Source: Pacificispira spongiicola (GTDB taxonomy: Bacteria; Pseudomonadota; Alphaproteobacteria; UBA8366; Aestuariispiraceae). Taken from it: a DNA stretch of 64,000 nt. The notes below the pieces were generated by a model. That model was given only the letters and a program-made list of their open reading frames with translations. It ran no database searches and had not been told where the DNA came from. Shown here piece by piece: positions 1 through 64,000 of this stretch (position 1 is its first letter; every line of letters starts with the position of its first letter). The stretch is taken from positions 310,001 to 374,000 of the forward strand of contig NZ_JABBNT010000005.1 in NCBI RefSeq assembly GCF_012926505.1, in the 5' to 3' direction. The position numbers and the translations under genes were made by a program.

Positions 1-205
1 GCGTCAGAAACAGCGCCGCCCCGAAGGTCAGCAGCCAGACGGCGAATTGCCGACCCGGCTGCAGGCGCCAAAATTCGATACAGGCACTGCGCAGGCAGAA
101 CCGGCTGCGCACCGCGCAATATCCGAATAGCACCCCGACGACGATACCGCCCAAGCCGGCTTTCGTCAGATCGGACACCTCATTGGATGCCAGCAAGCTT
201 TCCAT
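1..205 (-). CDS. YeeE/YedE family transporter, N-terminal part (runs off the left edge)
   Basis: The reverse strand opens with ATG at 205 and reads 68 codons without a stop to the window edge. The peptide has a glycine-rich first membrane segment followed by an RSRFC-x5-C pattern. That resembles the RxGRFC motif of the YeeE/YedE (DUF395/TsuA) family, which imports thiosulfate or other reduced sulfur through cysteine-lined pores. It diverges from a second YeeE/YedE gene at 373, so the two probably share a control region and serve the neighbouring sox cluster. The C-terminus is outside the window, so length and intactness cannot be judged. Confidence 0.72.
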   Translation of the reverse strand, partial: MESLLASNEVSDLTKAGLGGIVVGVLFGYCAVRSRFCLRSACIEFWRLQPGRQFAVWLLTFGAALFLT

Positions 206-275
206 CTCGCCCCCTACCGCCGAATTTCGATGTCGTGCCTTTTCCCTTTGGCCCAGCGGATTTCGAAAGAATCGC

Positions 276-299
276 AGAATGCGCCGGACTTTACATTCT
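276..299. promoter_or_regulatory. Inverted repeat AGAATG-N12-CATTCT, candidate SoxR-type operator
   Basis: AGAATG (276-281) and CATTCT (294-299) form a 6-bp inverted repeat in the gap between the two divergent YeeE/YedE genes. It is followed by an AT-rich stretch. The CATTC core recurs in the palindromes before soxR and soxX, which suggests a shared sulfur-responsive operator. This is inference from the repeat alone. Confidence 0.35.
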
Positions 300-372
300 A
301 ATTTTTAGATGCGACGGTTTGACACAGAAAACCGGCAATCAAACGACCGGCTTCGACAAGGAGAGGAAAGCC

Positions 373-1452
373 ATGGAGCTTTCGGCCACGACGCTCGCGA
401 TCCTATGCGGGTTTCTCGGTGGGTTTGCATTGGGCGTCGCCGCCCGGTGGGGCCGGTTCTGTACCTTGGGCGCGATCGAGGATTCGCTTTATGGCGGCGA
501 CAACAGGCGCTTACGCTCCTGGGCGGTCGCCATCGGCACCGCGGTTCTGCTGGTCCATCTGTTATGGTGGAACGGGCTGATCGACCTACGGGACAGCTTT
601 TACATCACCTCCCCGCTCAGCCTGATCGGCATCGCCGTGGGCGGCACCTTGTTCGGCATCGGTATGGCGCTGACCGGAACCTGTGCTTATGGCGTCCTTG
701 CCAGGGTCGGCGGCGGCGATCTGAAGGCCATGGTCGTCTTCATGGTCATCGGTGTCTGCGCCTATGCCACGCTGTCCGGCATTTTTGCGCCGATCCGCAT
801 TTGGCTCGAATCCTTCGCGCTGCCGCTCAACGAAATCGGCGGTCAGCATATCGGTCTGCTGCTCAGCGCGTTGACGGGCCACAACATCGTCCCGGCCAGC
901 ATCCTGATCACCGTCGGGGCCCTGTATTATTGGAGCTTCAAGGATGCGTCGTTTCGCAGATCGGCGAAACATCTGGTCTCCGGCCTAACCGTCGGTATCG
1001 TTATCGCGCTCGGCTGGACCGTGACATCCATCTTGCGCGACTACAGCTTCGATCCAGTCGCCTTCCAATCCTACACTTTCGTCGCACCATCCGGGCGCAC
1101 GCTGGTGTATTTCATGACCTATATGAGTTCCGCCGCCGATTTCGGGATCGGCACGGTCGTCGGCGTGGTTGTCGGCGCCTTGGTCACCACCCTGATCCAG
1201 CACCGCTTCCACTGGGAAGCCTGCGACGATGTCCGGGAATTGCGCAGACACATGATCGGCGGCGCCTTCATGGGCGTCGGCGGGATCCTTGCGCTGGGCT
1301 GCTCCGTCGGACAGGCCTTGTCGGCCGCATCCTGTTTCGCGCTGTCGGCCCCGATCGCGATCGCCGCCATGGTGTTCGGGGCGCGGTTGGGTCTGGTTTA
1401 TCTGGTGGAAGGCCGTATCGGGCTCCCCTTCCTGGGAAGCCGAACCGGTTAG
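373..1452 (+). CDS. YeeE/YedE family sulfur-compound transporter
   Basis: This is a full-length (359 aa) polytopic inner-membrane protein of the YeeE/YedE (TsuA-like) family. Three family motifs carrying conserved cysteines are visible: ARWGRFCTLGAIED near the N-terminus, GTCAYGVLARVGGGDLK in the middle and GCSVGQALSA near the C-terminus. The family takes up thiosulfate or related sulfur species. The ATG at 373 is chosen over the upstream start at 187 because AAGGAGAGG precedes it and the extra N-terminus is not membrane-like. It ends 4 nt inside the convergent soxR gene. The position next to soxR and the sox operon suggests supply of sulfur substrate or sulfane sulfur import. The exact substrate is unknown. 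Confidence 0.85.
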   Translation: MELSATTLAILCGFLGGFALGVAARWGRFCTLGAIEDSLYGGDNRRLRSWAVAIGTAVLLVHLLWWNGLIDLRDSFYITSPLSLIGIAVGGTLFGIGMALTGTCAYGVLARVGGGDLKAMVVFMVIGVCAYATLSGIFAPIRIWLESFALPLNEIGGQHIGLLLSALTGHNIVPASILITVGALYYWSFKDASFRRSAKHLVSGLTVGIVIALGWTVTSILRDYSFDPVAFQSYTFVAPSGRTLVYFMTYMSSAADFGIGTVVGVVVGALVTTLIQHRFHWEACDDVRELRRHMIGGAFMGVGGILALGCSVGQALSAASCFALSAPIAIAAMVFGARLGLVYLVEGRIGLPFLGSRTG

Positions 1453-1796
1453 GGCTTCGCCTTATCCCGGCAGAACCGGTCATAAAGGATGCGGATGATC
1501 TCTTCCGCGTCGCTGCCGGACAGGCTGTAGAAAATCTGTTTCCCCTCGCGCCGCGTGGTGACCAGATTGTCTTCGCGCAGGCGGCTCAATTGCTGGGAAA
1601 CGGCCGCTTGCCGTTCCGACAGCAGGCGTTCCAACTCACCGACGCTACGCTCCCCATCGGCCAGCCAGCACAGAATCTTCAGCCGGGCCGGATGTGCCAG
1701 CGCCTTCAGAAAAGCCGCCGCCTCCGCCGCGCCTTCGATGGATTCGTCCATGACCAAAGGATCATTATCCTGCGGCTCCGTGGCAAGTTCCGCCAT
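1449..1796 (-). CDS. soxR: ArsR-family persulfide-sensing repressor SoxR
   Basis: A 115-aa winged-helix ArsR/SmtB regulator with a clear helix-turn-helix (AAVSQQLSRLRED, about residues 64-76). Cysteines occur at residues 43 and 109, a spacing of 66. That matches the redox pair of the SqrR/BigR/SoxR subgroup, which forms a tetrasulfide or disulfide link with persulfides and releases DNA. There is no metal-site cysteine box. It lies last in the minus-strand run soxS - heme-binding protein - soxR, facing the sox operon. SoxR proteins of this kind repress soxVW and soxX transcription until reduced sulfur appears. Its 3' end overlaps the YeeE gene by 4 nt. Confidence 0.88.
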   Translation of the reverse strand: MAELATEPQDNDPLVMDESIEGAAEAAAFLKALAHPARLKILCWLADGERSVGELERLLSERQAAVSQQLSRLREDNLVTTRREGKQIFYSLSGSDAEEIIRILYDRFCRDKAKP

Positions 1797-1831
1797 CGAT
1801 CAGATTGTCCTATAAAACTCGTAAGATTGAT

Positions 1832-1844
1832 AATGCGTAGCATT
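1832..1844. promoter_or_regulatory. Palindrome AATGC-GTA-GCATT upstream of soxR
   Basis: A perfect 5-bp inverted repeat around GTA, continuing into CAAACC, lies 36 bp before the soxR start in an AT-rich gap. The word CATTCAA (1841-1847) is shared with the palindrome before soxX, so this is a candidate autoregulatory SoxR operator. It has not been compared with any footprinted site. Confidence 0.35.
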
Positions 1845-1912
1845 CAAACCGGGATTCGTCTAGGCAACGCGACGCGTTTATGACAATCCCGGTCCGAAGG
1901 CCACCGTTTCTT

Positions 1913-2434
1913 TTAGAACTCCAATTCCATCGCCAGAGACTCCAGGCCCTCCTTGGCGCATTCATGGTCCATGGCCCCGCCCGGCGCCCCGGAAACCCCG
2001 ATGCCGCCCAGCACGCTGCCCTGTGCCTCAACCACGATACCGCCGCCGAGAACCAGCGCATTCGTAATCTGCCGCAAACCGTACCCGTCGCTGTCCGGCC
2101 CCGTCGTCCCGGTCAGGTCCTGCGTATCCGTACGGAAGCTGACCGCCGTCCAGGCCTTTCGCGTCGCCGTGTCCGGTGTATGTGCCCCGGCGATCCGATC
2201 CCGCAGCAGAACCTGGGGAATGCCGAAGCGGTCGACGACCGCAACGGCAACCTGATACCCCTTCGCCCGGCAGGCCTCCAACGTCGCCTGCGCCAGGGAC
2301 AGCGCCATTTCCGGCGTCATCACCTTCACTTCGTAAACGGCATCCTGCGCCGAGGCGACGCCGCCGCCGAAGGTAATCCCGGCACCCATCAGTGTACCGG
2401 CGACCATGCCCGCTAGTGTGTTCCTGATCCGCAT
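1913..2434 (-). CDS. Secreted GlcG/HbpS-type heme-binding family protein
   Basis: A 173-aa protein with an N-terminal signal peptide (cleavage near ASAQ, residue 30) and a single GlcG/HbpS (former DUF336) domain. The domain is recognisable from the ALVLGGGIVVEAQGSVLGGIGVSG core and the family's VAVVDRFG segment. Members bind heme or small organic ligands, or act as extracytoplasmic sensors; the actual ligand is not evident here. The gene sits between soxS and soxR on the same strand and is probably cotranscribed with them. Since five c-type cytochrome domains or more are encoded next door, a role in periplasmic heme or redox handling is plausible but unproven. Confidence 0.75.
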   Translation of the reverse strand: MRIRNTLAGMVAGTLMGAGITFGGGVASAQDAVYEVKVMTPEMALSLAQATLEACRAKGYQVAVAVVDRFGIPQVLLRDRIAGAHTPDTATRKAWTAVSFRTDTQDLTGTTGPDSDGYGLRQITNALVLGGGIVVEAQGSVLGGIGVSGAPGGAMDHECAKEGLESLAMELEF

Positions 2435-2480
2435 GATGTCCTCCCTTTCGAATTTTGATTTCGGGCTTCTTTATAACGTC

Positions 2481-2864
2481 TTATTGGGGAAGTTTCCCGA
2501 CCATTTCCGTTATCATCGGCCAGATGAAATGCTCCCCCGGATAGCCGCGCAGCCGCGCGATCTCTTCGCCATCTTCCACCAGAATGAAGGTCGGGGTCAG
2601 CCGTTCCGGCGTTATATCCTTCAGGTCCTCAGGCCAGGCGGCATCGGAATCGACCCGGCGCAGCGGGGCGCGCCGCCCTTCTTCCGTCTTGTTCCAGATC
2701 GGCACGACAGTTGTGTCGACCACCTTGCACCATGGACAGCCGTCGCGTTGGACATAGATCATTTCCGCAGCACTTCCGCTGGACGCAACGCCCTGAAGCA
2801 ATAGAAAGCACATAGCCGCCATGGCGCCTGACACGATCGCCCACAGATGGATTTTTCGGTTCAT
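2481..2864 (-). CDS. soxS: Periplasmic thioredoxin-like protein SoxS
   Basis: A 127-aa thioredoxin-fold protein with a hydrophobic signal or anchor at residues 8-25 and a CPWC active site at residues 43-46, followed by a cis-proline segment (RLTPTFIL). SoxS proteins keep SoxY in a reduced, reactivatable state in the periplasm. The chosen start at 2864 places a normal signal sequence at the N-terminus. An upstream in-frame ATG (2888) would add eight residues, and the longer frame to 3053 overlaps the divergent soxV. It is first in the minus-strand unit leading to soxR, divergent from soxVW, as in the classical soxRS-VW arrangement. Confidence 0.82.
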   Translation of the reverse strand: MNRKIHLWAIVSGAMAAMCFLLLQGVASSGSAAEMIYVQRDGCPWCKVVDTTVVPIWNKTEEGRRAPLRRVDSDAAWPEDLKDITPERLTPTFILVEDGEEIARLRGYPGEHFIWPMITEMVGKLPQ

Positions 2865-2886
2865 GACGACGCTTTCAGATTGAAAC

Positions 2887-2914
2887 ATATTTAAATTTTT
2901 GCATATATTTGCAA
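2887..2914. promoter_or_regulatory. AT-rich palindromes in the soxS-soxV gap, candidate SoxR operator (sv site)
   Basis: TTGCATATATTTGCAA (2899-2914) is a 16-bp palindrome with one mismatched pair. ATTTAAAT (2889-2896) is a perfect 8-bp palindrome just beside it. Both lie between the divergent starts of soxS and soxV, where SoxR is known to bind in Pseudaminobacter. This is a strong positional candidate; the exact site is inferred. Confidence 0.5.
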
Positions 2915-2995
2915 CTGTATCAAGGGAAGCCCGACGCCCCGCAAGGCGGATATAAAACGCGGATATAGAACGACCGGGCCGAAAGGAAACGTTGA

Positions 2996-3730
2996 ATGCT
3001 AGATGTCGGGTACGGGGCCGCATTGCTGGCCGGATTGCTTTCATTCGTATCACCCTGCGTGCTGCCCATTGTGCCGCCCTATCTCGCCTATCTGGCGGGG
3101 ATCAGCTTCGAAGAATTGCGCGACGAGGACGGTACGACGTCTGCCGCACGCCGTCTCGTGCCGATCGCCATGGCCTTCGTCGGCGGGTTCACCGTGGTCT
3201 TCGTCTCGCTCGGCGCCGGGGCCAGTATCATCGGCCAGACCATCGCGCAGTATTTCGATATCCTGTCGATCATCGCCGGCGTCGTCATCCTGATTATGGG
3301 CCTGCATTTCCTGGGTATTTTCAGGATTTCGCTGCTATATCGCGAAGCACGGGTGCAGGTCGACCGCAAGCCGCCGGGCATGATCGGCGCCTTCGTCATG
3401 GGGCTGGCCTTCGCCTTCGGTTGGACGCCCTGTGTCGGTCCGGTCCTGGCCGCGATCCTGTTCGTTGCCGGGTCCAGCGATACCGTCTGGCGCGGTGCGG
3501 GACTGCTGGCTGTCTATTCCATCGGGATCGGCGTCCCCTTCATCCTCGCCGCCGCCTTTGCCAGCCGCTTCCTGGGCTGGGCCGCGCGCTTCAAACGGCA
3601 TATGCACAAGGTCGAAATGGTTATGGGCGCATTGCTGGTCCTGACCGGAATTCTATTTATGACCGGGCAGATGAAGGAGATTTCTTTCTGGTTGCTCGAA
3701 ACCTTTCCGATATTTTCCGAAATCGGCTAA
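2996..3730 (+). CDS. soxV: CcdA-family thiol-disulfide transporter SoxV
   Basis: A 244-aa protein with about six membrane segments of the CcdA/DsbD-beta family. The two conserved redox cysteines sit in LSFVSPCVLP (C21) and FGWTPCVGPV (C146), the pair that shuttles electrons across the inner membrane. SoxV transfers reductant from cytoplasmic thioredoxin to periplasmic SoxW/SoxS to reactivate SoxYZ. The start ATG at 2996 is preceded by GGAAACGTTGA. It is first in the plus-strand sox run, with soxW 11 bp downstream, and faces the candidate sv operator. Confidence 0.9.
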   Translation: MLDVGYGAALLAGLLSFVSPCVLPIVPPYLAYLAGISFEELRDEDGTTSAARRLVPIAMAFVGGFTVVFVSLGAGASIIGQTIAQYFDILSIIAGVVILIMGLHFLGIFRISLLYREARVQVDRKPPGMIGAFVMGLAFAFGWTPCVGPVLAAILFVAGSSDTVWRGAGLLAVYSIGIGVPFILAAAFASRFLGWAARFKRHMHKVEMVMGALLVLTGILFMTGQMKEISFWLLETFPIFSEIG

Positions 3731-3741
3731 CGGAGGTCCCT

Positions 3742-4329
3742 ATGAAACATGCTCTGAAAATCGTACTCGCCTGCTGGCTTTCGATATTCGCCGTTCCGGC
3801 TCTGGCGGAAGTCGGTGAGGACGGCCTGCACAAGGAAGACTGGTTTTCGTTGACCTTCAAGGACATCCGCGAAGACATCGATTCAGCGCGTGAGGAAGGA
3901 AAACGCCTCGCCCTCGTCTTCGAACAGCGCGGCTGCATCTACTGCAAGAAGATGCATGAGGAATTACTGACCGATCCGGAAGTCCGCGACTACATCAAGG
4001 CGAACTACAAGATCGTTCAATACAACATGTTCGGCGACGAGGAAGTGACCGATCTGGATGGCGAGGTTTTGACGGAAAAGACCGCCGCCCGCAAATGGGG
4101 CGTTCTGTTCACGCCGACGATCCTGTTCATGCCGGAAACCGCCCCTGAAGACGGCACCGTCGTACAGGCCGCCGTGTCCACCATGCCCGGCGCCTTCGGC
4201 AAGTGGACCTTCCTGAACATGTTCCGCTGGGTTCACGACAAGGGTTACGAAACCGACGAGCATTTCCAGAAGTATCATGCCCGCGTGATCGAAGAATTGC
4301 GGGCGTCCGGACGTCTGGATGCGGAGTAA
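3742..4329 (+). CDS. soxW: Periplasmic thioredoxin SoxW
   Basis: A 195-aa thioredoxin-fold protein (thioredoxin_7/SoxW type) with a signal peptide (cleavage after ALAE, about residue 23) and a CIYC active site at residues 65-68. FTPTILF provides the cis-proline loop. SoxW is reduced by SoxV and maintains Sox proteins in the periplasm. The ATG at 3742 is preceded by GGAGG and lies 11 bp after soxV, so the two are translationally close partners. A longer in-frame reading from 2992 is the shadow of soxV and is not used. Confidence 0.88.
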   Translation: MKHALKIVLACWLSIFAVPALAEVGEDGLHKEDWFSLTFKDIREDIDSAREEGKRLALVFEQRGCIYCKKMHEELLTDPEVRDYIKANYKIVQYNMFGDEEVTDLDGEVLTEKTAARKWGVLFTPTILFMPETAPEDGTVVQAAVSTMPGAFGKWTFLNMFRWVHDKGYETDEHFQKYHARVIEELRASGRLDAE

Positions 4330-4364
4330 CGAAACCGTCGTGAACCGGCTTGATCGATCGCTTT

Positions 4365-4406
4365 GGGAACAAAACATTCAATGTTTGATATATAAACCTT
4401 GTTCCC
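4365..4406. promoter_or_regulatory. Nested palindromes in the soxW-soxX gap, candidate SoxR operator (wx site)
   Basis: AAACATTCAATGTTT (4372-4386) is a perfect 15-bp palindrome. It is nested inside a second inverted repeat, GGGAACAA (4365-4372) and TTGTTCCC (4399-4406). The 252-bp soxW-soxX gap is the other place where SoxR binds in characterised sox clusters. The palindrome shares CATTCAA with the sequence before soxR. Confidence 0.55.
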
Positions 4407-4581
4407 CGAGAGATTCAGGAATAGGCTCGACAAAATTGCGGGGATTTCGGAACACGCGCGACAAAGTGCGAGCAATTCGATACGAGACACCGTAAGAACG
4501 AAGAATGACGACCTGATCGGATCGTTTCCAAACACTAGGAACGGCCGCAACAGGAAGGAACGAGGAGGAGGAGACAGTCCG

Positions 4582-5058
4582 ATGAAGACCGGCAGCGCAT
4601 TTTTTCTATCCGGCGCCATGGCCCTTGCCGCAGTGACCTTTGCAGGTACCGCCAATGCGGCGGATACGGCCCCGAACGACGTGGCATTCAACGAGATGCA
4701 GGTCAGCGAGTCGCTGACCGGTATGCCGGGCGATCCGGCAGCGGGGGCGGATGCCTTCAAGAACCGTAAGCTCGGCAACTGTTTGGCCTGCCATACGACG
4801 ACGGCCATGGAATCAGAGCTGTTCCACGGCAATGTCGGTCCGGACCTGGACGGCGCGGGATCGCGCTGGACCGAGGCGCAGCTGCGCGCCATCGTCGTCG
4901 ATGCGAAACAGGTCTTCGGGCCGGATTCCCGGATGCCCGGTTTCTATTCGCTGCATGTCGGCAAGAACGTGGCGGAAAAGTTCCACGGCAAGACGATCCT
5001 GTCGGCGCAGGATGTCGAAAACATCGTCGCCTTCCTGGTGACGCTCAAAGACGAATAA
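4582..5058 (+). CDS. soxX: Sulfur-oxidation cytochrome c subunit SoxX
   Basis: A 158-aa secreted monoheme cytochrome. It has a signal peptide (cleavage near ANAAD, residue 27), heme motif CLACH at C67/C70/H71, and RMPGFYS with M118 as the likely axial ligand. SoxX pairs with SoxA and carries electrons away when SoxA joins thiosulfate to the SoxY cysteine. The ATG at 4582 follows a GAGGAGGAGG ribosome site. The longer frame from 4399 adds a charged non-secretory leader and is rejected. It begins the soxXYZABCD run, behind a 252-bp gap with a palindromic operator candidate. Confidence 0.93.
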   Translation: MKTGSAFFLSGAMALAAVTFAGTANAADTAPNDVAFNEMQVSESLTGMPGDPAAGADAFKNRKLGNCLACHTTTAMESELFHGNVGPDLDGAGSRWTEAQLRAIVVDAKQVFGPDSRMPGFYSLHVGKNVAEKFHGKTILSAQDVENIVAFLVTLKDE

Positions 5059-5089
5059 ACCCGAAGCCTTTTAAGTGAGGAGACATCTT

Positions 5090-5542
5090 ATGACGCTTAC
5101 CCGTCGTCAGGCCCTGGTTGCCGGTGCAGGCGCAGTCGTCGCGACCGCCCTTCCCTTCGGCATGCCGGCCTTTGCGTCCGAAGAGGACACGCAGAAGCAC
5201 ATAATGGAATTCACCGGCGGCAAAACGCCCGAAGCGGGCAAGATCACCCTGGACGCGCCGGAGATCGCGGAAAACGGCAACACCGTTCCGATCGGCGTTA
5301 CGGTCGACAGCCCGATGACCGCCGATTCCTATGTCGAGTCCGTCATTCTGCTGGCCGACGGCAACCCGTCTCCGGGCGTCGCCACCTTCAACTTCACCCC
5401 GATGAGCGGCACGGCCGCCGCCACGACCCGCATGCGTCTGGCCAAAACCCAGAACGTCGTCGCCGTCGCGAAGATGAACGACGGATCGGTGTTCATGGAT
5501 CAGAAGCAAATTAAGGTCACCATCGGCGGCTGCGGCGGCTGA
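5090..5542 (+). CDS. soxY: Sulfur carrier subunit SoxY
   Basis: A 150-aa protein that begins with a Tat-like leader (TRRQALVAGAGAVV) and ends with the diagnostic flexible GGCGG tail, with the substrate-carrying cysteine at residue 148. Sulfur intermediates remain covalently bound to this cysteine while SoxXA, SoxB and SoxCD act on it. The start at 5090 is preceded by GTGAGGAG. The Tat signal presumably exports SoxY with SoxZ, which has no leader of its own. soxZ follows after 20 bp. Confidence 0.95.
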   Translation: MTLTRRQALVAGAGAVVATALPFGMPAFASEEDTQKHIMEFTGGKTPEAGKITLDAPEIAENGNTVPIGVTVDSPMTADSYVESVILLADGNPSPGVATFNFTPMSGTAAATTRMRLAKTQNVVAVAKMNDGSVFMDQKQIKVTIGGCGG

Positions 5543-5562
5543 CGGACGGCAGGAGAGAAAAA

Positions 5563-5889
5563 ATGTCTACACCCAAACCCCGCGTGAAGCTGCCGAAGTC
5601 GGCGGCGAAAGACGAAATCATCACGATCAAGACGCTGATCAGCCACGACATGGAATCGGGTCAGCGGAAGGATAAGGACGGCAACGCCATTCCGCGCAAG
5701 ATCCTCAATACCTTTACCTGCGAATTCAACGGTCAGGCGGTATTTTCCTGCAACATGGAACCGGCAATTTCCGCGAACCCGTATTTCGAATTCAATGCGC
5801 GCGTTCCGGAAAGCGGCACGTTCAAATTTAGCTGGGTCGACGATGACGGCACCGTCATCACCCACGAGCAGGATATCGAGGTCAAATAA
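5563..5889 (+). CDS. soxZ: Sulfur carrier partner SoxZ
   Basis: A 108-aa immunoglobulin-like beta protein without a signal peptide, full length for SoxZ. Recognisable family segments are KIKTLISHDMESGQ-like (ITIKTLISHDMESGQRKD) at residues 22-39 and PYFEFNARVPESGTFKFSWVDD near the C-terminus. It forms the heterodimer with SoxY and is presumably co-exported with it through Tat. It carries no cysteine tail, so SoxY is the sole sulfur carrier. It is separated from soxA by 71 bp containing a GC-rich hairpin. Confidence 0.93.
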   Translation: MSTPKPRVKLPKSAAKDEIITIKTLISHDMESGQRKDKDGNAIPRKILNTFTCEFNGQAVFSCNMEPAISANPYFEFNARVPESGTFKFSWVDDDGTVITHEQDIEVK

Positions 5890-5896
5890 AACCAAT

Positions 5897-5926
5897 CCGC
5901 CGGCTGCCGCACCGGTAAGCCGGCGG
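5897..5926 (+). promoter_or_regulatory. GC-rich hairpin between soxZ and soxA
   Basis: CCGCCGGC (5897-5904) and GCCGGCGG (5919-5926) form a perfect 8-bp stem with a 14-nt loop just after the soxZ stop. It is followed by an A-rich rather than a T-rich stretch, so it is a poor terminator and more likely an RNA stability or processing element. Confidence 0.55.
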
Positions 5927-5960
5927 GCATAAAAATTTAAGGAGTGGAGGAGGACACGCT

Positions 5961-6818
5961 GTGAAGACAAGACTAACGATAATCAGCCTCGCCGGCGGTA
6001 TCGCTCTTGGCTGTTTCGCCGGTCTGGCACACGCCGATCCGGTCGACGATACGCTGGAAATCGACGGTCAGCCGATGATCACGCGGGCGCCCGCGCCGGA
6101 AGGCCATCCGTTCGACGAGGTTCTGTCGGGCTGGCTGTTCCGTGAGGCGGAAACCCGTGCGGTGGAGGCAGACAGCTTCCAAAACCCCGGTATGCTGGAA
6201 GTCGAACGGGCCGCGGAAATCTGGTCGACACCCGAAGGGACCGCCGGCAAGTCCTGCGAGACATGCCATGGCGACGTTTCAGAATCGATGAAGGGTGTCG
6301 GCGCGCATTATCCGAAATGGGATAAGGATGCCAACCGCCCGATCAACATCGAGCTGCAAATCGACAAATGCCGCACCGAACAGATGGGCGCTGAACCCTA
6401 CAAGTTCGACGCCAAGGATCAGAAGGCGATGACCGCCCTGATCAAAAATCAGTCTCTGGGCGAACCGATGTCGGTCGACCTCAGTCAGGGCGATATGCAG
6501 TCCTGGTGGGATCGCGGCAAAGACACCTATTACACCCGTACGGGCCAGTTGAACCTCTCGTGCTCCAACTGCCACGAGGACTCGATGGGCAACATGATCC
6601 GCGCGGATCACCTCAGCCAGGGTCAGGTCAACGGGTTCCCGACCTATCGCCTGAAGCAATCCGCGCTGGTGTCCCTGCATAACCGCTTCCGCGGCTGCAT
6701 CCGGGATACGCGGGCGGAATTCCCGAAAGCATTTTCGGATGAGTTGATGGCGCTGGAAGTCTACGTGACCTGGCGCGGTACCGGTCTGTCGGTCGAAACC
6801 CCGGCGGTCCGTCAGTAA
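5961..6818 (+). CDS. soxA: Diheme sulfur-oxidation cytochrome SoxA
   Basis: A 285-aa secreted cytochrome with a signal peptide ending at AHAD (about residue 26). There are two heme motifs, CETCH (C99/C102/H103) and CSNCH (C201/C204/H205). Further cysteines at 137 and 246 fit the cysteine or cysteine-persulfide axial ligands of diheme SoxA. With SoxX it oxidatively conjugates thiosulfate to SoxYZ. The gene uses a GTG start at 5961 behind GGAGTGGAGGAGG. A strong 12-bp hairpin follows before soxB. Both hemes are intact, unlike monoheme SoxA variants. Confidence 0.94.
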   Translation: MKTRLTIISLAGGIALGCFAGLAHADPVDDTLEIDGQPMITRAPAPEGHPFDEVLSGWLFREAETRAVEADSFQNPGMLEVERAAEIWSTPEGTAGKSCETCHGDVSESMKGVGAHYPKWDKDANRPINIELQIDKCRTEQMGAEPYKFDAKDQKAMTALIKNQSLGEPMSVDLSQGDMQSWWDRGKDTYYTRTGQLNLSCSNCHEDSMGNMIRADHLSQGQVNGFPTYRLKQSALVSLHNRFRGCIRDTRAEFPKAFSDELMALEVYVTWRGTGLSVETPAVRQ

Positions 6819-6828
6819 CAGCCGGGAC

Positions 6829-6865
6829 GGGGAACGGTTTCCCAACGCGCGTGAAACCGTTCCCC
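6829..6865 (+). promoter_or_regulatory. 12-bp perfect hairpin between soxA and soxB
   Basis: GGGGAACGGTTT (6829-6840) pairs fully with AAACCGTTCCCC (6854-6865) across a 13-nt loop, right after the soxA stop. The following CTCTCTT has few consecutive T residues, so it may be a partial terminator or an mRNA-stabilising 3' structure that sets XYZA above BCD expression. Confidence 0.65.
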
Positions 6866-6970
6866 AGGCTCTCTTAAGAGCCACGTCCTTAGATTAAACA
6901 AGCATGGTGGCGTTTTGCGGATACGCTTTCCGCAACAGGTTCGGTTTGACCAAAATTCGAGGGTAGAGCG

Positions 6971-8662
6971 ATGATTTCACGGCGCGATTTCTTGGTGGCT
7001 TCGGCGGCAGTGGCCGGACTGGCCGGGCCCGGCCTGACAGGGAGCTGGAGCCGCGCGGCGGCACAACAGGCGCTGACGGAAGACGACCTGCTGGGGATGC
7101 AGGGATACGGCAACGTCACGCTGCTGCACCTGACCGATCTGCACGCGCAGTTGATGCCGCTCTATTTCCGCGAACCGTCGATCAATCTGGGCGTCGGCGA
7201 AGTCGCGGGACTGCCCCCGCATCTGACCGGCAAGGACTTCCTCCAGCGCTTCGGCATCGAGGCCGGGACGCCGGAAGCCTATGCCCTGACATCCGAGGAT
7301 TTCGTCAGCCTCGCGAAGACCTATGGCCGCATGGGCGGCGTCGACCGCATCGCGCGGATCGTAAAGCGTATCCGCGCCGATCGACCGGACAACACGCTGT
7401 TCCTGGACGGCGGCGATACCTGGCAGGGAAGCTACACCGCGCAGCAAACGCAAGGCCAGGACATGGTCGAGGTCATGAACGCGCTGGGCGTCGATGCGAT
7501 GACCGCGCATTGGGAATTCACCTACGGCACGGACCGCGTCACCGAATTGGTCGACTCCCTGCCCTTCCCCTTCCTGTGCGGCAACGTTTACGACGCCGAA
7601 TGGGACGAACCCGCGTTCAAGGCCTACGAGATGTTCGAACGCGGCGGCGCCCAAGTCGCCGTGATCGGTCAGGCCTTCCCCTACACGCCGATCGCCAACC
7701 CGCGCTACATGATCCCCAACTGGTCCTTCGGCATTCGGGAAGAGGATGTGCAGGCGAATATCGACAAGGCCCGCGCCGAGGGGGCGGAACTTGTCGTGCT
7801 GCTGTCCCATAACGGTTTCGACGTGGATCGGAAGCTGGCCAGCCGGGTGACCGGTCTGGATGTCATCCTGTCCGGCCATACCCATGACGCGCTACCCGAC
7901 GTCATTCAGGTCGGCCAAACGCTGATCGTCGCCTCCGGCTCCAACGGAAAATTCGTCTCGCGGCTCGACCTCGATGTCCGCGACGGCGCGGTGCACGGCT
8001 ATTCCTACAATTTGATCCCCGTTTTTTCCGACGTCATCGAACCGGACGCGGATATGACGGCGCTGGTCACCCAATTGCGGGAACCGTTCGCCGCCGACCT
8101 TGCCCGCGAATTGGGGCGGACGGAAACGCTGCTGTACCGGCGCGGCAACTTCAACGGCACCTTCGACGACCTGATCTGTCAGGCGCTGCTGTCCCAGCGC
8201 GACGCGGAAATCGCCCTGTCGCCGGGCTTCCGTTGGGGTACCTCCGTGCTGCCGGGACAGGCGATCACCTTCGAGGACGTGCACAACGCCACGGCCATGA
8301 CCTATCCGGCGGCCTATCGCAGCAGCATGTCCGGCCAGATGTTGAAGGACATCCTGGAAGATGTCGGCGACAACCTGTTCAACCCCGACCCCTATTACCA
8401 GCAAGGCGGCGACATGGTCCGCGTCGGCGGCATGGGTTATTCGATCGATCCGACTGCGGCCATGGGCTCGCGCATTTCCGACATGACCCTGCTGTCGACC
8501 GGGGAACCGATCCAGGCGGACCGCGATTACATCGTGTCCGGCTGGGCCTCGGTCAACGAAGGCACGGAAGGCCCGCCCGTCTGGGATGTCGTTGAAAATC
8601 ACCTGAAAGAAAACCCGGTCGTGTCCGTGGAGGACACGTCGTCGGTCAAAGTGAAAATGTGA
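6971..8662 (+). CDS. soxB: Thiosulfohydrolase SoxB
   Basis: A 563-aa Tat-exported (SRRDFLVASAAVAG leader) metallophosphoesterase-like protein of the 5'-nucleotidase superfamily. Metal-site motifs are visible: LLHLTDLHAQ at about residue 50, FLDGGDTWQGS, the SoxB-typical AHWEFTYG in place of GNHEFD, and SGHTHD. A C-terminal nucleotidase-like domain follows. SoxB hydrolyses the terminal sulfone from SoxY-bound thiosulfonate and releases sulfate using a dimanganese centre. soxC follows closely with its own GGAG site, so the two are coupled. Confidence 0.95.
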   Translation: MISRRDFLVASAAVAGLAGPGLTGSWSRAAAQQALTEDDLLGMQGYGNVTLLHLTDLHAQLMPLYFREPSINLGVGEVAGLPPHLTGKDFLQRFGIEAGTPEAYALTSEDFVSLAKTYGRMGGVDRIARIVKRIRADRPDNTLFLDGGDTWQGSYTAQQTQGQDMVEVMNALGVDAMTAHWEFTYGTDRVTELVDSLPFPFLCGNVYDAEWDEPAFKAYEMFERGGAQVAVIGQAFPYTPIANPRYMIPNWSFGIREEDVQANIDKARAEGAELVVLLSHNGFDVDRKLASRVTGLDVILSGHTHDALPDVIQVGQTLIVASGSNGKFVSRLDLDVRDGAVHGYSYNLIPVFSDVIEPDADMTALVTQLREPFAADLARELGRTETLLYRRGNFNGTFDDLICQALLSQRDAEIALSPGFRWGTSVLPGQAITFEDVHNATAMTYPAAYRSSMSGQMLKDILEDVGDNLFNPDPYYQQGGDMVRVGGMGYSIDPTAAMGSRISDMTLLSTGEPIQADRDYIVSGWASVNEGTEGPPVWDVVENHLKENPVVSVEDTSSVKVKM

Positions 8663-8676
8663 GTGGAGAAAGCATC

Positions 8677-9960
8677 ATGTCTGAACGGGACCAAGGGGTG
8701 AAGAACCCTTCCCGCCGCGCCCTTCTCCGGGGTGGCTTGGCAGGCGGCGGCGCCGCCCTGATGGCCGGTCTGACCGCCGGCAAGTCAATAGCAGCCGGCG
8801 ATCCGGCAATCACCGATATCCAGGATTGGAACCGGTATCTCGGCGACGGCGTCGATGCCGCGCCCTATGGTATGCCGTCGGAATTCGAGGCGGATGTCGT
8901 TCGCCGCAATGTCGCGTGGCTGACGGCGGATACGACCTCGTCGATCAACTTCACGCCGCTGCATGCGCTGGACGGCATCATCACGCCGAACGGTGTGTGC
9001 TTCGAACGCCATCACGGGGGCGTCGCAGAGGTCGATCCGATGCAACATCGCCTGATGATCCACGGCCTCGTCGAACAGCCGCTGGTCTTCACGATGCAGG
9101 ATCTGATGCGTTTCCCGCGTCAGAACCACGCGTACTTCCTGGAATGCGCGGCAAATTCCGGCATGGAATGGCGCGGCGCACAGCTGAATGGCTGTCAGTT
9201 CACCCATGGCATGGTCCACAATGTCGTCTATACCGGTGTGCCGCTGCGCGCCCTGCTGGAAGAAGCGGGCGTGAAGACCGACGGCAAGTGGCTGCTGGCC
9301 GAAGGGGCGGATGCCGCCGCCATGACCCGGTCCATCCCGATGGAAAAGGTTCTCGATGACTGCCTCGTCGCCTTTAAGATGAATGGTGAGGCACTTCGCC
9401 CTGAACAAGGGTACCCGGTCCGCCTCGTCGTGCCCGGTTGGGAAGGCAATATGTGGGTGAAATGGCTCCGTCGCCTGGAAGTGGGCGACAAGCCGTGGCA
9501 CCAGCGCGAAGAGACGTCGAAATACACCGACCTCCTCGCCAATGGGAAGGCGCGGCGCTTCACCTGGGTCATGGATGTGAAATCCGTCATCACCAGCCCA
9601 AGCCCGCAAGCCCCGATCACCCACGGTAAGGGCCGCACCGTCGTCACAGGCCTCGCCTGGTCCGGCAACGGCACGATTAAGGACGTCGACGTAACCCTGG
9701 ACGGCGGACGAAACTGGCATAAGGCGCGGATCGACGGGCCCAGCCTGTCGAAATCCCTGCACCGGTTCTACTACGAATTCGATTGGGACGGTTCGGAACT
9801 GTTCCTGCAATCCCGCGCCATCGACGAATTGGGCAATGTCCAGCCAACCAAGGACGCCCTGCGCGCCGCGCGCGGTGAGAATTCGATCTACCACAACAAC
9901 GGCATTCAGACCTGGTATGTCCGTGCCGACGGAGTGACCGAAAATGTTGAAATTTCCTAA
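8677..9960 (+). CDS. soxC: Sulfane dehydrogenase molybdenum subunit SoxC
   Basis: A 427-aa Tat substrate (NPSRRALLRGG leader) of the sulfite oxidase family. It has an Oxidored_molyb core, with FLECAANSGMEW carrying the likely molybdenum-ligand cysteine, and a C-terminal dimerisation domain (VDVTLDGGRNWHKARI). With SoxD it oxidises SoxY-bound sulfane sulfur, allowing full oxidation of thiosulfate to sulfate without sulfur deposits. The ATG at 8677 with GGAG is preferred over the GTG at 8659, which adds only six residues. Its last 17 bp overlap soxD. Confidence 0.94.
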   Translation: MSERDQGVKNPSRRALLRGGLAGGGAALMAGLTAGKSIAAGDPAITDIQDWNRYLGDGVDAAPYGMPSEFEADVVRRNVAWLTADTTSSINFTPLHALDGIITPNGVCFERHHGGVAEVDPMQHRLMIHGLVEQPLVFTMQDLMRFPRQNHAYFLECAANSGMEWRGAQLNGCQFTHGMVHNVVYTGVPLRALLEEAGVKTDGKWLLAEGADAAAMTRSIPMEKVLDDCLVAFKMNGEALRPEQGYPVRLVVPGWEGNMWVKWLRRLEVGDKPWHQREETSKYTDLLANGKARRFTWVMDVKSVITSPSPQAPITHGKGRTVVTGLAWSGNGTIKDVDVTLDGGRNWHKARIDGPSLSKSLHRFYYEFDWDGSELFLQSRAIDELGNVQPTKDALRAARGENSIYHNNGIQTWYVRADGVTENVEIS

Positions 9961-11044
9961 ATCCGTTCTGCTGGCCACCGCGGCAATCGCCTTCTCCGGG
10001 GGGTCGGTCCTGGCTTCCGGCGATATCGATGCCGGGGAAAAGGTGTTCAAGAAATGCATGGCCTGCCACATGGTCGGCGATGGCGCAAAACACCGGGTCG
10101 GTCCCGAACTGAACGATGTCTTCGGTCGTGTCGCCGGATCGCTGGACGATTTCAAATACTCCCCGGCGATGAAGGAAGCGGGCGCAGGCGGCCTTGTCTG
10201 GGGCGCCGATACGCTCGCGACCTACCTGCATAAGCCGAAGGATATGATCCCGAAGACCAAGATGGCCTTCGCCGGTCTTAAGAAGGAAGCGGACATCGAA
10301 AACGTCCTTGCCTATCTGGCGAGCTTCAGTGCCGGTGCGGATATGGACACGGCGGAACCGGAATCGACCCCGACGGCAGAAGAAACTGCGGAGCAAACCG
10401 CCCCAACCCCGGCCCTGCAAAATGCCGATTACGAACCCAGCACCGGTCCGATGGGCCTGGGCCGGGTCGCCCTGCCCGAGGAAATCGCCGCCTGGGATAT
10501 CGACATCCGCCCCGATGGCATGGGCTTACCCGCCGGTAAAGGCACCGTTGCGGAAGGCGAGGTCGTTTTCACCGAACGCTGCGCGACCTGTCACGGCGAT
10601 TTCGGCGAAGGCCGCGACCGTTGGCCGGTCCTGGCGGGTGGTCAGGATACGCTGACCGATGAGCGCCCGGAAAAGACCATCGGGTCCTACTGGCCCTATC
10701 TGTCCACGGTCTACGACTATGTCCGGCGTGCCATGCCCTTCGGCGACGCCCGCTCACTGACGAATGACGAAGTCTATGCGATCACGGCCTATCTGCTGTA
10801 TCTCAACGACATCGTCACGGATGAGGCGTTTGAGCTGAACAGCGAGAACTTCACCGATATCCACCTGCCCAATGAAGAAAACTTCATTGCCGACGACCGG
10901 CAGGAAGAACCCCATTGGAAGGCGGATGCCGACCCCTGTATGACGGATTGCAAAGCGGAGCCCGCAAAAATTACCATGCGCGCCCGTGTCCTCGACGTGA
11001 CGCCCGACAGTGACGAAGGCGAAGGCGGAGGACAGGTCGACTAG
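9944..11044 (+). CDS. soxD: Sulfane dehydrogenase diheme cytochrome subunit SoxD
   Basis: A 366-aa secreted cytochrome with two domains. The N-terminal domain has CMACH (C38/C41/H42) in a class I cytochrome fold (residues 27-130). An acidic, proline/threonine-rich linker follows (about 133-160), then a second heme domain with CATCH (C213/C216/H217). It accepts electrons from the SoxC molybdenum centre. It starts inside the end of soxC. The C-terminus is acidic. The N-terminal heme domain closely resembles the N-terminal domain of the next gene, pointing to a local duplication. Confidence 0.92.
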   Translation: MLKFPKSVLLATAAIAFSGGSVLASGDIDAGEKVFKKCMACHMVGDGAKHRVGPELNDVFGRVAGSLDDFKYSPAMKEAGAGGLVWGADTLATYLHKPKDMIPKTKMAFAGLKKEADIENVLAYLASFSAGADMDTAEPESTPTAEETAEQTAPTPALQNADYEPSTGPMGLGRVALPEEIAAWDIDIRPDGMGLPAGKGTVAEGEVVFTERCATCHGDFGEGRDRWPVLAGGQDTLTDERPEKTIGSYWPYLSTVYDYVRRAMPFGDARSLTNDEVYAITAYLLYLNDIVTDEAFELNSENFTDIHLPNEENFIADDRQEEPHWKADADPCMTDCKAEPAKITMRARVLDVTPDSDEGEGGGQVD

Positions 11045-11053
11045 CGAGGGATC

Positions 11054-11800
11054 ATGGCAGCATGCCTTTCCGCCCGACACTCACCTCCCCGTTTCCTCTT
11101 TGGATCGGGGGAGAGGGCGGCGCTGTTCGTGCTTTTCTTCCTGATCACCCTGGTTTCGGCGCGACTGGACGGTCGCGCCGAAACGCCGTTCGATCCCTGC
11201 CGGTCCTGCCATGAAATCGGCCCCGGCGCAAAGAACCGCGTCGGTCCGCATCTGGACGGGATCCTCGGGCGGCAGGCGGGCTCGGTCGACGGATTCGCCT
11301 ATTCCAAGGCTATGCTAAAGGCCGGTGAAGACGGTTTGACCTGGACCGCCGAAACCCTGTCCGAATACGTGTCGAAGCCACGCGATTTCGTCCCCGGCAA
11401 CCGGATGTCCTTCCGTGGGATGGTGGATGCGGAAGATCGCGCCGCCCTGATCGACTGGCTGCGCGAGAATTCCGGCGCGAAACCGGCGGACGATGTGACG
11501 GCGGTCTCCCCCGCCCCCACTGTATCGTCGGATATGGCGTCGATTGTCCTGCAAACCGAAGGCGACCCGGCCTATGGTGAATATCTGTCGACCGAATGCG
11601 TGACCTGTCATCAGGCATCCGGTCATGCCGACGGCATTCCGTCCATCGTCGGACTACCTCGCGATTATTTCATTCGCGCCTTGCTCGCGTATCAGAGCAA
11701 CATACGTGACAATGAAGTCATGAAACTGATCACGTCGAGCATGGGTAACGAGGAGATGGCCGCGCTGGCCGCCTATTTCGGCAGCCTGTCTCCAAATTGA
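11054..11800 (+). CDS. soxE: Two-heme cytochrome c, SoxE/FccA-like partner of the flavoprotein
   Basis: A 248-aa secreted or anchored cytochrome. A hydrophobic stretch lies at residues 22-36, with heme motifs CRSCH (C49/C52/H53) and CVTCH (C182/C185/H186). The first domain follows the SoxD N-terminal domain almost segment by segment (GAKNRVGPHLDGILGRQAGS, then KPRDFVPGNRMSF). The second (LPRDYFIRALLAYQSN, MGNEEMAALAAYFGSL) is of the FccA type found in flavocytochrome c sulfide dehydrogenase. The flavoprotein gene follows by 46 bp, supporting a SoxEF/FccAB complex for sulfide or polysulfide. The symbol soxE is used by analogy. Confidence 0.78.
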   Translation: MAACLSARHSPPRFLFGSGERAALFVLFFLITLVSARLDGRAETPFDPCRSCHEIGPGAKNRVGPHLDGILGRQAGSVDGFAYSKAMLKAGEDGLTWTAETLSEYVSKPRDFVPGNRMSFRGMVDAEDRAALIDWLRENSGAKPADDVTAVSPAPTVSSDMASIVLQTEGDPAYGEYLSTECVTCHQASGHADGIPSIVGLPRDYFIRALLAYQSNIRDNEVMKLITSSMGNEEMAALAAYFGSLSPN

Positions 11801-11846
11801 CCCGGTTCCATATGAAGGCGGCAACGACCCACGGGAGGAGTAAACA

Positions 11847-13121
11847 ATGACAACGACAACAAGACGGACCGTTCTGTGGACCCTCGGCGCCGGTGCCGCC
11901 GCATTGGGCATGCCGTCCATCCTGCGCGCCGAAACGAAACCGCGCGTCGTCGTTCTTGGCGGCGGCGCGGGCGGCGCGACGGCGGCCCGCTATATCGCCA
12001 AGGATTCCAAAGGCGCTCTCGACGTCACGCTGATCGACGCGGCAGAGAAGTTCACGACCTGCTTCTTCTCCAACCTCTATCTCGGCGGATATCGGGATTT
12101 CGAGTCCATCACGCACGGATACGACACGCTGGAAAGCAGCTACGGCATCGCGAAGATCACCGCCCATGCCACGGCCATCGACCGCGATGCGAAGCAAGTC
12201 GTCCTCGCGGATGGCAGTAAGGTTCCCTATGACCGGTTGGTCGTCTCCCCCGGTATCAGCCTGTTATACGATAGCGTCCCCGGCTATTCGGAGGCCCTGT
12301 CGGAAGACGCGCCCCACGCCTGGAAAGCCGGACGGCAAACGCAAATCCTGAAAGAGAAACTGGACGCGTTGGAAGACGGCCAGAAGGTCATCATCCTGCC
12401 GCCGCCCAATCCCTATCGCTGCCCGCCCGGCCCGTACGAACGCGCATCGATGATGGCGCATCTGATGCAGGCGAAGGGTCTGACCAATTCCAAGGTCGTG
12501 ATCCTGGATGTGAAGGAGAAATTCTCCAAAAAGGGCCTGTTCTTGGAAGGCTGGGAAAACCACTATCCGGGGATGGTCGAATGGTATGGCCCGGATATTC
12601 ACGGCGGCATTCAGCATGTCGACGTCGCGGGCGGCACGGTTGAAACCGATCTGGACACCTTCCAAGGTGCCCTGCTGAACATCATTCCGGCCCAGCGCGC
12701 CGGTGAAATCGCGCTCAGCGCGGGCCTGACCGACGACAGCGGCTATTGCCCGATCGATCCGGCCTCCATGCGTTCCCAGGCCGATCCGGATATTTTCGTC
12801 ATCGGGGATGCCAGCATCGCGGGCGACATGCCCAAGTCCGCCTTCGCCGCCAACAGTCAGGCCAAGGTCGCATCCATGACGCTCCGCGCCGATCTGCTCG
12901 GATCGAAACTGTTCCCGGCGAAATATGCCAATACCTGCTGGAGCCTGATCGCGACGGACGATTCCGTGAAGGTCGGCGGTCAATACGCACCGGGCGACGG
13001 GAAAATCGCGTCGACCGCCGGATTCATCAGCCAGATGCATGAAGAACCGGAGAAGCGACAGGCGAATTACGAAGAGTCCCTTGGATGGTACAAGGGCATC
13101 GTATCGGACATGTTCGGATAG
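11847..13121 (+). CDS. soxF: Flavocytochrome c sulfide dehydrogenase flavoprotein (SoxF/FccB)
   Basis: A 424-aa Tat-exported FAD protein (TTRRTVLWTLGAGAAALG leader). It has an N-terminal Rossmann dinucleotide-binding motif (VVLGGGAGGATAARYI, about residues 33-48), family segments CFFSNLYLGG and CPPGPYERASMMA, the second FAD site DIFVIGDASIAGD, and a C-terminal flavocytochrome c binding domain. The cysteines in the CFFSN and RCPPG segments may include the redox pair that attacks sulfide. It probably works with the preceding diheme protein to oxidise sulfide to sulfane sulfur. It closes the sox run; the next gene begins 261 bp later. Confidence 0.9.
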   Translation: MTTTTRRTVLWTLGAGAAALGMPSILRAETKPRVVVLGGGAGGATAARYIAKDSKGALDVTLIDAAEKFTTCFFSNLYLGGYRDFESITHGYDTLESSYGIAKITAHATAIDRDAKQVVLADGSKVPYDRLVVSPGISLLYDSVPGYSEALSEDAPHAWKAGRQTQILKEKLDALEDGQKVIILPPPNPYRCPPGPYERASMMAHLMQAKGLTNSKVVILDVKEKFSKKGLFLEGWENHYPGMVEWYGPDIHGGIQHVDVAGGTVETDLDTFQGALLNIIPAQRAGEIALSAGLTDDSGYCPIDPASMRSQADPDIFVIGDASIAGDMPKSAFAANSQAKVASMTLRADLLGSKLFPAKYANTCWSLIATDDSVKVGGQYAPGDGKIASTAGFISQMHEEPEKRQANYEESLGWYKGIVSDMFG

Positions 13122-13382
13122 GCACCCCGGATCAGTCACGATTATTCGTCGCTCGGAACAGTCCACGCTTTTTGCAGTATTTCCAACCCGTTCACCGGCT
13201 ACATAGAGGTGTCGCACCACACGATGTCGAGAGAAAAAGCCGGTTTCCACGGTATTGAAGCACAGGCCTGTCCGACAAGGCGGGAGTCCGCCCCCTGGCA
13301 AAGCCTTCGAAGGCAGAGGATGCAGGCGGCCCCTTTTCGCGTTAGGCTCCACACGGATGGGACCGAACCGGGAGCTTTATTG

Positions 13383-14042
13383 ATGCGGCTGATGTCGATC
13401 CTCTTTCTCGCCTTCCTTGCGGCGATAACCGCACCGGACCGGGCCTCGGCCCAAACAGAAATCGGGAAGGTCACGAAGCTGCTAGGCGCCGCGAGCCAGG
13501 CCATGGACGAAAATGTCACGCCCTTGACGGCGGGATCGCCGGTCTATGAAGACGCCTTGATCGAAACCGGCGATGACGCACGGCTTGAAATCGTCTTCAT
13601 CGATTCTTCGCAAATCACGTTGGGAGAACGCGCGCGCCTCGTGATGGACGATCTCGTCTATAGTTTCGAAGCCAGCGAGACCGGGGTCGTGGCTCAATCT
13701 TTCCGAATTTTGGACGGCACGTTCCTGTTCCTGTCCGGTGCCGTCGCCCGCACGGATCACGACGCCGTCAGCGTTTCGACGCCGGTCGCCACGATCGGTA
13801 TCCGCGGTACGGGCTTCTTCGGCGGTCCGCTCGCCGCCGGCATGCCGCCCGGCGAACTCCATTACGGCTTTATGCTGACCGAAGGCGCGATCGACGTGAG
13901 CAGTGTCGACGGCACGGTGACCCTGGATGAGGTAAACGAGGGAACCTTCCTGCCGATGAGCGGTCAGGCTGCTCCCACGCCGCCGACCCAGTGGCAGCAG
14001 GAGGCAATCGATGAAGCCTATGCCTCCGTCGCCTTCAACTAA
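13383..14042 (+). CDS. Secreted FecR-domain protein
   Basis: A 219-aa protein with a signal peptide (MRLMSILFLAFLAAI, cleavage near ASA, residue 23) and one FecR-type beta domain. Recognisable parts are LIETGDDARLEIVFIDSSQITLGERARLVMDDLVY, then SVSTPVATIGIRGTGFF. In this protein the domain is exported rather than being part of an anti-sigma factor, and no ECF sigma gene is next to it. ATG 13383 is chosen over the frame opening at 13209 because it gives a proper leader. It is convergent with the histidine kinase at 14054 and separated from the sox run by 261 bp. Its function is unknown. Confidence 0.72.
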   Translation: MRLMSILFLAFLAAITAPDRASAQTEIGKVTKLLGAASQAMDENVTPLTAGSPVYEDALIETGDDARLEIVFIDSSQITLGERARLVMDDLVYSFEASETGVVAQSFRILDGTFLFLSGAVARTDHDAVSVSTPVATIGIRGTGFFGGPLAAGMPPGELHYGFMLTEGAIDVSSVDGTVTLDEVNEGTFLPMSGQAAPTPPTQWQQEAIDEAYASVAFN

Positions 14043-14053
14043 GCGCGGGGCGT

Positions 14054-16693
14054 TCAGTCGGATTGGGTAAGCGGGATACTTACCGTAACCGTCGTCCCCT
14101 CCCCCAACGTGCTGTCGATCTTGATCTCCCCGCCATGCAGAACGATCAAGGATTTCGAGATCGCGAGGCCCAACCCCCACCCCTTCGCGCTGATATAGGG
14201 ATCGGAATTGCCTTGTTCGAAAAACTCCGTCACATGCGGCAGGTCTTTTTCGGCGATCCCGATCCCGTCATCGGTCACCGCAATTTCCATGGAGTCACCG
14301 CGCACATGGGCGGAAACGTCGATATGGCCGCCTTCGCCGGTGTATTTCTGGGCGTTGGTGATCAGATTCAACAGCACCTGTTTCAGGGCCCGACGATCCG
14401 CCTGTAGCGTCGGTAACGGGTCGTCCATTTGGACATTGAGAGTCTGGCTCTTGATCGAGCAAGCCTGCTCCGTCAGGGCGACACACTGTTTGATGACGCT
14501 GTCGACGTGAGTTTCTTCCCATACCAACGCGATCTTGCCCGCTTCGATCCGCGAGATTTCCAATAGATCGTTCACGAGCGACAAAAGGTGCTTTCCGCTC
14601 GCATTGATGTTGTCGGAATAGGAAACATATTGCGGCGGCAGCGGACCGAAGAATTGCTGCCCCATCATTTCGGAAAAACCGATGATCGCGTTCAACGGCG
14701 TACGTAACTCGTGACTCATGGACGCCAGGAATTCAGATTTCGCGCGGTTCGCGGCATTTGCCGCTTCCAACGCCTTTTGAATGGTATTTCGGGCTTCGAC
14801 GATTTCGGTCAAGTCGGTCACCGACCCGATATAGGACCGCTGATCGCCGATTTGGATTTCGCCGACCCCCAGATGCATCGGGAAGATTTCGCCGTTCTTC
14901 CGACGGCCGTGAACGTCCCGACCGATGCCGACGATCCGCTTTCGCCCTGTTTCGCGGTAGCGCGCCATTTGCCCGTCATGTTCGGTCGCATAGGCATCCG
15001 GCATCAACATTGAAACGTTTTCGCCTACGACGTCGTCCGCTTTGTAGCCGAAGATGCGTTCCGCCGCGCGGTTGAAGACCTCGATCTTGCCCGCGTCATT
15101 CGTAACGATAGCCCCGGTCGCAATATTCTCGAATGCCGCATAGAAACGCCGGGCATTGTCGCTCAACGCCTCGTTCAGTTTCCGACGCTCGGTAATATCT
15201 TGACTGATCGCCAAGAAATGGCTTACCCGGCCTTCGTCGGAATATACCGGACTGATCGAGACCGACTCCCAATATGCCTCCCCCGTTTTATGGCGATGCA
15301 TCAGGTCGCCGGCCCAACGATGGCCGGCTTCCACCGATGCCCAAATTTTCTTGGCATCCGTCGGATGCTCGTCATCGAGCAATAGGAAATCGGCCTTCCG
15401 GCCGATAACATCGTCGGCGGCATAGCCGCTGGACGCCGTGAATTGGGGGTTCACATAGACGATCGTTCGAGCCGTGTCGGCGATGATTACGCTGACCGGG
15501 CTTTGATCGATGGCATGCGAGAAGACTTTCAAATCGCCGGTCATTTCGTCAGCCTTGCGTTCCGCCCATTCCCGGCGGCGCCACAGGAGATAGATCACAA
15601 TGAACAACAACAGGTCGATCACGCCGCCGGCGACGGCAACGAACAGCGGCTGTCTCTCGTCCCGCCGATCGACGAAACTCCGGTTCGCATAGACATCAAG
15701 CGTCCAGTCATGCCCGCCGACCTTAATGGAAGACAGGAATTGAAAGGCGCTGGAGACCGAATCCGCCCCACCGTCGCGAATATGTCCCGGCTCCCGCACC
15801 TCCCCTTGTTCCGTCACCGCCGCCAAGGGTTTCGTATCCGCGGAATGGAATAGAAGGGCTGTTTCGTCCTGCGACAGACCGTCAAATATCCGGAAGGATA
15901 TCCCGGGCAGGCCCGCGCCCAGTATCCCATGCATCAAGTCGTTCATACGAAATGGGCTATAGACGAACCCGACCAGCGCGTTCCGGCGATCCTCCACGGT
16001 TTCAAGCACCGTTCCGGGTCGATAGACCGGCAGGTAGACCAGGAACCCCGCCTGAACATCCTCTGCGGTTTCCTGGACAAGGGTCACCTTGCCCGACAAG
16101 GCCGGTAGGCCCGTGTCGCGGGCCCGTATCATGGCATCTCGGCGCACCGGCTCCGAATACATGTCGTATCCGAAGGCACGCTGATTGCGCCAATCGAACG
16201 GCTCCAGGAACTCGACCGCCGAATAGACGTCGCGGAACCCGTCCGGCTTGATCGTAAAATCCGGAAACCCTTCCGCCGAAATCCGCGCCTCGTATTCCCG
16301 ACGCGCCGCCGCATCGACCATTCGGGCGAAACCGAGGCCTTGGATGCCGGGGTAATAGTCTTCGATTTTCAGGGCATGGACGTAACTGCGCCACTCTGTC
16401 CGGGTCACGTCTGTGGACGACGCGAAATGCCCGGCACCGCCTCGAAGGACCGCTTCGTATTCGATCATCCGCTGCAGGATTTTGTCCTTAACCTCCCCAG
16501 CCGCATACTCGAAACGGTCGCGTGCGCGCTGTTCGACAAAATGTGTCGAAATCTGCCATGCGGCAAAGGTCAGCACCAACGAACAGATAAGGATGATCCA
16601 TGCCGTGGCGGGGCCGTGCCCCCACCTCAGCAGCGTATCCGTGCTCCACCATGTTCTTGGGCGCCCGGTCAGAAGAGAAACATCCGTCATCAA
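14054..16693 (-). CDS. CHASE-PAS-PAS transmembrane sensor histidine kinase
   Basis: An 879-aa sensor kinase. TM1 is at about residues 30-48, and a periplasmic CHASE domain at about 60-330 includes the family segment YYPGIQGLGFARMV. TM2 is at about 350-371. PAS domains lie at about 385-500 and 512-632. HisKA has the phosphoacceptor H661 (SMSHELRTPLNAIIGFSEMM), and HATPase_c has N780, DDGIGI and GLGLAISKSL motifs. CHASE domains bind small extracellular ligands. No response regulator gene is adjacent, so the partner is encoded elsewhere. It is convergent with the FecR-domain gene. Confidence 0.9.
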   Translation of the reverse strand: MMTDVSLLTGRPRTWWSTDTLLRWGHGPATAWIILICSLVLTFAAWQISTHFVEQRARDRFEYAAGEVKDKILQRMIEYEAVLRGGAGHFASSTDVTRTEWRSYVHALKIEDYYPGIQGLGFARMVDAAARREYEARISAEGFPDFTIKPDGFRDVYSAVEFLEPFDWRNQRAFGYDMYSEPVRRDAMIRARDTGLPALSGKVTLVQETAEDVQAGFLVYLPVYRPGTVLETVEDRRNALVGFVYSPFRMNDLMHGILGAGLPGISFRIFDGLSQDETALLFHSADTKPLAAVTEQGEVREPGHIRDGGADSVSSAFQFLSSIKVGGHDWTLDVYANRSFVDRRDERQPLFVAVAGGVIDLLLFIVIYLLWRRREWAERKADEMTGDLKVFSHAIDQSPVSVIIADTARTIVYVNPQFTASSGYAADDVIGRKADFLLLDDEHPTDAKKIWASVEAGHRWAGDLMHRHKTGEAYWESVSISPVYSDEGRVSHFLAISQDITERRKLNEALSDNARRFYAAFENIATGAIVTNDAGKIEVFNRAAERIFGYKADDVVGENVSMLMPDAYATEHDGQMARYRETGRKRIVGIGRDVHGRRKNGEIFPMHLGVGEIQIGDQRSYIGSVTDLTEIVEARNTIQKALEAANAANRAKSEFLASMSHELRTPLNAIIGFSEMMGQQFFGPLPPQYVSYSDNINASGKHLLSLVNDLLEISRIEAGKIALVWEETHVDSVIKQCVALTEQACSIKSQTLNVQMDDPLPTLQADRRALKQVLLNLITNAQKYTGEGGHIDVSAHVRGDSMEIAVTDDGIGIAEKDLPHVTEFFEQGNSDPYISAKGWGLGLAISKSLIVLHGGEIKIDSTLGEGTTVTVSIPLTQSD

Positions 16694-16903
16694 GGTGCCT
16701 TGTCGAAAGGCGCCTGCTTACGGCAATTCGCCCGGGGACCATTTGATCTGGATCAGTTTTACATCCGTAAATTCGTTCCCACCGCGATCAGCAGTTATGT
16801 GGTGAGGTGACGATTTCCGAGCGCCAAACACGGATCGGATCAACGTGAACGAACGGCATACACCGTTGCGAACATTTTGATATTCATTGTCATGGGAAGA
16901 AAG

Positions 16904-16979
16904 TGGCGACCCCTACGGGATTCGAACCCGTGTTGCCGCCGTGAAAGGGCGGTGTCCTAGGCCTCTAGACGAAGGGGTC
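16904..16979 (-). tRNA. tRNA-Glu (anticodon UUC)
   Basis: Read on the minus strand, GACCCCT pairs with AGGGGTC as the acceptor stem, followed by discriminator G and an encoded CCA. The D-arm is TCGTCTAGAGGCCTAGGA, and the anticodon stem CCGCC/GGCGG encloses CTTTCAC with anticodon TTC. The T-loop is TTCGAAT. The 76-nt length and sequence closely match bacterial tRNA-Glu. Confidence 0.97.
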
Positions 16980-17100
16980 GCAGTAGAGGCAGCGGTATGT
17001 TGTCCGCTTGCGAGCGGGTAATTACAGAGGCCGGAGCCTTTGGTCAAGCGCCTGTTTTCAACAAAACTTCATTTCTTGCAAATTTCCGAACCGGCGATTT

Positions 17101-17116
17101 CGGCACGGATATTGCT
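17101..17116 (+). promoter_or_regulatory. Sigma-54 promoter before flgE
   Basis: CGGCACG-GATA-TTGCT matches the -24/-12 consensus TGGCACG-N4-TTGCW except for the first base, with GG and GC exactly ten bases apart. It lies 56 bp before the flgE start codon, a normal leader length. Confidence 0.8.
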
Positions 17117-17171
17117 TGCATTATTCCGGGCCCCGTCTGCATGGGGCGGAACTTGGTTTGCGAGGCTGAAC

Positions 17172-18464
17172 ATGGTTGCCTATTCCCTATTTTCGTCCGC
17201 GGTCACCGCGATGCGCGCGAATTCCGTGGCCTTCGGGAATATCAGCGACAATATCGCGAATACGACCACGACCGGGTATAAGGCCGGTCAGATTCGGTTC
17301 CAGGACATGGTCGGATCGAAGAATGCCGGGTCAGTCTCGCCCCAGTTGATGGGAACACAGGCGCATCAGCAGGTATTCCGGACAAGGGAAGGCGTCATCA
17401 CCACGTCCGGCCTCGACCTCGACGGGGCGATTTCAGGACGGGGGTTCTTTGTCACCTCCACATCCGTGACACCGTCGGACGACACGTTGGAACTGACGGA
17501 TGCCGGTCGCTTCGCCGGAACCCTGGTGACCAACGATGCAGGCGATGAGGAAGTATATCTTACGGATATTAAGGGCAACTACGTCCTAGGATGGCCCTAT
17601 GACGATTCCAACAACACTTTTGACATCGACACTACGAACACATCGTCGCTGCAACCCATCCGTATCGATAACGAGGCCGCCACCTTCCCGGCAGAAGCCA
17701 CCACGTTGGCCAGTCTGGGCGTTAACCTGCCGGCAACGGCGGCGGCCGGCGATACGTATAGTTTCGACATGCCGATTTATGACGGCACGGGTATCGACGA
17801 CAATTTGAACGACGAACAGCAGTTGATCGCAACCTTTACCAAAGTCGCCGCGACCAATACCTGGGAAATGACGCTTTCAGGCACAGACGGGACGGTAACC
17901 GCCCCCGCGGCACAGCCCTTGACCATGGTTTTTTCGCCGTCTGGCGACCTTGAGACGATCGACGGTGTCGCGACCGACGAAATTTCCGTCGGCGTCGATT
18001 GGACCCTATCCGGCGCGTCCAACAGCGTGACCCTGAGCCTTGCCGGGTCCACGCAATACGGCAACGAATCCGACCAATTGGATTTGGAGGTCAACGGCAA
18101 CCCTCAAGGTCAGTTGTCGAACGTCTTCCTGGGCAAGAACGGTAACGTCGTCGGTGTCTTCTCCAACGGTCAACAGCGCCCGATCGCGCGTCTGGCTCTG
18201 GGCAATACGACCGAACCGAACCGACTGCTGGATTCCGGGAACACGCATTGGCGTGTCGGTCCGAATAGCGGCGAAATAGTCCTTTACGACTTCGAGAACA
18301 CGAGCATGGCGGCCTTCGTCCCACAAGCCGTTGAGGAGTCGACCACGGAATTGGCCAACGAATTCACCAATATGATCGTCACGCAGCGCGCCTATTCCTC
18401 CGCTTCAACGGCCTTACGCACGGTCGATGAAATGGTGCGAACGGCAACTGAGCTTAAGGGCTAA
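17172..18464 (+). CDS. flgE: Flagellar hook protein FlgE
   Basis: A 430-aa rod/hook family protein. The N-terminal segment (LFSSAVTAMRANSVAFGNISDNIANTTTTGYKA) is the conserved FlgBCEFG signature. Residues about 80-350 form the variable hook domains. The C-terminal helix (ELANEFTNMIVTQRAYSSAS) is typical of FlgE-type proteins. ATG 17172, after GAGGCTGAAC, is chosen because the family always starts at this point; the frame from 17040 is an extension through the promoter. It builds the external hook. It stands alone between tRNA-Glu and recJ, about 28 kb from the other flagellar genes, with its own sigma-54 promoter. Confidence 0.85.
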   Translation: MVAYSLFSSAVTAMRANSVAFGNISDNIANTTTTGYKAGQIRFQDMVGSKNAGSVSPQLMGTQAHQQVFRTREGVITTSGLDLDGAISGRGFFVTSTSVTPSDDTLELTDAGRFAGTLVTNDAGDEEVYLTDIKGNYVLGWPYDDSNNTFDIDTTNTSSLQPIRIDNEAATFPAEATTLASLGVNLPATAAAGDTYSFDMPIYDGTGIDDNLNDEQQLIATFTKVAATNTWEMTLSGTDGTVTAPAAQPLTMVFSPSGDLETIDGVATDEISVGVDWTLSGASNSVTLSLAGSTQYGNESDQLDLEVNGNPQGQLSNVFLGKNGNVVGVFSNGQQRPIARLALGNTTEPNRLLDSGNTHWRVGPNSGEIVLYDFENTSMAAFVPQAVEESTTELANEFTNMIVTQRAYSSASTALRTVDEMVRTATELKG

Positions 18465-18480
18465 TCGGTAGACAGACCTT

Positions 18481-20265
18481 TTAAAGTTCCGCCGCGTCAT
18501 CGATCATTAGTTGGACGCTTTCCCGCCCTTGCCAACTGTCCTTGCGCAAGCGCCCGGCGAGATGGATCGGGCGATCCCCTCTGGCCCGTAACAGGGCCTG
18601 CCCTAGCGGTGTATCGGCACATCGGAAGGCAATCCCCTTCACCCGGCCCCCCGCCGCGTCGCCGGCCAGCACGCGCACATGGTCCTCGCCGACGATATCC
18701 GCCTGATAAAGGCGTACTTCCGGCAGGACAAAGCGGGGTTCGGCATTCCCCTGCCCAAAGGGCTGAAGCCGTTCCAGCGCCTCCACCAGCGGCAGACTGG
18801 CACCGGCAGCAGTAACGGCCCCGTCAAACTTCAGCACGGGGACCAGGCCGCCCTCCCCCGCCTCCAGCGCGATGCGTTCGCGCAGGAAGGACACAAACCC
18901 GGAAAGATTTGCCGCCGACACGGTGAATCCCGCCGCCATCTTGTGGCCGCCACCGTTGATTAGCAGGTCCTGTTGCCGCGCCGCGATCACGGCGGAACCG
19001 AGGTCAATCCCGGGGACGGAGCGACCGGAGCCCTTGCCGATCCCATCGTCGTCCAACGCGACGACGCAGGCCGGACGGTTATAGCGTTCCTTCAAACGCC
19101 CGGCGACGATGCCGATCACACCGGGATGCCAGCCTTCCGCCACCGCGACGATTACCGGCGCATCCTCGTCCCCCGAAGCCTCTACCTGCGCGATGGCAGC
19201 GTCCAGGCAGTCCTTTTCGATCGCGCGCCGTTCCTCGTTATAAGCGTCCAGGCGCTGCGCGATGACCTGCGCGCGGGCGGCGTCTTCGGTCGACAGAAGT
19301 TCCGTGCCCAAACCGGCCTCGCCGACACGTCCCCCCGAATTCACGCGAGGCCCCAGCAGGAACCCGGCATGGTACGTTCCCGGCGCCTCGCTGACGCGCG
19401 CCACGTCGGCCAGCGCGGACAGGCCGATATTGCCGCGCCGGGCCATGACTTTGAGCCCCTGCGCCACGAGTGCCCGGTTCACGCCGGTCAGCGGCACGAC
19501 ATCGCAAACGGTGCCCAGCGCGACGAGGTCGAGCAGCCCCATCAAATCCGGCTCCCGCTTGCCGTCGAACCAACCCTCCGCGCGTAGGCGTCGGTTCAAG
19601 GCGACGATCAGCAGGAAGGTCACGCCGACGGCCGCCATATTGCCGTGGGGACTGTCTTCATCCAGGCGATTGGGATTCACGACGGCTACGGCACGCGGCA
19701 GGCGCGGTTCCGCGACATGGTGATCGACAACCAGGACTTCGACGCCTTCATCCGCCGCCGCCCCCAGAACATCGAAGGCGGTGATCCCGCAATCGACGGT
19801 GATGACGACCGCCGCGCCTTGCTGCTTCAGCTTCACCAAGGCAGGTAAATTGGGGCCATAACCTTCCGCCAGGCGGTCCGGGATATAGGCCTCTATCCGG
19901 CCACCGGCGGCACGGATATAGCGCAACAGCAAGGCCGAGGATGTCGCCCCGTCCACATCGTAATCGCCGAAGACGGCAATCCCCTCGCCCTCACGGATTG
20001 CCGCCACAAGCCGTGATACCGCCGCATCCATATCGCGCAGATGCGACGGATCGGGCAGATCACGGGACAATTTCGGATCGAGGAAGGCCTCGGCGGCATC
20101 CAGGTCGATGCCGCGCGCCGCCATGGCGCGGGCCACCGGCTCCGGCAGGCTGTAACGCTGTGCCAGAGCCGCGGTGAGCCGCGCGTCGTCCGGCCGAGCC
20201 TCCCAGCGCTTGCCGGAGGCCGACCGCGACACTCCGAGAAAGGCTTCTGGCTCGGCGGTGGTCAT
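18481..20265 (-). CDS. recJ: Single-stranded-DNA-specific exonuclease RecJ
   Basis: A 594-aa DHH-family 5'-3' exonuclease. The DHH core motifs are FGDYDVDGATS and VVDHHVAE in the N-terminal half. The DHHA1 domain (GGGHKMAAGFTV) lies near the C-terminus, followed by the OB-type domain. It acts in recombination and mismatch repair. The ATG at 20265 follows the glpX stop by two bases (TGATCATG), implying translational coupling. A TTG six codons upstream (20283) is also in frame but has a ribosome site placed too close, so it is less likely. Confidence 0.92.
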   Translation of the reverse strand: MTTAEPEAFLGVSRSASGKRWEARPDDARLTAALAQRYSLPEPVARAMAARGIDLDAAEAFLDPKLSRDLPDPSHLRDMDAAVSRLVAAIREGEGIAVFGDYDVDGATSSALLLRYIRAAGGRIEAYIPDRLAEGYGPNLPALVKLKQQGAAVVITVDCGITAFDVLGAAADEGVEVLVVDHHVAEPRLPRAVAVVNPNRLDEDSPHGNMAAVGVTFLLIVALNRRLRAEGWFDGKREPDLMGLLDLVALGTVCDVVPLTGVNRALVAQGLKVMARRGNIGLSALADVARVSEAPGTYHAGFLLGPRVNSGGRVGEAGLGTELLSTEDAARAQVIAQRLDAYNEERRAIEKDCLDAAIAQVEASGDEDAPVIVAVAEGWHPGVIGIVAGRLKERYNRPACVVALDDDGIGKGSGRSVPGIDLGSAVIAARQQDLLINGGGHKMAAGFTVSAANLSGFVSFLRERIALEAGEGGLVPVLKFDGAVTAAGASLPLVEALERLQPFGQGNAEPRFVLPEVRLYQADIVGEDHVRVLAGDAAGGRVKGIAFRCADTPLGQALLRARGDRPIHLAGRLRKDSWQGRESVQLMIDDAAEL

Positions 20266-20267
20266 GA

Positions 20268-21239
20268 TCAGATCTTGATCCAATCCTTACGCGAGAAATC
20301 GTGCACGGTTTCGATCTTGCGGACGGTACCGGTGGACGAGCGCATGACCAGCGACTGGGTCCGTGCCCCGCCATCGGTCATTTCGACGCCTTTCAGCAGG
20401 TTCCCGTCGGTCACGCCGGTCGCCGCGAAAATCACGTCGCCCGCCGCAAGTTCCATCATATCGTATTTGCGATCCAGGTCATGCACGCCGATGCGGTGGG
20501 CGCGTTCCTTTTCCTCGTCATTGCGGAACAGCAGACGGCCCTGGAACTGGCCGCCGATGCAGCGCAGCGCGGCACAGGCCAGCACGCCTTCCGGCGCCCC
20601 GCCGGACCCCATATACATATCGATCCCGCTGTTGCTCTGGCTGGTCGCCATAACGCCGTAAACGTCGCCGTCGCCGATCAGGGTGATGCCCGCGCCCGTC
20701 GCACGGACCGCCTTGATCAGATCGGCATGGCGCGGACGGTCCAGGATGCAGACCATCATGTCCGACACCTTCTTGCCCTTCGCTTCCGCCACGCGGCGCA
20801 GGTTCACTTCCGGCGACACGTCCAGATCGATGATACCGCCGGGAAGCCCGCCGCCGACCGCGATCTTGTCCATATAGACGTCCGGCGCGTGCAGCAGCTT
20901 ACCGCCTTCGGCAAAGGCGATGACCGCCAGCGCGTTGGGCAGGTTCTTCGCCGTAATCGACGTGCCTTCCAGCGGGTCCAGCGCGATATCGACATGCGGC
21001 CCCTTGCCGGTACCCACTTCTTCACCGATGAACAACATCGGGGCCTCGTCCCGCTCGCCTTCGCCGATCACGACGCGGCCGCGGATGTCCAGGCGGTTCA
21101 GCGCCGTGCGCATGGCGTCCACGGCGGCCTGATCGGCGGCCATGTTGTCGCCGCGACCGCACCAACGCCAGGAGGCGATCGCGGCCGCTTCCGTCACGCG
21201 GGCGGCATCAAGAACAAGATTGCGGTCCATATTGGGCAT
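20268..21239 (-). CDS. glpX: Class II fructose-1,6-bisphosphatase GlpX
   Basis: A 323-aa GlpX-type phosphatase with the lithium-sensitive phosphatase motif DPLEGT (about residue 88) and the metal-binding GEGERDEAPM segment. It hydrolyses fructose 1,6-bisphosphate in gluconeogenesis, and in autotrophs also serves the Calvin cycle. It sits between homoserine dehydrogenase and recJ, an order common in Alphaproteobacteria, with a 36-bp gap after hom. It is full length for the family. Confidence 0.93.
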   Translation of the reverse strand: MPNMDRNLVLDAARVTEAAAIASWRWCGRGDNMAADQAAVDAMRTALNRLDIRGRVVIGEGERDEAPMLFIGEEVGTGKGPHVDIALDPLEGTSITAKNLPNALAVIAFAEGGKLLHAPDVYMDKIAVGGGLPGGIIDLDVSPEVNLRRVAEAKGKKVSDMMVCILDRPRHADLIKAVRATGAGITLIGDGDVYGVMATSQSNSGIDMYMGSGGAPEGVLACAALRCIGGQFQGRLLFRNDEEKERAHRIGVHDLDRKYDMMELAAGDVIFAATGVTDGNLLKGVEMTDGGARTQSLVMRSSTGTVRKIETVHDFSRKDWIKI

Positions 21240-21275
21240 TCAGCTATCCTCTTGGCAGTGTTATTCCGACCCGTA

Positions 21276-22565
21276 TCAGCGTTCGATACGGATCATGTGC
21301 GGCGGTTCTATGACCGCATCCAAATCCATGATTCTTTGCAAGGCGCGGTTCATCGCCGCTTCCGTCGTCTCGTGCAGCGTCAGGACGACGTCGACCGGTT
21401 CGTTCGGATCGCGACCGCGCTGAATGATCGATTCCATCGACACTTTCTCGTCGCGCAGGGCGGCGGTTACACCGGCGATAACACCCGGCTTGTCGATCAC
21501 GCGCAGGCGGACGTAATAGGCCCCAAAGCGGCGATCCATCGACAGGCTGGCCGCCGGTTGCAGCGCCGACACCGGCACGCCGAAGACCGGCACGAACCGT
21601 CCGGCCGCGATATCCATGATGTCGCCGACCACGGCGGAGGCCGTCGGCCCCGCCCCGGCGCCGCGTCCTTCCAGAACCGACGTGCCGACCGCGTCGCCTT
21701 CCATGACGACGCCGTTGAACACGCCTTCCACGGCGGCGATCGGGGCATCGCCCTTCACCAGGACCGGATGCACACGCTGCATGACGCCGTCGTCATGGGC
21801 TTCTGCCATGCCCAGCAGCTTCACCCGGAACCCCAGCTCCTCGGCATATTGGATATCGACCGCCGCGATACGGCTGATTCCTTCGATATGCACGCCGTCG
21901 AAATCGACCTCGCGCCCAAAGGCCAGCGCGGCCAGGATGGCGAGCTTATGCGCCGCATCCACGCCATCGACATCGAAGCTGGGGTCGGCTTCGGCGTAGC
22001 CCAATGCCTGCGCTTCGGCCAAAACGTCGGCATAGGCCCGGCCCGTTTCGCGCATCGTCGTCAGAATATAGTTGCAGGTGCCGTTCAGTATGCCTTGCAC
22101 CGAATTGATCCGATTTCCGGCGAGACCTTCGCGCATCGCCTTGATGATCGGAATACCCCCGGCGACCGCTGCCTCGTAATTCAGGCTGACACCGTTTTCT
22201 TCGGCCAGACGGGCCAATGCCGTGCCGTGAACGGCCAGCAAGGCCTTATTTGCGGTCACGACATGCTTGCCGGACGACAATGCGGCCTCGCAGGCTTCCT
22301 TCGCGATGCCTTCACTACCGCCGATTTGTTCAACGAACAGGTCGCAATCCGCCTCCCGCGCCATGGTCACGGCATCGTCGAACCACGTCATGCCGGTCAG
22401 GTCGCAGCCACGGTCCTTGGCCTTGTCGCGCGCGGAAACCGCGGTCACGGTCACGTGCCGTCCGCAGCGCTGCGCGATCAGATCGCCATTTTTCTGAAGC
22501 AGGGAGACAACGCCGGCACCGACCGTCCCCAACCCCGCAACCGCGATTTTCAATACCTCGGCCAT
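21276..22565 (-). CDS. hom: Homoserine dehydrogenase
   Basis: A 429-aa monofunctional enzyme converting aspartate semialdehyde to homoserine for threonine and methionine synthesis. The N-terminal NAD(P) fold (VAGLGTVGAGVV, residues 9-20), the catalytic middle domain (NYEAAVAGGIPIIKAMREGLAGNRI), and a C-terminal ACT regulatory domain (YYVRLRVIDKPGVIAGVT) are all present. The ACT domain implies feedback control, usually by threonine. It follows the aminotransferase gene after 52 bp on the same strand, consistent with an amino-acid operon. Confidence 0.94.
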   Translation of the reverse strand: MAEVLKIAVAGLGTVGAGVVSLLQKNGDLIAQRCGRHVTVTAVSARDKAKDRGCDLTGMTWFDDAVTMAREADCDLFVEQIGGSEGIAKEACEAALSSGKHVVTANKALLAVHGTALARLAEENGVSLNYEAAVAGGIPIIKAMREGLAGNRINSVQGILNGTCNYILTTMRETGRAYADVLAEAQALGYAEADPSFDVDGVDAAHKLAILAALAFGREVDFDGVHIEGISRIAAVDIQYAEELGFRVKLLGMAEAHDDGVMQRVHPVLVKGDAPIAAVEGVFNGVVMEGDAVGTSVLEGRGAGAGPTASAVVGDIMDIAAGRFVPVFGVPVSALQPAASLSMDRRFGAYYVRLRVIDKPGVIAGVTAALRDEKVSMESIIQRGRDPNEPVDVVLTLHETTEAAMNRALQRIMDLDAVIEPPHMIRIER

Positions 22566-22617
22566 TGCCGTACCCTACCTTTTGACCATGAACGCGCCGT
22601 GCGGCGTTACCCCCCAC

Positions 22618-23826
22618 TCAGGACCCCTCGCTCAGGAAGGTCCGCATGGACCGCAGCGCCTGACGTATGCGCTGGGTATTCTCCACGAGCCCGAAACGCA
22701 AGTACCCCTCGCCATATTCTCCAAATCCGACACCCGGCGCGACGGCGACATTCGCTTCTTCAAGCAGCAGTTTGGAGAATTCCAAGGACCCCATATTGCT
22801 GAATCGCGGCGGCAACGGCGCCCAGACGAACATCGTCGCTTCCGGCGACGGTACCTCCCATCCCGCACGGGCCAGCCCTTCGACCAGAACGTCGCGGCGG
22901 TCCTTATACATCCGGCGCAGGTCGTCGACGCAATCCTGCGGACCGTTCAGCGCCGCCGTCGCGGCCACCTGGATCGGCGTGAAGGCGCCGTAATCGACAT
23001 AGGATTTGATCCGGCCCAGCGCGGCGATCAGCTGCTTGTTTCCCGCCGCGAAGCCCACACGCCATCCCGGCATGGAGTAGGTCTTACTCAGCGACGAGAA
23101 TTCAACCGCGATATCCCGCGCACCCGGAATCTGCAGGATCGACGGCGGCGGCACCTCCCCGAAATAGATTTCCGAATAGGCGATGTCGGACAGGATGTAG
23201 ATTTCGTGATGCTTACAGAACTCGACGACCTCACCATAGAAATCCAAATCGACGCATTGCGCCGTCGGGTTCTGCGGGAAATTCAAGACGACGGCCAGCG
23301 GCTTCGGAATCGAATGCGCGACGGCGCGGGTCAGGGCATCCATGAAGCTGCGGCGGAACTGATCCAGCGGCTGGTTCATCTCCCCGCCCGCCGGAAGGCT
23401 GCGGATCGATCCACCCGCCATGATGAAGCCGAAGCTGTGAATCGGGTAGCAGGGGTTCGGTACCAGGATGATGTCGCCGGGGCTGGTGATCGCCTGCGCC
23501 AGATTGGCGAGCCCTTCCTTGGAGCCCAGCGTGACGATGACCTCGCTTTCCGGATCGACGGATACACCGAACCGGCGCTCGTAATAACCGCTCAAGGCCT
23601 TGCGCAACCCAGGAATGCCCCGGCTGGTCGAATAGCGATGGGTGCGCGGATCCTGCACCGCTTCGATCATCTTATCGACGATATGCTTCGGCGTCGGCGT
23701 ATCCGGATTGCCCATGCCGAAATCGATGACATCCTCTCCCCGGCCACGGGCAGCGGCTTTCAGCGCGTTCACTTCGGCGAAGACATAGGGCGGCAGACGT
23801 TTGATGCGGTGGAAGGTTTCGATCAT
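22618..23826 (-). CDS. PLP aminotransferase, AlaC / LL-DAP-aminotransferase-like
   Basis: A 402-aa fold type I aminotransferase. The PLP lysine lies in SLSKTYSMPGWRVGF, with NPQNPTAQCV and the terminal arginine region in YLRFGLVEN. The sequence matches the group annotated as alanine transaminase AlaC or LL-diaminopimelate aminotransferase, and those labels cannot be separated by eye. Upstream of hom in the same direction, it is in the standard alphaproteobacterial order. It probably makes alanine, glutamate or aspartate-family precursors. Confidence 0.85.
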   Translation of the reverse strand: MIETFHRIKRLPPYVFAEVNALKAAARGRGEDVIDFGMGNPDTPTPKHIVDKMIEAVQDPRTHRYSTSRGIPGLRKALSGYYERRFGVSVDPESEVIVTLGSKEGLANLAQAITSPGDIILVPNPCYPIHSFGFIMAGGSIRSLPAGGEMNQPLDQFRRSFMDALTRAVAHSIPKPLAVVLNFPQNPTAQCVDLDFYGEVVEFCKHHEIYILSDIAYSEIYFGEVPPPSILQIPGARDIAVEFSSLSKTYSMPGWRVGFAAGNKQLIAALGRIKSYVDYGAFTPIQVAATAALNGPQDCVDDLRRMYKDRRDVLVEGLARAGWEVPSPEATMFVWAPLPPRFSNMGSLEFSKLLLEEANVAVAPGVGFGEYGEGYLRFGLVENTQRIRQALRSMRTFLSEGS

Positions 23827-23879
23827 CGACAGTCAGGATCCCAATGGGCCGGGTGAACGCGGCGCGAAATTTAGGGGTG

Positions 23880-24935
23880 TCAGTATTGCAGGAAAACTTC
23901 GGCCCGGCGGTTGCCCGCCTCGCCGGCCGGGGTTTCCTCGGAATATTTCAGTTCCTTTGACCCGCGCGCATCCACGACGATCTGTTCGATCGGGATACCG
24001 GCGCTGACCAGCACCTGGCCGACGGCCGCCGCACGGTCCAAAGAAACCTTGTAATTCACCAGGGCCTGTTGCGATTCATCGCCACTAGCCCCGGACCGGC
24101 TGGAATGGCCGACGATGACGACACGTTTGCCGCCATCTCGACTATAAATGCCAGCAACCTGATTCAAGATTTCACGATCCCGTTCCGTCAGGCGGGCCCC
24201 GCCGCTGGGGAAATAGATCGTCGCGATCATCTGCGTGCGCGTGGCCGCCGCCGCGCCGGTGGCCGGTGCCGCCTGGGCTACATTCGGTGCCGGCGGCGGC
24301 GCGGAGGCCGGAGCGGGCGCGGAAGACTGCGATTGCGTCAGAGGTTGCGGCGCGGGGGCCGGTTGCGGCGCTGCCTGCGCGGTTTGCGCCTGACTGGGAG
24401 ACGGGCTCGGCGCCGGTGCAGGCTGGGGTACCTGTGCCGGTTGCGGGGCCGGTTGCGGCGTAGCCTGCGGAACCGGGACCGGTTGAGGTGCGGGCTGGGG
24501 CGACGATTCAGGCGGGACCGATTCAGGCGGGGCCGTAATGACGGACGCCGTCGGCGGTTCCGCCGGTTCCTGGGTCGGATCCGGCGGCGTGATCACGCGG
24601 ACGGGCGGGGCCTCACGCCGGATCACCTCGTCTGTATACAGTGCATTTTCCCGGTCGGCCGCCAAAACGTCGGCAAGCTGCATGTATTCCCGTTTGATCG
24701 CCGGTTCTTCCGGACGGTCGGGAACGGCGCCGATGGCCGGATAGTCGCCGTCCTCACCGGGAATCGGTTTCGGTTCGGAATTCGCGGCCTCGTCGCCTTC
24801 GAACCATTTCACCGGATTGACGGCATCCACGACGTCGCGGCTGCTGTCGCAGGCCGTGACACCGAAAAGCACCGCCGCCGCCAAGGCGGCACGGATCGAA
24901 AGACTGACCGTTGAACGTGGAAAATCACCCTGCAT
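23880..24935 (-). CDS. OmpA-family lipoprotein with a long proline/alanine/glutamine linker
   Basis: A 351-aa envelope protein. The lipobox GVTAC puts the acylated cysteine at residue 29. Residues about 40-120 are acidic. Residues about 125-230 are a low-complexity linker of P, A, Q and S with many PQPAP-like repeats. The C-terminal OmpA domain (AGIYSRDGGKRVVIVGHSSRSG, then NRRAEVFL) should bind peptidoglycan. The layout suggests an outer-membrane lipoprotein reaching the cell wall, like Pal but with a longer tether. The linker accounts for the biased base composition. Specific role unknown. Confidence 0.82.
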   Translation of the reverse strand: MQGDFPRSTVSLSIRAALAAAVLFGVTACDSSRDVVDAVNPVKWFEGDEAANSEPKPIPGEDGDYPAIGAVPDRPEEPAIKREYMQLADVLAADRENALYTDEVIRREAPPVRVITPPDPTQEPAEPPTASVITAPPESVPPESSPQPAPQPVPVPQATPQPAPQPAQVPQPAPAPSPSPSQAQTAQAAPQPAPAPQPLTQSQSSAPAPASAPPPAPNVAQAAPATGAAAATRTQMIATIYFPSGGARLTERDREILNQVAGIYSRDGGKRVVIVGHSSRSGASGDESQQALVNYKVSLDRAAAVGQVLVSAGIPIEQIVVDARGSKELKYSEETPAGEAGNRRAEVFLQY

Positions 24936-25198
24936 GAACCCTCACCCGATACCTGTTCGGAAACACCGGTTCCGACTCGACCGGCGATGGGCGCGCATCA
25001 TAGAAGCGGTGCGGTCTCTCGGCAACCGACACGGCCCCGATCGGGAACATATAGGCCATGCCGCGAACCCGACGCCATAAAATCGCAACAAGCCCCCCCT
25101 ATACCCTTGCTGCAATTGGGATTATGCTCGCGCCTAACGGCACGGCGAAACATCACACATTTCCCGTAGCGTAAGACGGGATAAGGAGTTCTTTTGGT

Positions 25199-27016
25199 AT
25201 GGGTAGCGAAAAAACGACACCCGAAGACAGCACGGCCTGGCCCGACCCGATCGAATGGTCCCATCAGATGACCGCCATCGCGGAACGCAGCCAACGCCTC
25301 GTGCAGGAATTCCTCGCCAATCAGAAGAATGATCCCGAAAGCCCGATCGGGCATGGCGACCCGCTGAATATCGGCAACACTTTCCTGGAAATGACCCAGG
25401 CGATGCTGAAAAACCCGAATGCGGTGATGAAGGCCAATTTGGATCTTTGGTCGAACTACATGAATCTGTGGGCCGCGACGACCAAGAAGATGTTGGGTCA
25501 GGAATCGGAAGACCTGATCGCCCCGGCACAGGACGACCGGCGCTTCAAGGACCCGACCTGGAACGAAAACGCGCTGTTCGACTATATCAAGCAATCCTAT
25601 TTGCTGACAGCCCGCTGGATGCAGTCCACCGTTTCCCAGGTGGAAGGTCTGGACAGCAAGACCATGAAGAAGGTGGATTTCTATACCCGCCAATTCGCCG
25701 ATGCGATGGCGCCGACCAACTTCGTCATGACCAACCCGGAAGTTTTGCGCGAAACCTTGGATTCCAAGGGGGAAAACCTAGTTCGCGGTCTTGAAAACAT
25801 GCTTTCCGACCTGGAAAAGGGGAAAGGAAAGCTGAAGATTTCCATGACCGACGCGACCGCATTCGAAGTCGGTGGAAATCTGGCGACCAGCCCGGGACAG
25901 GTTGTCTATCAGAACGACCTGATCCAGTTGATCCAATACGCACCGTCGACGGAAACGGTCGCCAAAATCCCGTTGCTGATCGTGCCGCCCTGGATCAACA
26001 AATTCTACATCCTGGACCTTCGGGAAAAGAACAGTTTCATCCGCTGGGCCGTCAGCCAGGGCCTGACGGTCTTCGTCGTTTCCTGGGTCAATCCAGATGC
26101 CCGTCTGGCGAACAAATCCTTTTCCGACTACATGATGGAAGGGCCGGTCGACGCGATCGAACAAGTCCTCAAGATTACCGGCGAGAAGTCCGTCAACATG
26201 ATCGGCTATTGCCTGGGCGGGACACTGACGGCGGCGACGCTCGCCTATCTGACCCGCAAGAAGCAGCAGGATAAGGTAAAGTCCGTCACCTATTTCACGA
26301 CGCTGATCGATTTCGCGGAAGCGGGCGAATTGGAAGTCTTCATCGACGAGGAACAACTCGCCGCCCTGGAATCGAAAATGAACGAGCGCGGCTATTTGGA
26401 AGGGTCGGAAATGGCGACGACCTTCAACATGCTGCGGGCAAACGACCTTATCTGGTCCTTCGTCGTGAACAACTATCTGATGGGCAAGGATCCTTTCCCC
26501 TTCGACCTGTTGTTCTGGAACGGCGATTCCACCCGCATGCCCGCCGCCATGCATTCCTTCTATCTGCGGAACATGTATCTGGAAAACAAACTGATACAGC
26601 CGAACGGCATCGAATTGGCCGGGACGCCGATCGACCTGACCACGGTCAAAACGCCGACCTTCGTCCTGTCGACACGCGAAGATCACATTGCACCGTGGAA
26701 GGCGACCTATGCCGCCGTAAACACCTATTCCGGGCCCGTGAAGTTCTGCCTTGCCGGCTCCGGCCATATCGCCGGCGTTGTGAACCCGCCCAACCCGGAA
26801 AAGCCGAAATACGGCTATTGGACCTATAGCCGGAAGGTGAAGGATCCCGACGCCTGGCTGGAAAAGGCGGAACGGCACGAAGGGTCTTGGTGGCCGGAAT
26901 GGCGAAAATGGCTGGGCAAGTTTTCCGGCGCGGAGGTTCCCGCCCGTGAACCCGGTTGCGGTGTCGTGACGCCGATCGAACCGGCGCCCGGAAGTTATGT
27001 GAAAGGCAAGGCGTAA
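25199..27016 (+). CDS. phaC: Class I poly(3-hydroxyalkanoate) synthase PhaC
   Basis: A 605-aa polymerase of class I size with an N-terminal PhaC domain and an alpha/beta-hydrolase core. The lipase-like box GYCLGGT gives the nucleophile C338; D495 (STREDHIAPW) and H523 (GSGHIAGV) complete the triad. It polymerises hydroxyacyl-CoA into storage granules. A good ribosome site (ATAAGGAG) precedes ATG 25199. Neither phaA/phaB nor a phasin gene is adjacent; the next gene is a small response regulator on the same strand. Confidence 0.96.
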   Translation: MGSEKTTPEDSTAWPDPIEWSHQMTAIAERSQRLVQEFLANQKNDPESPIGHGDPLNIGNTFLEMTQAMLKNPNAVMKANLDLWSNYMNLWAATTKKMLGQESEDLIAPAQDDRRFKDPTWNENALFDYIKQSYLLTARWMQSTVSQVEGLDSKTMKKVDFYTRQFADAMAPTNFVMTNPEVLRETLDSKGENLVRGLENMLSDLEKGKGKLKISMTDATAFEVGGNLATSPGQVVYQNDLIQLIQYAPSTETVAKIPLLIVPPWINKFYILDLREKNSFIRWAVSQGLTVFVVSWVNPDARLANKSFSDYMMEGPVDAIEQVLKITGEKSVNMIGYCLGGTLTAATLAYLTRKKQQDKVKSVTYFTTLIDFAEAGELEVFIDEEQLAALESKMNERGYLEGSEMATTFNMLRANDLIWSFVVNNYLMGKDPFPFDLLFWNGDSTRMPAAMHSFYLRNMYLENKLIQPNGIELAGTPIDLTTVKTPTFVLSTREDHIAPWKATYAAVNTYSGPVKFCLAGSGHIAGVVNPPNPEKPKYGYWTYSRKVKDPDAWLEKAERHEGSWWPEWRKWLGKFSGAEVPAREPGCGVVTPIEPAPGSYVKGKA

Positions 27017-27058
27017 TCGCCATACCTGCAGAATTTCATTTAGCAACAATCTTAAGAT

Positions 27059-27086
27059 GGTAACACCTGTTACCGCGTGTTACAGG
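27059..27086. repeat. Cluster of three TGTTAC half-sites
   Basis: GGTAACA-CC-TGTTACC (27059-27074) is a perfect inverted repeat, followed by a further direct copy TGTTACAGG (27078-27086). It lies between phaC and the response regulator start. The dense symmetry suggests a protein operator; as RNA it could form a 7-bp stem with a 2-nt loop, which is too tight to be a good terminator. Confidence 0.45.
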
Positions 27087-27112
27087 ATTGTCATAACAAC
27101 GCGGACGCATTG

Positions 27113-27508
27113 ATGGATTCGTACAAGAAACCACTGGTCGTCATCGTCGAAGACAACGATGTATCCTTCGAAATATACGCAAGCCTGTTTGAACATCTGG
27201 GCTGGCAGGTTCTGCGCGCGCCCTGGACATCGACGACGTTTTCGGAATTCTCCGACGACATGCCGGCCTTCCGACTCGTCTTCCTGGACATCGTCCTCAG
27301 CGACGACCTGGATGGATTTGAAGTCCTTGATATCCTGAATAAACGCGGGCTTTCCGGCGATATCGTGTTGGTTTCAGGGTTCAGCAATTCGTATCTTAAT
27401 CTTTTGGGTTCCCTGGCTGAGGCAAAGGGCTTCAATGTCCTGGCATCCTTGGAAAAGCCGGTCACGTTGGACATGTTGAAAAAGGTCCTGCCCTCTATCG
27501 GGGAGTAA
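27113..27508 (+). CDS. Single-domain response regulator
   Basis: A 131-aa CheY-like receiver with no output domain. An acidic pair (VIVEDND) near residue 11 precedes the phosphoacceptor aspartate in RLVFLDIVLSDD and the lysine in LEKPVTLDML. ATG 27113 gives the usual receiver N-terminus; a GTG at 27077 would add twelve residues and run into the TGTTAC repeats. No histidine kinase is adjacent, so its partner is unknown. It lies between phaC and a TerB-like gene on the same strand. Confidence 0.82.
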   Translation: MDSYKKPLVVIVEDNDVSFEIYASLFEHLGWQVLRAPWTSTTFSEFSDDMPAFRLVFLDIVLSDDLDGFEVLDILNKRGLSGDIVLVSGFSNSYLNLLGSLAEAKGFNVLASLEKPVTLDMLKKVLPSIGE

Positions 27509-27607
27509 CAAAGGCTTTCCCTGTCGACGTCCGCTCCAAAGCCGCGCTTGTCGAAGCGTCGGGTTTCAGGCCATTGTTGCCGCCACGACATCTGGGGAGC
27601 GATCCGC

Positions 27608-28600
27608 ATGGGGACTGCAATGAACGGAAGTGACGCGGAAATCGCCCTCTCGCCGATGGCGGCGCTGAATTACGGTTTCACAAAATGCCGGGCGGGCGCG
27701 ATCGAATCCTTCGGGAAGGCTTTGCTTGTCGTATCCGGCGCGGATGGCGTCATTTCGGACGGCGAATACCGCTGGTTTTACGACAACTTCGCCGAAATGC
27801 TGCAATTGCCGGAAGACATGGTCGCGCGTTTGAAAACGTATGATCCCGACGGCGCGTCGCTGTCCGACCTAATTTCCGACATCCATTTCGACACCGGCGG
27901 GCATTTGGGGCGAATGCTTTTGTTCGATGCGATCCGCATGGCCCAGGCCGACGAGCGCTATCCCGAAGCCGAAAAATCCGCCGTGGCGGAAATGGCCGGT
28001 CTGTTGGGCTTGAACGACGCCGACTGCGAAGAAATCGGCAGTTTGATCCGGATCGAGGCATCCATCCGGGATTTTCGCAAAACGATCTTCCAAGTACGCG
28101 AAGACCACCAGTATCCGATCCCGCCGGACGGCCCCGACCTCGTCAAATACAATGCCTGGGTCACCTACCATTTCGGCCACGCCTATACGACGCGCGATGC
28201 GATGGAGGCCTTCTTCCACCTGCTGCTGATGATCGCGGCCGCCGACGGCACTATTTCCGAAACTGAAATGCAGGGCATTGACGACCTGGCGCTATCCGCC
28301 GGTGTGCCGGACGACGTCCGCAACGCCCTGCGCGACTACGAAATCGGCAGCGAGCGGATGGAAGACCTCGTCAGTCGTATTTCCATCGACGCGGATTTGA
28401 ACGTCGCGGCCATCGCGATCTATCTGGCGATCCGCATCGCCTCCGCGGATCAATACGATACGGCCGAGCAGACGGCCGTCCGCGACGCGGCAAAACGCCT
28501 GTCGGTCGACATCACGCTGGTGCCGACCATTGAAATGCTGGTCTTCCTGGAAGCGCAGTTCGATCAACTGCGCCGGGCCCAGTTCGGACTGGACGTCTAG
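27608..28600 (+). CDS. Protein with two TerB-like domains
   Basis: A 330-aa, all-helical acidic cytoplasmic protein. The segment GADGVISDGEYRWF at residues about 37-50 and the later AADGTISETEMQGI have the TerB/DUF-type acidic helix pattern. The regions after them align (LGRMLLFDAIRMAQAD with VAAIAIYLAIRIASAD), so the protein is an internal duplication of one domain. TerB domains are linked to membrane-associated stress complexes, possibly metal binding. No other ter gene is nearby. ATG 27608 follows GGAG at good spacing; the frame from 27548 is an unlikely extension. Confidence 0.65.
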   Translation: MGTAMNGSDAEIALSPMAALNYGFTKCRAGAIESFGKALLVVSGADGVISDGEYRWFYDNFAEMLQLPEDMVARLKTYDPDGASLSDLISDIHFDTGGHLGRMLLFDAIRMAQADERYPEAEKSAVAEMAGLLGLNDADCEEIGSLIRIEASIRDFRKTIFQVREDHQYPIPPDGPDLVKYNAWVTYHFGHAYTTRDAMEAFFHLLLMIAAADGTISETEMQGIDDLALSAGVPDDVRNALRDYEIGSERMEDLVSRISIDADLNVAAIAIYLAIRIASADQYDTAEQTAVRDAAKRLSVDITLVPTIEMLVFLEAQFDQLRRAQFGLDV

Positions 28601-28606
28601 GCCGCC

Positions 28607-30064
28607 CTAGCCGTCCAGTTTCGCCTTGAGCAGCTGATTGACCATGGCCGGGTTCGCCTGGCCCTTGGTTTCCTTCATCACCTGACCGACGAACCAGCCG
28701 ATCAAGCCGGTCTTGCCGCCACGGTAGGCCTCGACCTGCCCCGGATTGTCGGCGATCAGCTTATCGACCACGCCTTCCAGCGCACCGGTATCGGAAATCT
28801 GTTTCAGACCCTTGGCCTCGACGATTTCCGACGCGCCCTTGCCGGTCTCGAACATCTCGTCCAGCACGTCCTTGGCGATCTTACCGGAAATCGATCCATC
28901 CTTGATCAAGGCCAACAATCCGCCCAGGCCCTCCGCGCCGACCTTGCTGTCGGCCAGCGTCTGGCCCGCTTCCTTCAGGCGCGCGAAGAGCTCCACCGTC
29001 ACCCAGTTGGACGCCAGTTTCGCATCGCCGCACGCCTTCGCGGCGGTTTCGAAGAATTCCGCCGTTTCCCGTTCCGCGACCAACACGCCCGCATCATAGG
29101 CGGATAGGCCATATGTCTCCATGAACCGGTGCTTTTTCGCATCCGGCAATTCCGGCAGGGTCGCCTTGCAGTCCGCGATGAACGCATCGTCGAATTCGAT
29201 GGGCAGCAAGTCCGGGTCCGGGAAATAGCGGTAATCATGCGCGTCTTCCTTGGACCGCATGGACCGCGTCTCCCCCTTATTCGGGTCGAACAGGCGGGTT
29301 TCCTGCACGATCTCGCTGCCGCTTTCGATCAGTTTGATCTGACGACGGGCCTCAACCTCGACCGCCTGCCGAATGAAGCGCAGGGAGTTGACGTTCTTAA
29401 CCTCGGCCCGCGTGCCCAGCGGACCGCCCGGCTTGCGCACCGACACGTTGATGTCGGCCCGCATGGAGCCTTCCTGCATGTTCCCGTCGCAGGACCCGAT
29501 ATAGCGCAGGATGGACCGCATCTTCGCGACATAGGCCGACGCCTCTTCCGCCGAGCGAATATCAGGCCGCGATACGATTTCCATCAGCGGCGTTCCGGCG
29601 CGGTTCAGATCGACCAGCGTCTTTTCCGGCAATTGATCGTGGATCAGCTTCCCCGCATCCTGTTCCAGGTGCAGGCGTTCAATCCCCACGGTGCGGGTCG
29701 TGCCGTCTTCCAGGTCGATCTCGATCTCGCCCTCGCCAATGATCGGCTCCTCATACTGGCTGATCTGATAGCCCTGCGGCAGATCGGCATAGAAATAGTT
29801 CTTCCGCGCGAAAACCGAATGCTTATTGACCTTGGAATTCAGGGCAAGGCCGGTGCGCACGGCCTGACGCACGGCTTCCGCATTCACGACGGGCAGCATG
29901 CCGGGCATGGCCGCATCGACCAGGGAAACCTGACTGTTCGGCTCCGCCCCGAACGTTGTCGGCGCGCCCGAAAACAGCTTGGCGTTGGACGTGACCTGCG
30001 CATGGATTTCCATGCCGATCACCACTTCCCACTCGCCCGTTTTGCCTTTGATCAAGTTGCTCAT
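28607..30064 (-). CDS. gatB: Aspartyl/glutamyl-tRNA amidotransferase subunit B
   Basis: A 485-aa GatB. The N-terminal signature [12 protein letters not shown], the catalytic-domain segments ([29 protein letters not shown]), and the C-terminal YqeY-like tRNA-binding domain ([28 protein letters not shown]) are all present. The GatCAB complex converts Glu-tRNA(Gln) or Asp-tRNA(Asn) to the amide form. ATG 30064 gives the family's usual start; the 40-residue upstream extension is not conserved in type. gatC and gatA, often next to gatB, are not in the window. Confidence 0.95.
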
Positions 30065-30157
30065 GTGACTGCCCGTTCGCGGCGTTTGAAGAAAGGTTGA
30101 GAGATAGCGAGTGGCGCGGGATTGAGCAAGGGTGTCACCATAAAACGACTCCCCAGC

Positions 30158-30214
30158 GTTCTGCCCGCTTGAATAGCAAATCATCCCACGTACTAATGCA
30201 AAGCGGGCAGGAAC
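30158..30214 (+). promoter_or_regulatory. Long-looped perfect inverted repeat upstream of the first membrane-protein gene
   Basis: CTGCCCGCTT (30161-30170) pairs fully with AAGCGGGCAG (30201-30210) across 30 nt. The stem extends by GTT/AAC with a single bulge (30158-30214). It lies 24 bp before the GTG start at 30239. It could be an mRNA leader structure or a DNA operator. Confidence 0.6.
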
Positions 30215-30238
30215 AGTTGAGAAAACAGGACTTACGCT

Positions 30239-31072
30239 GTGACTTTAGCAAACCAATACCGCTTTCTTGGACAGCATCCGAACGAGAGCCAAGAAGCGGG
30301 CTTTTTTGTCGATCATGACGATACAGTGATTTTCTGGCCGTCGAAACAGGCTCCAGGCTACCGCCTGTCCCTCATTGATGCATTGAAACTCGCTTGGGCT
30401 CCACTGAACGATCCCAACAAAGTAGATGATTTGTTCTCGCCGTCGAACGAAACCGAACGAAAGGCAGAAAAGTTTCGTGTTCTAAAATGGTTCCTCGGTT
30501 CAATCGCCATGATGGTTGTGTACATGGCGGCGGCAGCAGCCTTCATCCCCATCAGCGAACGAATTGCAGAACTAGTCCCAACGCTGTTTTCTCCAGCTGG
30601 TATCGTCTTCGGTACATTACTCCCGCTTTCATTCGTGTTCCCCGTAATCGCAGGTTTTTTCCAAACGCGCACCGCCAAGAAAGACGTCATACATCGACTG
30701 CATTCGTTCAAGACGGAATTGGTGAACCAACCGTGCCCGACACCAATTGTAATCCATCCCGCTTACGACGATGTATCGATAACGGACGGCGATCCCAGCC
30801 TAACGAAGTTTTGGTTGGAACGCGCTCCATTTATTGTTGCCCCTGCAGGAATTCTTATTTTCGCCTTGATTAACGACTTGTTGCCTGGTGACAGGGTCGT
30901 CGCGCTCGCAGCCGCTGCGTGGTTTTCTTGGATTCTGGCGCCCATGACATGGGCCGGGATTATTGGTGTTCGTAAGCGGGACGTCACTTTCCTTGATCCA
31001 ATGACCCACGCTGCGGCTGTGAACCATATCCGCATTACTCTGAAAGAAAATTCCGGCGACAACCCCAATTGA
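30239..31072 (+). CDS. Unrecognised four-TM membrane protein with GFFVD/WPSKxAPGY N-terminus
   Basis: A 277-aa protein I cannot assign to a family. An N-terminal cytoplasmic segment carries GFFVD (21-25) and [11 protein letters not shown] (33-43). Four hydrophobic segments follow at about 82-104, 118-141, 197-213 and 217-244, in two pairs separated by a polar loop containing PCPTP. The next gene repeats both the N-terminal motif and the two-plus-two membrane plan, so they are paralogues. It starts with GTG 30239 after AGGACTTACGCT. Base composition looks visibly richer in A and T than neighbouring genes, which hints at transfer. Function unknown. Confidence 0.7.
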
Positions 31073-31097
31073 TGTTTTTTAGCCGTCAGCAAGTCTT

Positions 31098-31154
31098 CCC
31101 CAACCGCTCGCAACGCGGGTAGAATTAATTTTATCTAAGCCGATGCGATTGGGG
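31098..31154 (+). promoter_or_regulatory. Inverted repeat that could hide the ribosome site of the second membrane-protein gene
   Basis: CCCCAACCGC (31098-31107) is complementary at nine of ten positions to GCGATTGGGG (31145-31154). The right arm includes the G-rich ribosome site directly before ATG 31160. If transcribed, the pairing would occlude translation initiation. Confidence 0.5.
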
Positions 31155-31159
31155 GAACA

Positions 31160-32779
31160 ATGTCGGAATACGGTTTTCTGGGCTTTGGGTACACCGAGAG
31201 GCAGACACACGGATTCTTCGTCGATTCCGGCAATCGGATACTCTATTGGCCGTCGAAAGAAGCGCCCGGTTATCATTTGCCCTTCTCTGTTGCCGCGCAG
31301 ATCGCCTCCCCAAGGCGAAGCGTCTGGAAAGGGAACCGCCCCCTACCGTTCGGCAGCAGTTACATGTTCGGCGTCGTGATCGCGATCGTGATTGTCGCGG
31401 CGATCGCCCTCTTTGCGCTTTTTTCCGATCCGACCCGAAACTTTATGGATTTGGTTTTTCACGGTCTTCATGATCGATATCCGGACTTTTTCAGCGAGAC
31501 GGGATCCTTTGCAGCCGTCTTTGCCGGGGTTCTCGTCGGCGCTTTTCCAATTGCCCTTGTCTTCAGGTTCTACAACCGAGTTATCGTCCGTAAAGTCCGG
31601 GAAGAACTCGACCACACACCCGGCGTTCGACGCATAGACGAGGTACGTCCGCCGGTCGTGAAACTGCGCCCTAGCGAGCTCGCTACCGCAACACCGGCAT
31701 CAGGGTGGACGCGCATCAAATTCTACTCTCTTTCACTTTTGATGCTTTTGGGCGGGGTTATCGCGACGTTTGTCGTTCTAACCAAGAGCGACATTCTCAC
31801 CGGGGATTATATCGCGGGGCTCATTTCCGGTGTGGCGCTTATCTATTTCGGCGCGGTTTGGTGTATCGCGCTTGTTCGGCGACCGTCGGTAAAGGATTTG
31901 CTGGTATATGCGCCCTCCCAAGCGGATATTGAGGCGATTTCCGATACGACACCGTCGTCTGGAGAACGGCCCGCCGTCTATGTCCCCCAACCCCGCACCC
32001 CGAAATTCGGCGCACTGTTTAAGAATATTTGGGTGTCTTGGGGTGTACCGATTATTGGCGGGCTTGCGGCCGTCGCTTTTATGCTGATCCTGCGCTATGA
32101 CCCCCAGGGTCGATATGATGCCGAAGCGGTGCTGGATTCATTTTGCCATACGGTACTTTGGGGAAATTTAGACGCCGCACCGACCGCTTGTAGCGACGTT
32201 CCCGCAAATGCAGTCCTGATCCGTTGGGAGTCTCAACCAACCATCGTCATCGATAACAAAGATGACGGTCTCAAAGGCTTCGAAAAGAATTTGCGCGGCT
32301 TCGTCGGAGATCAATTTGCCAGTATCGACCTCCCGAAACCGGCCTTCATCTCCACCACCGGCACCCCGTCCCCCTTCCTGAAATATACCATACGCCGCCC
32401 CACGCCGGACGAACCATTGTCCGGCAATCTCGCGGAATGGAGATACAGCACGCGGGGTGCCGCCTTGGCGCAACTCGACATCCAGGTAAATCTCTTTGAA
32501 GCGCGCACCAGCGAAAGAATGATGGGCGAGATGCGGCTTTCGCATCTCGCCTACGGAACCGATGCCTCCCTTATGAACGGCGATCAGTCGTATTTGCTAA
32601 ACGGGGACGTCGTCCGAACGGAAACGCTGATTCCGCTCGTCCTGTACGACAAACGTCTTCACGCCGGAATGGCCGCCGCGCAAGTGATTGCAACGGCGCG
32701 AACCATTTTCCAGGAAATCGGAATGTCTGACAGTGTCGAAAAATGGCGGGACGCGCGACGAAAGAATCAATCCCCGTAG
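31160..32779 (+). CDS. Unrecognised membrane protein, larger paralogue of the preceding gene
   Basis: A 539-aa protein. The N-terminus has GFFVD (18-22) and WPSKEAPGYHL (30-40), matching the previous gene. Membrane segments lie at about 68-88, 114-136, 189-208 and 217-240, then a fifth at about 292-313. A soluble C-terminal domain of some 220 residues follows, probably extracytoplasmic, beginning with AVLDSFCHTVLWG and holding cysteines at 329 and 344 that could pair. ATG 31160 follows GGGGGAAC. The C-terminal domain faintly resembles alphaproteobacterial secreted domains of unknown function, but I do not assign it. It converges on the NUDIX gene. Confidence 0.7.
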   Translation: MSEYGFLGFGYTERQTHGFFVDSGNRILYWPSKEAPGYHLPFSVAAQIASPRRSVWKGNRPLPFGSSYMFGVVIAIVIVAAIALFALFSDPTRNFMDLVFHGLHDRYPDFFSETGSFAAVFAGVLVGAFPIALVFRFYNRVIVRKVREELDHTPGVRRIDEVRPPVVKLRPSELATATPASGWTRIKFYSLSLLMLLGGVIATFVVLTKSDILTGDYIAGLISGVALIYFGAVWCIALVRRPSVKDLLVYAPSQADIEAISDTTPSSGERPAVYVPQPRTPKFGALFKNIWVSWGVPIIGGLAAVAFMLILRYDPQGRYDAEAVLDSFCHTVLWGNLDAAPTACSDVPANAVLIRWESQPTIVIDNKDDGLKGFEKNLRGFVGDQFASIDLPKPAFISTTGTPSPFLKYTIRRPTPDEPLSGNLAEWRYSTRGAALAQLDIQVNLFEARTSERMMGEMRLSHLAYGTDASLMNGDQSYLLNGDVVRTETLIPLVLYDKRLHAGMAAAQVIATARTIFQEIGMSDSVEKWRDARRKNQSP

Positions 32780-32811
32780 AAAATTCTTCCGGTATGGCGA
32801 TCACCACGACC

Positions 32812-33285
32812 TTATCGAGCGGGACTGTTTCGCACATTTATATGCTGCCACAGGGCGAAGGCATCGTAGGGTGTGACCCGCTTCATCGACAGGAGCGTCT
32901 CTCCGTCAATCAGTTCGTATCGTTGGCCTTCGGTTAATACGAGGCCAGTAAGCGCGTCTTCCGGAAGGCAACAATCGAAGAAGACGCGTTCGACCCGTCC
33001 ATATCCGAACGGCTCGAAACCAAGCATGCAGGAGGTGAACGGGCGTAGATGCCCGCGGATATCAAGGTCCAGTTCTTCGCGAACTTCCCGGATCGCGCAT
33101 TCTTCAAAAGTTTCGCCGTCTTCGCGCGCCCCGCCGAACAGACCGTAGTGACCCGGATAGAAAATTCCAGGAATGTCGTCGCGGACCTGCATCAGATAGC
33201 GGCCATCCGGCGTCCAGATGATCACTGCCGTCGCATCGGCCGGTTTCAAGATACCGGTGATTGGGAAATTCCGGACTGTATCCAT
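32812..33285 (-). CDS. NUDIX hydrolase
   Basis: A 157-aa protein with one NUDIX domain. The box is GGAREDGETFEECAIREVREELDL, with the GX5EX7REVREE metal-binding pattern intact. Such enzymes cleave nucleoside diphosphates linked to another group; the substrate here is not predictable. The start at 33285 is used because the longer frame to 33498 reads antisense through the 3' end of sodB and its terminator. It lies downstream of sodB, past a terminator, so it probably has its own promoter. Confidence 0.86.
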   Translation of the reverse strand: MDTVRNFPITGILKPADATAVIIWTPDGRYLMQVRDDIPGIFYPGHYGLFGGAREDGETFEECAIREVREELDLDIRGHLRPFTSCMLGFEPFGYGRVERVFFDCCLPEDALTGLVLTEGQRYELIDGETLLSMKRVTPYDAFALWQHINVRNSPAR

Positions 33286-33327
33286 TCTCGTCACGCTTCT
33301 TTCGGTCGTTCTGGTATCAGAAACGGA

Positions 33328-33355
33328 AAACGCCGCCCCTTTCGAGGCGGCGTTT
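33328..33355 (-). terminator. Rho-independent terminator of sodB
   Basis: A 10-bp perfect stem (AAACGCCGCC at 33328-33337 with GGCGGCGTTT at 33346-33355) and an 8-nt loop lie 21 bp past the sodB stop. On the minus strand the stem runs into TTTTCCGTTT. Confidence 0.85.
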
Positions 33356-33376
33356 CCATCGGCACAAGCCGGAAAA

Positions 33377-33976
33377 TCAGGACGCGGCGGCCAGATTGGC
33401 GTTCGCGAAATCCCAATTGACCAGGTGTTCCAGGAAGGCGCCCATGTAATCCGGGCGGCGGTTCTGGAAGTCCAGGTAATAGGCGTGTTCCCACACATCC
33501 ATGGTCAGGATCGGCGTCTTGCCGTCGACCAGCGGCGTGCCCGCATTCGGGGTCTTTTCGACTTTCAGCTTGCCGCCGTCCAACACCAGCCAGGCCCAGC
33601 CGGAGCCGAACTGCGTCGCACCGGCATTCTTGAACTGGGTCGCGAACTCTTCGTAGGAACCGAAGTCCTCATCGATCTTCGCCGCGATCGCGCCGGTCGG
33701 CTTGCCGCCGCCGTTCGGGCTCATCGAATTCCAGTAGAAGGTGTGGTTCCAGACCTGGGCCGCCTGATTGAACAGACCCTGGTCGCCCTTCTTGTGCGCG
33801 GCCATGGTGATTTCTTCGACCGAGGCGTTTTCCAGATCGGTGCCCGCGGTCAGCTCGTTACACTTCACGACATAAGCATTGTGGTGCTTGCCGTGGTGGA
33901 AGCTGAGCGTGTTGGCCGTGATATGCGGCTCCAGCGCGTTTTGAGCGTAAGGCAGGTCGGGCAGTGAGATCGGCAT
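33377..33976 (-). CDS. sodB: Iron-type superoxide dismutase SodB
   Basis: A 199-aa Fe/Mn superoxide dismutase. Metal-ligand regions are LSFHHGKHHNAYV (H27), NHTFYWNSM, and DVWEHAYYLDFQNRRPDY. AAQVWNHTFYW, with glutamine before the ligand histidine, is typical of the iron enzyme. It removes superoxide in the cytoplasm; no signal peptide is visible. ATG 33976 gives the standard start, and the 14-residue upstream extension is not family-like. A strong terminator follows. Confidence 0.95.
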   Translation of the reverse strand: MPISLPDLPYAQNALEPHITANTLSFHHGKHHNAYVVKCNELTAGTDLENASVEEITMAAHKKGDQGLFNQAAQVWNHTFYWNSMSPNGGGKPTGAIAAKIDEDFGSYEEFATQFKNAGATQFGSGWAWLVLDGGKLKVEKTPNAGTPLVDGKTPILTMDVWEHAYYLDFQNRRPDYMGAFLEHLVNWDFANANLAAAS

Positions 33977-34216
33977 GATGTCCTCTCTTGCGGTGTGAAT
34001 TCGTGATATCATCGACAAACAGGGACAGGAATATGAAGACGTCCCCTATCCCCTTCGTCACACGGCGAAACGTAGGGCTTTCGGGATGATTATCAACAGG
34101 AATTCTCCGATCCCTGTTAAGAGATGTTAAACGAAATCGCGCGCATCATGCCCCGGGGCATTGATGCGCGGCCTAAAGGGGCACGAAAAACCGCGCCAAA
34201 ACGCGTGAGGATCACC

Positions 34217-34801
34217 GTGGTATCGCAACAGATTTCGGACATCCATCCGCGAAACAAGGATTTCGCCGACTACTGGTTGTCACTGCCTAGAGACGGCCTG
34301 ATCCCATCCCGCGCCGATTTCGACCCGACCGACGTCCCGCGCCTGCTGCCGCGTTTCATCCTGCATGAAGTACAGGACCGGAAACGCATTTACATCCGCT
34401 TATGCGGTACGGCGCTTGTCCGGCGGCACGGCGCCGATATCACGGGCCGCGATTATCTCGAGTTCGTACCCGAGGAACGCCGGGCCAAGGCATTGCGAGG
34501 CTTGCTCGCCGCCATTGACCATCCTGCCGGTATGATCGCCCGGATGGTTATCCGAACCGCCGATGGCACCGCCGTTCCCGTCGAATCCCTAGGATTGCCG
34601 CTTTTGGGGAAACCGGACAGTGTAACGGGGGAAAGACCGGTTCTGATGCTGTTCCACAGCGTCGAAAACGTGCCGCTGTCCTACGACCCGACAACGCGCA
34701 CCCATTTGGAAGAATTCGGCTTGAGTGAGCGTATCTACCTGGATATCGGAAACGGAACCCCGGCACCGTTTGCAGACGAAGTTTACGTCGAGTCCGCCTG
34801 A
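34217..34801 (+). CDS. Single-domain PAS protein (PAS_5 type)
   Basis: A protein of about 194 aa resembling the alphaproteobacterial PAS_5 family. Family features are an N-terminal HPRNKDFADYWLSLPRDGLIPSR-type helix, the segment DVPRLLPRFILHEV, and IYIRLCGTALVRRHGADITGRDYLEF. These are one-domain sensors of unknown ligand. GTG 34217 with GAGG six bases upstream is preferred; an ATG at 34124 in the same frame would add 31 basic residues, so the start is uncertain. Its 3' end overlaps holC by 19 bp in convergent orientation. Confidence 0.7.
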   Translation: MVSQQISDIHPRNKDFADYWLSLPRDGLIPSRADFDPTDVPRLLPRFILHEVQDRKRIYIRLCGTALVRRHGADITGRDYLEFVPEERRAKALRGLLAAIDHPAGMIARMVIRTADGTAVPVESLGLPLLGKPDSVTGERPVLMLFHSVENVPLSYDPTTRTHLEEFGLSERIYLDIGNGTPAPFADEVYVESA

Positions 34802-35313
34802 TCGCCGGACATACCCGCCGCGGTTTCCGCCGACTCGCTTTCGGATGCCGGTTTCGCGGCGCCGTGCTCCGCCTTTTTTTCCCAGCCGCGATCGGTCTGC
34901 TGCCAGTATGTCAGGTGATGCCCGTCGTCCTTTTCGGCGGACCAACATTTTCTGGCGGCGGCGACCGCCTCTTCATCCCGGCCATCGAAAAGACGACAGA
35001 CAAGATCATAGGACGCGATCCCATCGGATATCGCGCCATCCGTCAGAAACAGGACAGATGCCCCGTTCGGGTTCTCGTCGGAGTCCGTCAGCCAGATCGG
35101 CTGTTGGTCGGCATGGCCGTCTGACGCATCGCCATGCGGCAGGAAGGAACGGTCGTCATATGTCCACAACCGTTCCCCCAAATCCGCGACGCGCTCCTTG
35201 GACCGCGCCATGACAACCGCCTTCCAATCCCGCGACAGACACATTTCCAGCATCCTCGGTAACGCCGCTTCCAAGGGCGTTCGTTGCAGATGATAGAAAC
35301 GGATCTCGGTCAT
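34783..35313 (-). CDS. holC: DNA polymerase III chi subunit HolC
   Basis: A 176-aa protein with the HolC domain (MTEIRFYHLQRTPLEAALPRMLEMCLSRDWKAVVMA, then LWTYDDRSFLPHGDA and QQPIWLTDSDENPNGASVLFL). The chi subunit links the clamp loader to single-strand binding protein. A charged C-terminal tail (residues about 150-176) is extra. The gene lies 6 bp downstream of pepA on the same strand, a pairing common in Proteobacteria, so the two are probably cotranscribed. Confidence 0.9.
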   Translation of the reverse strand: MTEIRFYHLQRTPLEAALPRMLEMCLSRDWKAVVMARSKERVADLGERLWTYDDRSFLPHGDASDGHADQQPIWLTDSDENPNGASVLFLTDGAISDGIASYDLVCRLFDGRDEEAVAAARKCWSAEKDDGHHLTYWQQTDRGWEKKAEHGAAKPASESESAETAAGMSGDQADST

Positions 35314-35319
35314 GGACGC

Positions 35320-36801
35320 TTATTTCGCCTCATAGACGTCGGAAACGAACCGATCGAGCAGACGCACGCCATAGCCGGACGCCCCTTTCGGCACCATCGG
35401 CGTGGACTTGTTGGCCCAGGCCATGCCAGCGATATCCAAATGGGCCCAGACCGTGTCCTTCACGAAGCGCTGTAGAAACTGCGCCGCCGTGATCGACCCG
35501 GCCGCCCGTCCGCCGATATTCTTCATGTCGGCGCAGTCGGATGTCAGCATCTTGTCATAGGCATCGCCCAACGGCATGCGCCATACCGGCTCTCCGCTGT
35601 CCTTCCCGGCCTGCGTCAGTTGCGCGGCGAGGTCGTCGTCATTGCTGAACATACCGGCCTGTTCATGACCCAGCGCGATGACCATGGCGCCGGTCAGGGT
35701 GGCCAGATCGATCATAACCTTCGGTTTGAAGGTTTCCTGCGTGTACCAAAGAGCATCCGCCAGAACGAGGCGGCCTTCCGCATCCGTATTGTGGATTTCG
35801 ATGGTCTGACCGGACATGGACGTCACCACATCGCCCGGACGTTGCGCATTGCCGTCCGGCATGTTTTCCACCAGCCCGACGACGCCGACGGCGTTTACCT
35901 TCGCCTTACGGCCCGCAAGTGCCTTCATCAGGCCGATGACCGTTCCGGAACCGCCCATATCCCATTTCATTTCTTCCATACCGGGGCCGGGCTTCAGGGA
36001 AATTCCGCCGGTATCGAAGGTCACGCCCTTGCCGACGAAGGCTACCGGCGCCTGATTTTTCGCGCCGCCCTTCCACGTCATGGACACCAGGAAACTTTCC
36101 CGGGCGGACCCTTGGCCAACTCCCAGAAGCGCACCCATGCCGAGTTTCGCCATCTTCTTTTCATTGAGGATTTCGACTTCGAGGCCGAGTTCCTCCAACT
36201 CCTTGCAGCGCGCAGCAAGGGTTTCCGGGTAAATGACGTTCGGCGGCTCCGACACCACGTCGCGTGTGAGGTACACGCCGTCGACCACGGCCTCGCGGGC
36301 CTTAAACGCCTTCTTCGCGGCCGTCGCGCCCGCGACGCGAACTGTAAGTCCTTTCACGCTCGGCTTTTCTTCCGCCTTTTTCTTCGTGAAGTACTTATCG
36401 AAGCGATACGCGCCGAGCTTCGCCCCTTCCGCCACGCCGACGGCGGCAGAGATCAGATCGTCCGCGCCGCAATCGAGCAGGGCCGCGACCTGACTATCGC
36501 CTGCGCCGTTCGCAGCACCGACCAGTTTACCACCCAATGTCAGCCAATCCGCCGCTTCGAGGCCTTTCCCGACACCGAACAACACGATCCGGGCGACACT
36601 GACGCCTGCCGGTGCAACCAGAGTCAGTGTTTCCGCCTTCTTGCCGGAAAATCGGTTCCCGGCGAGCGCGCGGGACACCGCGCCGCCGGTCGCTTCATCA
36701 ACCGCGCGCGCCGCCGGGGGCAAATGCCCGCCCTCTTCGATCCCAACGGCCACAAGGCCGGATTTCGGCAGTTCGAAACTTTCGGAAAAACTGATTTTCA
36801 T
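35320..36801 (-). CDS. pepA: Leucyl aminopeptidase PepA
   Basis: A 493-aa M17 metalloaminopeptidase. An N-terminal macro-like domain precedes the catalytic domain, whose motifs include VGKGVTFDTGGISLKP (metal and catalytic lysine region) and the signature NTDAEGRLVLADAL. It removes N-terminal residues from peptides in the cytoplasm. ATG 36801 starts at the family's usual MKISFSES-like segment; an ATG 11 codons upstream exists but has no better support. It is first of the pepA-holC pair. Confidence 0.95.
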   Translation of the reverse strand: MKISFSESFELPKSGLVAVGIEEGGHLPPAARAVDEATGGAVSRALAGNRFSGKKAETLTLVAPAGVSVARIVLFGVGKGLEAADWLTLGGKLVGAANGAGDSQVAALLDCGADDLISAAVGVAEGAKLGAYRFDKYFTKKKAEEKPSVKGLTVRVAGATAAKKAFKAREAVVDGVYLTRDVVSEPPNVIYPETLAARCKELEELGLEVEILNEKKMAKLGMGALLGVGQGSARESFLVSMTWKGGAKNQAPVAFVGKGVTFDTGGISLKPGPGMEEMKWDMGGSGTVIGLMKALAGRKAKVNAVGVVGLVENMPDGNAQRPGDVVTSMSGQTIEIHNTDAEGRLVLADALWYTQETFKPKVMIDLATLTGAMVIALGHEQAGMFSNDDDLAAQLTQAGKDSGEPVWRMPLGDAYDKMLTSDCADMKNIGGRAAGSITAAQFLQRFVKDTVWAHLDIAGMAWANKSTPMVPKGASGYGVRLLDRFVSDVYEAK

Positions 36802-37130
36802 TCGGAAGGTCCTTTTTAGAAACAAACATGACATGCCCGTGCGGCGGCAAGATACCGATTGGAGAATAGCTTGGCCGGACGCGGCGGAAAATCAACCCTT
36901 CAACAGTCATGGCGCGTCAGTCAGTCCGCTTGACTTTATCCCCGTCCCTCGGGAAAACAGCGGTTCGTTGCGAATCTAGCCGTGCCGATGATTCGATCCG
37001 CGCCGAAGCGAGAAGTAATAATAGGTAAATTGAAAAAATTGTGGTGAGAAAAAACGTGCGGAATCAATCGCTTTCTGCTAATTGTTCCATTCTTATCTGA
37101 ACGCCTTGCGCCAGTGCTAAATGTTGTAAA
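36802..37130. other. Divergent intergenic region between pepA and lptF
   Basis: These 329 bp carry no credible coding frame. They must hold the promoters of pepA (minus) and lptF (plus). The 37.0-37.13 kb part is AT-rich, but I cannot assign -35/-10 elements with confidence, and no strong hairpin is visible. Confidence 0.5.
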
Positions 37131-38252
37131 ATGAACCGACTGAACCGCTATATCATGAAGCAGCTGATCGGGGTGACGGTATTCGCGACCGTCGTTCTGT
37201 GTCTTGCCGTGATGCTGATCCAGTCGGTTCGTCTTGTTGATCTGATCGTGAACCGCGGTCTACCGGTGACGGAATTCGCCTATATCGCCTCTCTCATGGT
37301 GCCGCGTTTCGTCGCCCTTGTGATGCCGATCGCTTTCTTCGGCGCGGTACTTTTCACCTACAACCGCATGATCAACGACAGCGAATTGGTCGTGATGCGA
37401 TCCGCAGGGCTCAGTTCCTTCGGACTCGCAAAGCCCGCCCTGGTCGTTGCGCTGGTCATCAGCGCGCTGTGCGTTGCCATGACCTTATTCCTGATGCCTG
37501 TCGCCGCGCAGGAAATGCGCTTTCACGTCGAAAAGAACCGATCGCAATGGGGGGCCGCACTCCTGCACGAGGGACGCTTCACCACCGTTGGCGACACGAT
37601 CACGCTGTTCGTGAAAGAGCGCGAGGGATCGGAACTGTTCGGGATTCTGTATCATAATCAGGAAAATCCGAAGGCCCCCTATACGATCCTGGCGGAACGT
37701 GGGGCCGTCGTAGAATCGCCCGCAGGTCCGCGCATTCTGGTCGTGAACGGCAGCCGTCAATCGTTCAAGGACGGAAAGCTGCATTTGGTGGAATTCGACC
37801 GGACGACGATCGATATCGGCGTTTCGACGGAAGGCGACACAACGATTTGGACCCAACCGGAAGAACGGTTCCTCCCCGACCTGATTTCACCGGACTATAG
37901 CGATCCGAACGATTCGTTCTATGCGCCGAAACTGATTGCGGAAGCGCATAACCGGCTCGCGACACCTCTTTTGCCGATCAGCTATGCGGCCATTGCACTG
38001 GCGTTCATCCTGCGCGGCGGGTTTTCGCGCCAGGGCAATATTTTCACGATTGTCGGGGCCGTATCGGTGATGATCCTTATCCTTGTCGGTCATATGGCGA
38101 CGGTGTCGCTGGCTGGTAAACAGCCCGTATTCCTGCCGGTGATTTATGCCAACGCTATTCTGCCAATTATCCTGGGTCTGTTCGCCATCGTGAAACTACG
38201 CCGCCACAAACTTCGGCCCCCTCCGTTCGACACTGCGGTATCGACGGGTTAA
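37131..38252 (+). CDS. lptF: LPS export ABC transporter permease LptF
   Basis: A 373-aa inner-membrane permease of the LptF/LptG family. Three membrane segments at each end (starting with TVFATVVLCLAVMLIQSVRLVDLIV) flank a periplasmic beta-jellyroll at about residues 125-265. The conserved MVPRFVALVMPIAFF and NSELVVMRSAGLS coupling-helix region (here NDSELVVMRSAGLSSF) is present. With LptG and LptB it extracts lipopolysaccharide from the inner membrane. It heads the lptF-lptG-lptD-surA-pdxA-rsmA run. Confidence 0.94.
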   Translation: MNRLNRYIMKQLIGVTVFATVVLCLAVMLIQSVRLVDLIVNRGLPVTEFAYIASLMVPRFVALVMPIAFFGAVLFTYNRMINDSELVVMRSAGLSSFGLAKPALVVALVISALCVAMTLFLMPVAAQEMRFHVEKNRSQWGAALLHEGRFTTVGDTITLFVKEREGSELFGILYHNQENPKAPYTILAERGAVVESPAGPRILVVNGSRQSFKDGKLHLVEFDRTTIDIGVSTEGDTTIWTQPEERFLPDLISPDYSDPNDSFYAPKLIAEAHNRLATPLLPISYAAIALAFILRGGFSRQGNIFTIVGAVSVMILILVGHMATVSLAGKQPVFLPVIYANAILPIILGLFAIVKLRRHKLRPPPFDTAVSTG

Positions 38253-38266
38253 CCGGAGTCGGGAAG

Positions 38267-39367
38267 ATGCGAATTCCAGCGATTTTCTCTCTTTATCTCA
38301 GCCGGCATTTCTTGCTGTGGCTTGCCGGTGTGTTTGCCACATTGCTAGCGATCGTCGCCATGTTCGACATTGTCGAATTGCTTCGCAAGGGATCCGCAAA
38401 GGAAGAAGTGACGACGGAAGTCCTGATCCAGATGTCGCTTCTTAAGCTACCACATCTCGTACAGGATATGCTTCCCTTCGCCGTTCTGTTGGGCGGCATG
38501 ATGTGTTTCTGGCGGTTGGCACGCGCCAATGAGCTTGTCGTTGCGCGCGCCGCGGGCGTGTCCGCATGGCAATTCCTGACCGCGCCGATCATCATAACCT
38601 TCATTACCGGCGTCCTTTTGGTCACGATTTTCAATCCCTTCGCGGCGGCGATGCGCGCCAATTACGAGGCGATGGAAAGCAAGTATCTCGGCAAAAACCG
38701 GGCAGAATTCGCAGTGTCGGAAACCGGAGTATGGCTGCGTCAGGGATCCCAGGACGAACAGGACGTCATCCATGCCGACAAGGTCGTCGGCGCCGGAGAC
38801 GCCGCCACGCTGGAGGATGTCGTCGTTCTCGAACTGGAAGCCGGCGACCGGTTCGTCGGACGGATCGATGCGGCAAACGCCGTTCTGCGCAACGGATATT
38901 GGGAATTGAATTCCGCCTATTTGTCGCAACCCGGTGCCGATACACGGTTTGTGGAGACATACCGACTGGGTACCAATCTGACGATGAAGGGTATCCAGGA
39001 CAGTTTTGCCTCGGCGGATACTCTCTCCTTCTGGGAATTGCCCCGCTTTATCGGGACAATGGAAGAAGCGGGATTCAACGCGAACGCCCATCGGCTTTAT
39101 CTGCACAGTTTGCTGGCGACGCCAGTACTGCTTTGCGCCATGGTATTGATCGCGGCGATCTTCTCAATCCGGACGTCGCGTCGCTCGTCCACCGGTATGA
39201 TGGTGGTCGGTGGCGTCCTGTCCGGCTTCCTGCTCTATTTCTTCACCAATGTCGTTCACGCGCTTGGACTGTCCATGAGTATTCCGGCGGAATTCGCCGC
39301 ATGGACCCCTGCCGGGGTTAGTACGATGCTGGGTGTTACCGCGTTGTTACATTTGGAGGACGGTTGA
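38267..39367 (+). CDS. lptG: LPS export ABC transporter permease LptG
   Basis: A 366-aa permease paralogous to LptF. The plan is three plus three membrane segments around a periplasmic jellyroll. Motifs visible are FDIVELLRKGSA near the N-terminus, the coupling segment NELVVARAAGVSAWQFL, and a C-terminal membrane bundle (FTNVVHALGLSMSIPAEFAAWTPAG). It pairs with LptF in the LptB2FG complex. It starts 14 bp after lptF, and its stop codon overlaps the lptD start (TGATG). Confidence 0.93.
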   Translation: MRIPAIFSLYLSRHFLLWLAGVFATLLAIVAMFDIVELLRKGSAKEEVTTEVLIQMSLLKLPHLVQDMLPFAVLLGGMMCFWRLARANELVVARAAGVSAWQFLTAPIIITFITGVLLVTIFNPFAAAMRANYEAMESKYLGKNRAEFAVSETGVWLRQGSQDEQDVIHADKVVGAGDAATLEDVVVLELEAGDRFVGRIDAANAVLRNGYWELNSAYLSQPGADTRFVETYRLGTNLTMKGIQDSFASADTLSFWELPRFIGTMEEAGFNANAHRLYLHSLLATPVLLCAMVLIAAIFSIRTSRRSSTGMMVVGGVLSGFLLYFFTNVVHALGLSMSIPAEFAAWTPAGVSTMLGVTALLHLEDG

Positions 39368-41589
39368 TGCGTATGACAGGCGCACGATCCCTGGCAGGCA
39401 TCGCCCTGCTCTCATCGTTGATCGCCGTCGGCGCATCGATCAGTGCGTCCGCGCAAACGACGGCCTCGCAGGCCGCGCCCGAACAGGCGCAAACGGTCGA
39501 TGCCAGCGGCATGCCGATCTTGCTGCGGGCGGATGAAGTCTCCCAGGATCAAGAACTGGGCGTCATCGTCGCTCGCGGATCGGTGGAAATCGCGCATGGC
39601 AGCCGAATTCTTCTGTCGGACACGTTGAGCTACAACCAGAACTCCAAAACCGTGACCGCGTCAGGGAACGTGCAGATACTCGAGGAAACCGGCGAAGTCA
39701 TTTTTGCCGACTATGTCGAACTGACCGAAGATCTGAAAGAAGGCACGATCGAAAACCTTCGCATCCTGCTCGCTGACAATGCTCGGATCGCCGCGGCCGG
39801 CGGTCGACGCAGCAACGGCAATGTGACGGAAATGGTCAAAGGGGTCTATTCTCCCTGTAACGTTTGTGAAGACGACCCGACCAGCCCGCCGCTGTGGCAG
39901 GTCAAGGCCGGAACCGTGGTGCATAATCAGGCCGACAAGCAGATCGAATACTACGACGCTAGCTTGGAACTCTACGGCGTCCCCGTTGCCTACACGCCGT
40001 ACTTCACGCACCCGGACCCGACCGTGAAGCGGCAAACCGGCCTGCTGGCGCCGTCCTTCGGTACGAAAACATCAACGGGCGCGTTTCTGCAAACGCCGTT
40101 CTTCTGGAATATCGGACCGGACCGCGATGCAACCATCGACCCAATTTTCACGACGGAGCAGGGTGGATTCTTTTCCGGCGAATATAGGCAAGCATACGAC
40201 ACGGGCGAATTCGACCTCTCCGGCAGCTTCACCTTCGATGACCGGCGGATCGGCGACACGACGATCGAAAGGATCGATGAAGACGCATTCCGCGGCCACA
40301 TTTATTCCAACGGTAAATTCGACCTGGACGAAACCTGGCGCGCGGGTTGGTCGCTAAATCGATCAACCGATCAGACCTATCTGCGCCGGTATGGATTCTG
40401 GAACGATCCAGGAAACTCCATGCTATCGACCGCGTATGCGGAAGGGTTTCGCGGGCGGAATTACATGTCGGCCAAAGCCATGACATTTCAGGACCTTCGG
40501 CTAGGGCAGCGATCCGACGCCCCGGTCGTGCTGCCGGTATTGGATTATGCCGGGCTGGGCGAAGCAGACAAATTCGGCGGGCGTTGGGCGTTCAACGCCA
40601 ATGTCCGGAGCCTGTACGACGGGGACGATGCCGACAGTCAGCGCGTTTCTCTAGATACCGGATACCGCAAGGAATTCGTTTCGAGCATCGGGATTGTCAC
40701 CACGGCGAGCGCAGGCTTGCGAAGCGATCTTTACTATGTCGATCAGATCTCGAATATTGATGAGCAAGGCAGATCCGTCGAAGATGGATTTGTTGGCCGT
40801 GTCGTGCCCAGAGTCGCCCTTGAGTCCCGGTATCCCTTTGTTCGGTATTCGGAAGGCGGCAGGCAAGTCATCGAACCTGTTGTCGCAATTTTTGCCTCAC
40901 CGAATGGCGGGAATGATCCCAGCATTCCGCTTAGCGAAAGTGCCGTATTCGAAACCGACGATATCAACATTCTGGCGAAAAACCGGATCAACGGGCTGGA
41001 CAGGTTGGAGACCGGCCAACGCGCCGTCGCCGGGATCACCGTTTCCGATTACTCCGATGACGGCGGTTTGCTGTCCGCATTCCTCGGTCAAAGTTACCGC
41101 TTCCACGACGATAACGACCTCAAGCTCGATACCGGGATCGAAAACAGCCGCTCGGATTGGGTCGGGCGCGTCACCGTGGTTCCGAACAAGTATTTGGCCG
41201 GTTACTATCGCTTCAACATGAAATCGGACGAGTTCCTGGCAAACCGAAATGAACTCAGTCTCCGGGTCGGCGGCGAAGGGCTCAACGTCACATCGAACTA
41301 TACCTTTGTTCGAAGCAGCCTCGATAGCGCGGCGAATGATGTCGAACAAGTTTCTCTTAGCGTCGGAAGCAAGTTCAACGATTTCTGGGCGGGACGCGCG
41401 TCGACCCTGCGCGACCTGACGGATGACGGCGGCGCCCTCAGCCACAGCCTGCAACTTGTTTACGAAGACGAGTGCTTTATTTTCGACAGCAGCTTTACCC
41501 GGAACTACACCTACAGTGCCGATGTCGAGAAGGAGAACGCCATGTTGTTCCGTCTCACATTCAAAACCCTTACCGAGGTGGAATTCTGA
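39367..41589 (+). CDS. lptD: LPS assembly outer-membrane protein LptD
   Basis: A 740-aa LptD. A signal peptide (cleavage near ASAQ) is followed by a LptA-like/OstA N-terminal domain (VEIAHGSRILLSDTLSYNQNSKTVTASGNVQI, about 65-110). An OstA_C beta-barrel occupies the rest. Cysteines CNVCED near residue 161 and one near the C-terminus (DECFIF) could form the disulfides needed for assembly. It inserts lipopolysaccharide into the outer leaflet. ATG 39367 overlaps the lptG stop and follows GGAGGA; a TTG one codon upstream is not preferred. It overlaps surA by one base. Confidence 0.94.
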   Translation: MRMTGARSLAGIALLSSLIAVGASISASAQTTASQAAPEQAQTVDASGMPILLRADEVSQDQELGVIVARGSVEIAHGSRILLSDTLSYNQNSKTVTASGNVQILEETGEVIFADYVELTEDLKEGTIENLRILLADNARIAAAGGRRSNGNVTEMVKGVYSPCNVCEDDPTSPPLWQVKAGTVVHNQADKQIEYYDASLELYGVPVAYTPYFTHPDPTVKRQTGLLAPSFGTKTSTGAFLQTPFFWNIGPDRDATIDPIFTTEQGGFFSGEYRQAYDTGEFDLSGSFTFDDRRIGDTTIERIDEDAFRGHIYSNGKFDLDETWRAGWSLNRSTDQTYLRRYGFWNDPGNSMLSTAYAEGFRGRNYMSAKAMTFQDLRLGQRSDAPVVLPVLDYAGLGEADKFGGRWAFNANVRSLYDGDDADSQRVSLDTGYRKEFVSSIGIVTTASAGLRSDLYYVDQISNIDEQGRSVEDGFVGRVVPRVALESRYPFVRYSEGGRQVIEPVVAIFASPNGGNDPSIPLSESAVFETDDINILAKNRINGLDRLETGQRAVAGITVSDYSDDGGLLSAFLGQSYRFHDDNDLKLDTGIENSRSDWVGRVTVVPNKYLAGYYRFNMKSDEFLANRNELSLRVGGEGLNVTSNYTFVRSSLDSAANDVEQVSLSVGSKFNDFWAGRASTLRDLTDDGGALSHSLQLVYEDECFIFDSSFTRNYTYSADVEKENAMLFRLTFKTLTEVEF

Positions 41590-42887
41590 TGCCTGGCGTT
41601 TTTCGACATGTTCTAACTGGCATCGGGTTCTTCGTCGGTTTGGCCGGATGCCTGCTATTGGCAACCGCCCCAATGGCGCGGGCGCAAAGCAGCGGGGAAA
41701 ACGTCCTTCGAATCGCCGCTGTCGTGAACGACGACATCATTTCCATTCTCGATCTCGACCAACGGCTCCGCCTTGCGGCTTTGTCTTCGAACCTTCGTCT
41801 CGATGCACAAACCCGGCAACGATTGATGCCGCAGATCTTGCGCAGCCTCATCGACGAGCGCCTGCAGATGCAGGAAGCGGAAAGTAAGGGTACGTCGGTC
41901 ACTGATCGGGAAATCGATAATGAAATATCGGCCCTAGCCGAACGTAACAAAATCCCCCCCCTCGAACTGGCCTCTGTCCTCGCCCGCCAGGGGGTAGACC
42001 TACAGACGTTGAGAAATCAACTTCGCGCCCAGCTCCTCTGGCAAAAATACACACAGCGACGGCTTGTACGCGAAATCGATGTCGGGGAAGAAGAAATCGA
42101 TGAGGAATTAGACCGCTTGCAATCCGCCGCAGGCAAGCCGCAGAAGCGGGTTTATGAAATTTTTCTGGGTGTGGACAACCCGGATCACGACATAGAGGTC
42201 CGACAAAACATCGAACGCCTTTTGGGCGAAATCCGGTCCGGTGCCGACTTCTCGTCCGTTGCCCGCAGCTTTTCCGAAAGCAGCAGCGCCAGCCAGGGCG
42301 GCGATCTAGGATGGTTGAGCCCCGGTCAACTGCCGGACGATATGGACGCCGTATTGGCGAATCTGTCCCCCGGCATGGTGTCCGCCCCGATCCGCAGTAT
42401 TACCGGTTATTATCTACTGTATGTCACCGACATGCAGACATTGGGCAGCAACCCGCTGGACGCGACGGTCGACATGTATCAGATGGTCGTGCGACTGCCC
42501 GCTGGGAACGCAGATGCCGCACGGGACCAAATTGCAACGGAACTGATGCAAGTGAAAGCGTCCTTCAATACCTGCGAGGACATAAAGGCATATGCGGATG
42601 GTCGAAGCGACGCGAGCATCGCCGCGTTGAACGATATCCGTATCGGCGATATGCGTGAACCGATCCGGTCGACGATCCTGTCCCTGGATACCGGTCAGAC
42701 CTCCGTCCCTCTGAACGCCGGTAACAGCGTTTCCTTGATGATGGTATGCAAACGGGATGCGCCGGCCCTGAAATTGCCGGAGCGCGATCAGATTTACCGA
42801 CAACTCGCTGACCGTAAGCTGGAACTCGTCATTCGACGGAAAATGCGCGATTTGCGCCGCGAAGCCTTCATCGACATCCGGCTCTAG
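41589..42887 (+). CDS. surA: Periplasmic chaperone and prolyl isomerase SurA
   Basis: A 432-aa secreted protein with a signal peptide ending at ARAQ (about residue 35). A SurA N-terminal helical domain (VVNDDIISILDLDQRLRL) comes next. One canonical parvulin domain follows (FSSVARSFSESSSASQGGDLGWLSPGQLPDDM), then a second degenerate isomerase region and a C-terminal helix. It escorts outer-membrane proteins such as LptD, encoded just upstream with overlapping TGATG. ATG 41589 is chosen for the overlap and the leader; the longer frame from 41472 is antisense-like extension through lptD. Confidence 0.92.
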   Translation: MPGVFRHVLTGIGFFVGLAGCLLLATAPMARAQSSGENVLRIAAVVNDDIISILDLDQRLRLAALSSNLRLDAQTRQRLMPQILRSLIDERLQMQEAESKGTSVTDREIDNEISALAERNKIPPLELASVLARQGVDLQTLRNQLRAQLLWQKYTQRRLVREIDVGEEEIDEELDRLQSAAGKPQKRVYEIFLGVDNPDHDIEVRQNIERLLGEIRSGADFSSVARSFSESSSASQGGDLGWLSPGQLPDDMDAVLANLSPGMVSAPIRSITGYYLLYVTDMQTLGSNPLDATVDMYQMVVRLPAGNADAARDQIATELMQVKASFNTCEDIKAYADGRSDASIAALNDIRIGDMREPIRSTILSLDTGQTSVPLNAGNSVSLMMVCKRDAPALKLPERDQIYRQLADRKLELVIRRKMRDLRREAFIDIRL

Positions 42888-42898
42888 GACGCCTTTCG

Positions 42899-43912
42899 AT
42901 GCGACCTGACGCTCCCATTGCCGTTACCATGGGCGAACCGGCCGGGATCGGCGGGGAAATCCTGTTGGACGCCTGGCAGCGAAGAAAAAAAATCGATCTG
43001 GCGCCTTTTTTCCTTATCGGCGATCCCGAATGGCTCTCAGGCATCGCCGCGTTCCGGCAAGATCCGGTACCTTTGCGGACCATCGACAGTTCTGACGACG
43101 CCGTCGCGTGTTTCGACGATGCGCTGCCCGTTCTTCCCCTGCCGCTTCAAAAGCAGGTGAAGCCGGGGCATCCGTCCCCCGCCAATACAGACAGTGTTCT
43201 GGGCGCTATCCGGCACGCCGTCACGCTGTGCCAATCCGGGCAAGCCAGCGCCGTCACGACGCTGCCGATCAATAAATCCGTCCTGTATGAGGGCGGGTTC
43301 CGGCATCCGGGCCATACCGAGTATCTAGGAGAATTGGCGGGCGTCGCCAGGACCGTGATGCTGTTGGAAGGTGGCGGATTGCGTGCGGTTCCCGTGACCA
43401 TTCACCAAAGCCTGCGCAGTGTCCCTGACAGTCTGACGCCTGAGGCGATCGAAGAAACCTGCCGCATCACCGACGCCGCCCTGAAACGATGGTTCGGCCT
43501 GCCCGCCCCAACCCTCGCGGTAGCCGGGCTCAACCCCCATGCCGGAGAAGGCGGTGCATTGGGCCGCGAAGAAGAGACCGTCCTACAGCCCGCCCTGGCG
43601 CGGCTACGCGCGGATGGGATACGAATTGTCGGCCCCCTGCCCGCCGACACCATGTTCCATGCCGAAGCGCGCCGCACTTATGACGTCGCGATCTGCATGT
43701 ATCACGACCAAGCATTGATCCCGGTGAAGACCCTGGACTTCCACGGCGGGGTCAATATCACACTGGGACTACCGTTCATCCGAACGTCGCCGGATCACGG
43801 CACCGCCTTCAACCTGGCGGGAACCGGCACCGCCCGACCGGATAGCCTGATCGCCGCCCTGAAGGCGGCCGGCCGGATGGCCGAACTTGATACGGAACGA
43901 CACGCGTCATGA
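42899..43912 (+). CDS. pdxA: 4-hydroxythreonine-4-phosphate dehydrogenase PdxA
   Basis: A 337-aa enzyme of pyridoxal phosphate synthesis. The N-terminal APIAVTMGEPAGIGGEI, the metal-binding GHTEYLGEL, and AICMYHDQALIPVKTLDF with RTSPDHGTAF near the C-terminus are all diagnostic. It oxidises 4-phosphohydroxythreonine using NAD and a divalent metal. The location between surA and rsmA is the standard proteobacterial order. Its stop overlaps the rsmA start (ATGA). Confidence 0.95.
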   Translation: MRPDAPIAVTMGEPAGIGGEILLDAWQRRKKIDLAPFFLIGDPEWLSGIAAFRQDPVPLRTIDSSDDAVACFDDALPVLPLPLQKQVKPGHPSPANTDSVLGAIRHAVTLCQSGQASAVTTLPINKSVLYEGGFRHPGHTEYLGELAGVARTVMLLEGGGLRAVPVTIHQSLRSVPDSLTPEAIEETCRITDAALKRWFGLPAPTLAVAGLNPHAGEGGALGREEETVLQPALARLRADGIRIVGPLPADTMFHAEARRTYDVAICMYHDQALIPVKTLDFHGGVNITLGLPFIRTSPDHGTAFNLAGTGTARPDSLIAALKAAGRMAELDTERHAS

Positions 43913-44748
43913 CCGACCCCGTTGACGCCGTGGCCGACCTTCCGCCCCTTAGAACCGTCATCGCCGAAAACGACCTCGCGGCCCGCAAATCACTGGGACA
44001 GAACTTCCTTCTGGACCTGAACCTGACGGCGAAGATCGCCCGGTCGGCGGGGGACCTTTCCACCGGTACCGTCGTTGAAATCGGCCCCGGCCCCGGTGGA
44101 TTGACTCGGGGATTGCTGGGCCAGGGGGCGGAACGCGTCGTTGCCGTGGAACGGGACGCGCGCTGCCATGTCGCACTGGCGCCCCTGGTCACCGCAGCTG
44201 CCGGTCGGTTGACCCTGATAGACGGCGACGCCCTGGACGTCGATGTGACGGAATTGGGCCCTGCCCCGATCCGCATCGTTGCCAACCTTCCCTACAATAT
44301 CGCAACGCCGTTGCTGATCGGCTGGTTGAAACAGGCGGACCGCATCGCTTCCATGACGTTGATGTTCCAAAAGGAAGTGGCGGATAGGATCGTCGCCGCC
44401 CCGGGCGAGAAGGCATTTTCCCGCCTATCGGTCCTGTGCAATTGGCGCTGCGATACGCGGATGGTCATGACCTTGCCGCCGCAGGCCTTTACACCGCCAC
44501 CGAAGGTATCCTCCGCCGTCGTGTCCCTGATCCCGAAAACCCCGGCACCGACCGCATGCAGCATGGCATCCTTGGAACGTGTCACTCAGGCCGCCTTCGG
44601 TCAGCGCCGGAAGATGTTGCGGGGGGCGCTGAAATCGATCACCACCGATCCGGAAGGCCTGCTGTCATCGGTCGGAATTGCCGCGACCAAGCGCGCCGAA
44701 GAACTGACCGTTTCGGAATTTGAGGCCCTCGCCAAAGCCATGGAATAG
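43909..44748 (+). CDS. rsmA: 16S rRNA dimethyladenosine transferase RsmA
   Basis: A 279-aa SAM-dependent methyltransferase (KsgA). The family start KSLGQNFLLDLNL, SAM-binding VVEIGPGPGGLTRGLL, and catalytic VANLPYNIATPLL are all visible, followed by the C-terminal helical domain with FGQRRKMLRGALK. It dimethylates two adenines near the 16S 3' end. It overlaps pdxA by 4 bp and closes the lpt-surA-pdxA run before a bidirectional terminator. Confidence 0.95.
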   Translation: MTDPVDAVADLPPLRTVIAENDLAARKSLGQNFLLDLNLTAKIARSAGDLSTGTVVEIGPGPGGLTRGLLGQGAERVVAVERDARCHVALAPLVTAAAGRLTLIDGDALDVDVTELGPAPIRIVANLPYNIATPLLIGWLKQADRIASMTLMFQKEVADRIVAAPGEKAFSRLSVLCNWRCDTRMVMTLPPQAFTPPPKVSSAVVSLIPKTPAPTACSMASLERVTQAAFGQRRKMLRGALKSITTDPEGLLSSVGIAATKRAEELTVSEFEALAKAME

Positions 44749-44758
44749 CGGATACGAA

Positions 44759-44783
44759 AACGGCGCCGCAGACCGGCGCCGTT
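44759..44783. terminator. Hairpin terminator between rsmA and recA
   Basis: AACGGCGCCG (44759-44768) and CGGCGCCGTT (44774-44783) form a 10-bp perfect stem with a 5-nt loop between the converging genes. On the minus strand it continues into TTTCGTAT, so it serves recA best; on the plus strand the T-run is weak. Confidence 0.8.
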
Positions 44784-44808
44784 CCCGCATTCGAAGAAAC
44801 AGACCGGA

Positions 44809-45909
44809 TCAGATGTCCGGCGCGTCTTCCGGGCCCAATTTGGACTCGTCCAACTCGCCATCGTCCGGCCCTTCCAGCATGACATTCGACAGGATGCCCG
44901 CCTTTTCCCGGATCGCGTTTTCGATCACATGCGCCACGTCCTTGTTTTCCGTCAGGAACCGTTTGGCGTTCTCGCGGCCCTGACCGATACGGTTGCCGTT
45001 ATGGGAGAACCAAGCCCCGGATTTCTCGACAATTCCCGCATTCACGCCGAGGTCCAGCAGTTCACCGGTTTTGGAGATGCCTTCGCCATACATGATGTCG
45101 AATTCGACCATGCGGAACGGCGGGGCAACCTTGTTCTTCACCACCTTCACGCGGGTCTGGTTGCCGACGACTTCGTCCTTGTCCTTGATCTGACCGATGC
45201 GACGGATATCGAGACGAACGGAGGCATAGAATTTCAGCGCATTGCCGCCGGTCGTCGTTTCCGGGCTGCCGAACATGACACCGATCTTCATGCGGATCTG
45301 GTTGATGAAGATGACGAGGCAATTGGACCGCTTGATCGACCCGGTCAGCTTTCGCAGCGCCTGACTCATCAGGCGGGCCTGCAGACCGACATGGCTGTCG
45401 CCCATTTCGCCTTCCAATTCCGCGCGCGGCACCAGCGCCGCGACGGAGTCGACGACCAGCACGTCGATCGCTCCGGACCGAACCAGCGTATCGGCGATTT
45501 CCAGCGCCTGTTCACCGGCATCCGGCTGCGAGATCAGCAATTCGTCGACATCGACGCCCAGCTTCCGCGCATAGACCGGGTCCAACGCATGTTCCGCATC
45601 GATGAAGGCGCAGGTTCCGCCAGTCTTCTGCGCTTCCGCAACGATATGCAGCGCCAGCGTCGTCTTCCCCGAACTTTCCGGACCGAAGACCTCGATAATT
45701 CGGCCCTTGGGCACGCCGCCGATACCGAGCGCGATGTCCAGGCCGAGCGACCCGGTCGGAATCGCCTCGATATCCAGCGAATGCTGCTGGCCGAGCTTCA
45801 TGATCGATCCTTTCCCGAAGGATCGTTCGATCTGGCCGAGGGCGGCCTCTAGGGCTTTTTGCTTATCCATGTCTTCCTTGCTCACCAGGCGCAGCGCAGT
45901 TTGCGTCAT
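44809..45909 (-). CDS. recA: Recombinase RecA
   Basis: A 366-aa RecA of normal length. Walker A is GPESSGKTT, with the Walker B region [12 protein letters not shown], loop [14 protein letters not shown], and the C-terminal acidic tail. It drives homologous recombination and LexA cleavage in the SOS response. ATG 45909 is the family start; the longer frame to 45984 passes through the promoter and a likely LexA box. It ends at a shared terminator. Confidence 0.97.
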
Positions 45910-45956
45910 CGTGTGGGTCCTTCCTGTCACAGCCACGTTGTCGATGCAACAGGAAC

Positions 45957-45984
45957 ACAGTACATGCTTTGTTCTTATTTTCAA
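45957..45984 (-). promoter_or_regulatory. recA promoter with LexA-type box
   Basis: GTACATGCTTTGTTC (45960-45974) fits the alphaproteobacterial LexA consensus GTTC-N7-GTTC with one half-site change. It lies in a candidate promoter read on the minus strand: -35 TTGAAA (45984-45979) and -10 TACTGT (45962-45957), spaced 16. This is about 50 bp before the recA start. Confidence 0.65.
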
Positions 45985-46127
45985 GTTCTATTTTTGATCT
46001 CATTTATGAATTTTTATTTCAACAGAAAAAGGAACCTTCGGCCCTTGAGCCACAAATTATCCGTCGATGTTCCGAATCATTCCGATGTCGCACCGAATCG
46101 GGCGAATCACCCGAATCGCATCGATCA

Positions 46128-48182
46128 TCAACCGTTACGAGTCGTGGCTTCGAGGGACGCGCGCACCCGGCGCGTCAACTGTTTCAAGGAAAATGGCTTC
46201 GACAGGAAGCTTACCGCCGGCAATTCGGCGACCTCCTTTGCCACCGACTCCCGCGTATATCCGGATATGCAGATCACCGGCAGGTCGGGCCGCGATTCCC
46301 GCGCCTCCCGTATCAGCGTCGCCCCGTCGACCTTCGGCATCACCATATCGGTGATCAGCAAGTCGAAGGACGCCGTTGCAAGGATTTCCAACGCGACCTC
46401 ACCGGTACGGGCTTCCGTGACTTCATAGCCCTTGGACCGCAAGGCCCGCGCGCTGAAAAGACGGACAGCATCTTCATCCTCCACCAGCAGGATACGTTCC
46501 CCGCCGGTATCGTCGTGTTCCACGGCTTCCCGGTCTTCCGCATCGACCCGGTCGGCGCGGTCGCCTTCCGTTTCGGTCGCGCGCGGCAGATACAGACTGA
46601 ATGTCGCCCCCTTCCCCAGACCTTCGGAATTCGCGGCGACGAAGCCCCCCATCTGGCTGACCGACCCATAGACCATGGCGAGCCCCAGACCGGTTCCCTG
46701 CCCGACTTCCTTGGTCGTATAAAAAGGTTCGAAGATATGGGACAGCACGTCCGGCTCCATGCCCATGCCGGTGTCGGACACGCTGATGCTGACATATTCG
46801 CCGGGCGGCATTACCTCTTCGCGCATTCGGTAGTGTCGTTCCGACACGAACTTGTCGGTCTGGATAATCAACCGCCCGCCCCGTTCCATCGCATCGCGGG
46901 CGTTAACGGCCAGGTTGATGATGACCTGTTCCAGTTGCCCACGGTCGCCGCGGATATGCCAAAGATCGCGACCGTGGATCATCGAAAGCTCGATATTCTC
47001 CCCCAACAATCGGCGCAGCAGGTTCGACAATTCCGCCAGTGTGTCTGTCACATCGACCAACTGGGACCGGATCGTCTGCTGCCGGGAAAAGGCAAGCAAT
47101 TGGCGCGTCAACCCCGCCGCGCGGTTCGCATTCTGCTGTATCTGCATGACATCCGCGAAGGACGGATCGCCCGGCTGGTGACGCTGCAGCAGAAGGTCGC
47201 AAAAGCCGATAATGGCGGTCAGCACATTGTTGAAATCATGCGCGATTCCGCCTGCCAACTGGCCGACCGCCTGCATCTTCTGGGATTGGGCGAACTGCTT
47301 TTCCAGCCGCTTTCGTTCGGTGGCGTCGATGGCATGCACGACGACGCCCGGGAGCCCGCGATCCGGCAACATGGTGCGGTTGGCATAGATCGTGACGATC
47401 CGTTCTTCCGCCCCACCCGCAATGCGCAGGTCAAGCGGTGGCGGTTGATGGGCGTCGCTGCCCAAGGCTCTCGTCGCGGACAAAAGCGACGCAATCCGCG
47501 ATGCGTCGTCCGGCGCAAACAGTGTTGCGAAATCCGTACCCGGATCGATGCTGCCCCCGAACAGATTGCGAAAGGCGGTATTCGTATCCCGAACGCGTCC
47601 TTCCGCATCCAGGATCAGCAATCCGAACGGCGCCCGGTCCAGCGCCCTGTTCAACAGGGCGACCCGCCGGTCCAGCATATCCGCCTGCCGTTGCCGGTCG
47701 GACACGTCCTGCAACACGAGCAGAACGGCCCCCCTATCGGTTATGGATTCGGCGATGCCATCGGACGGCCCCTCGATCCCGGTAGAAGAAACGCTGAGCC
47801 AGCGGGTCTCCTCCTCCCGGTCCTCGCGCCCGGGCATGGCGATAACCGGATCGGACGCCGCCACCGCTCTCCCGACGGCCCCCGCCACCGACGGATCCTC
47901 GGCCCTCATGATCAGCATGTCCATCGTATCGCGAATATCCCGGGTTCCCCCCAAGGCCTGAACGACCGACGCCAAACGCTGCGGCGGCTCCGCTTCGGAA
48001 AACAAGCCGGCGCCGTCGTCGCAGGTCAGCACACGCCCATCCGCGCCGATCGTAAGCACGGTGGCCTTGATCGCCCGATACGCCGCCAACATGTCGTGAC
48101 GGGTCCGCGCGACAGCCGCATCGATGGCGTCTTTCTGTGCCGCCTCATGGCGACCGCGAGAGAGGAAGGGCAAATCCACCAT
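46128..48182 (-). CDS. cckA: Cell-cycle hybrid histidine kinase CckA
   Basis: A 684-aa hybrid kinase. Two PAS-like regions lie at about residues 38-160 and 172-290. The HisKA segment [31 protein letters not shown] has H315. HATPase_c with N427, DTGMGM and GTGLGL follows, then a receiver with D612 and K662. The kinase core follows Caulobacter CckA almost word for word. CckA phosphorylates ChpT, hence CtrA and CpdR, controlling cell cycle and motility. Unlike textbook CckA I see no N-terminal membrane segments. It overlaps the flhB stop (TAATG) at the end of a flagellar unit. Confidence 0.9.
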
Positions 48183-49255
48183 TACTGCGTCTTCCGGCCT
48201 TTCAAGTTGAAGACGTAGGATATGACCTTCGCCACGGCTTCGTAATGTTCCGGCGGCACTTCCTGATCGATGTCGACCGTGGCGTACAGCGCCCGCGCCA
48301 GGGGCGGGTTTTCGACAATCGTGATCTCATGTTCCTCCGCCACCTCACGAATCCGGAAAGCAATATTGTCCTGACCCTTGGCGACCAGGACCGGAGCTTC
48401 CATCGTTTCCGGCTTGTAGGTGAGCGCGACCGCGAAATGCGTCGGGTTTGTAATGACGACATCGGCATTGGGCACCGCCTGCATCATGCGTTCGCGGGCG
48501 CGCTGCATGCGGATTTGGCGCAGACGCCCCTTGATCTGCGGGTCCCCTTCCGTGTTCTTGAATTCTTCCTTCACTTCCTGCTTCGTCATGCGCAGCTGCT
48601 TGATATGCTGCATACGCTGAAAAATGACATCCGCCCCGGCGATGATGAACAGGATGGTCAGAATCCCGATAAACACCCGAATCATCAAGGTTTCGATCTC
48701 GTGTAGGATTTCCGACACTTCCAGTGTCGGAAGGATGTCCAGCCGCCCCATTTCCGGCATCAGCAACGCCACGCCGATCGCCCCGACGACAACGATCTTC
48801 AGCATCCCCTTCAGGAATTCGACCATCTGCTTCATCGAGAAAATGCGCTGAAGCCCCTTCATCGGGGAAATCTTATTCAATTCCGGTTGCAACGGTTTGG
48901 TCGCAACGTTGAAGCCTGTCTGGGATGCCGCGCCGACGATGGCCAACACGACAAAGACCGTCATCGGGAACAGCATGATGATCGCGACTTCGTAAATCAG
49001 CGAGGACATGACCTGCCCCAAGCCGCCGTAATCGGTAAGAAGTTGGTCCGGCCTTTCCAGAAACGCCCGGAAAATGCGGCTCAACTCCTCCATCGTCGTC
49101 GGAAAGACGAGTGCGATCATAATCCCGGTACCGAACAGCAATATCCAGGTGTTGACCTCTCGGCTGACGGCGACTTGCCCCTTATCGCGCGCTTCGCGCA
49201 GCCGTTTCGCAGTCGGCTCTTCTGTTTTTTGTGAGTCGTCCGGTTGGTCAGACAT
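48182..49255 (-). CDS. flhB: Flagellar export switch protein FlhB
   Basis: A 357-aa export-apparatus protein. A charged N-terminus precedes four membrane segments (about 35-53, 88-110, 152-167, 190-210) and a cytoplasmic domain with the autocleavage site NPTH at N270-H273 (DVVITNPTHFAVALTY). Cleavage switches export from rod/hook to filament substrates. It follows fliR by 26 bp and overlaps cckA by one base pair region at the stop, in the unit flgB-flgC-fliE-fliQ-fliR-flhB-cckA. Confidence 0.95.
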   Translation of the reverse strand: MSDQPDDSQKTEEPTAKRLREARDKGQVAVSREVNTWILLFGTGIMIALVFPTTMEELSRIFRAFLERPDQLLTDYGGLGQVMSSLIYEVAIIMLFPMTVFVVLAIVGAASQTGFNVATKPLQPELNKISPMKGLQRIFSMKQMVEFLKGMLKIVVVGAIGVALLMPEMGRLDILPTLEVSEILHEIETLMIRVFIGILTILFIIAGADVIFQRMQHIKQLRMTKQEVKEEFKNTEGDPQIKGRLRQIRMQRARERMMQAVPNADVVITNPTHFAVALTYKPETMEAPVLVAKGQDNIAFRIREVAEEHEITIVENPPLARALYATVDIDQEVPPEHYEAVAKVISYVFNLKGRKTQ

Positions 49256-49281
49256 CTCTCGTCACCGTGCCCCGTTTCCGC

Positions 49282-50043
49282 CTAGTACGGCAGGAACTGG
49301 ATAATGAATTCCCGATAGTTGGTCAGGAACCATATCATCATCCCGCTCATCGTCGTCATCAATAGGAACAGACCGATCATGATCTGCAGCGGCATGGCGA
49401 TGAAGAACACCTGCATTTGCGGCATCAGGCGCGCCAGCAGCCCCAACAGGACAAAGAACATCAGGGCCACGACGACAATGGGGGACGCCATTTGAAACCC
49501 AAGCTTGAACATATCCGCCGTGGTCCGTGCCAGAACGTCCGACATGTCGCCCACCATGGGGAATTCGCCCGGTTTGAACAGCGTGTAGCTTTCCACGACA
49601 GCGCGGATCAACAGATGATGCGCATCGGTCACGAACAACAGCAGCAACCCGAACATCGACAGGAAGATCGATATCAGGGCGCCCTGATCGGCCGCCAACG
49701 GGTTGAAGATCATCGCGCTGGCCAACCCGCTGGTGAAACTATAAATCGACCCGGCGACGGACAGCGCCATGAACATGATGCGCGCGGCCGTGCCGATGAA
49801 CAGACCGATCAGGATTTCGATAAACAGCAGTCGCAACATCCCCGGCAGATCCGGCGGCAGCGTCGGAATCACGGGTTCGACCGCCGGCGACACGACAATC
49901 GACAGCACAACCGCAAAGGCAAGCCGTGCACGCGGGTTCAGGAACGACTCCCCAATTGTCGGCAGGATCACAAAGGCGCTGCCGACCCTGGCGAAGACCA
50001 TGAAAACGGTGAAGACCTCTGCGGAAAGGACGGCGTTCAGCAT
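49282..50043 (-). CDS. fliR: Flagellar export gate protein FliR
   Basis: A 253-aa polytopic protein with six or so membrane segments. Family parts are VFARVGSAFVILPTIGESFLNPRARLAFAVVLS near the N-terminus and LGLLARLMPQMQVFFIAMPLQIMIGLFLL near the C-terminus. With FliP and FliQ it forms the export gate. ATG 50043 lies 4 bp after the fliQ stop, indicating coupling; a 7-residue upstream extension is possible but overlaps fliQ. Confidence 0.93.
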   Translation of the reverse strand: MLNAVLSAEVFTVFMVFARVGSAFVILPTIGESFLNPRARLAFAVVLSIVVSPAVEPVIPTLPPDLPGMLRLLFIEILIGLFIGTAARIMFMALSVAGSIYSFTSGLASAMIFNPLAADQGALISIFLSMFGLLLLFVTDAHHLLIRAVVESYTLFKPGEFPMVGDMSDVLARTTADMFKLGFQMASPIVVVALMFFVLLGLLARLMPQMQVFFIAMPLQIMIGLFLLMTTMSGMMIWFLTNYREFIIQFLPY

Positions 50044-50047
50044 CCCC

Positions 50048-50314
50048 CTATCCGATCGCCACAATCTTATCCATCAGATAGTAAGTAAGGTCCTGCAGGT
50101 GGCTGAGCATAAACGGAATCAAAGCCAGCATGGACAGGAAGATGACGATGATCTTCGGCACGAAGGTCAATGTGACCTCCTGAATCTGTGTCAGGGCCTG
50201 GATGATCGCGATGGCGAGACCGACGAAAAGCCCGATCAGCATCAACGGGCTTGCGGTGATCAACAGCGCGTAAACAGCCTCCCGCGCGATGTCGAGTGCC
50301 TGAGCTTCGTTCAT
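50048..50314 (-). CDS. fliQ: Flagellar export gate protein FliQ
   Basis: An 88-aa protein, full length for FliQ, with two membrane hairpin segments (LLITASPLMLIGLFVGLAIAI and FVPKIIVIFLSMLALIPFML). The LTQIQEVTLTFVPK loop is the family hallmark. It forms the helical export gate with FliP and FliR. It lies between fliE (122-bp gap) and fliR (4-bp gap). Confidence 0.95.
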   Translation of the reverse strand: MNEAQALDIAREAVYALLITASPLMLIGLFVGLAIAIIQALTQIQEVTLTFVPKIIVIFLSMLALIPFMLSHLQDLTYYLMDKIVAIG

Positions 50315-50436
50315 CGGTTCCCTCTTGGGCCCGAGTTCCGACCGGCATGGCCCCTACTCGGACCGTAACTCTACACGATTCCAGAAGTTGGAAAGACGGG
50401 TTTGGCCTTCTTGGAGAACCGATCCGTCAACGCCGA

Positions 50437-50757
50437 TCAAATCGGCATGCGCAGGATTTCCTGATAGGCGGAAATCACGCGGTCGCGCACCGTCACAACG
50501 GTATTCAGGGTCGATTCCGCTTCGGCCAGCGCGGTCACCACCTCGGTAACCGTTGCCTGCCCGGCCATCGCCTTGGCGGAAAGATCTTCCGCCCGATGGT
50601 TCGCATCGATGGCATCTTTTGCCGCGCCCCGGACGAGGTCGACAAAACTGGACCCGCTGGACGCGGTATCTTCCGCCGTCGTGCCCGTCTTGAACACACG
50701 GTCCCCACCGGCATTCGCACGGTAGGCAGCGGCGGCGCTCATCGGATCCATTGCCAT
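50437..50757 (-). CDS. fliE: Flagellar hook-basal body protein FliE
   Basis: A 106-aa small helical protein. The C-terminal signature EVVTALAEAESTLNTVVTVRDRVISAYQEILRMPI is that of FliE, which joins the MS ring to the rod. The N-terminal 40 residues are disordered-looking, as usual. It lies between flgC and fliQ. A 109-bp gap before it holds two small hairpins just after the flgC stop. Confidence 0.93.
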   Translation of the reverse strand: MAMDPMSAAAAYRANAGGDRVFKTGTTAEDTASSGSSFVDLVRGAAKDAIDANHRAEDLSAKAMAGQATVTEVVTALAEAESTLNTVVTVRDRVISAYQEILRMPI

Positions 50758-50839
50758 CGTCTCTCTCCTACTTCCTCACCTCCGTCTGGGGAGGTCCCCT
50801 TCTTATACAGGATTGGACCGGGTCTCTCCAACCGATCCG

Positions 50840-50868
50840 TTCCCTTAAGGGGAATCCCTGACGGGATT
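50840..50868 (-). promoter_or_regulatory. Two adjacent small hairpins between flgC and fliE
   Basis: AATCCC-TGAC-GGGATT (50853-50868) and TTCCC-TTAAG-GGGAA (50840-50854) abut each other directly after the flgC coding end. They lack a T-tract and may mark an RNA processing or attenuation point within the operon. Confidence 0.4.
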
Positions 50869-51277
50869 AGCGCAGGATGCTCACCGTTTGGGCGTGCATG
50901 CTCTTCGCCGTTTCAATCATGCGCAGGTTGGCCTGGTAGCTCCGGCTTGCCTCGCGCATGTCCATCGTCTCGATCAGTGTACTCACATTCGGCAGCATCA
51001 CGTAACCGTCTTCGTTCGCCGCCGGATGCGACGGATCGTACTGCAGATCGAATTCACTGGGATCTTCACCGATTTCCCGAACCCGAACAACATCCGCCTG
51101 AAGCGCCTCGTCCAATCGGTTCTGGAAGGTGATAACCTTGCGCCGGTACGGATCGCCGCCGGGCGTGTCTGCCACGGAATCGGCGTTGGCGATGTTTTCC
51201 GAAATGACGCGCAGACGCAGGCCCTGGGCACGCATGCCCGACCCGGCGATAAACATTGAAGCGCGAAAATCATCCAT
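50867..51277 (-). CDS. flgC: Flagellar proximal rod protein FlgC
   Basis: A 136-aa rod protein. The N-terminal SGMRAQGLRLRVISENIANADSVADTPGGDPYRRKVITF and C-terminal MREASRSYQANLRMIETAKSM segments are the FlgC signature. It is assembled in the rod after FlgB. It is the second gene of the minus-strand flagellar unit, 36 bp after flgB. Start ATG 51277 follows AGGAGACGG. Confidence 0.95.
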   Translation of the reverse strand: MDDFRASMFIAGSGMRAQGLRLRVISENIANADSVADTPGGDPYRRKVITFQNRLDEALQADVVRVREIGEDPSEFDLQYDPSHPAANEDGYVMLPNVSTLIETMDMREASRSYQANLRMIETAKSMHAQTVSILR

Positions 51278-51313
51278 TGTCCGTCTCCTTCAGTCCTGTC
51301 TTTGCGACGATGC

Positions 51314-51724
51314 TTAGCCGCCGCTACCGCTGCCCAAGGCCGCCTTATGCAAGGCCATGTACTTGCGGTAGATACCGGTCGCGAGGTTGTAGTCTTCCGT
51401 CGTTTCGGTGAGCTTCATCATCTGCTCTTCCAGAACGACGCTGTTCCCGTCCACCGAGGTTTCGTAGACCTTGTCCGCATCCGATTCCTCGAACCGTGCC
51501 GTGCTGTCCGGCAACGCGACATGCATCGGGGAACTGACGGCAAGGGAGACGCTACGGTCCTGACGGGCCATGGCATCCGTGAATTTCAGGGGGGCGAGAT
51601 CCTTGGCGTGGTAGCTGGGCGTGTCCGCGTTCGCGACGTTCTGCGACAGGACCCGCTGACGCTGACCCAGCCAGGACATCTTTTCCGACATCATACCAAA
51701 CAGCACGGTGTTTCCGAGCGACAT
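51314..51724 (-). CDS. flgB: Flagellar proximal rod protein FlgB
   Basis: A 136-aa rod protein (LFGMMSEKMSWLGQRQRVLSQNVANADTPSYHAKDL signature). The C-terminal segment EEQMMKLTETTEDYNLATGIYRKYMALHKAALG is typical of FlgB. It starts the minus-strand flagellar unit, 76 bp after a consensus sigma-54 promoter. ATG 51724 is preceded by AGAGAGGAAC; a longer frame from 51790 is rejected as it runs into the promoter region. Confidence 0.94.
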   Translation of the reverse strand: MSLGNTVLFGMMSEKMSWLGQRQRVLSQNVANADTPSYHAKDLAPLKFTDAMARQDRSVSLAVSSPMHVALPDSTARFEESDADKVYETSVDGNSVVLEEQMMKLTETTEDYNLATGIYRKYMALHKAALGSGSGG

Positions 51725-51799
51725 GGGACTGTTCCTCTCTCCATTCTCCACTGTCACCGATCGGTCTCTCCTCCGATTGGCCGGTGACATCCGAACAAA

Positions 51800-51815
51800 A
51801 GCAAACGCCGTGCCA
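51800..51815 (-). promoter_or_regulatory. Sigma-54 promoter before flgB
   Basis: Read on the minus strand, TGGCACG-GCGT-TTGCT matches the -24/-12 consensus perfectly, including GG and GC ten bases apart. It lies 76 bp upstream of the flgB start and should drive flgB through cckA. Confidence 0.88.
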
Positions 51816-51997
51816 ACTTTATTTCGCCATGCGATTCGGCGGAAGGCAGCCTGCCAATGTCATGTCTAACCTGTCATGATTTACTGAATTTTCAAAAGGT
51901 TATTATTTACTCAATTCTTCACAGATTCCTATTTCACCTAATTTTACTGAAAAAATACAGCGAACGCGTGACGGGTTAAGGAAACACATCAAATTGA

Positions 51998-52012
51998 TTA
52001 AACGAATTTTAA
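51998..52012 (+). promoter_or_regulatory. CtrA-type binding site TTAA-N7-TTAA
   Basis: TTAA-ACGAATT-TTAA is an exact match to the TTAA-N7-TTAA CtrA consensus. It lies 74 bp before the FlhB-like gene and in the same gap as the flgB promoter. The local AT-richness raises the chance of a random match. Confidence 0.6.
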
Positions 52013-52085
52013 GAAATTTTCCGTAATACATTGAATTCGAACGGAATATCTGAAATACAATTCCGTGCTTCAGCAAGGAACGGCA

Positions 52086-52433
52086 ATGGCAAGATCACAG
52101 CCGCCAGACGAAAAACGATCCGCAACGTCGGAAGAGTCCGACCGGACCGGTCCGCCGGAAAAAGTTGCCGTCGCCCTTTCTTACAAGCCGCAAAGCGCCG
52201 ACACAGCGCCGACAGTCAGCGCGAGCGGCCGCGGCTATCTCGCTGAAAGAATTATCGAATTGGCGGAGGAGATGGACATTCCCATTCGCGCCGATTCCGA
52301 CCTGGTTGAGATCCTTGCCGCGACGGAAGTGGGGGAGGAAATTCCCGTTGAGGCCTTCATCGCGGTGGCGGAAATCCTTCGCTACGTCTACGCTTTGAAC
52401 GGTCAGCAGGCGCCTCGGTTCGACGAGGACTGA
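52086..52433 (+). CDS. Stand-alone FlhB C-terminal-domain paralogue (FlhB2/FlhX type)
   Basis: A 115-aa cytoplasmic protein. After a charged N-terminus of about 32 residues, VAVALSYKPQSADTAPTVSASGRGYLAERIIELAEE corresponds to the FlhB segment right after its cleavage site. The rest (PIRADSDLVEILAATEVGEEIPVEAFIAVAEILRYVY) follows FlhB to the end. NPTH and membrane segments are absent. Small FlhB homologues can substitute for the cleaved FlhB fragment in export. ATG 52086 follows AAGGA. It leads the fliO-fliP unit behind a CtrA-type site. Confidence 0.88.
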   Translation: MARSQPPDEKRSATSEESDRTGPPEKVAVALSYKPQSADTAPTVSASGRGYLAERIIELAEEMDIPIRADSDLVEILAATEVGEEIPVEAFIAVAEILRYVYALNGQQAPRFDED

Positions 52434-52546
52434 ACGCCCGCAACACGGTCTTTCATGAAGACGGTTGTTCACGAAGCGCGGCGCTTCCCACGGGGCCACA
52501 CTCTCGGCTTCGGTCTTGGCGCTCAAACGGGGGTCCGGGTTCGGAT

Positions 52547-52945
52547 ATGCATCCTACCGACTATCTGCAATTCGCCGTCGCCCTGATTTTCGTCCTTGGC
52601 CTGATCGGTCTGACAGCGGTATTGCTGCGCCGTTTCGGTCCCGGCGGCCAGGGCACCAACCGCCCGCGCCCGGGTACCGCCCGCCGCTTGTCCCTGATCG
52701 AAACCCTGCCGATCGACGCCCGCCATCGTCTGGTCATCGTCCGCTACGACGACAGCGAGGCCGTGGTGATGCTGGGCGCGCAGAGCGACACGGTGATCGA
52801 AAAGTCCATCCCGGCGAAGCCCAGAGACATCGCGGGGCCGGTCGGCGGCGGCGGCGCCTTCGATGCCATGATCCGGCGCATCGGCACCGCGCGAAGCAAG
52901 TCGGTCGGCGAAAACGGCGACGATCGCAAGGAGTCCGCATCGTGA
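52547..52945 (+). CDS. fliO: Flagellar biosynthesis protein FliO
   Basis: A 132-aa protein with one N-terminal membrane segment (FAVALIFVLGLIGLTAVLL, about 8-26) and a small cytoplasmic beta domain with RLSLIETLPIDARHRLVIVRYDD, the FliO hallmark. It helps FliP assemble. Its stop overlaps the fliP GTG (GTGA), the usual fliO-fliP coupling. It lies 113 bp after the FlhB-like gene. Confidence 0.88.
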   Translation: MHPTDYLQFAVALIFVLGLIGLTAVLLRRFGPGGQGTNRPRPGTARRLSLIETLPIDARHRLVIVRYDDSEAVVMLGAQSDTVIEKSIPAKPRDIAGPVGGGGAFDAMIRRIGTARSKSVGENGDDRKESAS

Positions 52946-53706
52946 CCCGCCCCCTCCCCTTCGCCAAGCGTGGACTGATCGGCGGGCTTGCCGGTGCCGC
53001 CGCCGCTGTCCTTCTGCTATCGGCACCCGCTGCCGCGCAGTCTATCAATATCGATATCGGCGAGGGCGGTACGGTGACCGGCCGTTTGGTTCAGCTTGTC
53101 GCACTGTTGACGGTTCTGTCGCTGGCACCGTCGCTATTGGTCATGATCACCAGCTTCACCCGACTGATCATAGCCTTTTCTCTGCTGCGCACGGCCTTCG
53201 GGGCGCAACAGACGCCGCCGAATACGGTGCTGATCGGGCTGGCGCTGTTCCTGACCTTCTTCATCATGCAGCCGACGCTGGAACAATCCTATACGGAAGG
53301 TATCCAGCCGCTGATCGAGGAACAGATTCCCGAAGACGTCGCCTTTGAGCGCGCCATCGGACCGTTCCATGAATTCATGATGCGCCATGTCCGGGAAAAG
53401 GATTTGGCCCTGTTCATGGATATAGGCGGCATTTCGACCGCCATCGAACCATCGGAAACGCCGCTGCGCGCGCTGATCCCGGCCTTCATGATTTCGGAAC
53501 TGAAACGGGCCTTCGAAATCGGGTTCCTGCTGTTCGTTCCCTTTGTCGTGATCGACATGGTCGTCGCATCCGTCCTCATGTCCATGGGGATGATGATGCT
53601 GCCGCCGGTGATGATTTCCCTGCCCTTCAAGCTGATATTCTTCGTGCTTGTTGATGGCTGGTACATGGTCGTCGGCAGCCTGGTGCAGAGCTTCAACCCG
53701 GTATAG
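52942..53706 (+). CDS. fliP: Flagellar export gate protein FliP
   Basis: A 254-aa export-gate subunit with a cleavable signal (ending near PAAAQ), then LLTVLSLAPSLLVMITSFTRLIIAFSLLR (FliP signature) and PAFMISELKRAFEIGFLLFVPFVVIDMVV. It forms the gate pentamer with FliQ and FliR, which lie on the opposite strand. GTG 52942 after AAGGAG overlaps the fliO stop; the in-frame extension from 52465 crosses fliO and is a shadow. The first residues are a GTG-initiated methionine. Confidence 0.93.
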   Translation: MTRPLPFAKRGLIGGLAGAAAAVLLLSAPAAAQSINIDIGEGGTVTGRLVQLVALLTVLSLAPSLLVMITSFTRLIIAFSLLRTAFGAQQTPPNTVLIGLALFLTFFIMQPTLEQSYTEGIQPLIEEQIPEDVAFERAIGPFHEFMMRHVREKDLALFMDIGGISTAIEPSETPLRALIPAFMISELKRAFEIGFLLFVPFVVIDMVVASVLMSMGMMMLPPVMISLPFKLIFFVLVDGWYMVVGSLVQSFNPV

Positions 53707-53758
53707 CGCGCCGACCGGGACTCGGAATCCGATTCCCATTTACGGATGGCCGTAGACG

Positions 53759-56700
53759 TCAGCTTGAGCTGGCGCTGACTTCCGCGCTGGGCGGTTCCGG
53801 CGGGGCGAACAGCCTGTCGCGATAGGCCTTCAGGAACGCGTCGAACCGTTCGGAATCGATCAACTGATCGACGGTGGCGAGGACGTCCCCACCGGTCGGC
53901 GCCTGATCCGGGTCGGTGATGAAATCGAACACACCGGATAGGGAACTGTTGGCCATCGTCGGCCCCCAGATATCCACCAGATCGCGCAGGCCTTCCTTGT
54001 CGTTGTTCTGGAACAACGCCACGGCCCAGCCGATGATATAGCGGCCGCGTTCCCCTTCCACGCCTTCCGACGGGTCGGTGGGCGGGTTACCGGCAAGGCG
54101 TTGCAGAACCTTGGCGGATTCCTGCCAATTCTCCGTCTTGCGATACAGATCGCGGCGGATCAAGTCGGCCTCGGTACTGACGTCGCCCGCCAGTTCCTTG
54201 ATCGCCGCATCATATTCGCCCTGCTGGAATTTCGCACGGGCAAGCAGGCGATCGCGGTCCGCCTCCAGCCGGTCATCCAGATCGAACAATTCCAACCCGC
54301 GCCGTCCGGCGGCCAGTGCCTCTTCCGCCTTCGTCGGTTGATCGTCCAATAGGTAGATCAGCGCCAGTTTCGAACTCAGCCGCACGCGCTCCTCGCCCGG
54401 CGGCAGGCGGTCTTCGTCCGACAGCAATTCCTGCAGCTTCGCCGCCGCTTCCGTCAGCAAGTCCAGCGACGCGAGCCGATCGGCGATATTCTCGATAATC
54501 TTGTCGCCATCGGATCCGGTCGGGGTCAGTTCCTTGAATTCCTCATAGAGGGCCAAAGAGCGCAGCGGGTCCATATCGTCCGCGCCACCGTCGAGGAAAA
54601 GCGTCTTGAAGGTATCGACCATCTCCCCCGCCAGATCGTCGGCGACCGGATCGCCGGGGAAGTATTTGACCGCCGTGCGATAAACTTCCAACCCTTCGAA
54701 ATAGTCGGGCTGGTCCAGGTAAAGCTCGCCCAAGCGGCGCAGCAGGTGCAGCTCGCTACGGTCACCACGCCACGCATAGCGCAGGCGTTCCATACGCTCC
54801 AGCGCTTCCTCGTCGGTCATGAAACCCTGACGCAGACCGAGGGAGATCAACGCCAGTTCCGCGCGATAGGCATATTTCCTGTCGCCGGACGTCATCACGT
54901 CGTTGAAAAGTTCTTCCCCCAGATCGAAATCGGTATTCGCGATCGCCAGACGCCCGCGCTGATAATCCAGCGCCGCCTGTTGGGATCGAGTGAGTTCGCC
55001 GCGGTCCTGTTCCAGCGACTTGATCCAGGAATCCGCCGCGCGGATATCACGGTTCGCGAAGGCCGTATCGATGCGCAATAGCCCCAGCACCCCTTTTACC
55101 GGATAGGGATAGCGGCTCAACAGGCTGTCGCCGGGCTTGAAGGCGTCGGACGCAGCCAGATAGTCGCCCGCTTCCGCCAGCGCCGCCCCACGCCAGATCG
55201 CCGCCTCGGCGAAACCGTCCAGACGCGGATCGGCCAACAGGTCACGTGCCTCAGGATAGCGGTTCGCTAGGACGGAGGCCGCGCCTTTCAGCGCGACATT
55301 TTCCGGCCGCCCCATGAATTGCTTGTCGCTTTCCTCCACGACACGCAACACGCCCAGCGCTTCCTGACCGCGATCATGCGCCATCAGGAAGCCCGCCACG
55401 CCGATGCGCGCCGCATTGATCTTTTCGTCCGGCACTTCGGCCAGGGACCGGAAAAGCGACTCCCATTGCTTGGAATATTCGGCAGCCGGGCCGCGCATCC
55501 AACCGGCCAGGTCGAACAGCCGCCGTGAACTCAACAAGGGGCCTGACGAAACCGGCGCTTCCGGCGACACGGCGGAAATCGCCAAACCGTCCGGTGCACT
55601 AACTTGGAAGCCGTCGAAATTGCGTTCCAGCAGAACCGTGTCCGACAGCCGGATCAGGGCGACACCTTGCGCTGTCGGCAGCAATTCGAATTCCGGATAG
55701 CGGCGTAATCCGTCAATGCCCATTCCGGATTCCAGGAACGTGGCGACACGCATCGTATCGCCCATTTCCGGGTCGGGGACGTTCAAAGCCGCGCCGGGCC
55801 GTTCACTGGGAAACACCAGATGCGGCCCGATTTCAGACGTCACATCGGCGGTGATCAGTGCCTGAACCGCGGGTTTCTGCGGGTTACGGCGGAACTCGAC
55901 GACCCAGTTGAACCCTTCCCGTCGGGCACTGGCATTCACGCGCCGGTCAGGCACACTAAGGCGCAGCACGGTCGCCCCACCTATCGGCAGTTGATCCAGC
56001 CGTTCGATCAACGGCGCGCCTTCTGTACGCAAGGGCGACAGTTCCAACGGCGCCCCCTCGTCGAACACGATCCAGATATTGTCGTTCCGCCGGAACACCG
56101 CCGCGCCGACATCTTCCGTCCATTGAAAATTATAGGTTACCAGTGCCGGACCGGCGGGCGCGACTTCTTCCATCTGCGCCGGGATGGCCGGTTCCACCTG
56201 GGGCGCAGGCTGCGCCGCAGCGGCATCCTCCGCGACCTGCGTTTCGTCGGCAGGAGGTTCCGAGGCGGAAGCTTCCGGGGCGGGGATCGCTTCACGCTGC
56301 GGCGCCTCCTGTGCGGCCGCTTCCCCGTCCGGCGGCGGGGGCGGTACTTGCAAATTCGGTTGCAACCCCTCTCGGAACTCGATCTGCCCCGATTGCAATG
56401 CCCCGGCCAAGGCTCGGTCTTGCGCGGCGAGCTGTTGTTCTTCGGTCAACGGGGCCGGTTCCGACGTCGGCGTTTCCGCAGCCGGTTCTGATGTCGGTTC
56501 GGGCGTCGGTTCGGACGACTGGGGGGCTGCTTGGCTCTCAGCCAGGGGCGGCACGCTTTCGACGGGCAGCGGCGCCGCCGCCGTGTTCCGCACCGTGTCG
56601 TCCGCCAATACGTCGACAACGACCTTTTCCTCTAACGGAAAATGTCGGATTTGCGCAACGTCGGGCACGGCGAGAACAAGCCGCAAGCCCGCATCGGTCG

Positions 56701-57379
56701 TCGTGCTTTGCGCCACCCGAATTCCGGCAGGCAGGGTCTGTTCGAAGGCGGCGACGTCGATGGTCGCGCCCCGCCCGAAATCGACGGTCAGCGCCCGACC
56801 GTCCTTCGTCGCGGTATAGCCGGGCGCCTGCGGCCAGTCGAAAACGATCCGGGTATAGCCGGGATGTTCCCCCACGCGGATTCCCAGCGTCCCGGCAAGC
56901 GGTGCCGTCGCGGTGGCAGCCGGTTGTGCGGGTTGAGCAGCCTGTTGCGGCGCCGTCGCTTGTTGGGTCGGCGCGGCCTGTTGGGTCGATACAGCCTGTC
57001 CCGCGGCTTTCCGCAGGTCCACAACGATGGAATTGTCGTTGCGGAAATCACCCAATGTCATCGGGCCGGTCAGCGTCAACCGAACTTCCTGTCCGCCCGC
57101 GTCGATTTCGGCCTGGGTAATGTAATCGCCGAGCCTTTCCCGCACCGCCGCCAGATCCGCTTGCAGCGCACGGTCGAACCGAACCGTCAGGACGGAGCCG
57201 CTGATGGTCGCCGTATATCCGGTTTCGACCGGCCAATCGAACACGATGCGCGCGAAATCGGAATGCTGCCATGCCCGGATACGAACGGCGTCCTGGGCCC
57301 AGGCCGACACGGCGATTGCCGCAACCAGCAATGGGGCCATCAACAAGCTCGGCACTGCGCGGGTCAGGAAACATCTCAT
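53759..57379 (-). CDS. Large secreted TPR protein with duplicated AMIN-like beta domains
   Basis: A 1206-aa protein. The signal peptide ends at AWAQ (about 29). Two similar beta domains (WQHSDFARIVFDWPVETGYTAT and GEHPGYTRIVFDWPQAPGYTAT) lie at about 30-125 and 165-260 and look like AMIN-type wall-binding domains. A proline/alanine/glutamate linker follows to about 430. A third domain (about 440-540) has INVWFDEGAP-like pattern (NIWIVFDEGAPL). Tetratricopeptide-like helices fill about 640-1150. It overlaps the MotB-like gene by 4 bp, so all three form a unit. The longer frame to 57571 is a shadow. Function unknown, presumably periplasmic and tied to the flagellar motor. Confidence 0.75.
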   Translation of the reverse strand: MRCFLTRAVPSLLMAPLLVAAIAVSAWAQDAVRIRAWQHSDFARIVFDWPVETGYTATISGSVLTVRFDRALQADLAAVRERLGDYITQAEIDAGGQEVRLTLTGPMTLGDFRNDNSIVVDLRKAAGQAVSTQQAAPTQQATAPQQAAQPAQPAATATAPLAGTLGIRVGEHPGYTRIVFDWPQAPGYTATKDGRALTVDFGRGATIDVAAFEQTLPAGIRVAQSTTTDAGLRLVLAVPDVAQIRHFPLEEKVVVDVLADDTVRNTAAAPLPVESVPPLAESQAAPQSSEPTPEPTSEPAAETPTSEPAPLTEEQQLAAQDRALAGALQSGQIEFREGLQPNLQVPPPPPDGEAAAQEAPQREAIPAPEASASEPPADETQVAEDAAAAQPAPQVEPAIPAQMEEVAPAGPALVTYNFQWTEDVGAAVFRRNDNIWIVFDEGAPLELSPLRTEGAPLIERLDQLPIGGATVLRLSVPDRRVNASARREGFNWVVEFRRNPQKPAVQALITADVTSEIGPHLVFPSERPGAALNVPDPEMGDTMRVATFLESGMGIDGLRRYPEFELLPTAQGVALIRLSDTVLLERNFDGFQVSAPDGLAISAVSPEAPVSSGPLLSSRRLFDLAGWMRGPAAEYSKQWESLFRSLAEVPDEKINAARIGVAGFLMAHDRGQEALGVLRVVEESDKQFMGRPENVALKGAASVLANRYPEARDLLADPRLDGFAEAAIWRGAALAEAGDYLAASDAFKPGDSLLSRYPYPVKGVLGLLRIDTAFANRDIRAADSWIKSLEQDRGELTRSQQAALDYQRGRLAIANTDFDLGEELFNDVMTSGDRKYAYRAELALISLGLRQGFMTDEEALERMERLRYAWRGDRSELHLLRRLGELYLDQPDYFEGLEVYRTAVKYFPGDPVADDLAGEMVDTFKTLFLDGGADDMDPLRSLALYEEFKELTPTGSDGDKIIENIADRLASLDLLTEAAAKLQELLSDEDRLPPGEERVRLSSKLALIYLLDDQPTKAEEALAAGRRGLELFDLDDRLEADRDRLLARAKFQQGEYDAAIKELAGDVSTEADLIRRDLYRKTENWQESAKVLQRLAGNPPTDPSEGVEGERGRYIIGWAVALFQNNDKEGLRDLVDIWGPTMANSSLSGVFDFITDPDQAPTGGDVLATVDQLIDSERFDAFLKAYRDRLFAPPEPPSAEVSASSS

Positions 57380-58221
57380 TGGCCGCGCGCCTCCGGCACA
57401 ATGACGATATCGACGCGGCTTGCCAGTTTGAAGCGTTCCGCCTCCGGAATATCCCGGTCGATATGGCTGTATTGCCCATCGGCCAAGGCCAACACGGTGA
57501 CGTCTTCGGTATATCCGGCATCGTCCAGTCCCCGGGCGACGCTTAAGGCGCGGGCCAGCGACATATCCCAATTCGATGCAAAACCGGATCCGGATGGCGG
57601 CGGGTTGGGATCGGTATGTCCGCGAATATCCAAACGGTTGCCGAACTGCTTAAATACCGTCGCCAATCGGGACAGTGCGCGGCGGCCTTGATCCCCCAGT
57701 GTCGCAACGCCGTCGGTAAAAATTCGATCCGCCGGAAGCGACAGGACCAATTGATCGTCCAAGCCCGTCATTCGGATCGACGACAGGATCGGGTCGCTGG
57801 CCAATTTTTCTTCCAGGATGCGTTGCAGATACCCCGTCGGGAAGGCCGGGACCAAACTGACCCGCGTCACCGCCCGCTCACCGACCGGCTTCGGCTTCCC
57901 CTCCACGCGCGGCTGATCCCGCGTCGCCATGACGGAAATGATGGAATCCCATTTTTCCGATTGCAGATGCGACATGGAAAACAGCATCACGAAAAAGGCC
58001 AACATCAAGGCGCTGACATCGCCGAAGGTGATCAGCCAGATCGGGGATTTGATCAGCACTTCTTCTTCCGGCAGGTCGTCGTCCAGCACACCGGATTCCA
58101 GATGCATCGACGCTTCCGGCGGGTGACCGCGCTCCGATCCCCCGTCCCGACCGTCTGCCCCGGCCCAGCGGGTCTGCGGTTCATCCATATCGCCGTCGCC
58201 ATGGGTCTGGATATCGCTCAT
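57376..58221 (-). CDS. MotB-type OmpA-domain motor protein
   Basis: A 281-aa protein. One membrane segment (WLITFGDVSALMLAFFVMLFSMS, about 62-84) carries D68 where MotB/PomB keep the proton or sodium-carrying aspartate. The C-terminal OmpA domain (LDIRGHTDPNPPPSG, then NWDMSLARALSVARGL) should bind peptidoglycan. It thus looks like a functional stator B subunit, but no motA is adjacent. It overlaps the MotB-like gene upstream and the TPR gene downstream by 4 bp each. Calling it motB itself would be a guess because other copies may exist. Confidence 0.85.
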   Translation of the reverse strand: MSDIQTHGDGDMDEPQTRWAGADGRDGGSERGHPPEASMHLESGVLDDDLPEEEVLIKSPIWLITFGDVSALMLAFFVMLFSMSHLQSEKWDSIISVMATRDQPRVEGKPKPVGERAVTRVSLVPAFPTGYLQRILEEKLASDPILSSIRMTGLDDQLVLSLPADRIFTDGVATLGDQGRRALSRLATVFKQFGNRLDIRGHTDPNPPPSGSGFASNWDMSLARALSVARGLDDAGYTEDVTVLALADGQYSHIDRDIPEAERFKLASRVDIVIVPEARGQ

Positions 58222-59114
58222 TGCCGCCCCTCCCCCGGAAAGATGGGGTCGGGGTCGGCGACCGGTGCCGTGGCGGTCGCGTCGGACGACTTGGCAAAGG
58301 TCATGAAGGCGCGGTCCTCGTCGCGGATAAAGAATCGGAACCGCACTTTCGACGGATTACCGATCTGGATGCCGATTTCCAAATTGGCTTTCGGCGCACC
58401 GCCTGCGATCAGGGCTTCGGCCAAGCTACCGACCCGCTGGAAGGCCAGCGCCGCATCATTTTCGGCATTGGTTGCCGCGGGGCTTTCCACGATAAGCGCG
58501 CCCGGATCGGCAAGGTCTACCGCAACCCCGCCCCCCGGCGTCTGCTGCGGCGGCAGGACCGATCGCGCCGCCGCCCCGGTGGATATTCCATCCGACACCA
58601 TGGTGACCGGTGCCAGATTCTCCACGAACAGGATCGCCTGCATTTCCACGACCTGCCCCGGCATGCGTGCCGACAGAACATGCGCCGTGGCCGCGATCAG
58701 GTCGCCGCGATCGCCCCGGATCATCGGTTCGGCCCCGACGAACAATTGGAAAACCGGCAGTTCCACCATGATCTGCAAACCGGTGGAAAAGCGGTCGACC
58801 TTTACGAAAGGGATTTCGCTGAGCCATAGGCGCTCAACCTCGTCCAGAACCTTCTCCGGATCGGGAACCGCACCCAGAGTCGAAATCAGCACTTCGGCGT
58901 TCTGATCCGGATCGGCCGCGGTCTGGAACGTCGCCGCGACGCTGCTGAGCACGTCGCGCGACTTCGTTTCGCGAAGAGAGGAGATCGAGTTCAACAGAAT
59001 GAAAAACGCCAATAAGAGCAGGAAAAGACTGAGAAACAGCAACGGTCCCGTCTCCCGTCTAACCGGGAGCGGATGTTCGTCTTCGAACAGGTTCCGTTCG
59101 TCTTCCGCATACAT
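58218..59114 (-). CDS. MotB-like membrane protein lacking the ion-carrying aspartate
   Basis: A 298-aa protein. A short cytoplasmic N-terminus is followed by one membrane segment (PLLFLSLFLLLLAFFILLNSISS, about 24-46) that resembles the MotB helix and plug region but has no aspartate. The periplasmic part contains a repeat of OmpA-like beta strands without the NxxLSxxRA peptidoglycan-binding motif. It starts the three-gene unit with the MotB-type and TPR genes. ATG 59114 gives a family-like N-terminus; 15 extra upstream residues are possible. It may be a regulatory or structural partner of the stator. No family name is assigned. Confidence 0.65.
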   Translation of the reverse strand: MYAEDERNLFEDEHPLPVRRETGPLLFLSLFLLLLAFFILLNSISSLRETKSRDVLSSVAATFQTAADPDQNAEVLISTLGAVPDPEKVLDEVERLWLSEIPFVKVDRFSTGLQIMVELPVFQLFVGAEPMIRGDRGDLIAATAHVLSARMPGQVVEMQAILFVENLAPVTMVSDGISTGAAARSVLPPQQTPGGGVAVDLADPGALIVESPAATNAENDAALAFQRVGSLAEALIAGGAPKANLEIGIQIGNPSKVRFRFFIRDEDRAFMTFAKSSDATATAPVADPDPIFPGEGRQ

Positions 59115-59220
59115 TGTTCGACTATGCCGGATTCGTCCGGCAAACCGCAACAAATCCAACGACTTTCAGGCAATTCTTCGCGGACCGCTCGGAAACGATA
59201 CTCGGCAGTCCCGGAATCGA

Positions 59221-59249
59221 AAAAGCCGCCCGGATGTCGAGCGGCTTTT
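59221..59249 (-). terminator. Terminator downstream of cheY
   Basis: AAAAGCCGC (59221-59229) pairs with GCGGCTTTT (59241-59249) across 11 nt. On the minus strand the stem continues as TTTTTCGATT. It lies 52 bp after the cheY stop and separates cheY from the MotB-like unit. Confidence 0.82.
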
Positions 59250-59300
59250 CAAAGACGTGCCGTGGGGGCGTCATACGACGATCACCCCACAATCCGATGC

Positions 59301-59687
59301 TTAGAAAGCACCGATCACCGAGGTCAGTTTCGCCTTCAGCGTCGCGGCGTTGAATGGTTTGACGATATAATTGCTGACGCCCGCTTCCTTCGCGGCGATC
59401 ACGTTTTCGGTCTTGCTTTCCGCCGTGATCATGATGAAGGGCATGTTCCGCATCTTGTCGTCCGAACGCACTTCGCGCAGCAACTGAAGACCGGTCATGG
59501 GTTCCATATTCCAATCGGAAATAACCAGACCGTATTCCTTCGTCCGAAGTTTGGTCAGCGCGTCACTGCCGTCGGTCGCTTCATCGACATTATTGAAACC
59601 CAGCTGTTTCAGAAGGTTCCGAATAATGCGCAACATCGTCTTATAGTCATCCACGATCAGGATGCTCATATTCATGTCGACAGCCAT
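59301..59687 (-). CDS. CheY-family response regulator
   Basis: A 128-aa receiver-only protein. ILIVDDYKTMLRIIRNLLKQLGF contains the acidic pair, SDWNMEPMTGLQLL the phosphoacceptor aspartate, and NYIVKPFNAATLKAKL the conserved lysine. It fits the CheY/CheYII proteins that sit in alphaproteobacterial flagellar loci and bind FliM. ATG 59687 is used; a second ATG four codons in is also possible. A 163-bp leader precedes it, and it has its own terminator. Confidence 0.9.
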   Translation of the reverse strand: MAVDMNMSILIVDDYKTMLRIIRNLLKQLGFNNVDEATDGSDALTKLRTKEYGLVISDWNMEPMTGLQLLREVRSDDKMRNMPFIMITAESKTENVIAAKEAGVSNYIVKPFNAATLKAKLTSVIGAF

Positions 59688-59717
59688 GTCCGTACTCCGC
59701 CTCGCCTAACTTATTTT

Positions 59718-59737
59718 CCGGGCATTTGACCGCCCGG
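59718..59737 (-). promoter_or_regulatory. Hairpin in the cheY leader
   Basis: CCGGGC (59718-59723) and GCCCGG (59732-59737) form a 6-bp stem with an 8-nt loop 31 bp before the cheY start. Without a T-run on either strand it is not a terminator and may be a leader element. Confidence 0.35.
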
Positions 59738-59850
59738 TAAATTCCATAATGATGCAGAAGGTACCCATAAAGGCCCTCCTTGCAAAGTTAATATAGATGA
59801 ATTCTTTCATGAAAGTTAACGTCGGAACCGGAATTACCTAATTCTTCGCT

Positions 59851-60501
59851 TTATTGGCGAAATTCCGGCAGCGCTTGGCGCGCATCGATTTCCTGCGTCA
59901 CGATAACGGCCTTGTCGGCGTCCATCGCTTCCAGAATCGGCGCCAGTTTTCGATCGCTCATCCCCCGGATCACGCTGAGGATCGTATCCAGCTCCATCGT
60001 ATTGAAAATCGCCGCCGCTTTTTTCGGCTTCATCGCGGCAAAGACACGCTGCAGGCGCTCGCTTTCCTCGTCTTCCTTCTGCTCATAGCGGGCGACGAGG
60101 TTTTCGATTTCCTGGCGGATGCTTTCCAGATTGCGCTGCGTTTCGGCGATGCGGGTTTCCACAACGCTTAACATCGCCTCGCGCTGTTCCAATTCCTTTT
60201 CGCGTTGATCGAGGGCTTCCCGGCGCTTCGCAAGACTGTTCGCCAGCCGGATTTCTTCCGGATGCATATCGTTCGACCCGTCGATGATCGGAACGTCGCT
60301 ATCATCCAGTTCCAGGGGCGTCATTTCCCCCGTATCGCCGGGAACAGGCGGTACGGCTTCCGCGTCCTGGGCAACAGCCGTGCCCGTCTTGACGGTGGAT
60401 CGACCATTGCCGTCGAAGAAATCCTCAAATACCGATCCGGCCCGGAAGGACAGGCCCACCGCCGCCAAGAATATCGCCATCGGTATCAGTCGAACACGCA
60501 T
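59851..60501 (-). CDS. motE: MotE-like flagellar protein
   Basis: A 216-aa protein. An N-terminal membrane or signal segment (about 6-20) is followed by a long coiled coil (EEIRLANSLAKRREALDQREKELEQREAMLSVV..., about 82-150) and an MgtE-N-like C-terminal domain (KPKKAAAIFNTMELDTILSVIRG, about 157-205). That is the MotE plan: a periplasmic chaperone that stabilises MotC in Rhizobiales. Its role here is inferred from architecture and from sitting after fliM. It follows the DUF6468-like gene by 9 bp. Confidence 0.8.
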   Translation of the reverse strand: MRVRLIPMAIFLAAVGLSFRAGSVFEDFFDGNGRSTVKTGTAVAQDAEAVPPVPGDTGEMTPLELDDSDVPIIDGSNDMHPEEIRLANSLAKRREALDQREKELEQREAMLSVVETRIAETQRNLESIRQEIENLVARYEQKEDEESERLQRVFAAMKPKKAAAIFNTMELDTILSVIRGMSDRKLAPILEAMDADKAVIVTQEIDARQALPEFRQ

Positions 60502-60510
60502 ATCCGCCTC

Positions 60511-61044
60511 TTACCGCATATCCTGCAGAGCCTTCAACAGCTCCGACTTGGATTTCGCGCGCGCTTTCTTGGCCGCCGACTTGTCCGGGGCCGCGACAAC
60601 GCGGTCTTCCGGGGCCGCGGACAGCGCCCTGCCGCCCCGTTTCGCCGCCGCTGACGGCTCGTCACGATCCATCGCTGGTTCAACGGAACCGACCCCAGCG
60701 CGCGCCGTAGTTTTGTTCCCGGCACGGATTCCGGTTTCCAGCGCGTCGGCAACCTTTTCCCCGCGTTTGATCAGGAATTCCAGATCGTCGCACAGTTCCC
60801 CCGCCTTCAGCGACGCCTTCCGGGTCGCATCCAGCGAACCGCCTACTTCCTGACGCAGGTCGGACAGCGCCGATTCCGCGCGGGTCGTGGCCTGGGTGAA
60901 ATCCGCAATCAGCTTTTCCAGTTCTTTCCGGCCGGAGCGGATGGCGCTGACCTGCCGGTTCAGGCGAATCCCATAGAAAATCGCCACGCCCAGCAAAATC
61001 ATGAGCGCGATATCGAATGCAATTCCCAGGACCGTGCCGATCAT
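60511..61044 (-). CDS. DUF6468-like membrane protein of the flagellar operon
   Basis: A 177-aa protein. One N-terminal membrane segment (IAFDIALMILLGVAIFYGI, about 6-24) is followed by helical sequence with a coiled-coil pattern (SGRKELEKLIADFTQATTRAESALSDLRQEV) and a lysine/alanine-rich C-terminus. I recognise the general pattern of the DUF6468 family found beside fliM in Alphaproteobacteria. Its role is not known. ATG 61044 after GGAAAG is preferred over a TTG at 61059. It lies between fliM (153-bp gap with a hairpin) and motE. Confidence 0.7.
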   Translation of the reverse strand: MIGTVLGIAFDIALMILLGVAIFYGIRLNRQVSAIRSGRKELEKLIADFTQATTRAESALSDLRQEVGGSLDATRKASLKAGELCDDLEFLIKRGEKVADALETGIRAGNKTTARAGVGSVEPAMDRDEPSAAAKRGGRALSAAPEDRVVAAPDKSAAKKARAKSKSELLKALQDMR

Positions 61045-61104
61045 GTTCTTTCCAGCCAATCCGTCATCGTCCTACCCGTTCCGTCACAACCGCAGAACGG
61101 GACG

Positions 61105-61142
61105 ACCGCCTTCAGTCTAATATATCAGGATTCGAAGGCGGT
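61105..61142 (-). promoter_or_regulatory. 9-bp hairpin between fliM and the DUF6468-like gene
   Basis: ACCGCCTTC (61105-61113) and GAAGGCGGT (61134-61142) pair perfectly across 20 nt. No T-run follows on the minus strand, so it may mark mRNA processing or attenuation within the fliL-fliM-motE unit. Confidence 0.55.
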
Positions 61143-61197
61143 TTGACTAGGGTGTCCGTCGCAACGGAATTCTCCACCCGTGCCGCAAGACCGAGTG

Positions 61198-62310
61198 CTA
61201 TTCCACTTCGGCGCGTTTGTCGATCCGTACGGCGATATTTCTGCCCTTGCGCCCCATTGTGCCGGTGAACATGGGCATACTGCCGCAACGCAATTGCACC
61301 GGTGTTTCCGGCGTCGCCTGCAGCGGCAGGAACATGCCTTCCTCCCAATCCAGCACCTCGCCCAAGCTCATGCTGACCTCGTCGAGCACCGCCTCGATCG
61401 GCACTTCCGTGAACCAGAGTTCCGTCGCAAGGTGGTTTTCCCAGATGGAATCGCGACCGAATTTTTCCCCCATGAACATCTGCAGCAGAAGCTCACGCAC
61501 GGGTTCCAGCGTCGCATAGGGCAGCAGCAGTTCCAGGCGGCCGCCGCGATCTTCCATATCGATGCGCAGACGCGCCAGGATCGCCGCGTTGGCGGGCCGC
61601 GCGATGGTGGCGAAACGCGGGTTCGTTTCCAGCCGGTCGAACCGCATGCTGACGGAGGATAGCGGATCGAACGCCGCCGACAGATCCGTCAGCACGACAT
61701 TGATCATGCGTTCGACAAGATTGCGTTCGATCGTCGTGTAGGGTCGGCCTTCGATACGCATCGCCGCCGTTCCCCGACGCCCGCCCAGCAGCACGTCGAC
61801 GATGGAATAGATCAGTGAGGAATCGATGGTGATGAGGCCGTAGTTGTCCCATTCCTCCGCCTTGAACACGGTAAGCATCGCCGGCAACGGGATGGAATTC
61901 AGATAATCCCCAAAGCGGATGGACGTAATATTGTCCAGGCTGACTTCCACGTTGTCGGAGGTGAAGTTACGAAGGCTGGTCGACATCATCCGGACCAGAC
62001 GGTCGTAGACGATTTCCAACATCGGCAGGCGTTCATAGGACACCATGCCGGAATCGATGATCGCCTCGATCCCCGATTTCGATCCGTCGTCGTCGCCGCC
62101 CTCCTGAAAGCCAAGGAGGCTGTCGATTTCGTCCTGATTCAGCACACGGGCGGAGCCACCGCCGCCGCCCATATCGTCGTCGCCTTCGGCCATCGCGGCC
62201 CATTCAGCCGCAAGGTCGTCCGCGTCCGCATCTCCATCCGCGCCGCCGCCGATATCTTCTTCGGCCATTGCGGCCCATTCGTCGGCCATTGCGTCCTGAT
62301 CGTCAGCCAT
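61198..62310 (-). CDS. fliM: Flagellar motor switch protein FliM
   Basis: A 370-aa C-ring protein. The CheY-binding motif LNQDEIDSLLGF lies at about residues 57-68, the CheC-like middle domain follows, and the SpoA domain (PVQLRCGSMPMFTGTMGRKGRNIAV) closes it. Before the CheY-binding motif is an unusual acidic, glycine-rich extension with two copies of EWAAMAE (11-17 and 36-42). FliM reverses motor direction on CheY-P binding. It follows fliL by 78 bp. Confidence 0.95.
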   Translation of the reverse strand: MADDQDAMADEWAAMAEEDIGGGADGDADADDLAAEWAAMAEGDDDMGGGGGSARVLNQDEIDSLLGFQEGGDDDGSKSGIEAIIDSGMVSYERLPMLEIVYDRLVRMMSTSLRNFTSDNVEVSLDNITSIRFGDYLNSIPLPAMLTVFKAEEWDNYGLITIDSSLIYSIVDVLLGGRRGTAAMRIEGRPYTTIERNLVERMINVVLTDLSAAFDPLSSVSMRFDRLETNPRFATIARPANAAILARLRIDMEDRGGRLELLLPYATLEPVRELLLQMFMGEKFGRDSIWENHLATELWFTEVPIEAVLDEVSMSLGEVLDWEEGMFLPLQATPETPVQLRCGSMPMFTGTMGRKGRNIAVRIDKRAEVE

Positions 62311-62388
62311 ACCTTGCTCGCTCGCGCTTCTTCGTAGTCAGACTTCCGAACACATAAAGCAATATCGGGGCCAAAAGCATTCCGGGCG

Positions 62389-62931
62389 CTATTGAACCAG
62401 CATCTTGACCAGCAGCAAATCCTTCACCGGCGTCGGCGCCACGATCTGCGAGACCCGCCGATACAACTCCTCCCTTATAAGGTAAGCGCCCTCGCTGCCG
62501 TTCAATTCCTCCGGCCGCAATTCGCGCAGGAAGACGTTGAACTCACTGACGATCTTGGGACGCAACTGCTCCACCGCCGCCACCGCTTCCTGATTTTCGA
62601 GTTCCAGCTGAATCTCGACGACCAGGAAATTCTTACGCGTGCCTGTGCCGCTCAAAGAGACGGTAATTTCTTCCATCGGATAGAAAATGCCGGGCGGCGT
62701 AACCTCCTGCGGGGCGGCATGATCTTCCGCGGGCGCCTCATGGTCCGCCGCGGCCTCCCCTTCCGGATGCTCTGCCTCGATCCCTAAAAGCGGATCCAGA
62801 AGACCCAATGCGAAAACGGCCCCCGCCGCGCCCCCCAACAACAGGACGGGCAGGACGATGAACAGGATCAGCTTCTTGCCGCTGACCTTTTTCTTTACCG
62901 GACCGCCTTCAAAATCGTCTTCGTCGCTCAT
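62389..62931 (-). CDS. fliL: Flagellar basal body protein FliL
   Basis: A 180-aa membrane protein. A basic cytoplasmic start (PVKKKVSGKK) precedes one membrane segment (LILFIVLPVLLLGGAAGAVFALGLL, about 21-45). An acidic histidine-rich linker (EHPEGEAAADHEAPAEDHAAPQE) and a stomatin-like periplasmic domain follow (FYPMEEITVSLSGTGTRKNFLVVEIQLEL). It encircles the stator and modulates motor function. It leads the minus-strand unit with fliM and diverges from flgF. Confidence 0.93.
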   Translation of the reverse strand: MSDEDDFEGGPVKKKVSGKKLILFIVLPVLLLGGAAGAVFALGLLDPLLGIEAEHPEGEAAADHEAPAEDHAAPQEVTPPGIFYPMEEITVSLSGTGTRKNFLVVEIQLELENQEAVAAVEQLRPKIVSEFNVFLRELRPEELNGSEGAYLIREELYRRVSQIVAPTPVKDLLLVKMLVQ

Positions 62932-63128
62932 CGCTTATTCCGTTTCCTTGCCTACCCGGCAGCGCCAACCCGGCAGCCGTTGCACGGCATATCCTGCCCG
63001 AAAGACCCTATCACAGGGCCACCGGATGCGAAAAACCTTCCCTGTCACCGGCGAGATATGTCTGCCCAGCCCGGCAACGATTTCAGAAAACCACCAACAA
63101 CCCATTGTTTCAAATGATTTTTTAAAAC

Positions 63129-63144
63129 TGGCACGCCCTTTGCT
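63129..63144 (+). promoter_or_regulatory. Sigma-54 promoter before flgF
   Basis: TGGCACG-CCCT-TTGCT is a perfect -24/-12 element, with GG and GC ten bases apart. It lies 81 bp before the flgF start and should also serve flgG and later genes outside the window. Confidence 0.9.
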
Positions 63145-63224
63145 GAGTGAGGGGCGAGAGAGCAGACGGCCAATCCTTGGAGAGGGGGCGGCCGGAAACG
63201 AAGAGAGAGAAAGGCGTCCGCGCC

Positions 63225-63953
63225 ATGGAGAATACTACCTATATCGGACTTTCCCGTCAGATCGGGTTGCGCAGAGCGATGGACGTGGTTGCCCACAATA
63301 TCGCGAACGCCAACACGCCGGCCTATAAGGCGGAACGGCTGGTCTTTCAGGAATATCTCGCCAAACCGGAACATTCCGAAAAGCTCTCCTTTGTCCAGGA
63401 TGTCGGCATGGCGCGAGACCAAAGCATCGGTCCGCTGACCACGACCGGGAACGACTTCGATGTCGCCATCACGGAAGAAGCCGGTTTCTTTGTCGTCGAT
63501 ACACCGCTCGGCGAACGCTACACCCGGCACGGCCGCTTTCAGTTGAGTGCCGATGGACAATTGGTCACCGGCGAAGGTTATCCGGTTCAAGGCGCCGCCG
63601 GGGCCATCAACATCCCGACGGATGAAGGCCGGATTTCCATTGCCGCGGACGGCACGATCTCGAATGAGAACGGCGTCCTGGGAAAATTGCAGGTCGTCGA
63701 CTTCGAAGACCCGCAACAATTGCGGAAGGCCGCCAACGGGTTGTTTTCCGCCCCGGACGGTGTGGAGCCGAACGATGTCGCAACGCCGTCCCTGGCCCAG
63801 GGAATGATTGAGGATTCGAACGTTCAGCCGATCCTGGAACTGACCCGGATGATGGATATCAACCGGACGCATGAAAGCGTCACCAAGTTCCTGCAACGCG
63901 AAGATGAGCGGATCAAGGACATGGTCGAGAAGCTGGGCAAGCCCGCAGCGTAA
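63225..63953 (+). CDS. flgF: Flagellar basal-body rod protein FlgF
   Basis: A 242-aa rod protein. The start MENTTYIGLSRQIGLRRAMDVVAHNIANANTPAYKAE is typical FlgF. FFVVDTPLGERYTRHGRFQLSADGQLVTGEGYPVQG forms the middle domain, and NVQPILELTRMMDINRTHESV the C-terminal helix. It forms the middle rod. ATG 63225 is chosen by family length; the frame from 63147 adds a basic leader reading through the transcript start. Spacing to the window edge leaves flgG presumably next. Confidence 0.93.
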   Translation: MENTTYIGLSRQIGLRRAMDVVAHNIANANTPAYKAERLVFQEYLAKPEHSEKLSFVQDVGMARDQSIGPLTTTGNDFDVAITEEAGFFVVDTPLGERYTRHGRFQLSADGQLVTGEGYPVQGAAGAINIPTDEGRISIAADGTISNENGVLGKLQVVDFEDPQQLRKAANGLFSAPDGVEPNDVATPSLAQGMIEDSNVQPILELTRMMDINRTHESVTKFLQREDERIKDMVEKLGKPAA

Positions 63954-64000
63954 CGACCTCTCGGTAACGCTTACCTGATCTGACACGAAACACGAACGAC

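Follow-up and report, generated by a model that had tools for sequence, protein, structure and literature searches.

Tandem membrane paralogues in the variable gatB-sodB spacer of Pacificispira spongiicola, one with a C-terminal domain distantly related to DUF2927

A 64,000-nucleotide stretch of the Pacificispira spongiicola genome (the window, meaning the whole of the DNA analysed) contains two adjacent genes for membrane proteins, which a first-pass annotation of the sequence assigned to no known family. Here we asked what these proteins are made of, how widely they occur and what they might do. The genes, A and B, are intact, lie in tandem on the plus strand and are flanked by gatB and a NUDIX/sodB stretch:

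30239..31072, plus strand: gene A, GTG start; 277-residue membrane protein with an N-terminal motif and four predicted membrane segments, without a C-terminal domain
31160..32779, plus strand: gene B; 539-residue membrane protein with the N-terminal motif, five predicted membrane segments and a predicted extracytoplasmic C-terminal domain
32033..32089, plus strand: fifth membrane segment of B (residues 292-310), from hydropathy
32090..32779, plus strand: C-terminal domain of B, a probable divergent DUF2927 relative, from profile comparisons and HMM scores
32812..33312, minus strand: NUDIX gene between B and sodB

The window's own genome (G000) was compared with five other members of the genus Pacificispira (G001-G005). 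We refer to the A- and B-type proteins of G002 as A' and B', to proteins of G002 and G004 that resemble the outer part of B as C' (C'4 for that of G004), and to the one family member of G004 as D.

Searches of Pfam, NCBIfam, PADLOC and PHROGs gave no family for A or B (best E-values 0.038, 0.28, 0.05 and 0.38, respectively), the best Pfam and NCBIfam matches falling under the curated cut-offs. Within their own genome, A and B retrieved just themselves and each other. Hydropathy placed the membrane segments of A at residues 85-103, 122-140, 197-215 and 220-238, and those of B at residues 70-88, 117-135, 190-208, 221-239 and 292-310; in A' three segments were above threshold and a fourth slightly below it, and D had five. 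Sequence and hydropathy agreed on the architecture first annotated, i.e., tandem membrane paralogues that have four segments in common, B having in addition a fifth segment and a C-terminal domain with two cysteines (Cys 329 and Cys 344, both within the domain). Because of the K/R-rich loops, the N-terminus and the loop between segments 2 and 3 were placed inside and the C-terminal domain of B outside, a topology predicted from simple hydropathy. AlphaFold models of B with A aligned and of the B domain alone had mean pLDDT values of 30.5 and 35.9 and were unusable for fold assignment.

Both proteins contain the motifs GFFVD and WPSK-[QE]-APGY-x-L, and BLASTP aligned their N-termini with 22 of 48 residues identical (E-value 2e-11). 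With the motif removed, the four-segment parts still matched (hhalign E-value 6e-6, probability 85, 77 columns). By these comparisons A and B are paralogues, related through both the N-terminal element and the 4-TM module. Two conserved elements were located in each protein:

30251..30412, plus strand: N-terminal element of A, NQYRFLG..GFFVD..WPSK.APGY.L, predicted to be cytoplasmic (alignment; topology from K/R-rich loops)
30737..30760, plus strand: loop element of A between TM2 and TM3 (alignment with relatives)
31160..31321, plus strand: conserved N-terminal element of B (alignment with G002 B')
31646..31678, plus strand: loop 2-3 element of B, RPPVVKLRPSE (alignment with relatives)

The N-terminal element (about 50 residues, Y-FL...GFFVD...W...PGY) has 14 invariant columns of 55 in A, B, A' and B'. 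Between the window and G002, identity over the N-terminal 54 residues is 48% for A and 52% for B, compared with about 32% for the remainder of B, so that the short motif first noted proved to be a conserved element. GFFVD...WP...APGY is recognisable in all four proteins, the version in A' reading FWAEKDGPGY, and D keeps GFF...FWP..SP with FVD and GY absent. Variants of the second element, RP-x-P-x-x-LRPSE, occur in all five family proteins and are weakest in A and B'.

The main new result is the identification of the outer domain of B as a relative of DUF2927 (PF11150). Single-protein Pfam scans returned no DUF2927 match for B (E-values up to 1) or for B', C' and C'4 (E-values up to 10), and the window's own genome had no PF11150 match at E-values up to 0.01. 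In the genomes of relatives, the DUF2927 profile scored over its cut-off in 17 of 59. Of the 24 PF11150 matches found, 13 were aligned as a reference set (L052-L064 without L055, plus L072). The 11 others were mostly short, ended at contig ends or scored below the cut-off; L055, L065 and L074 scored above it and were excluded because no clean full-length frame had been picked for them or, in the case of L065, because the match was partial. In hhalign comparisons with the 13 proteins, the B and B' domains gave an E-value of 2e-9 (probability 96, 186 columns), the four domains of B, B' and both C' proteins gave 4.9e-12 (probability 97.5, 182 columns) and C' alone matched weakly (E-value 7e-4, probability 26), each E-value referring to a single comparison between profiles built from few and closely similar sequences (effective number about 1.2-2.2). 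An HMM built from the 13 proteins gave 19.9 bits for B', 17.6 for the C' of G004, 14.4 for B and 9.8 for the C' of G002, and the best of 2000 shuffles reached 4.2 bits, the controls being shuffled domain parts and the real scores those of whole proteins. Much of the HMM signal came from the final 30-40 residues or so, and B and B' scored well there only. In the reverse direction, the four-domain profile matched ten places outside G000 and G002 among 385 genomes of the class at E-values up to 0.01; nine were above the curated DUF2927 cut-off and one was a TetR protein.

Could this similarity be a chance match of one helix segment (LYD-R-GM) and one strand (RWE), the B domain having a fold of its own? 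Single-sequence scans do miss DUF2927, and seven of the nine DUF2927 matches in the reverse search aligned over 38-43 positions near the domain end. However, in the profile comparisons both ends matched in order across 182-186 columns, all four proteins scored above every shuffle, and the nine DUF2927 proteins came from a profile search that was not biased towards that family. We therefore consider a chance match very improbable. DUF2927 and the B domain have the same order of an LxRWE strand followed by a terminal LYDxRLxxGMxxxxxxxxAR helix region, and both are likely to lie outside the cytoplasm, several DUF2927 proteins beginning with signal-peptide- or lipoprotein-like stretches (judged by eye). 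Unlike DUF2927, the B domain is under Pfam detection, has lost the catalytic-type motif, contains an extra cysteine pair and is tethered by five membrane segments. Homology of the B C-terminal domain to DUF2927 is thus well supported by the profile comparisons, at a divergence that leaves it below the Pfam membership cut-off. As to the first description of an unrecognised family, it holds insofar as A and B belong to no database family, but the C-terminal domain of B can now be related to DUF2927.

We take DUF2927 to be zincin-like from its HExxHxxG pattern. At the central helix, HExxH was found in 7 of the 13 aligned relatives and EExxQ in the other 6; the presence of both types at the same helix suggests active and altered branches of an unstudied zincin-like family. 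No credible solved relative was found with the DUF2927 profile among PDB sequences (best E-value 0.031), and no publication naming DUF2927 was found in the literature searched. The homology to HExxH-containing proteins might indicate that B itself works at the membrane as a DUF2927-type metallopeptidase with catalytic activity. However, a sequence check found neither HExxH nor EExxQ in B, B' or the two C' proteins, and we regard peptidase activity as highly improbable.

Two C' proteins were located:

G002 L007:7114-8013: C', single-TM protein, beside gatB, no Pfam match
G004 L038:830-1726: C' (C'4), single-TM protein, beside gatB, no Pfam match

Their outer domain is homologous to that of B (hhalign of the B and B' domains against it, E-value 1.4e-6, probability 90), has two cysteines and is encoded in the same chromosomal spacer. 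Cys 329 and Cys 344 of B aligned with residues 310 and 324 of B', and of the C' cysteines (76 and 86) the first one only aligned. In contrast to B, C' has one membrane segment, no N-terminal element and a native composition, and is 78% conserved between G002 and G004. Since B, B' and C' lack HExxH and EExxQ, B looks like a fusion in which a C'-type pseudo-enzyme has been appended to an A-type membrane module; in G002 these domains are also encoded separately, by A' and C'. iRhom/derlin-type pseudoproteases resemble B in being membrane proteins whose protease-like part has lost its catalytic function and which may act by binding. They belong to the unrelated rhomboid family and are eukaryotic, so that the comparison is functional only.

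The first-pass annotation had described the first gene as AT-rich. GC and GC3 were 50.8% and 54% in A and 55.6% and 62% in B, and the codon scores of A (0.447) and B (0.536) were the lowest among 26 window genes tested, compared with 0.576-0.819 for the other 24, the set being hand-chosen rather than all ORFs and some starts having been set roughly. By all three measures AT-richness was confirmed for A and extends to B. A' and B' were also AT-rich (GC3 56% and 54%, compared with 79-82% in three flanking genes), and C' and D were near-native in composition. Judged from base and codon composition, the A-B module looks foreign. The NUDIX gene had the next-lowest codon score; it may be part of the same variable segment and may have been acquired together with A and B. 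A is 28% identical to A' and B 34% identical to B', compared with 76-85% for five flanking genes.

The strongest rival to the functional reading given below is that A and B do nothing important, being genes of a single genus that evolve fast or decay in a spacer where change is tolerated. They would have arisen when a C'- or B-like gene next to gatB was duplicated locally and lost, and under weak selection their GC content and sequence would have drifted. The low identity to G002 compared with the flanking genes, the lowest codon scores and the failure to find the family in three of six genus members are all as expected under drift. On the other hand, both frames remain intact in two species at such low identity, and the invariant columns of the N-terminal element, the loop element and the cysteine pair of B and B' have been retained. 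We consider drift unlikely, yet a serious contender.

The gene order gatB, spacer, sodB, holC, pepA, lptF is kept in all six genus members, among which the spacer has five different contents:

Window: A, B, NUDIX
G002: A', C', five other genes, sodB and PhyH fragments, B'
G004: C', PhyH, flotillin and others
G001 and G003: PhyH
G005: ParDE-type toxin-antitoxin pair (L039 11527-12386)

The PhyH genes of G001 and G003 and the G002 fragment were called by eye from similarity to the Pfam-scanned G004 protein. Together with the atypical composition, this comparison of gatB neighbourhoods agrees with the initial suggestion of an inserted or variable module, and because of its site in the variable spacer the A-B module is regarded as an accessory trait. 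At L007 12813-13440 and 15250-15846 of G002, left of B', a 3' piece of sodB is joined to a PhyH-like N-terminal remnant (assigned by eye). The sodB piece is 97.7% identical to the intact copy without gaps, and the joint looks like a tandem duplication or recombination junction at the spacer. A two-gene system is weakly suggested: both types occur in two of six species, but A' and B' are about 7 kb apart in G002, and D, a distant relative, stands alone elsewhere in G004. A regex scan of the 64 kb found no GatA-type amidase motif, in line with the earlier statement that gatCA is not nearby. Such a motif was present within 1.5 kb of gatB (28607-30064 in the window) at 14 of 25 loci outside the genus and at none of five loci within it, and on these scans the separation of gatB and gatA looks like a genus trait.

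It is also conceivable that the pair is an accessory conflict module (of the phage defence or toxin/immunity type) at a hotspot, in which B would sense envelope damage or entry and A and B would act in the membrane. The variable spacer, the ParDE pair in the same gap of G005, the rapid divergence and the atypical composition are consistent with such a role. However, PADLOC and PHROGs gave nothing convincing for A, B, A', B' or C' (best E-values 0.05 and 0.032), no relative of B was found in the plasmids searched and no match of the family profile in the viral contigs searched, and no mobile gene was recognised among the immediate neighbours of A and B. A conflict module is in our view improbable.

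Five genes of the family were found, distributed over three of the six genus members (A and B in G000, A' and B' in G002, D in G004); the other three yielded none. Of 98 genomes searched with B, G002, from the same genus, was the only one with a match besides the window's own. With A and B profiles, convincing E-values were obtained in G000 and G002 only, among the candidates scored in 385 genomes of the class, and the 43 genomes of the order yielded two genes in G000, two in G002 and one, the distant singleton D, in G004; the 98-genome, class and order samples overlap, and the counts include the window's own genome. D (L136 9242-10093) adjoins aconitase B and was confirmed pairwise with its sequence unchanged (E-value 2e-6). 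It has no usual start codon where the homology begins. An extra order-level match, in G016 (E-value 0.006), sits on a DUF2927 gene. A profile of the N-terminal element alone matched only A and B convincingly in 398 genomes of the phylum, with 17 other matches at E-values of 0.0026 or worse; G002 was not among them and is presumably outside the phylum sample. Of these 17, seven were translated and proved to be unrelated proteins or else frames that were short or contained stops. A wider N-terminal motif, 'FFPWG..GRGY', had been considered for other bacteria and was dropped, as the N-terminal profile did not find it. Weak matches of the A and B profiles (E-values of 4e-4 or worse) fell mostly within membrane segments. 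In the class and phylum searches, many genomes had only part of their first-look candidates scored (e.g., 7 of 22), so a relative may have been missed. Two named genome collections gave no relative and are weak tests, since both also missed the G002 and G004 species. In the data searched, the family is, by sequence similarity, genus-restricted.

A long-looped hairpin had been proposed before each gene, and inverted repeats are present at both positions:

30161..30210, plus strand: 10-bp inverted repeat without mismatches, 30-nt loop (arms 30161-30170 and 30201-30210), lying between the starts of gatB and A, which are divergently oriented; unproven as a hairpin
31098..31154, plus strand: 9/10 inverted repeat with a 37-nt loop (arms 31098-31107 and 31145-31154); near chance

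Size-matched random pieces of the window contained repeats of the A-upstream type in 40 of 2000 cases and of the B-upstream type in 30 of 400, and folding z-scores were -2.25 (equalled by 6 of 200 shuffles) and -1.45 (equalled by 18 of 200), respectively. From these counts and z-scores, the A-upstream repeat is mildly unusual and the B-upstream repeat close to chance. In G002, no comparable long-looped helix was found upstream of A' (z +0.99), and a different 7-bp long-looped helix was predicted upstream of B' (z -0.80, the fold being no better than shuffles). Thus the repeats exist, but hairpins are not established and are mostly near chance. The right arm of the B-upstream repeat spans the G-rich, Shine-Dalgarno-like stretch of B. 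The G-rich stretches before B (31145-31160) and B' (L007 13646-13661) can each form a 7-bp pairing with C-rich sequence located some 97-100 nt further upstream, and by a crude pairing count both genes are within the top five of 46. Occlusion of the Shine-Dalgarno sequence upstream of B is a weak lead, to which the z-scores of the B and B' folds give no support.

The reading we prefer, with a probability of roughly two in five, is that B acts in the envelope, as a ligand-binding or adaptor protein, and that A is its partner. By sequence, B consists of an A-type 4-TM module joined via the fifth membrane segment to a divergent DUF2927-like domain that lacks catalytic-type motifs. According to this proposal, the two conserved elements, N-terminal and loop (RP-x-P-x-x-LRPSE), would be cytoplasmic and might bind a partner or each other, and the outer domain of B, possibly with a disulfide, may bind a peptide or polymer of the envelope and leave it uncut. 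Together, the two proteins could act as a membrane sensor or adaptor, B reading the periplasm and A serving as a partner that has no sensor. A bolder version, speculative and unlikely in its full form, is a new transmembrane sensing module, in which a duplicated 4-TM scaffold has two cytoplasmic docking elements and one copy carries a fused pseudo-zincin for sensing a ligand in the envelope. Such a module would have been assembled within one genus, at the gatB-sodB spacer, when an A-type membrane protein was combined with a DUF2927-like protein already resident there, and separate and fused forms would still coexist.

What was an orphan pair now has a testable anatomy, that of an apparently genus-restricted membrane module with a cryptic, probably non-catalytic DUF2927 relative. 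Work on B or on DUF2927 would inform an unstudied family that many relatives of this organism possess. In addition, the separate and fused domain forms found side by side at this locus may be useful for studying the origin of new membrane proteins.
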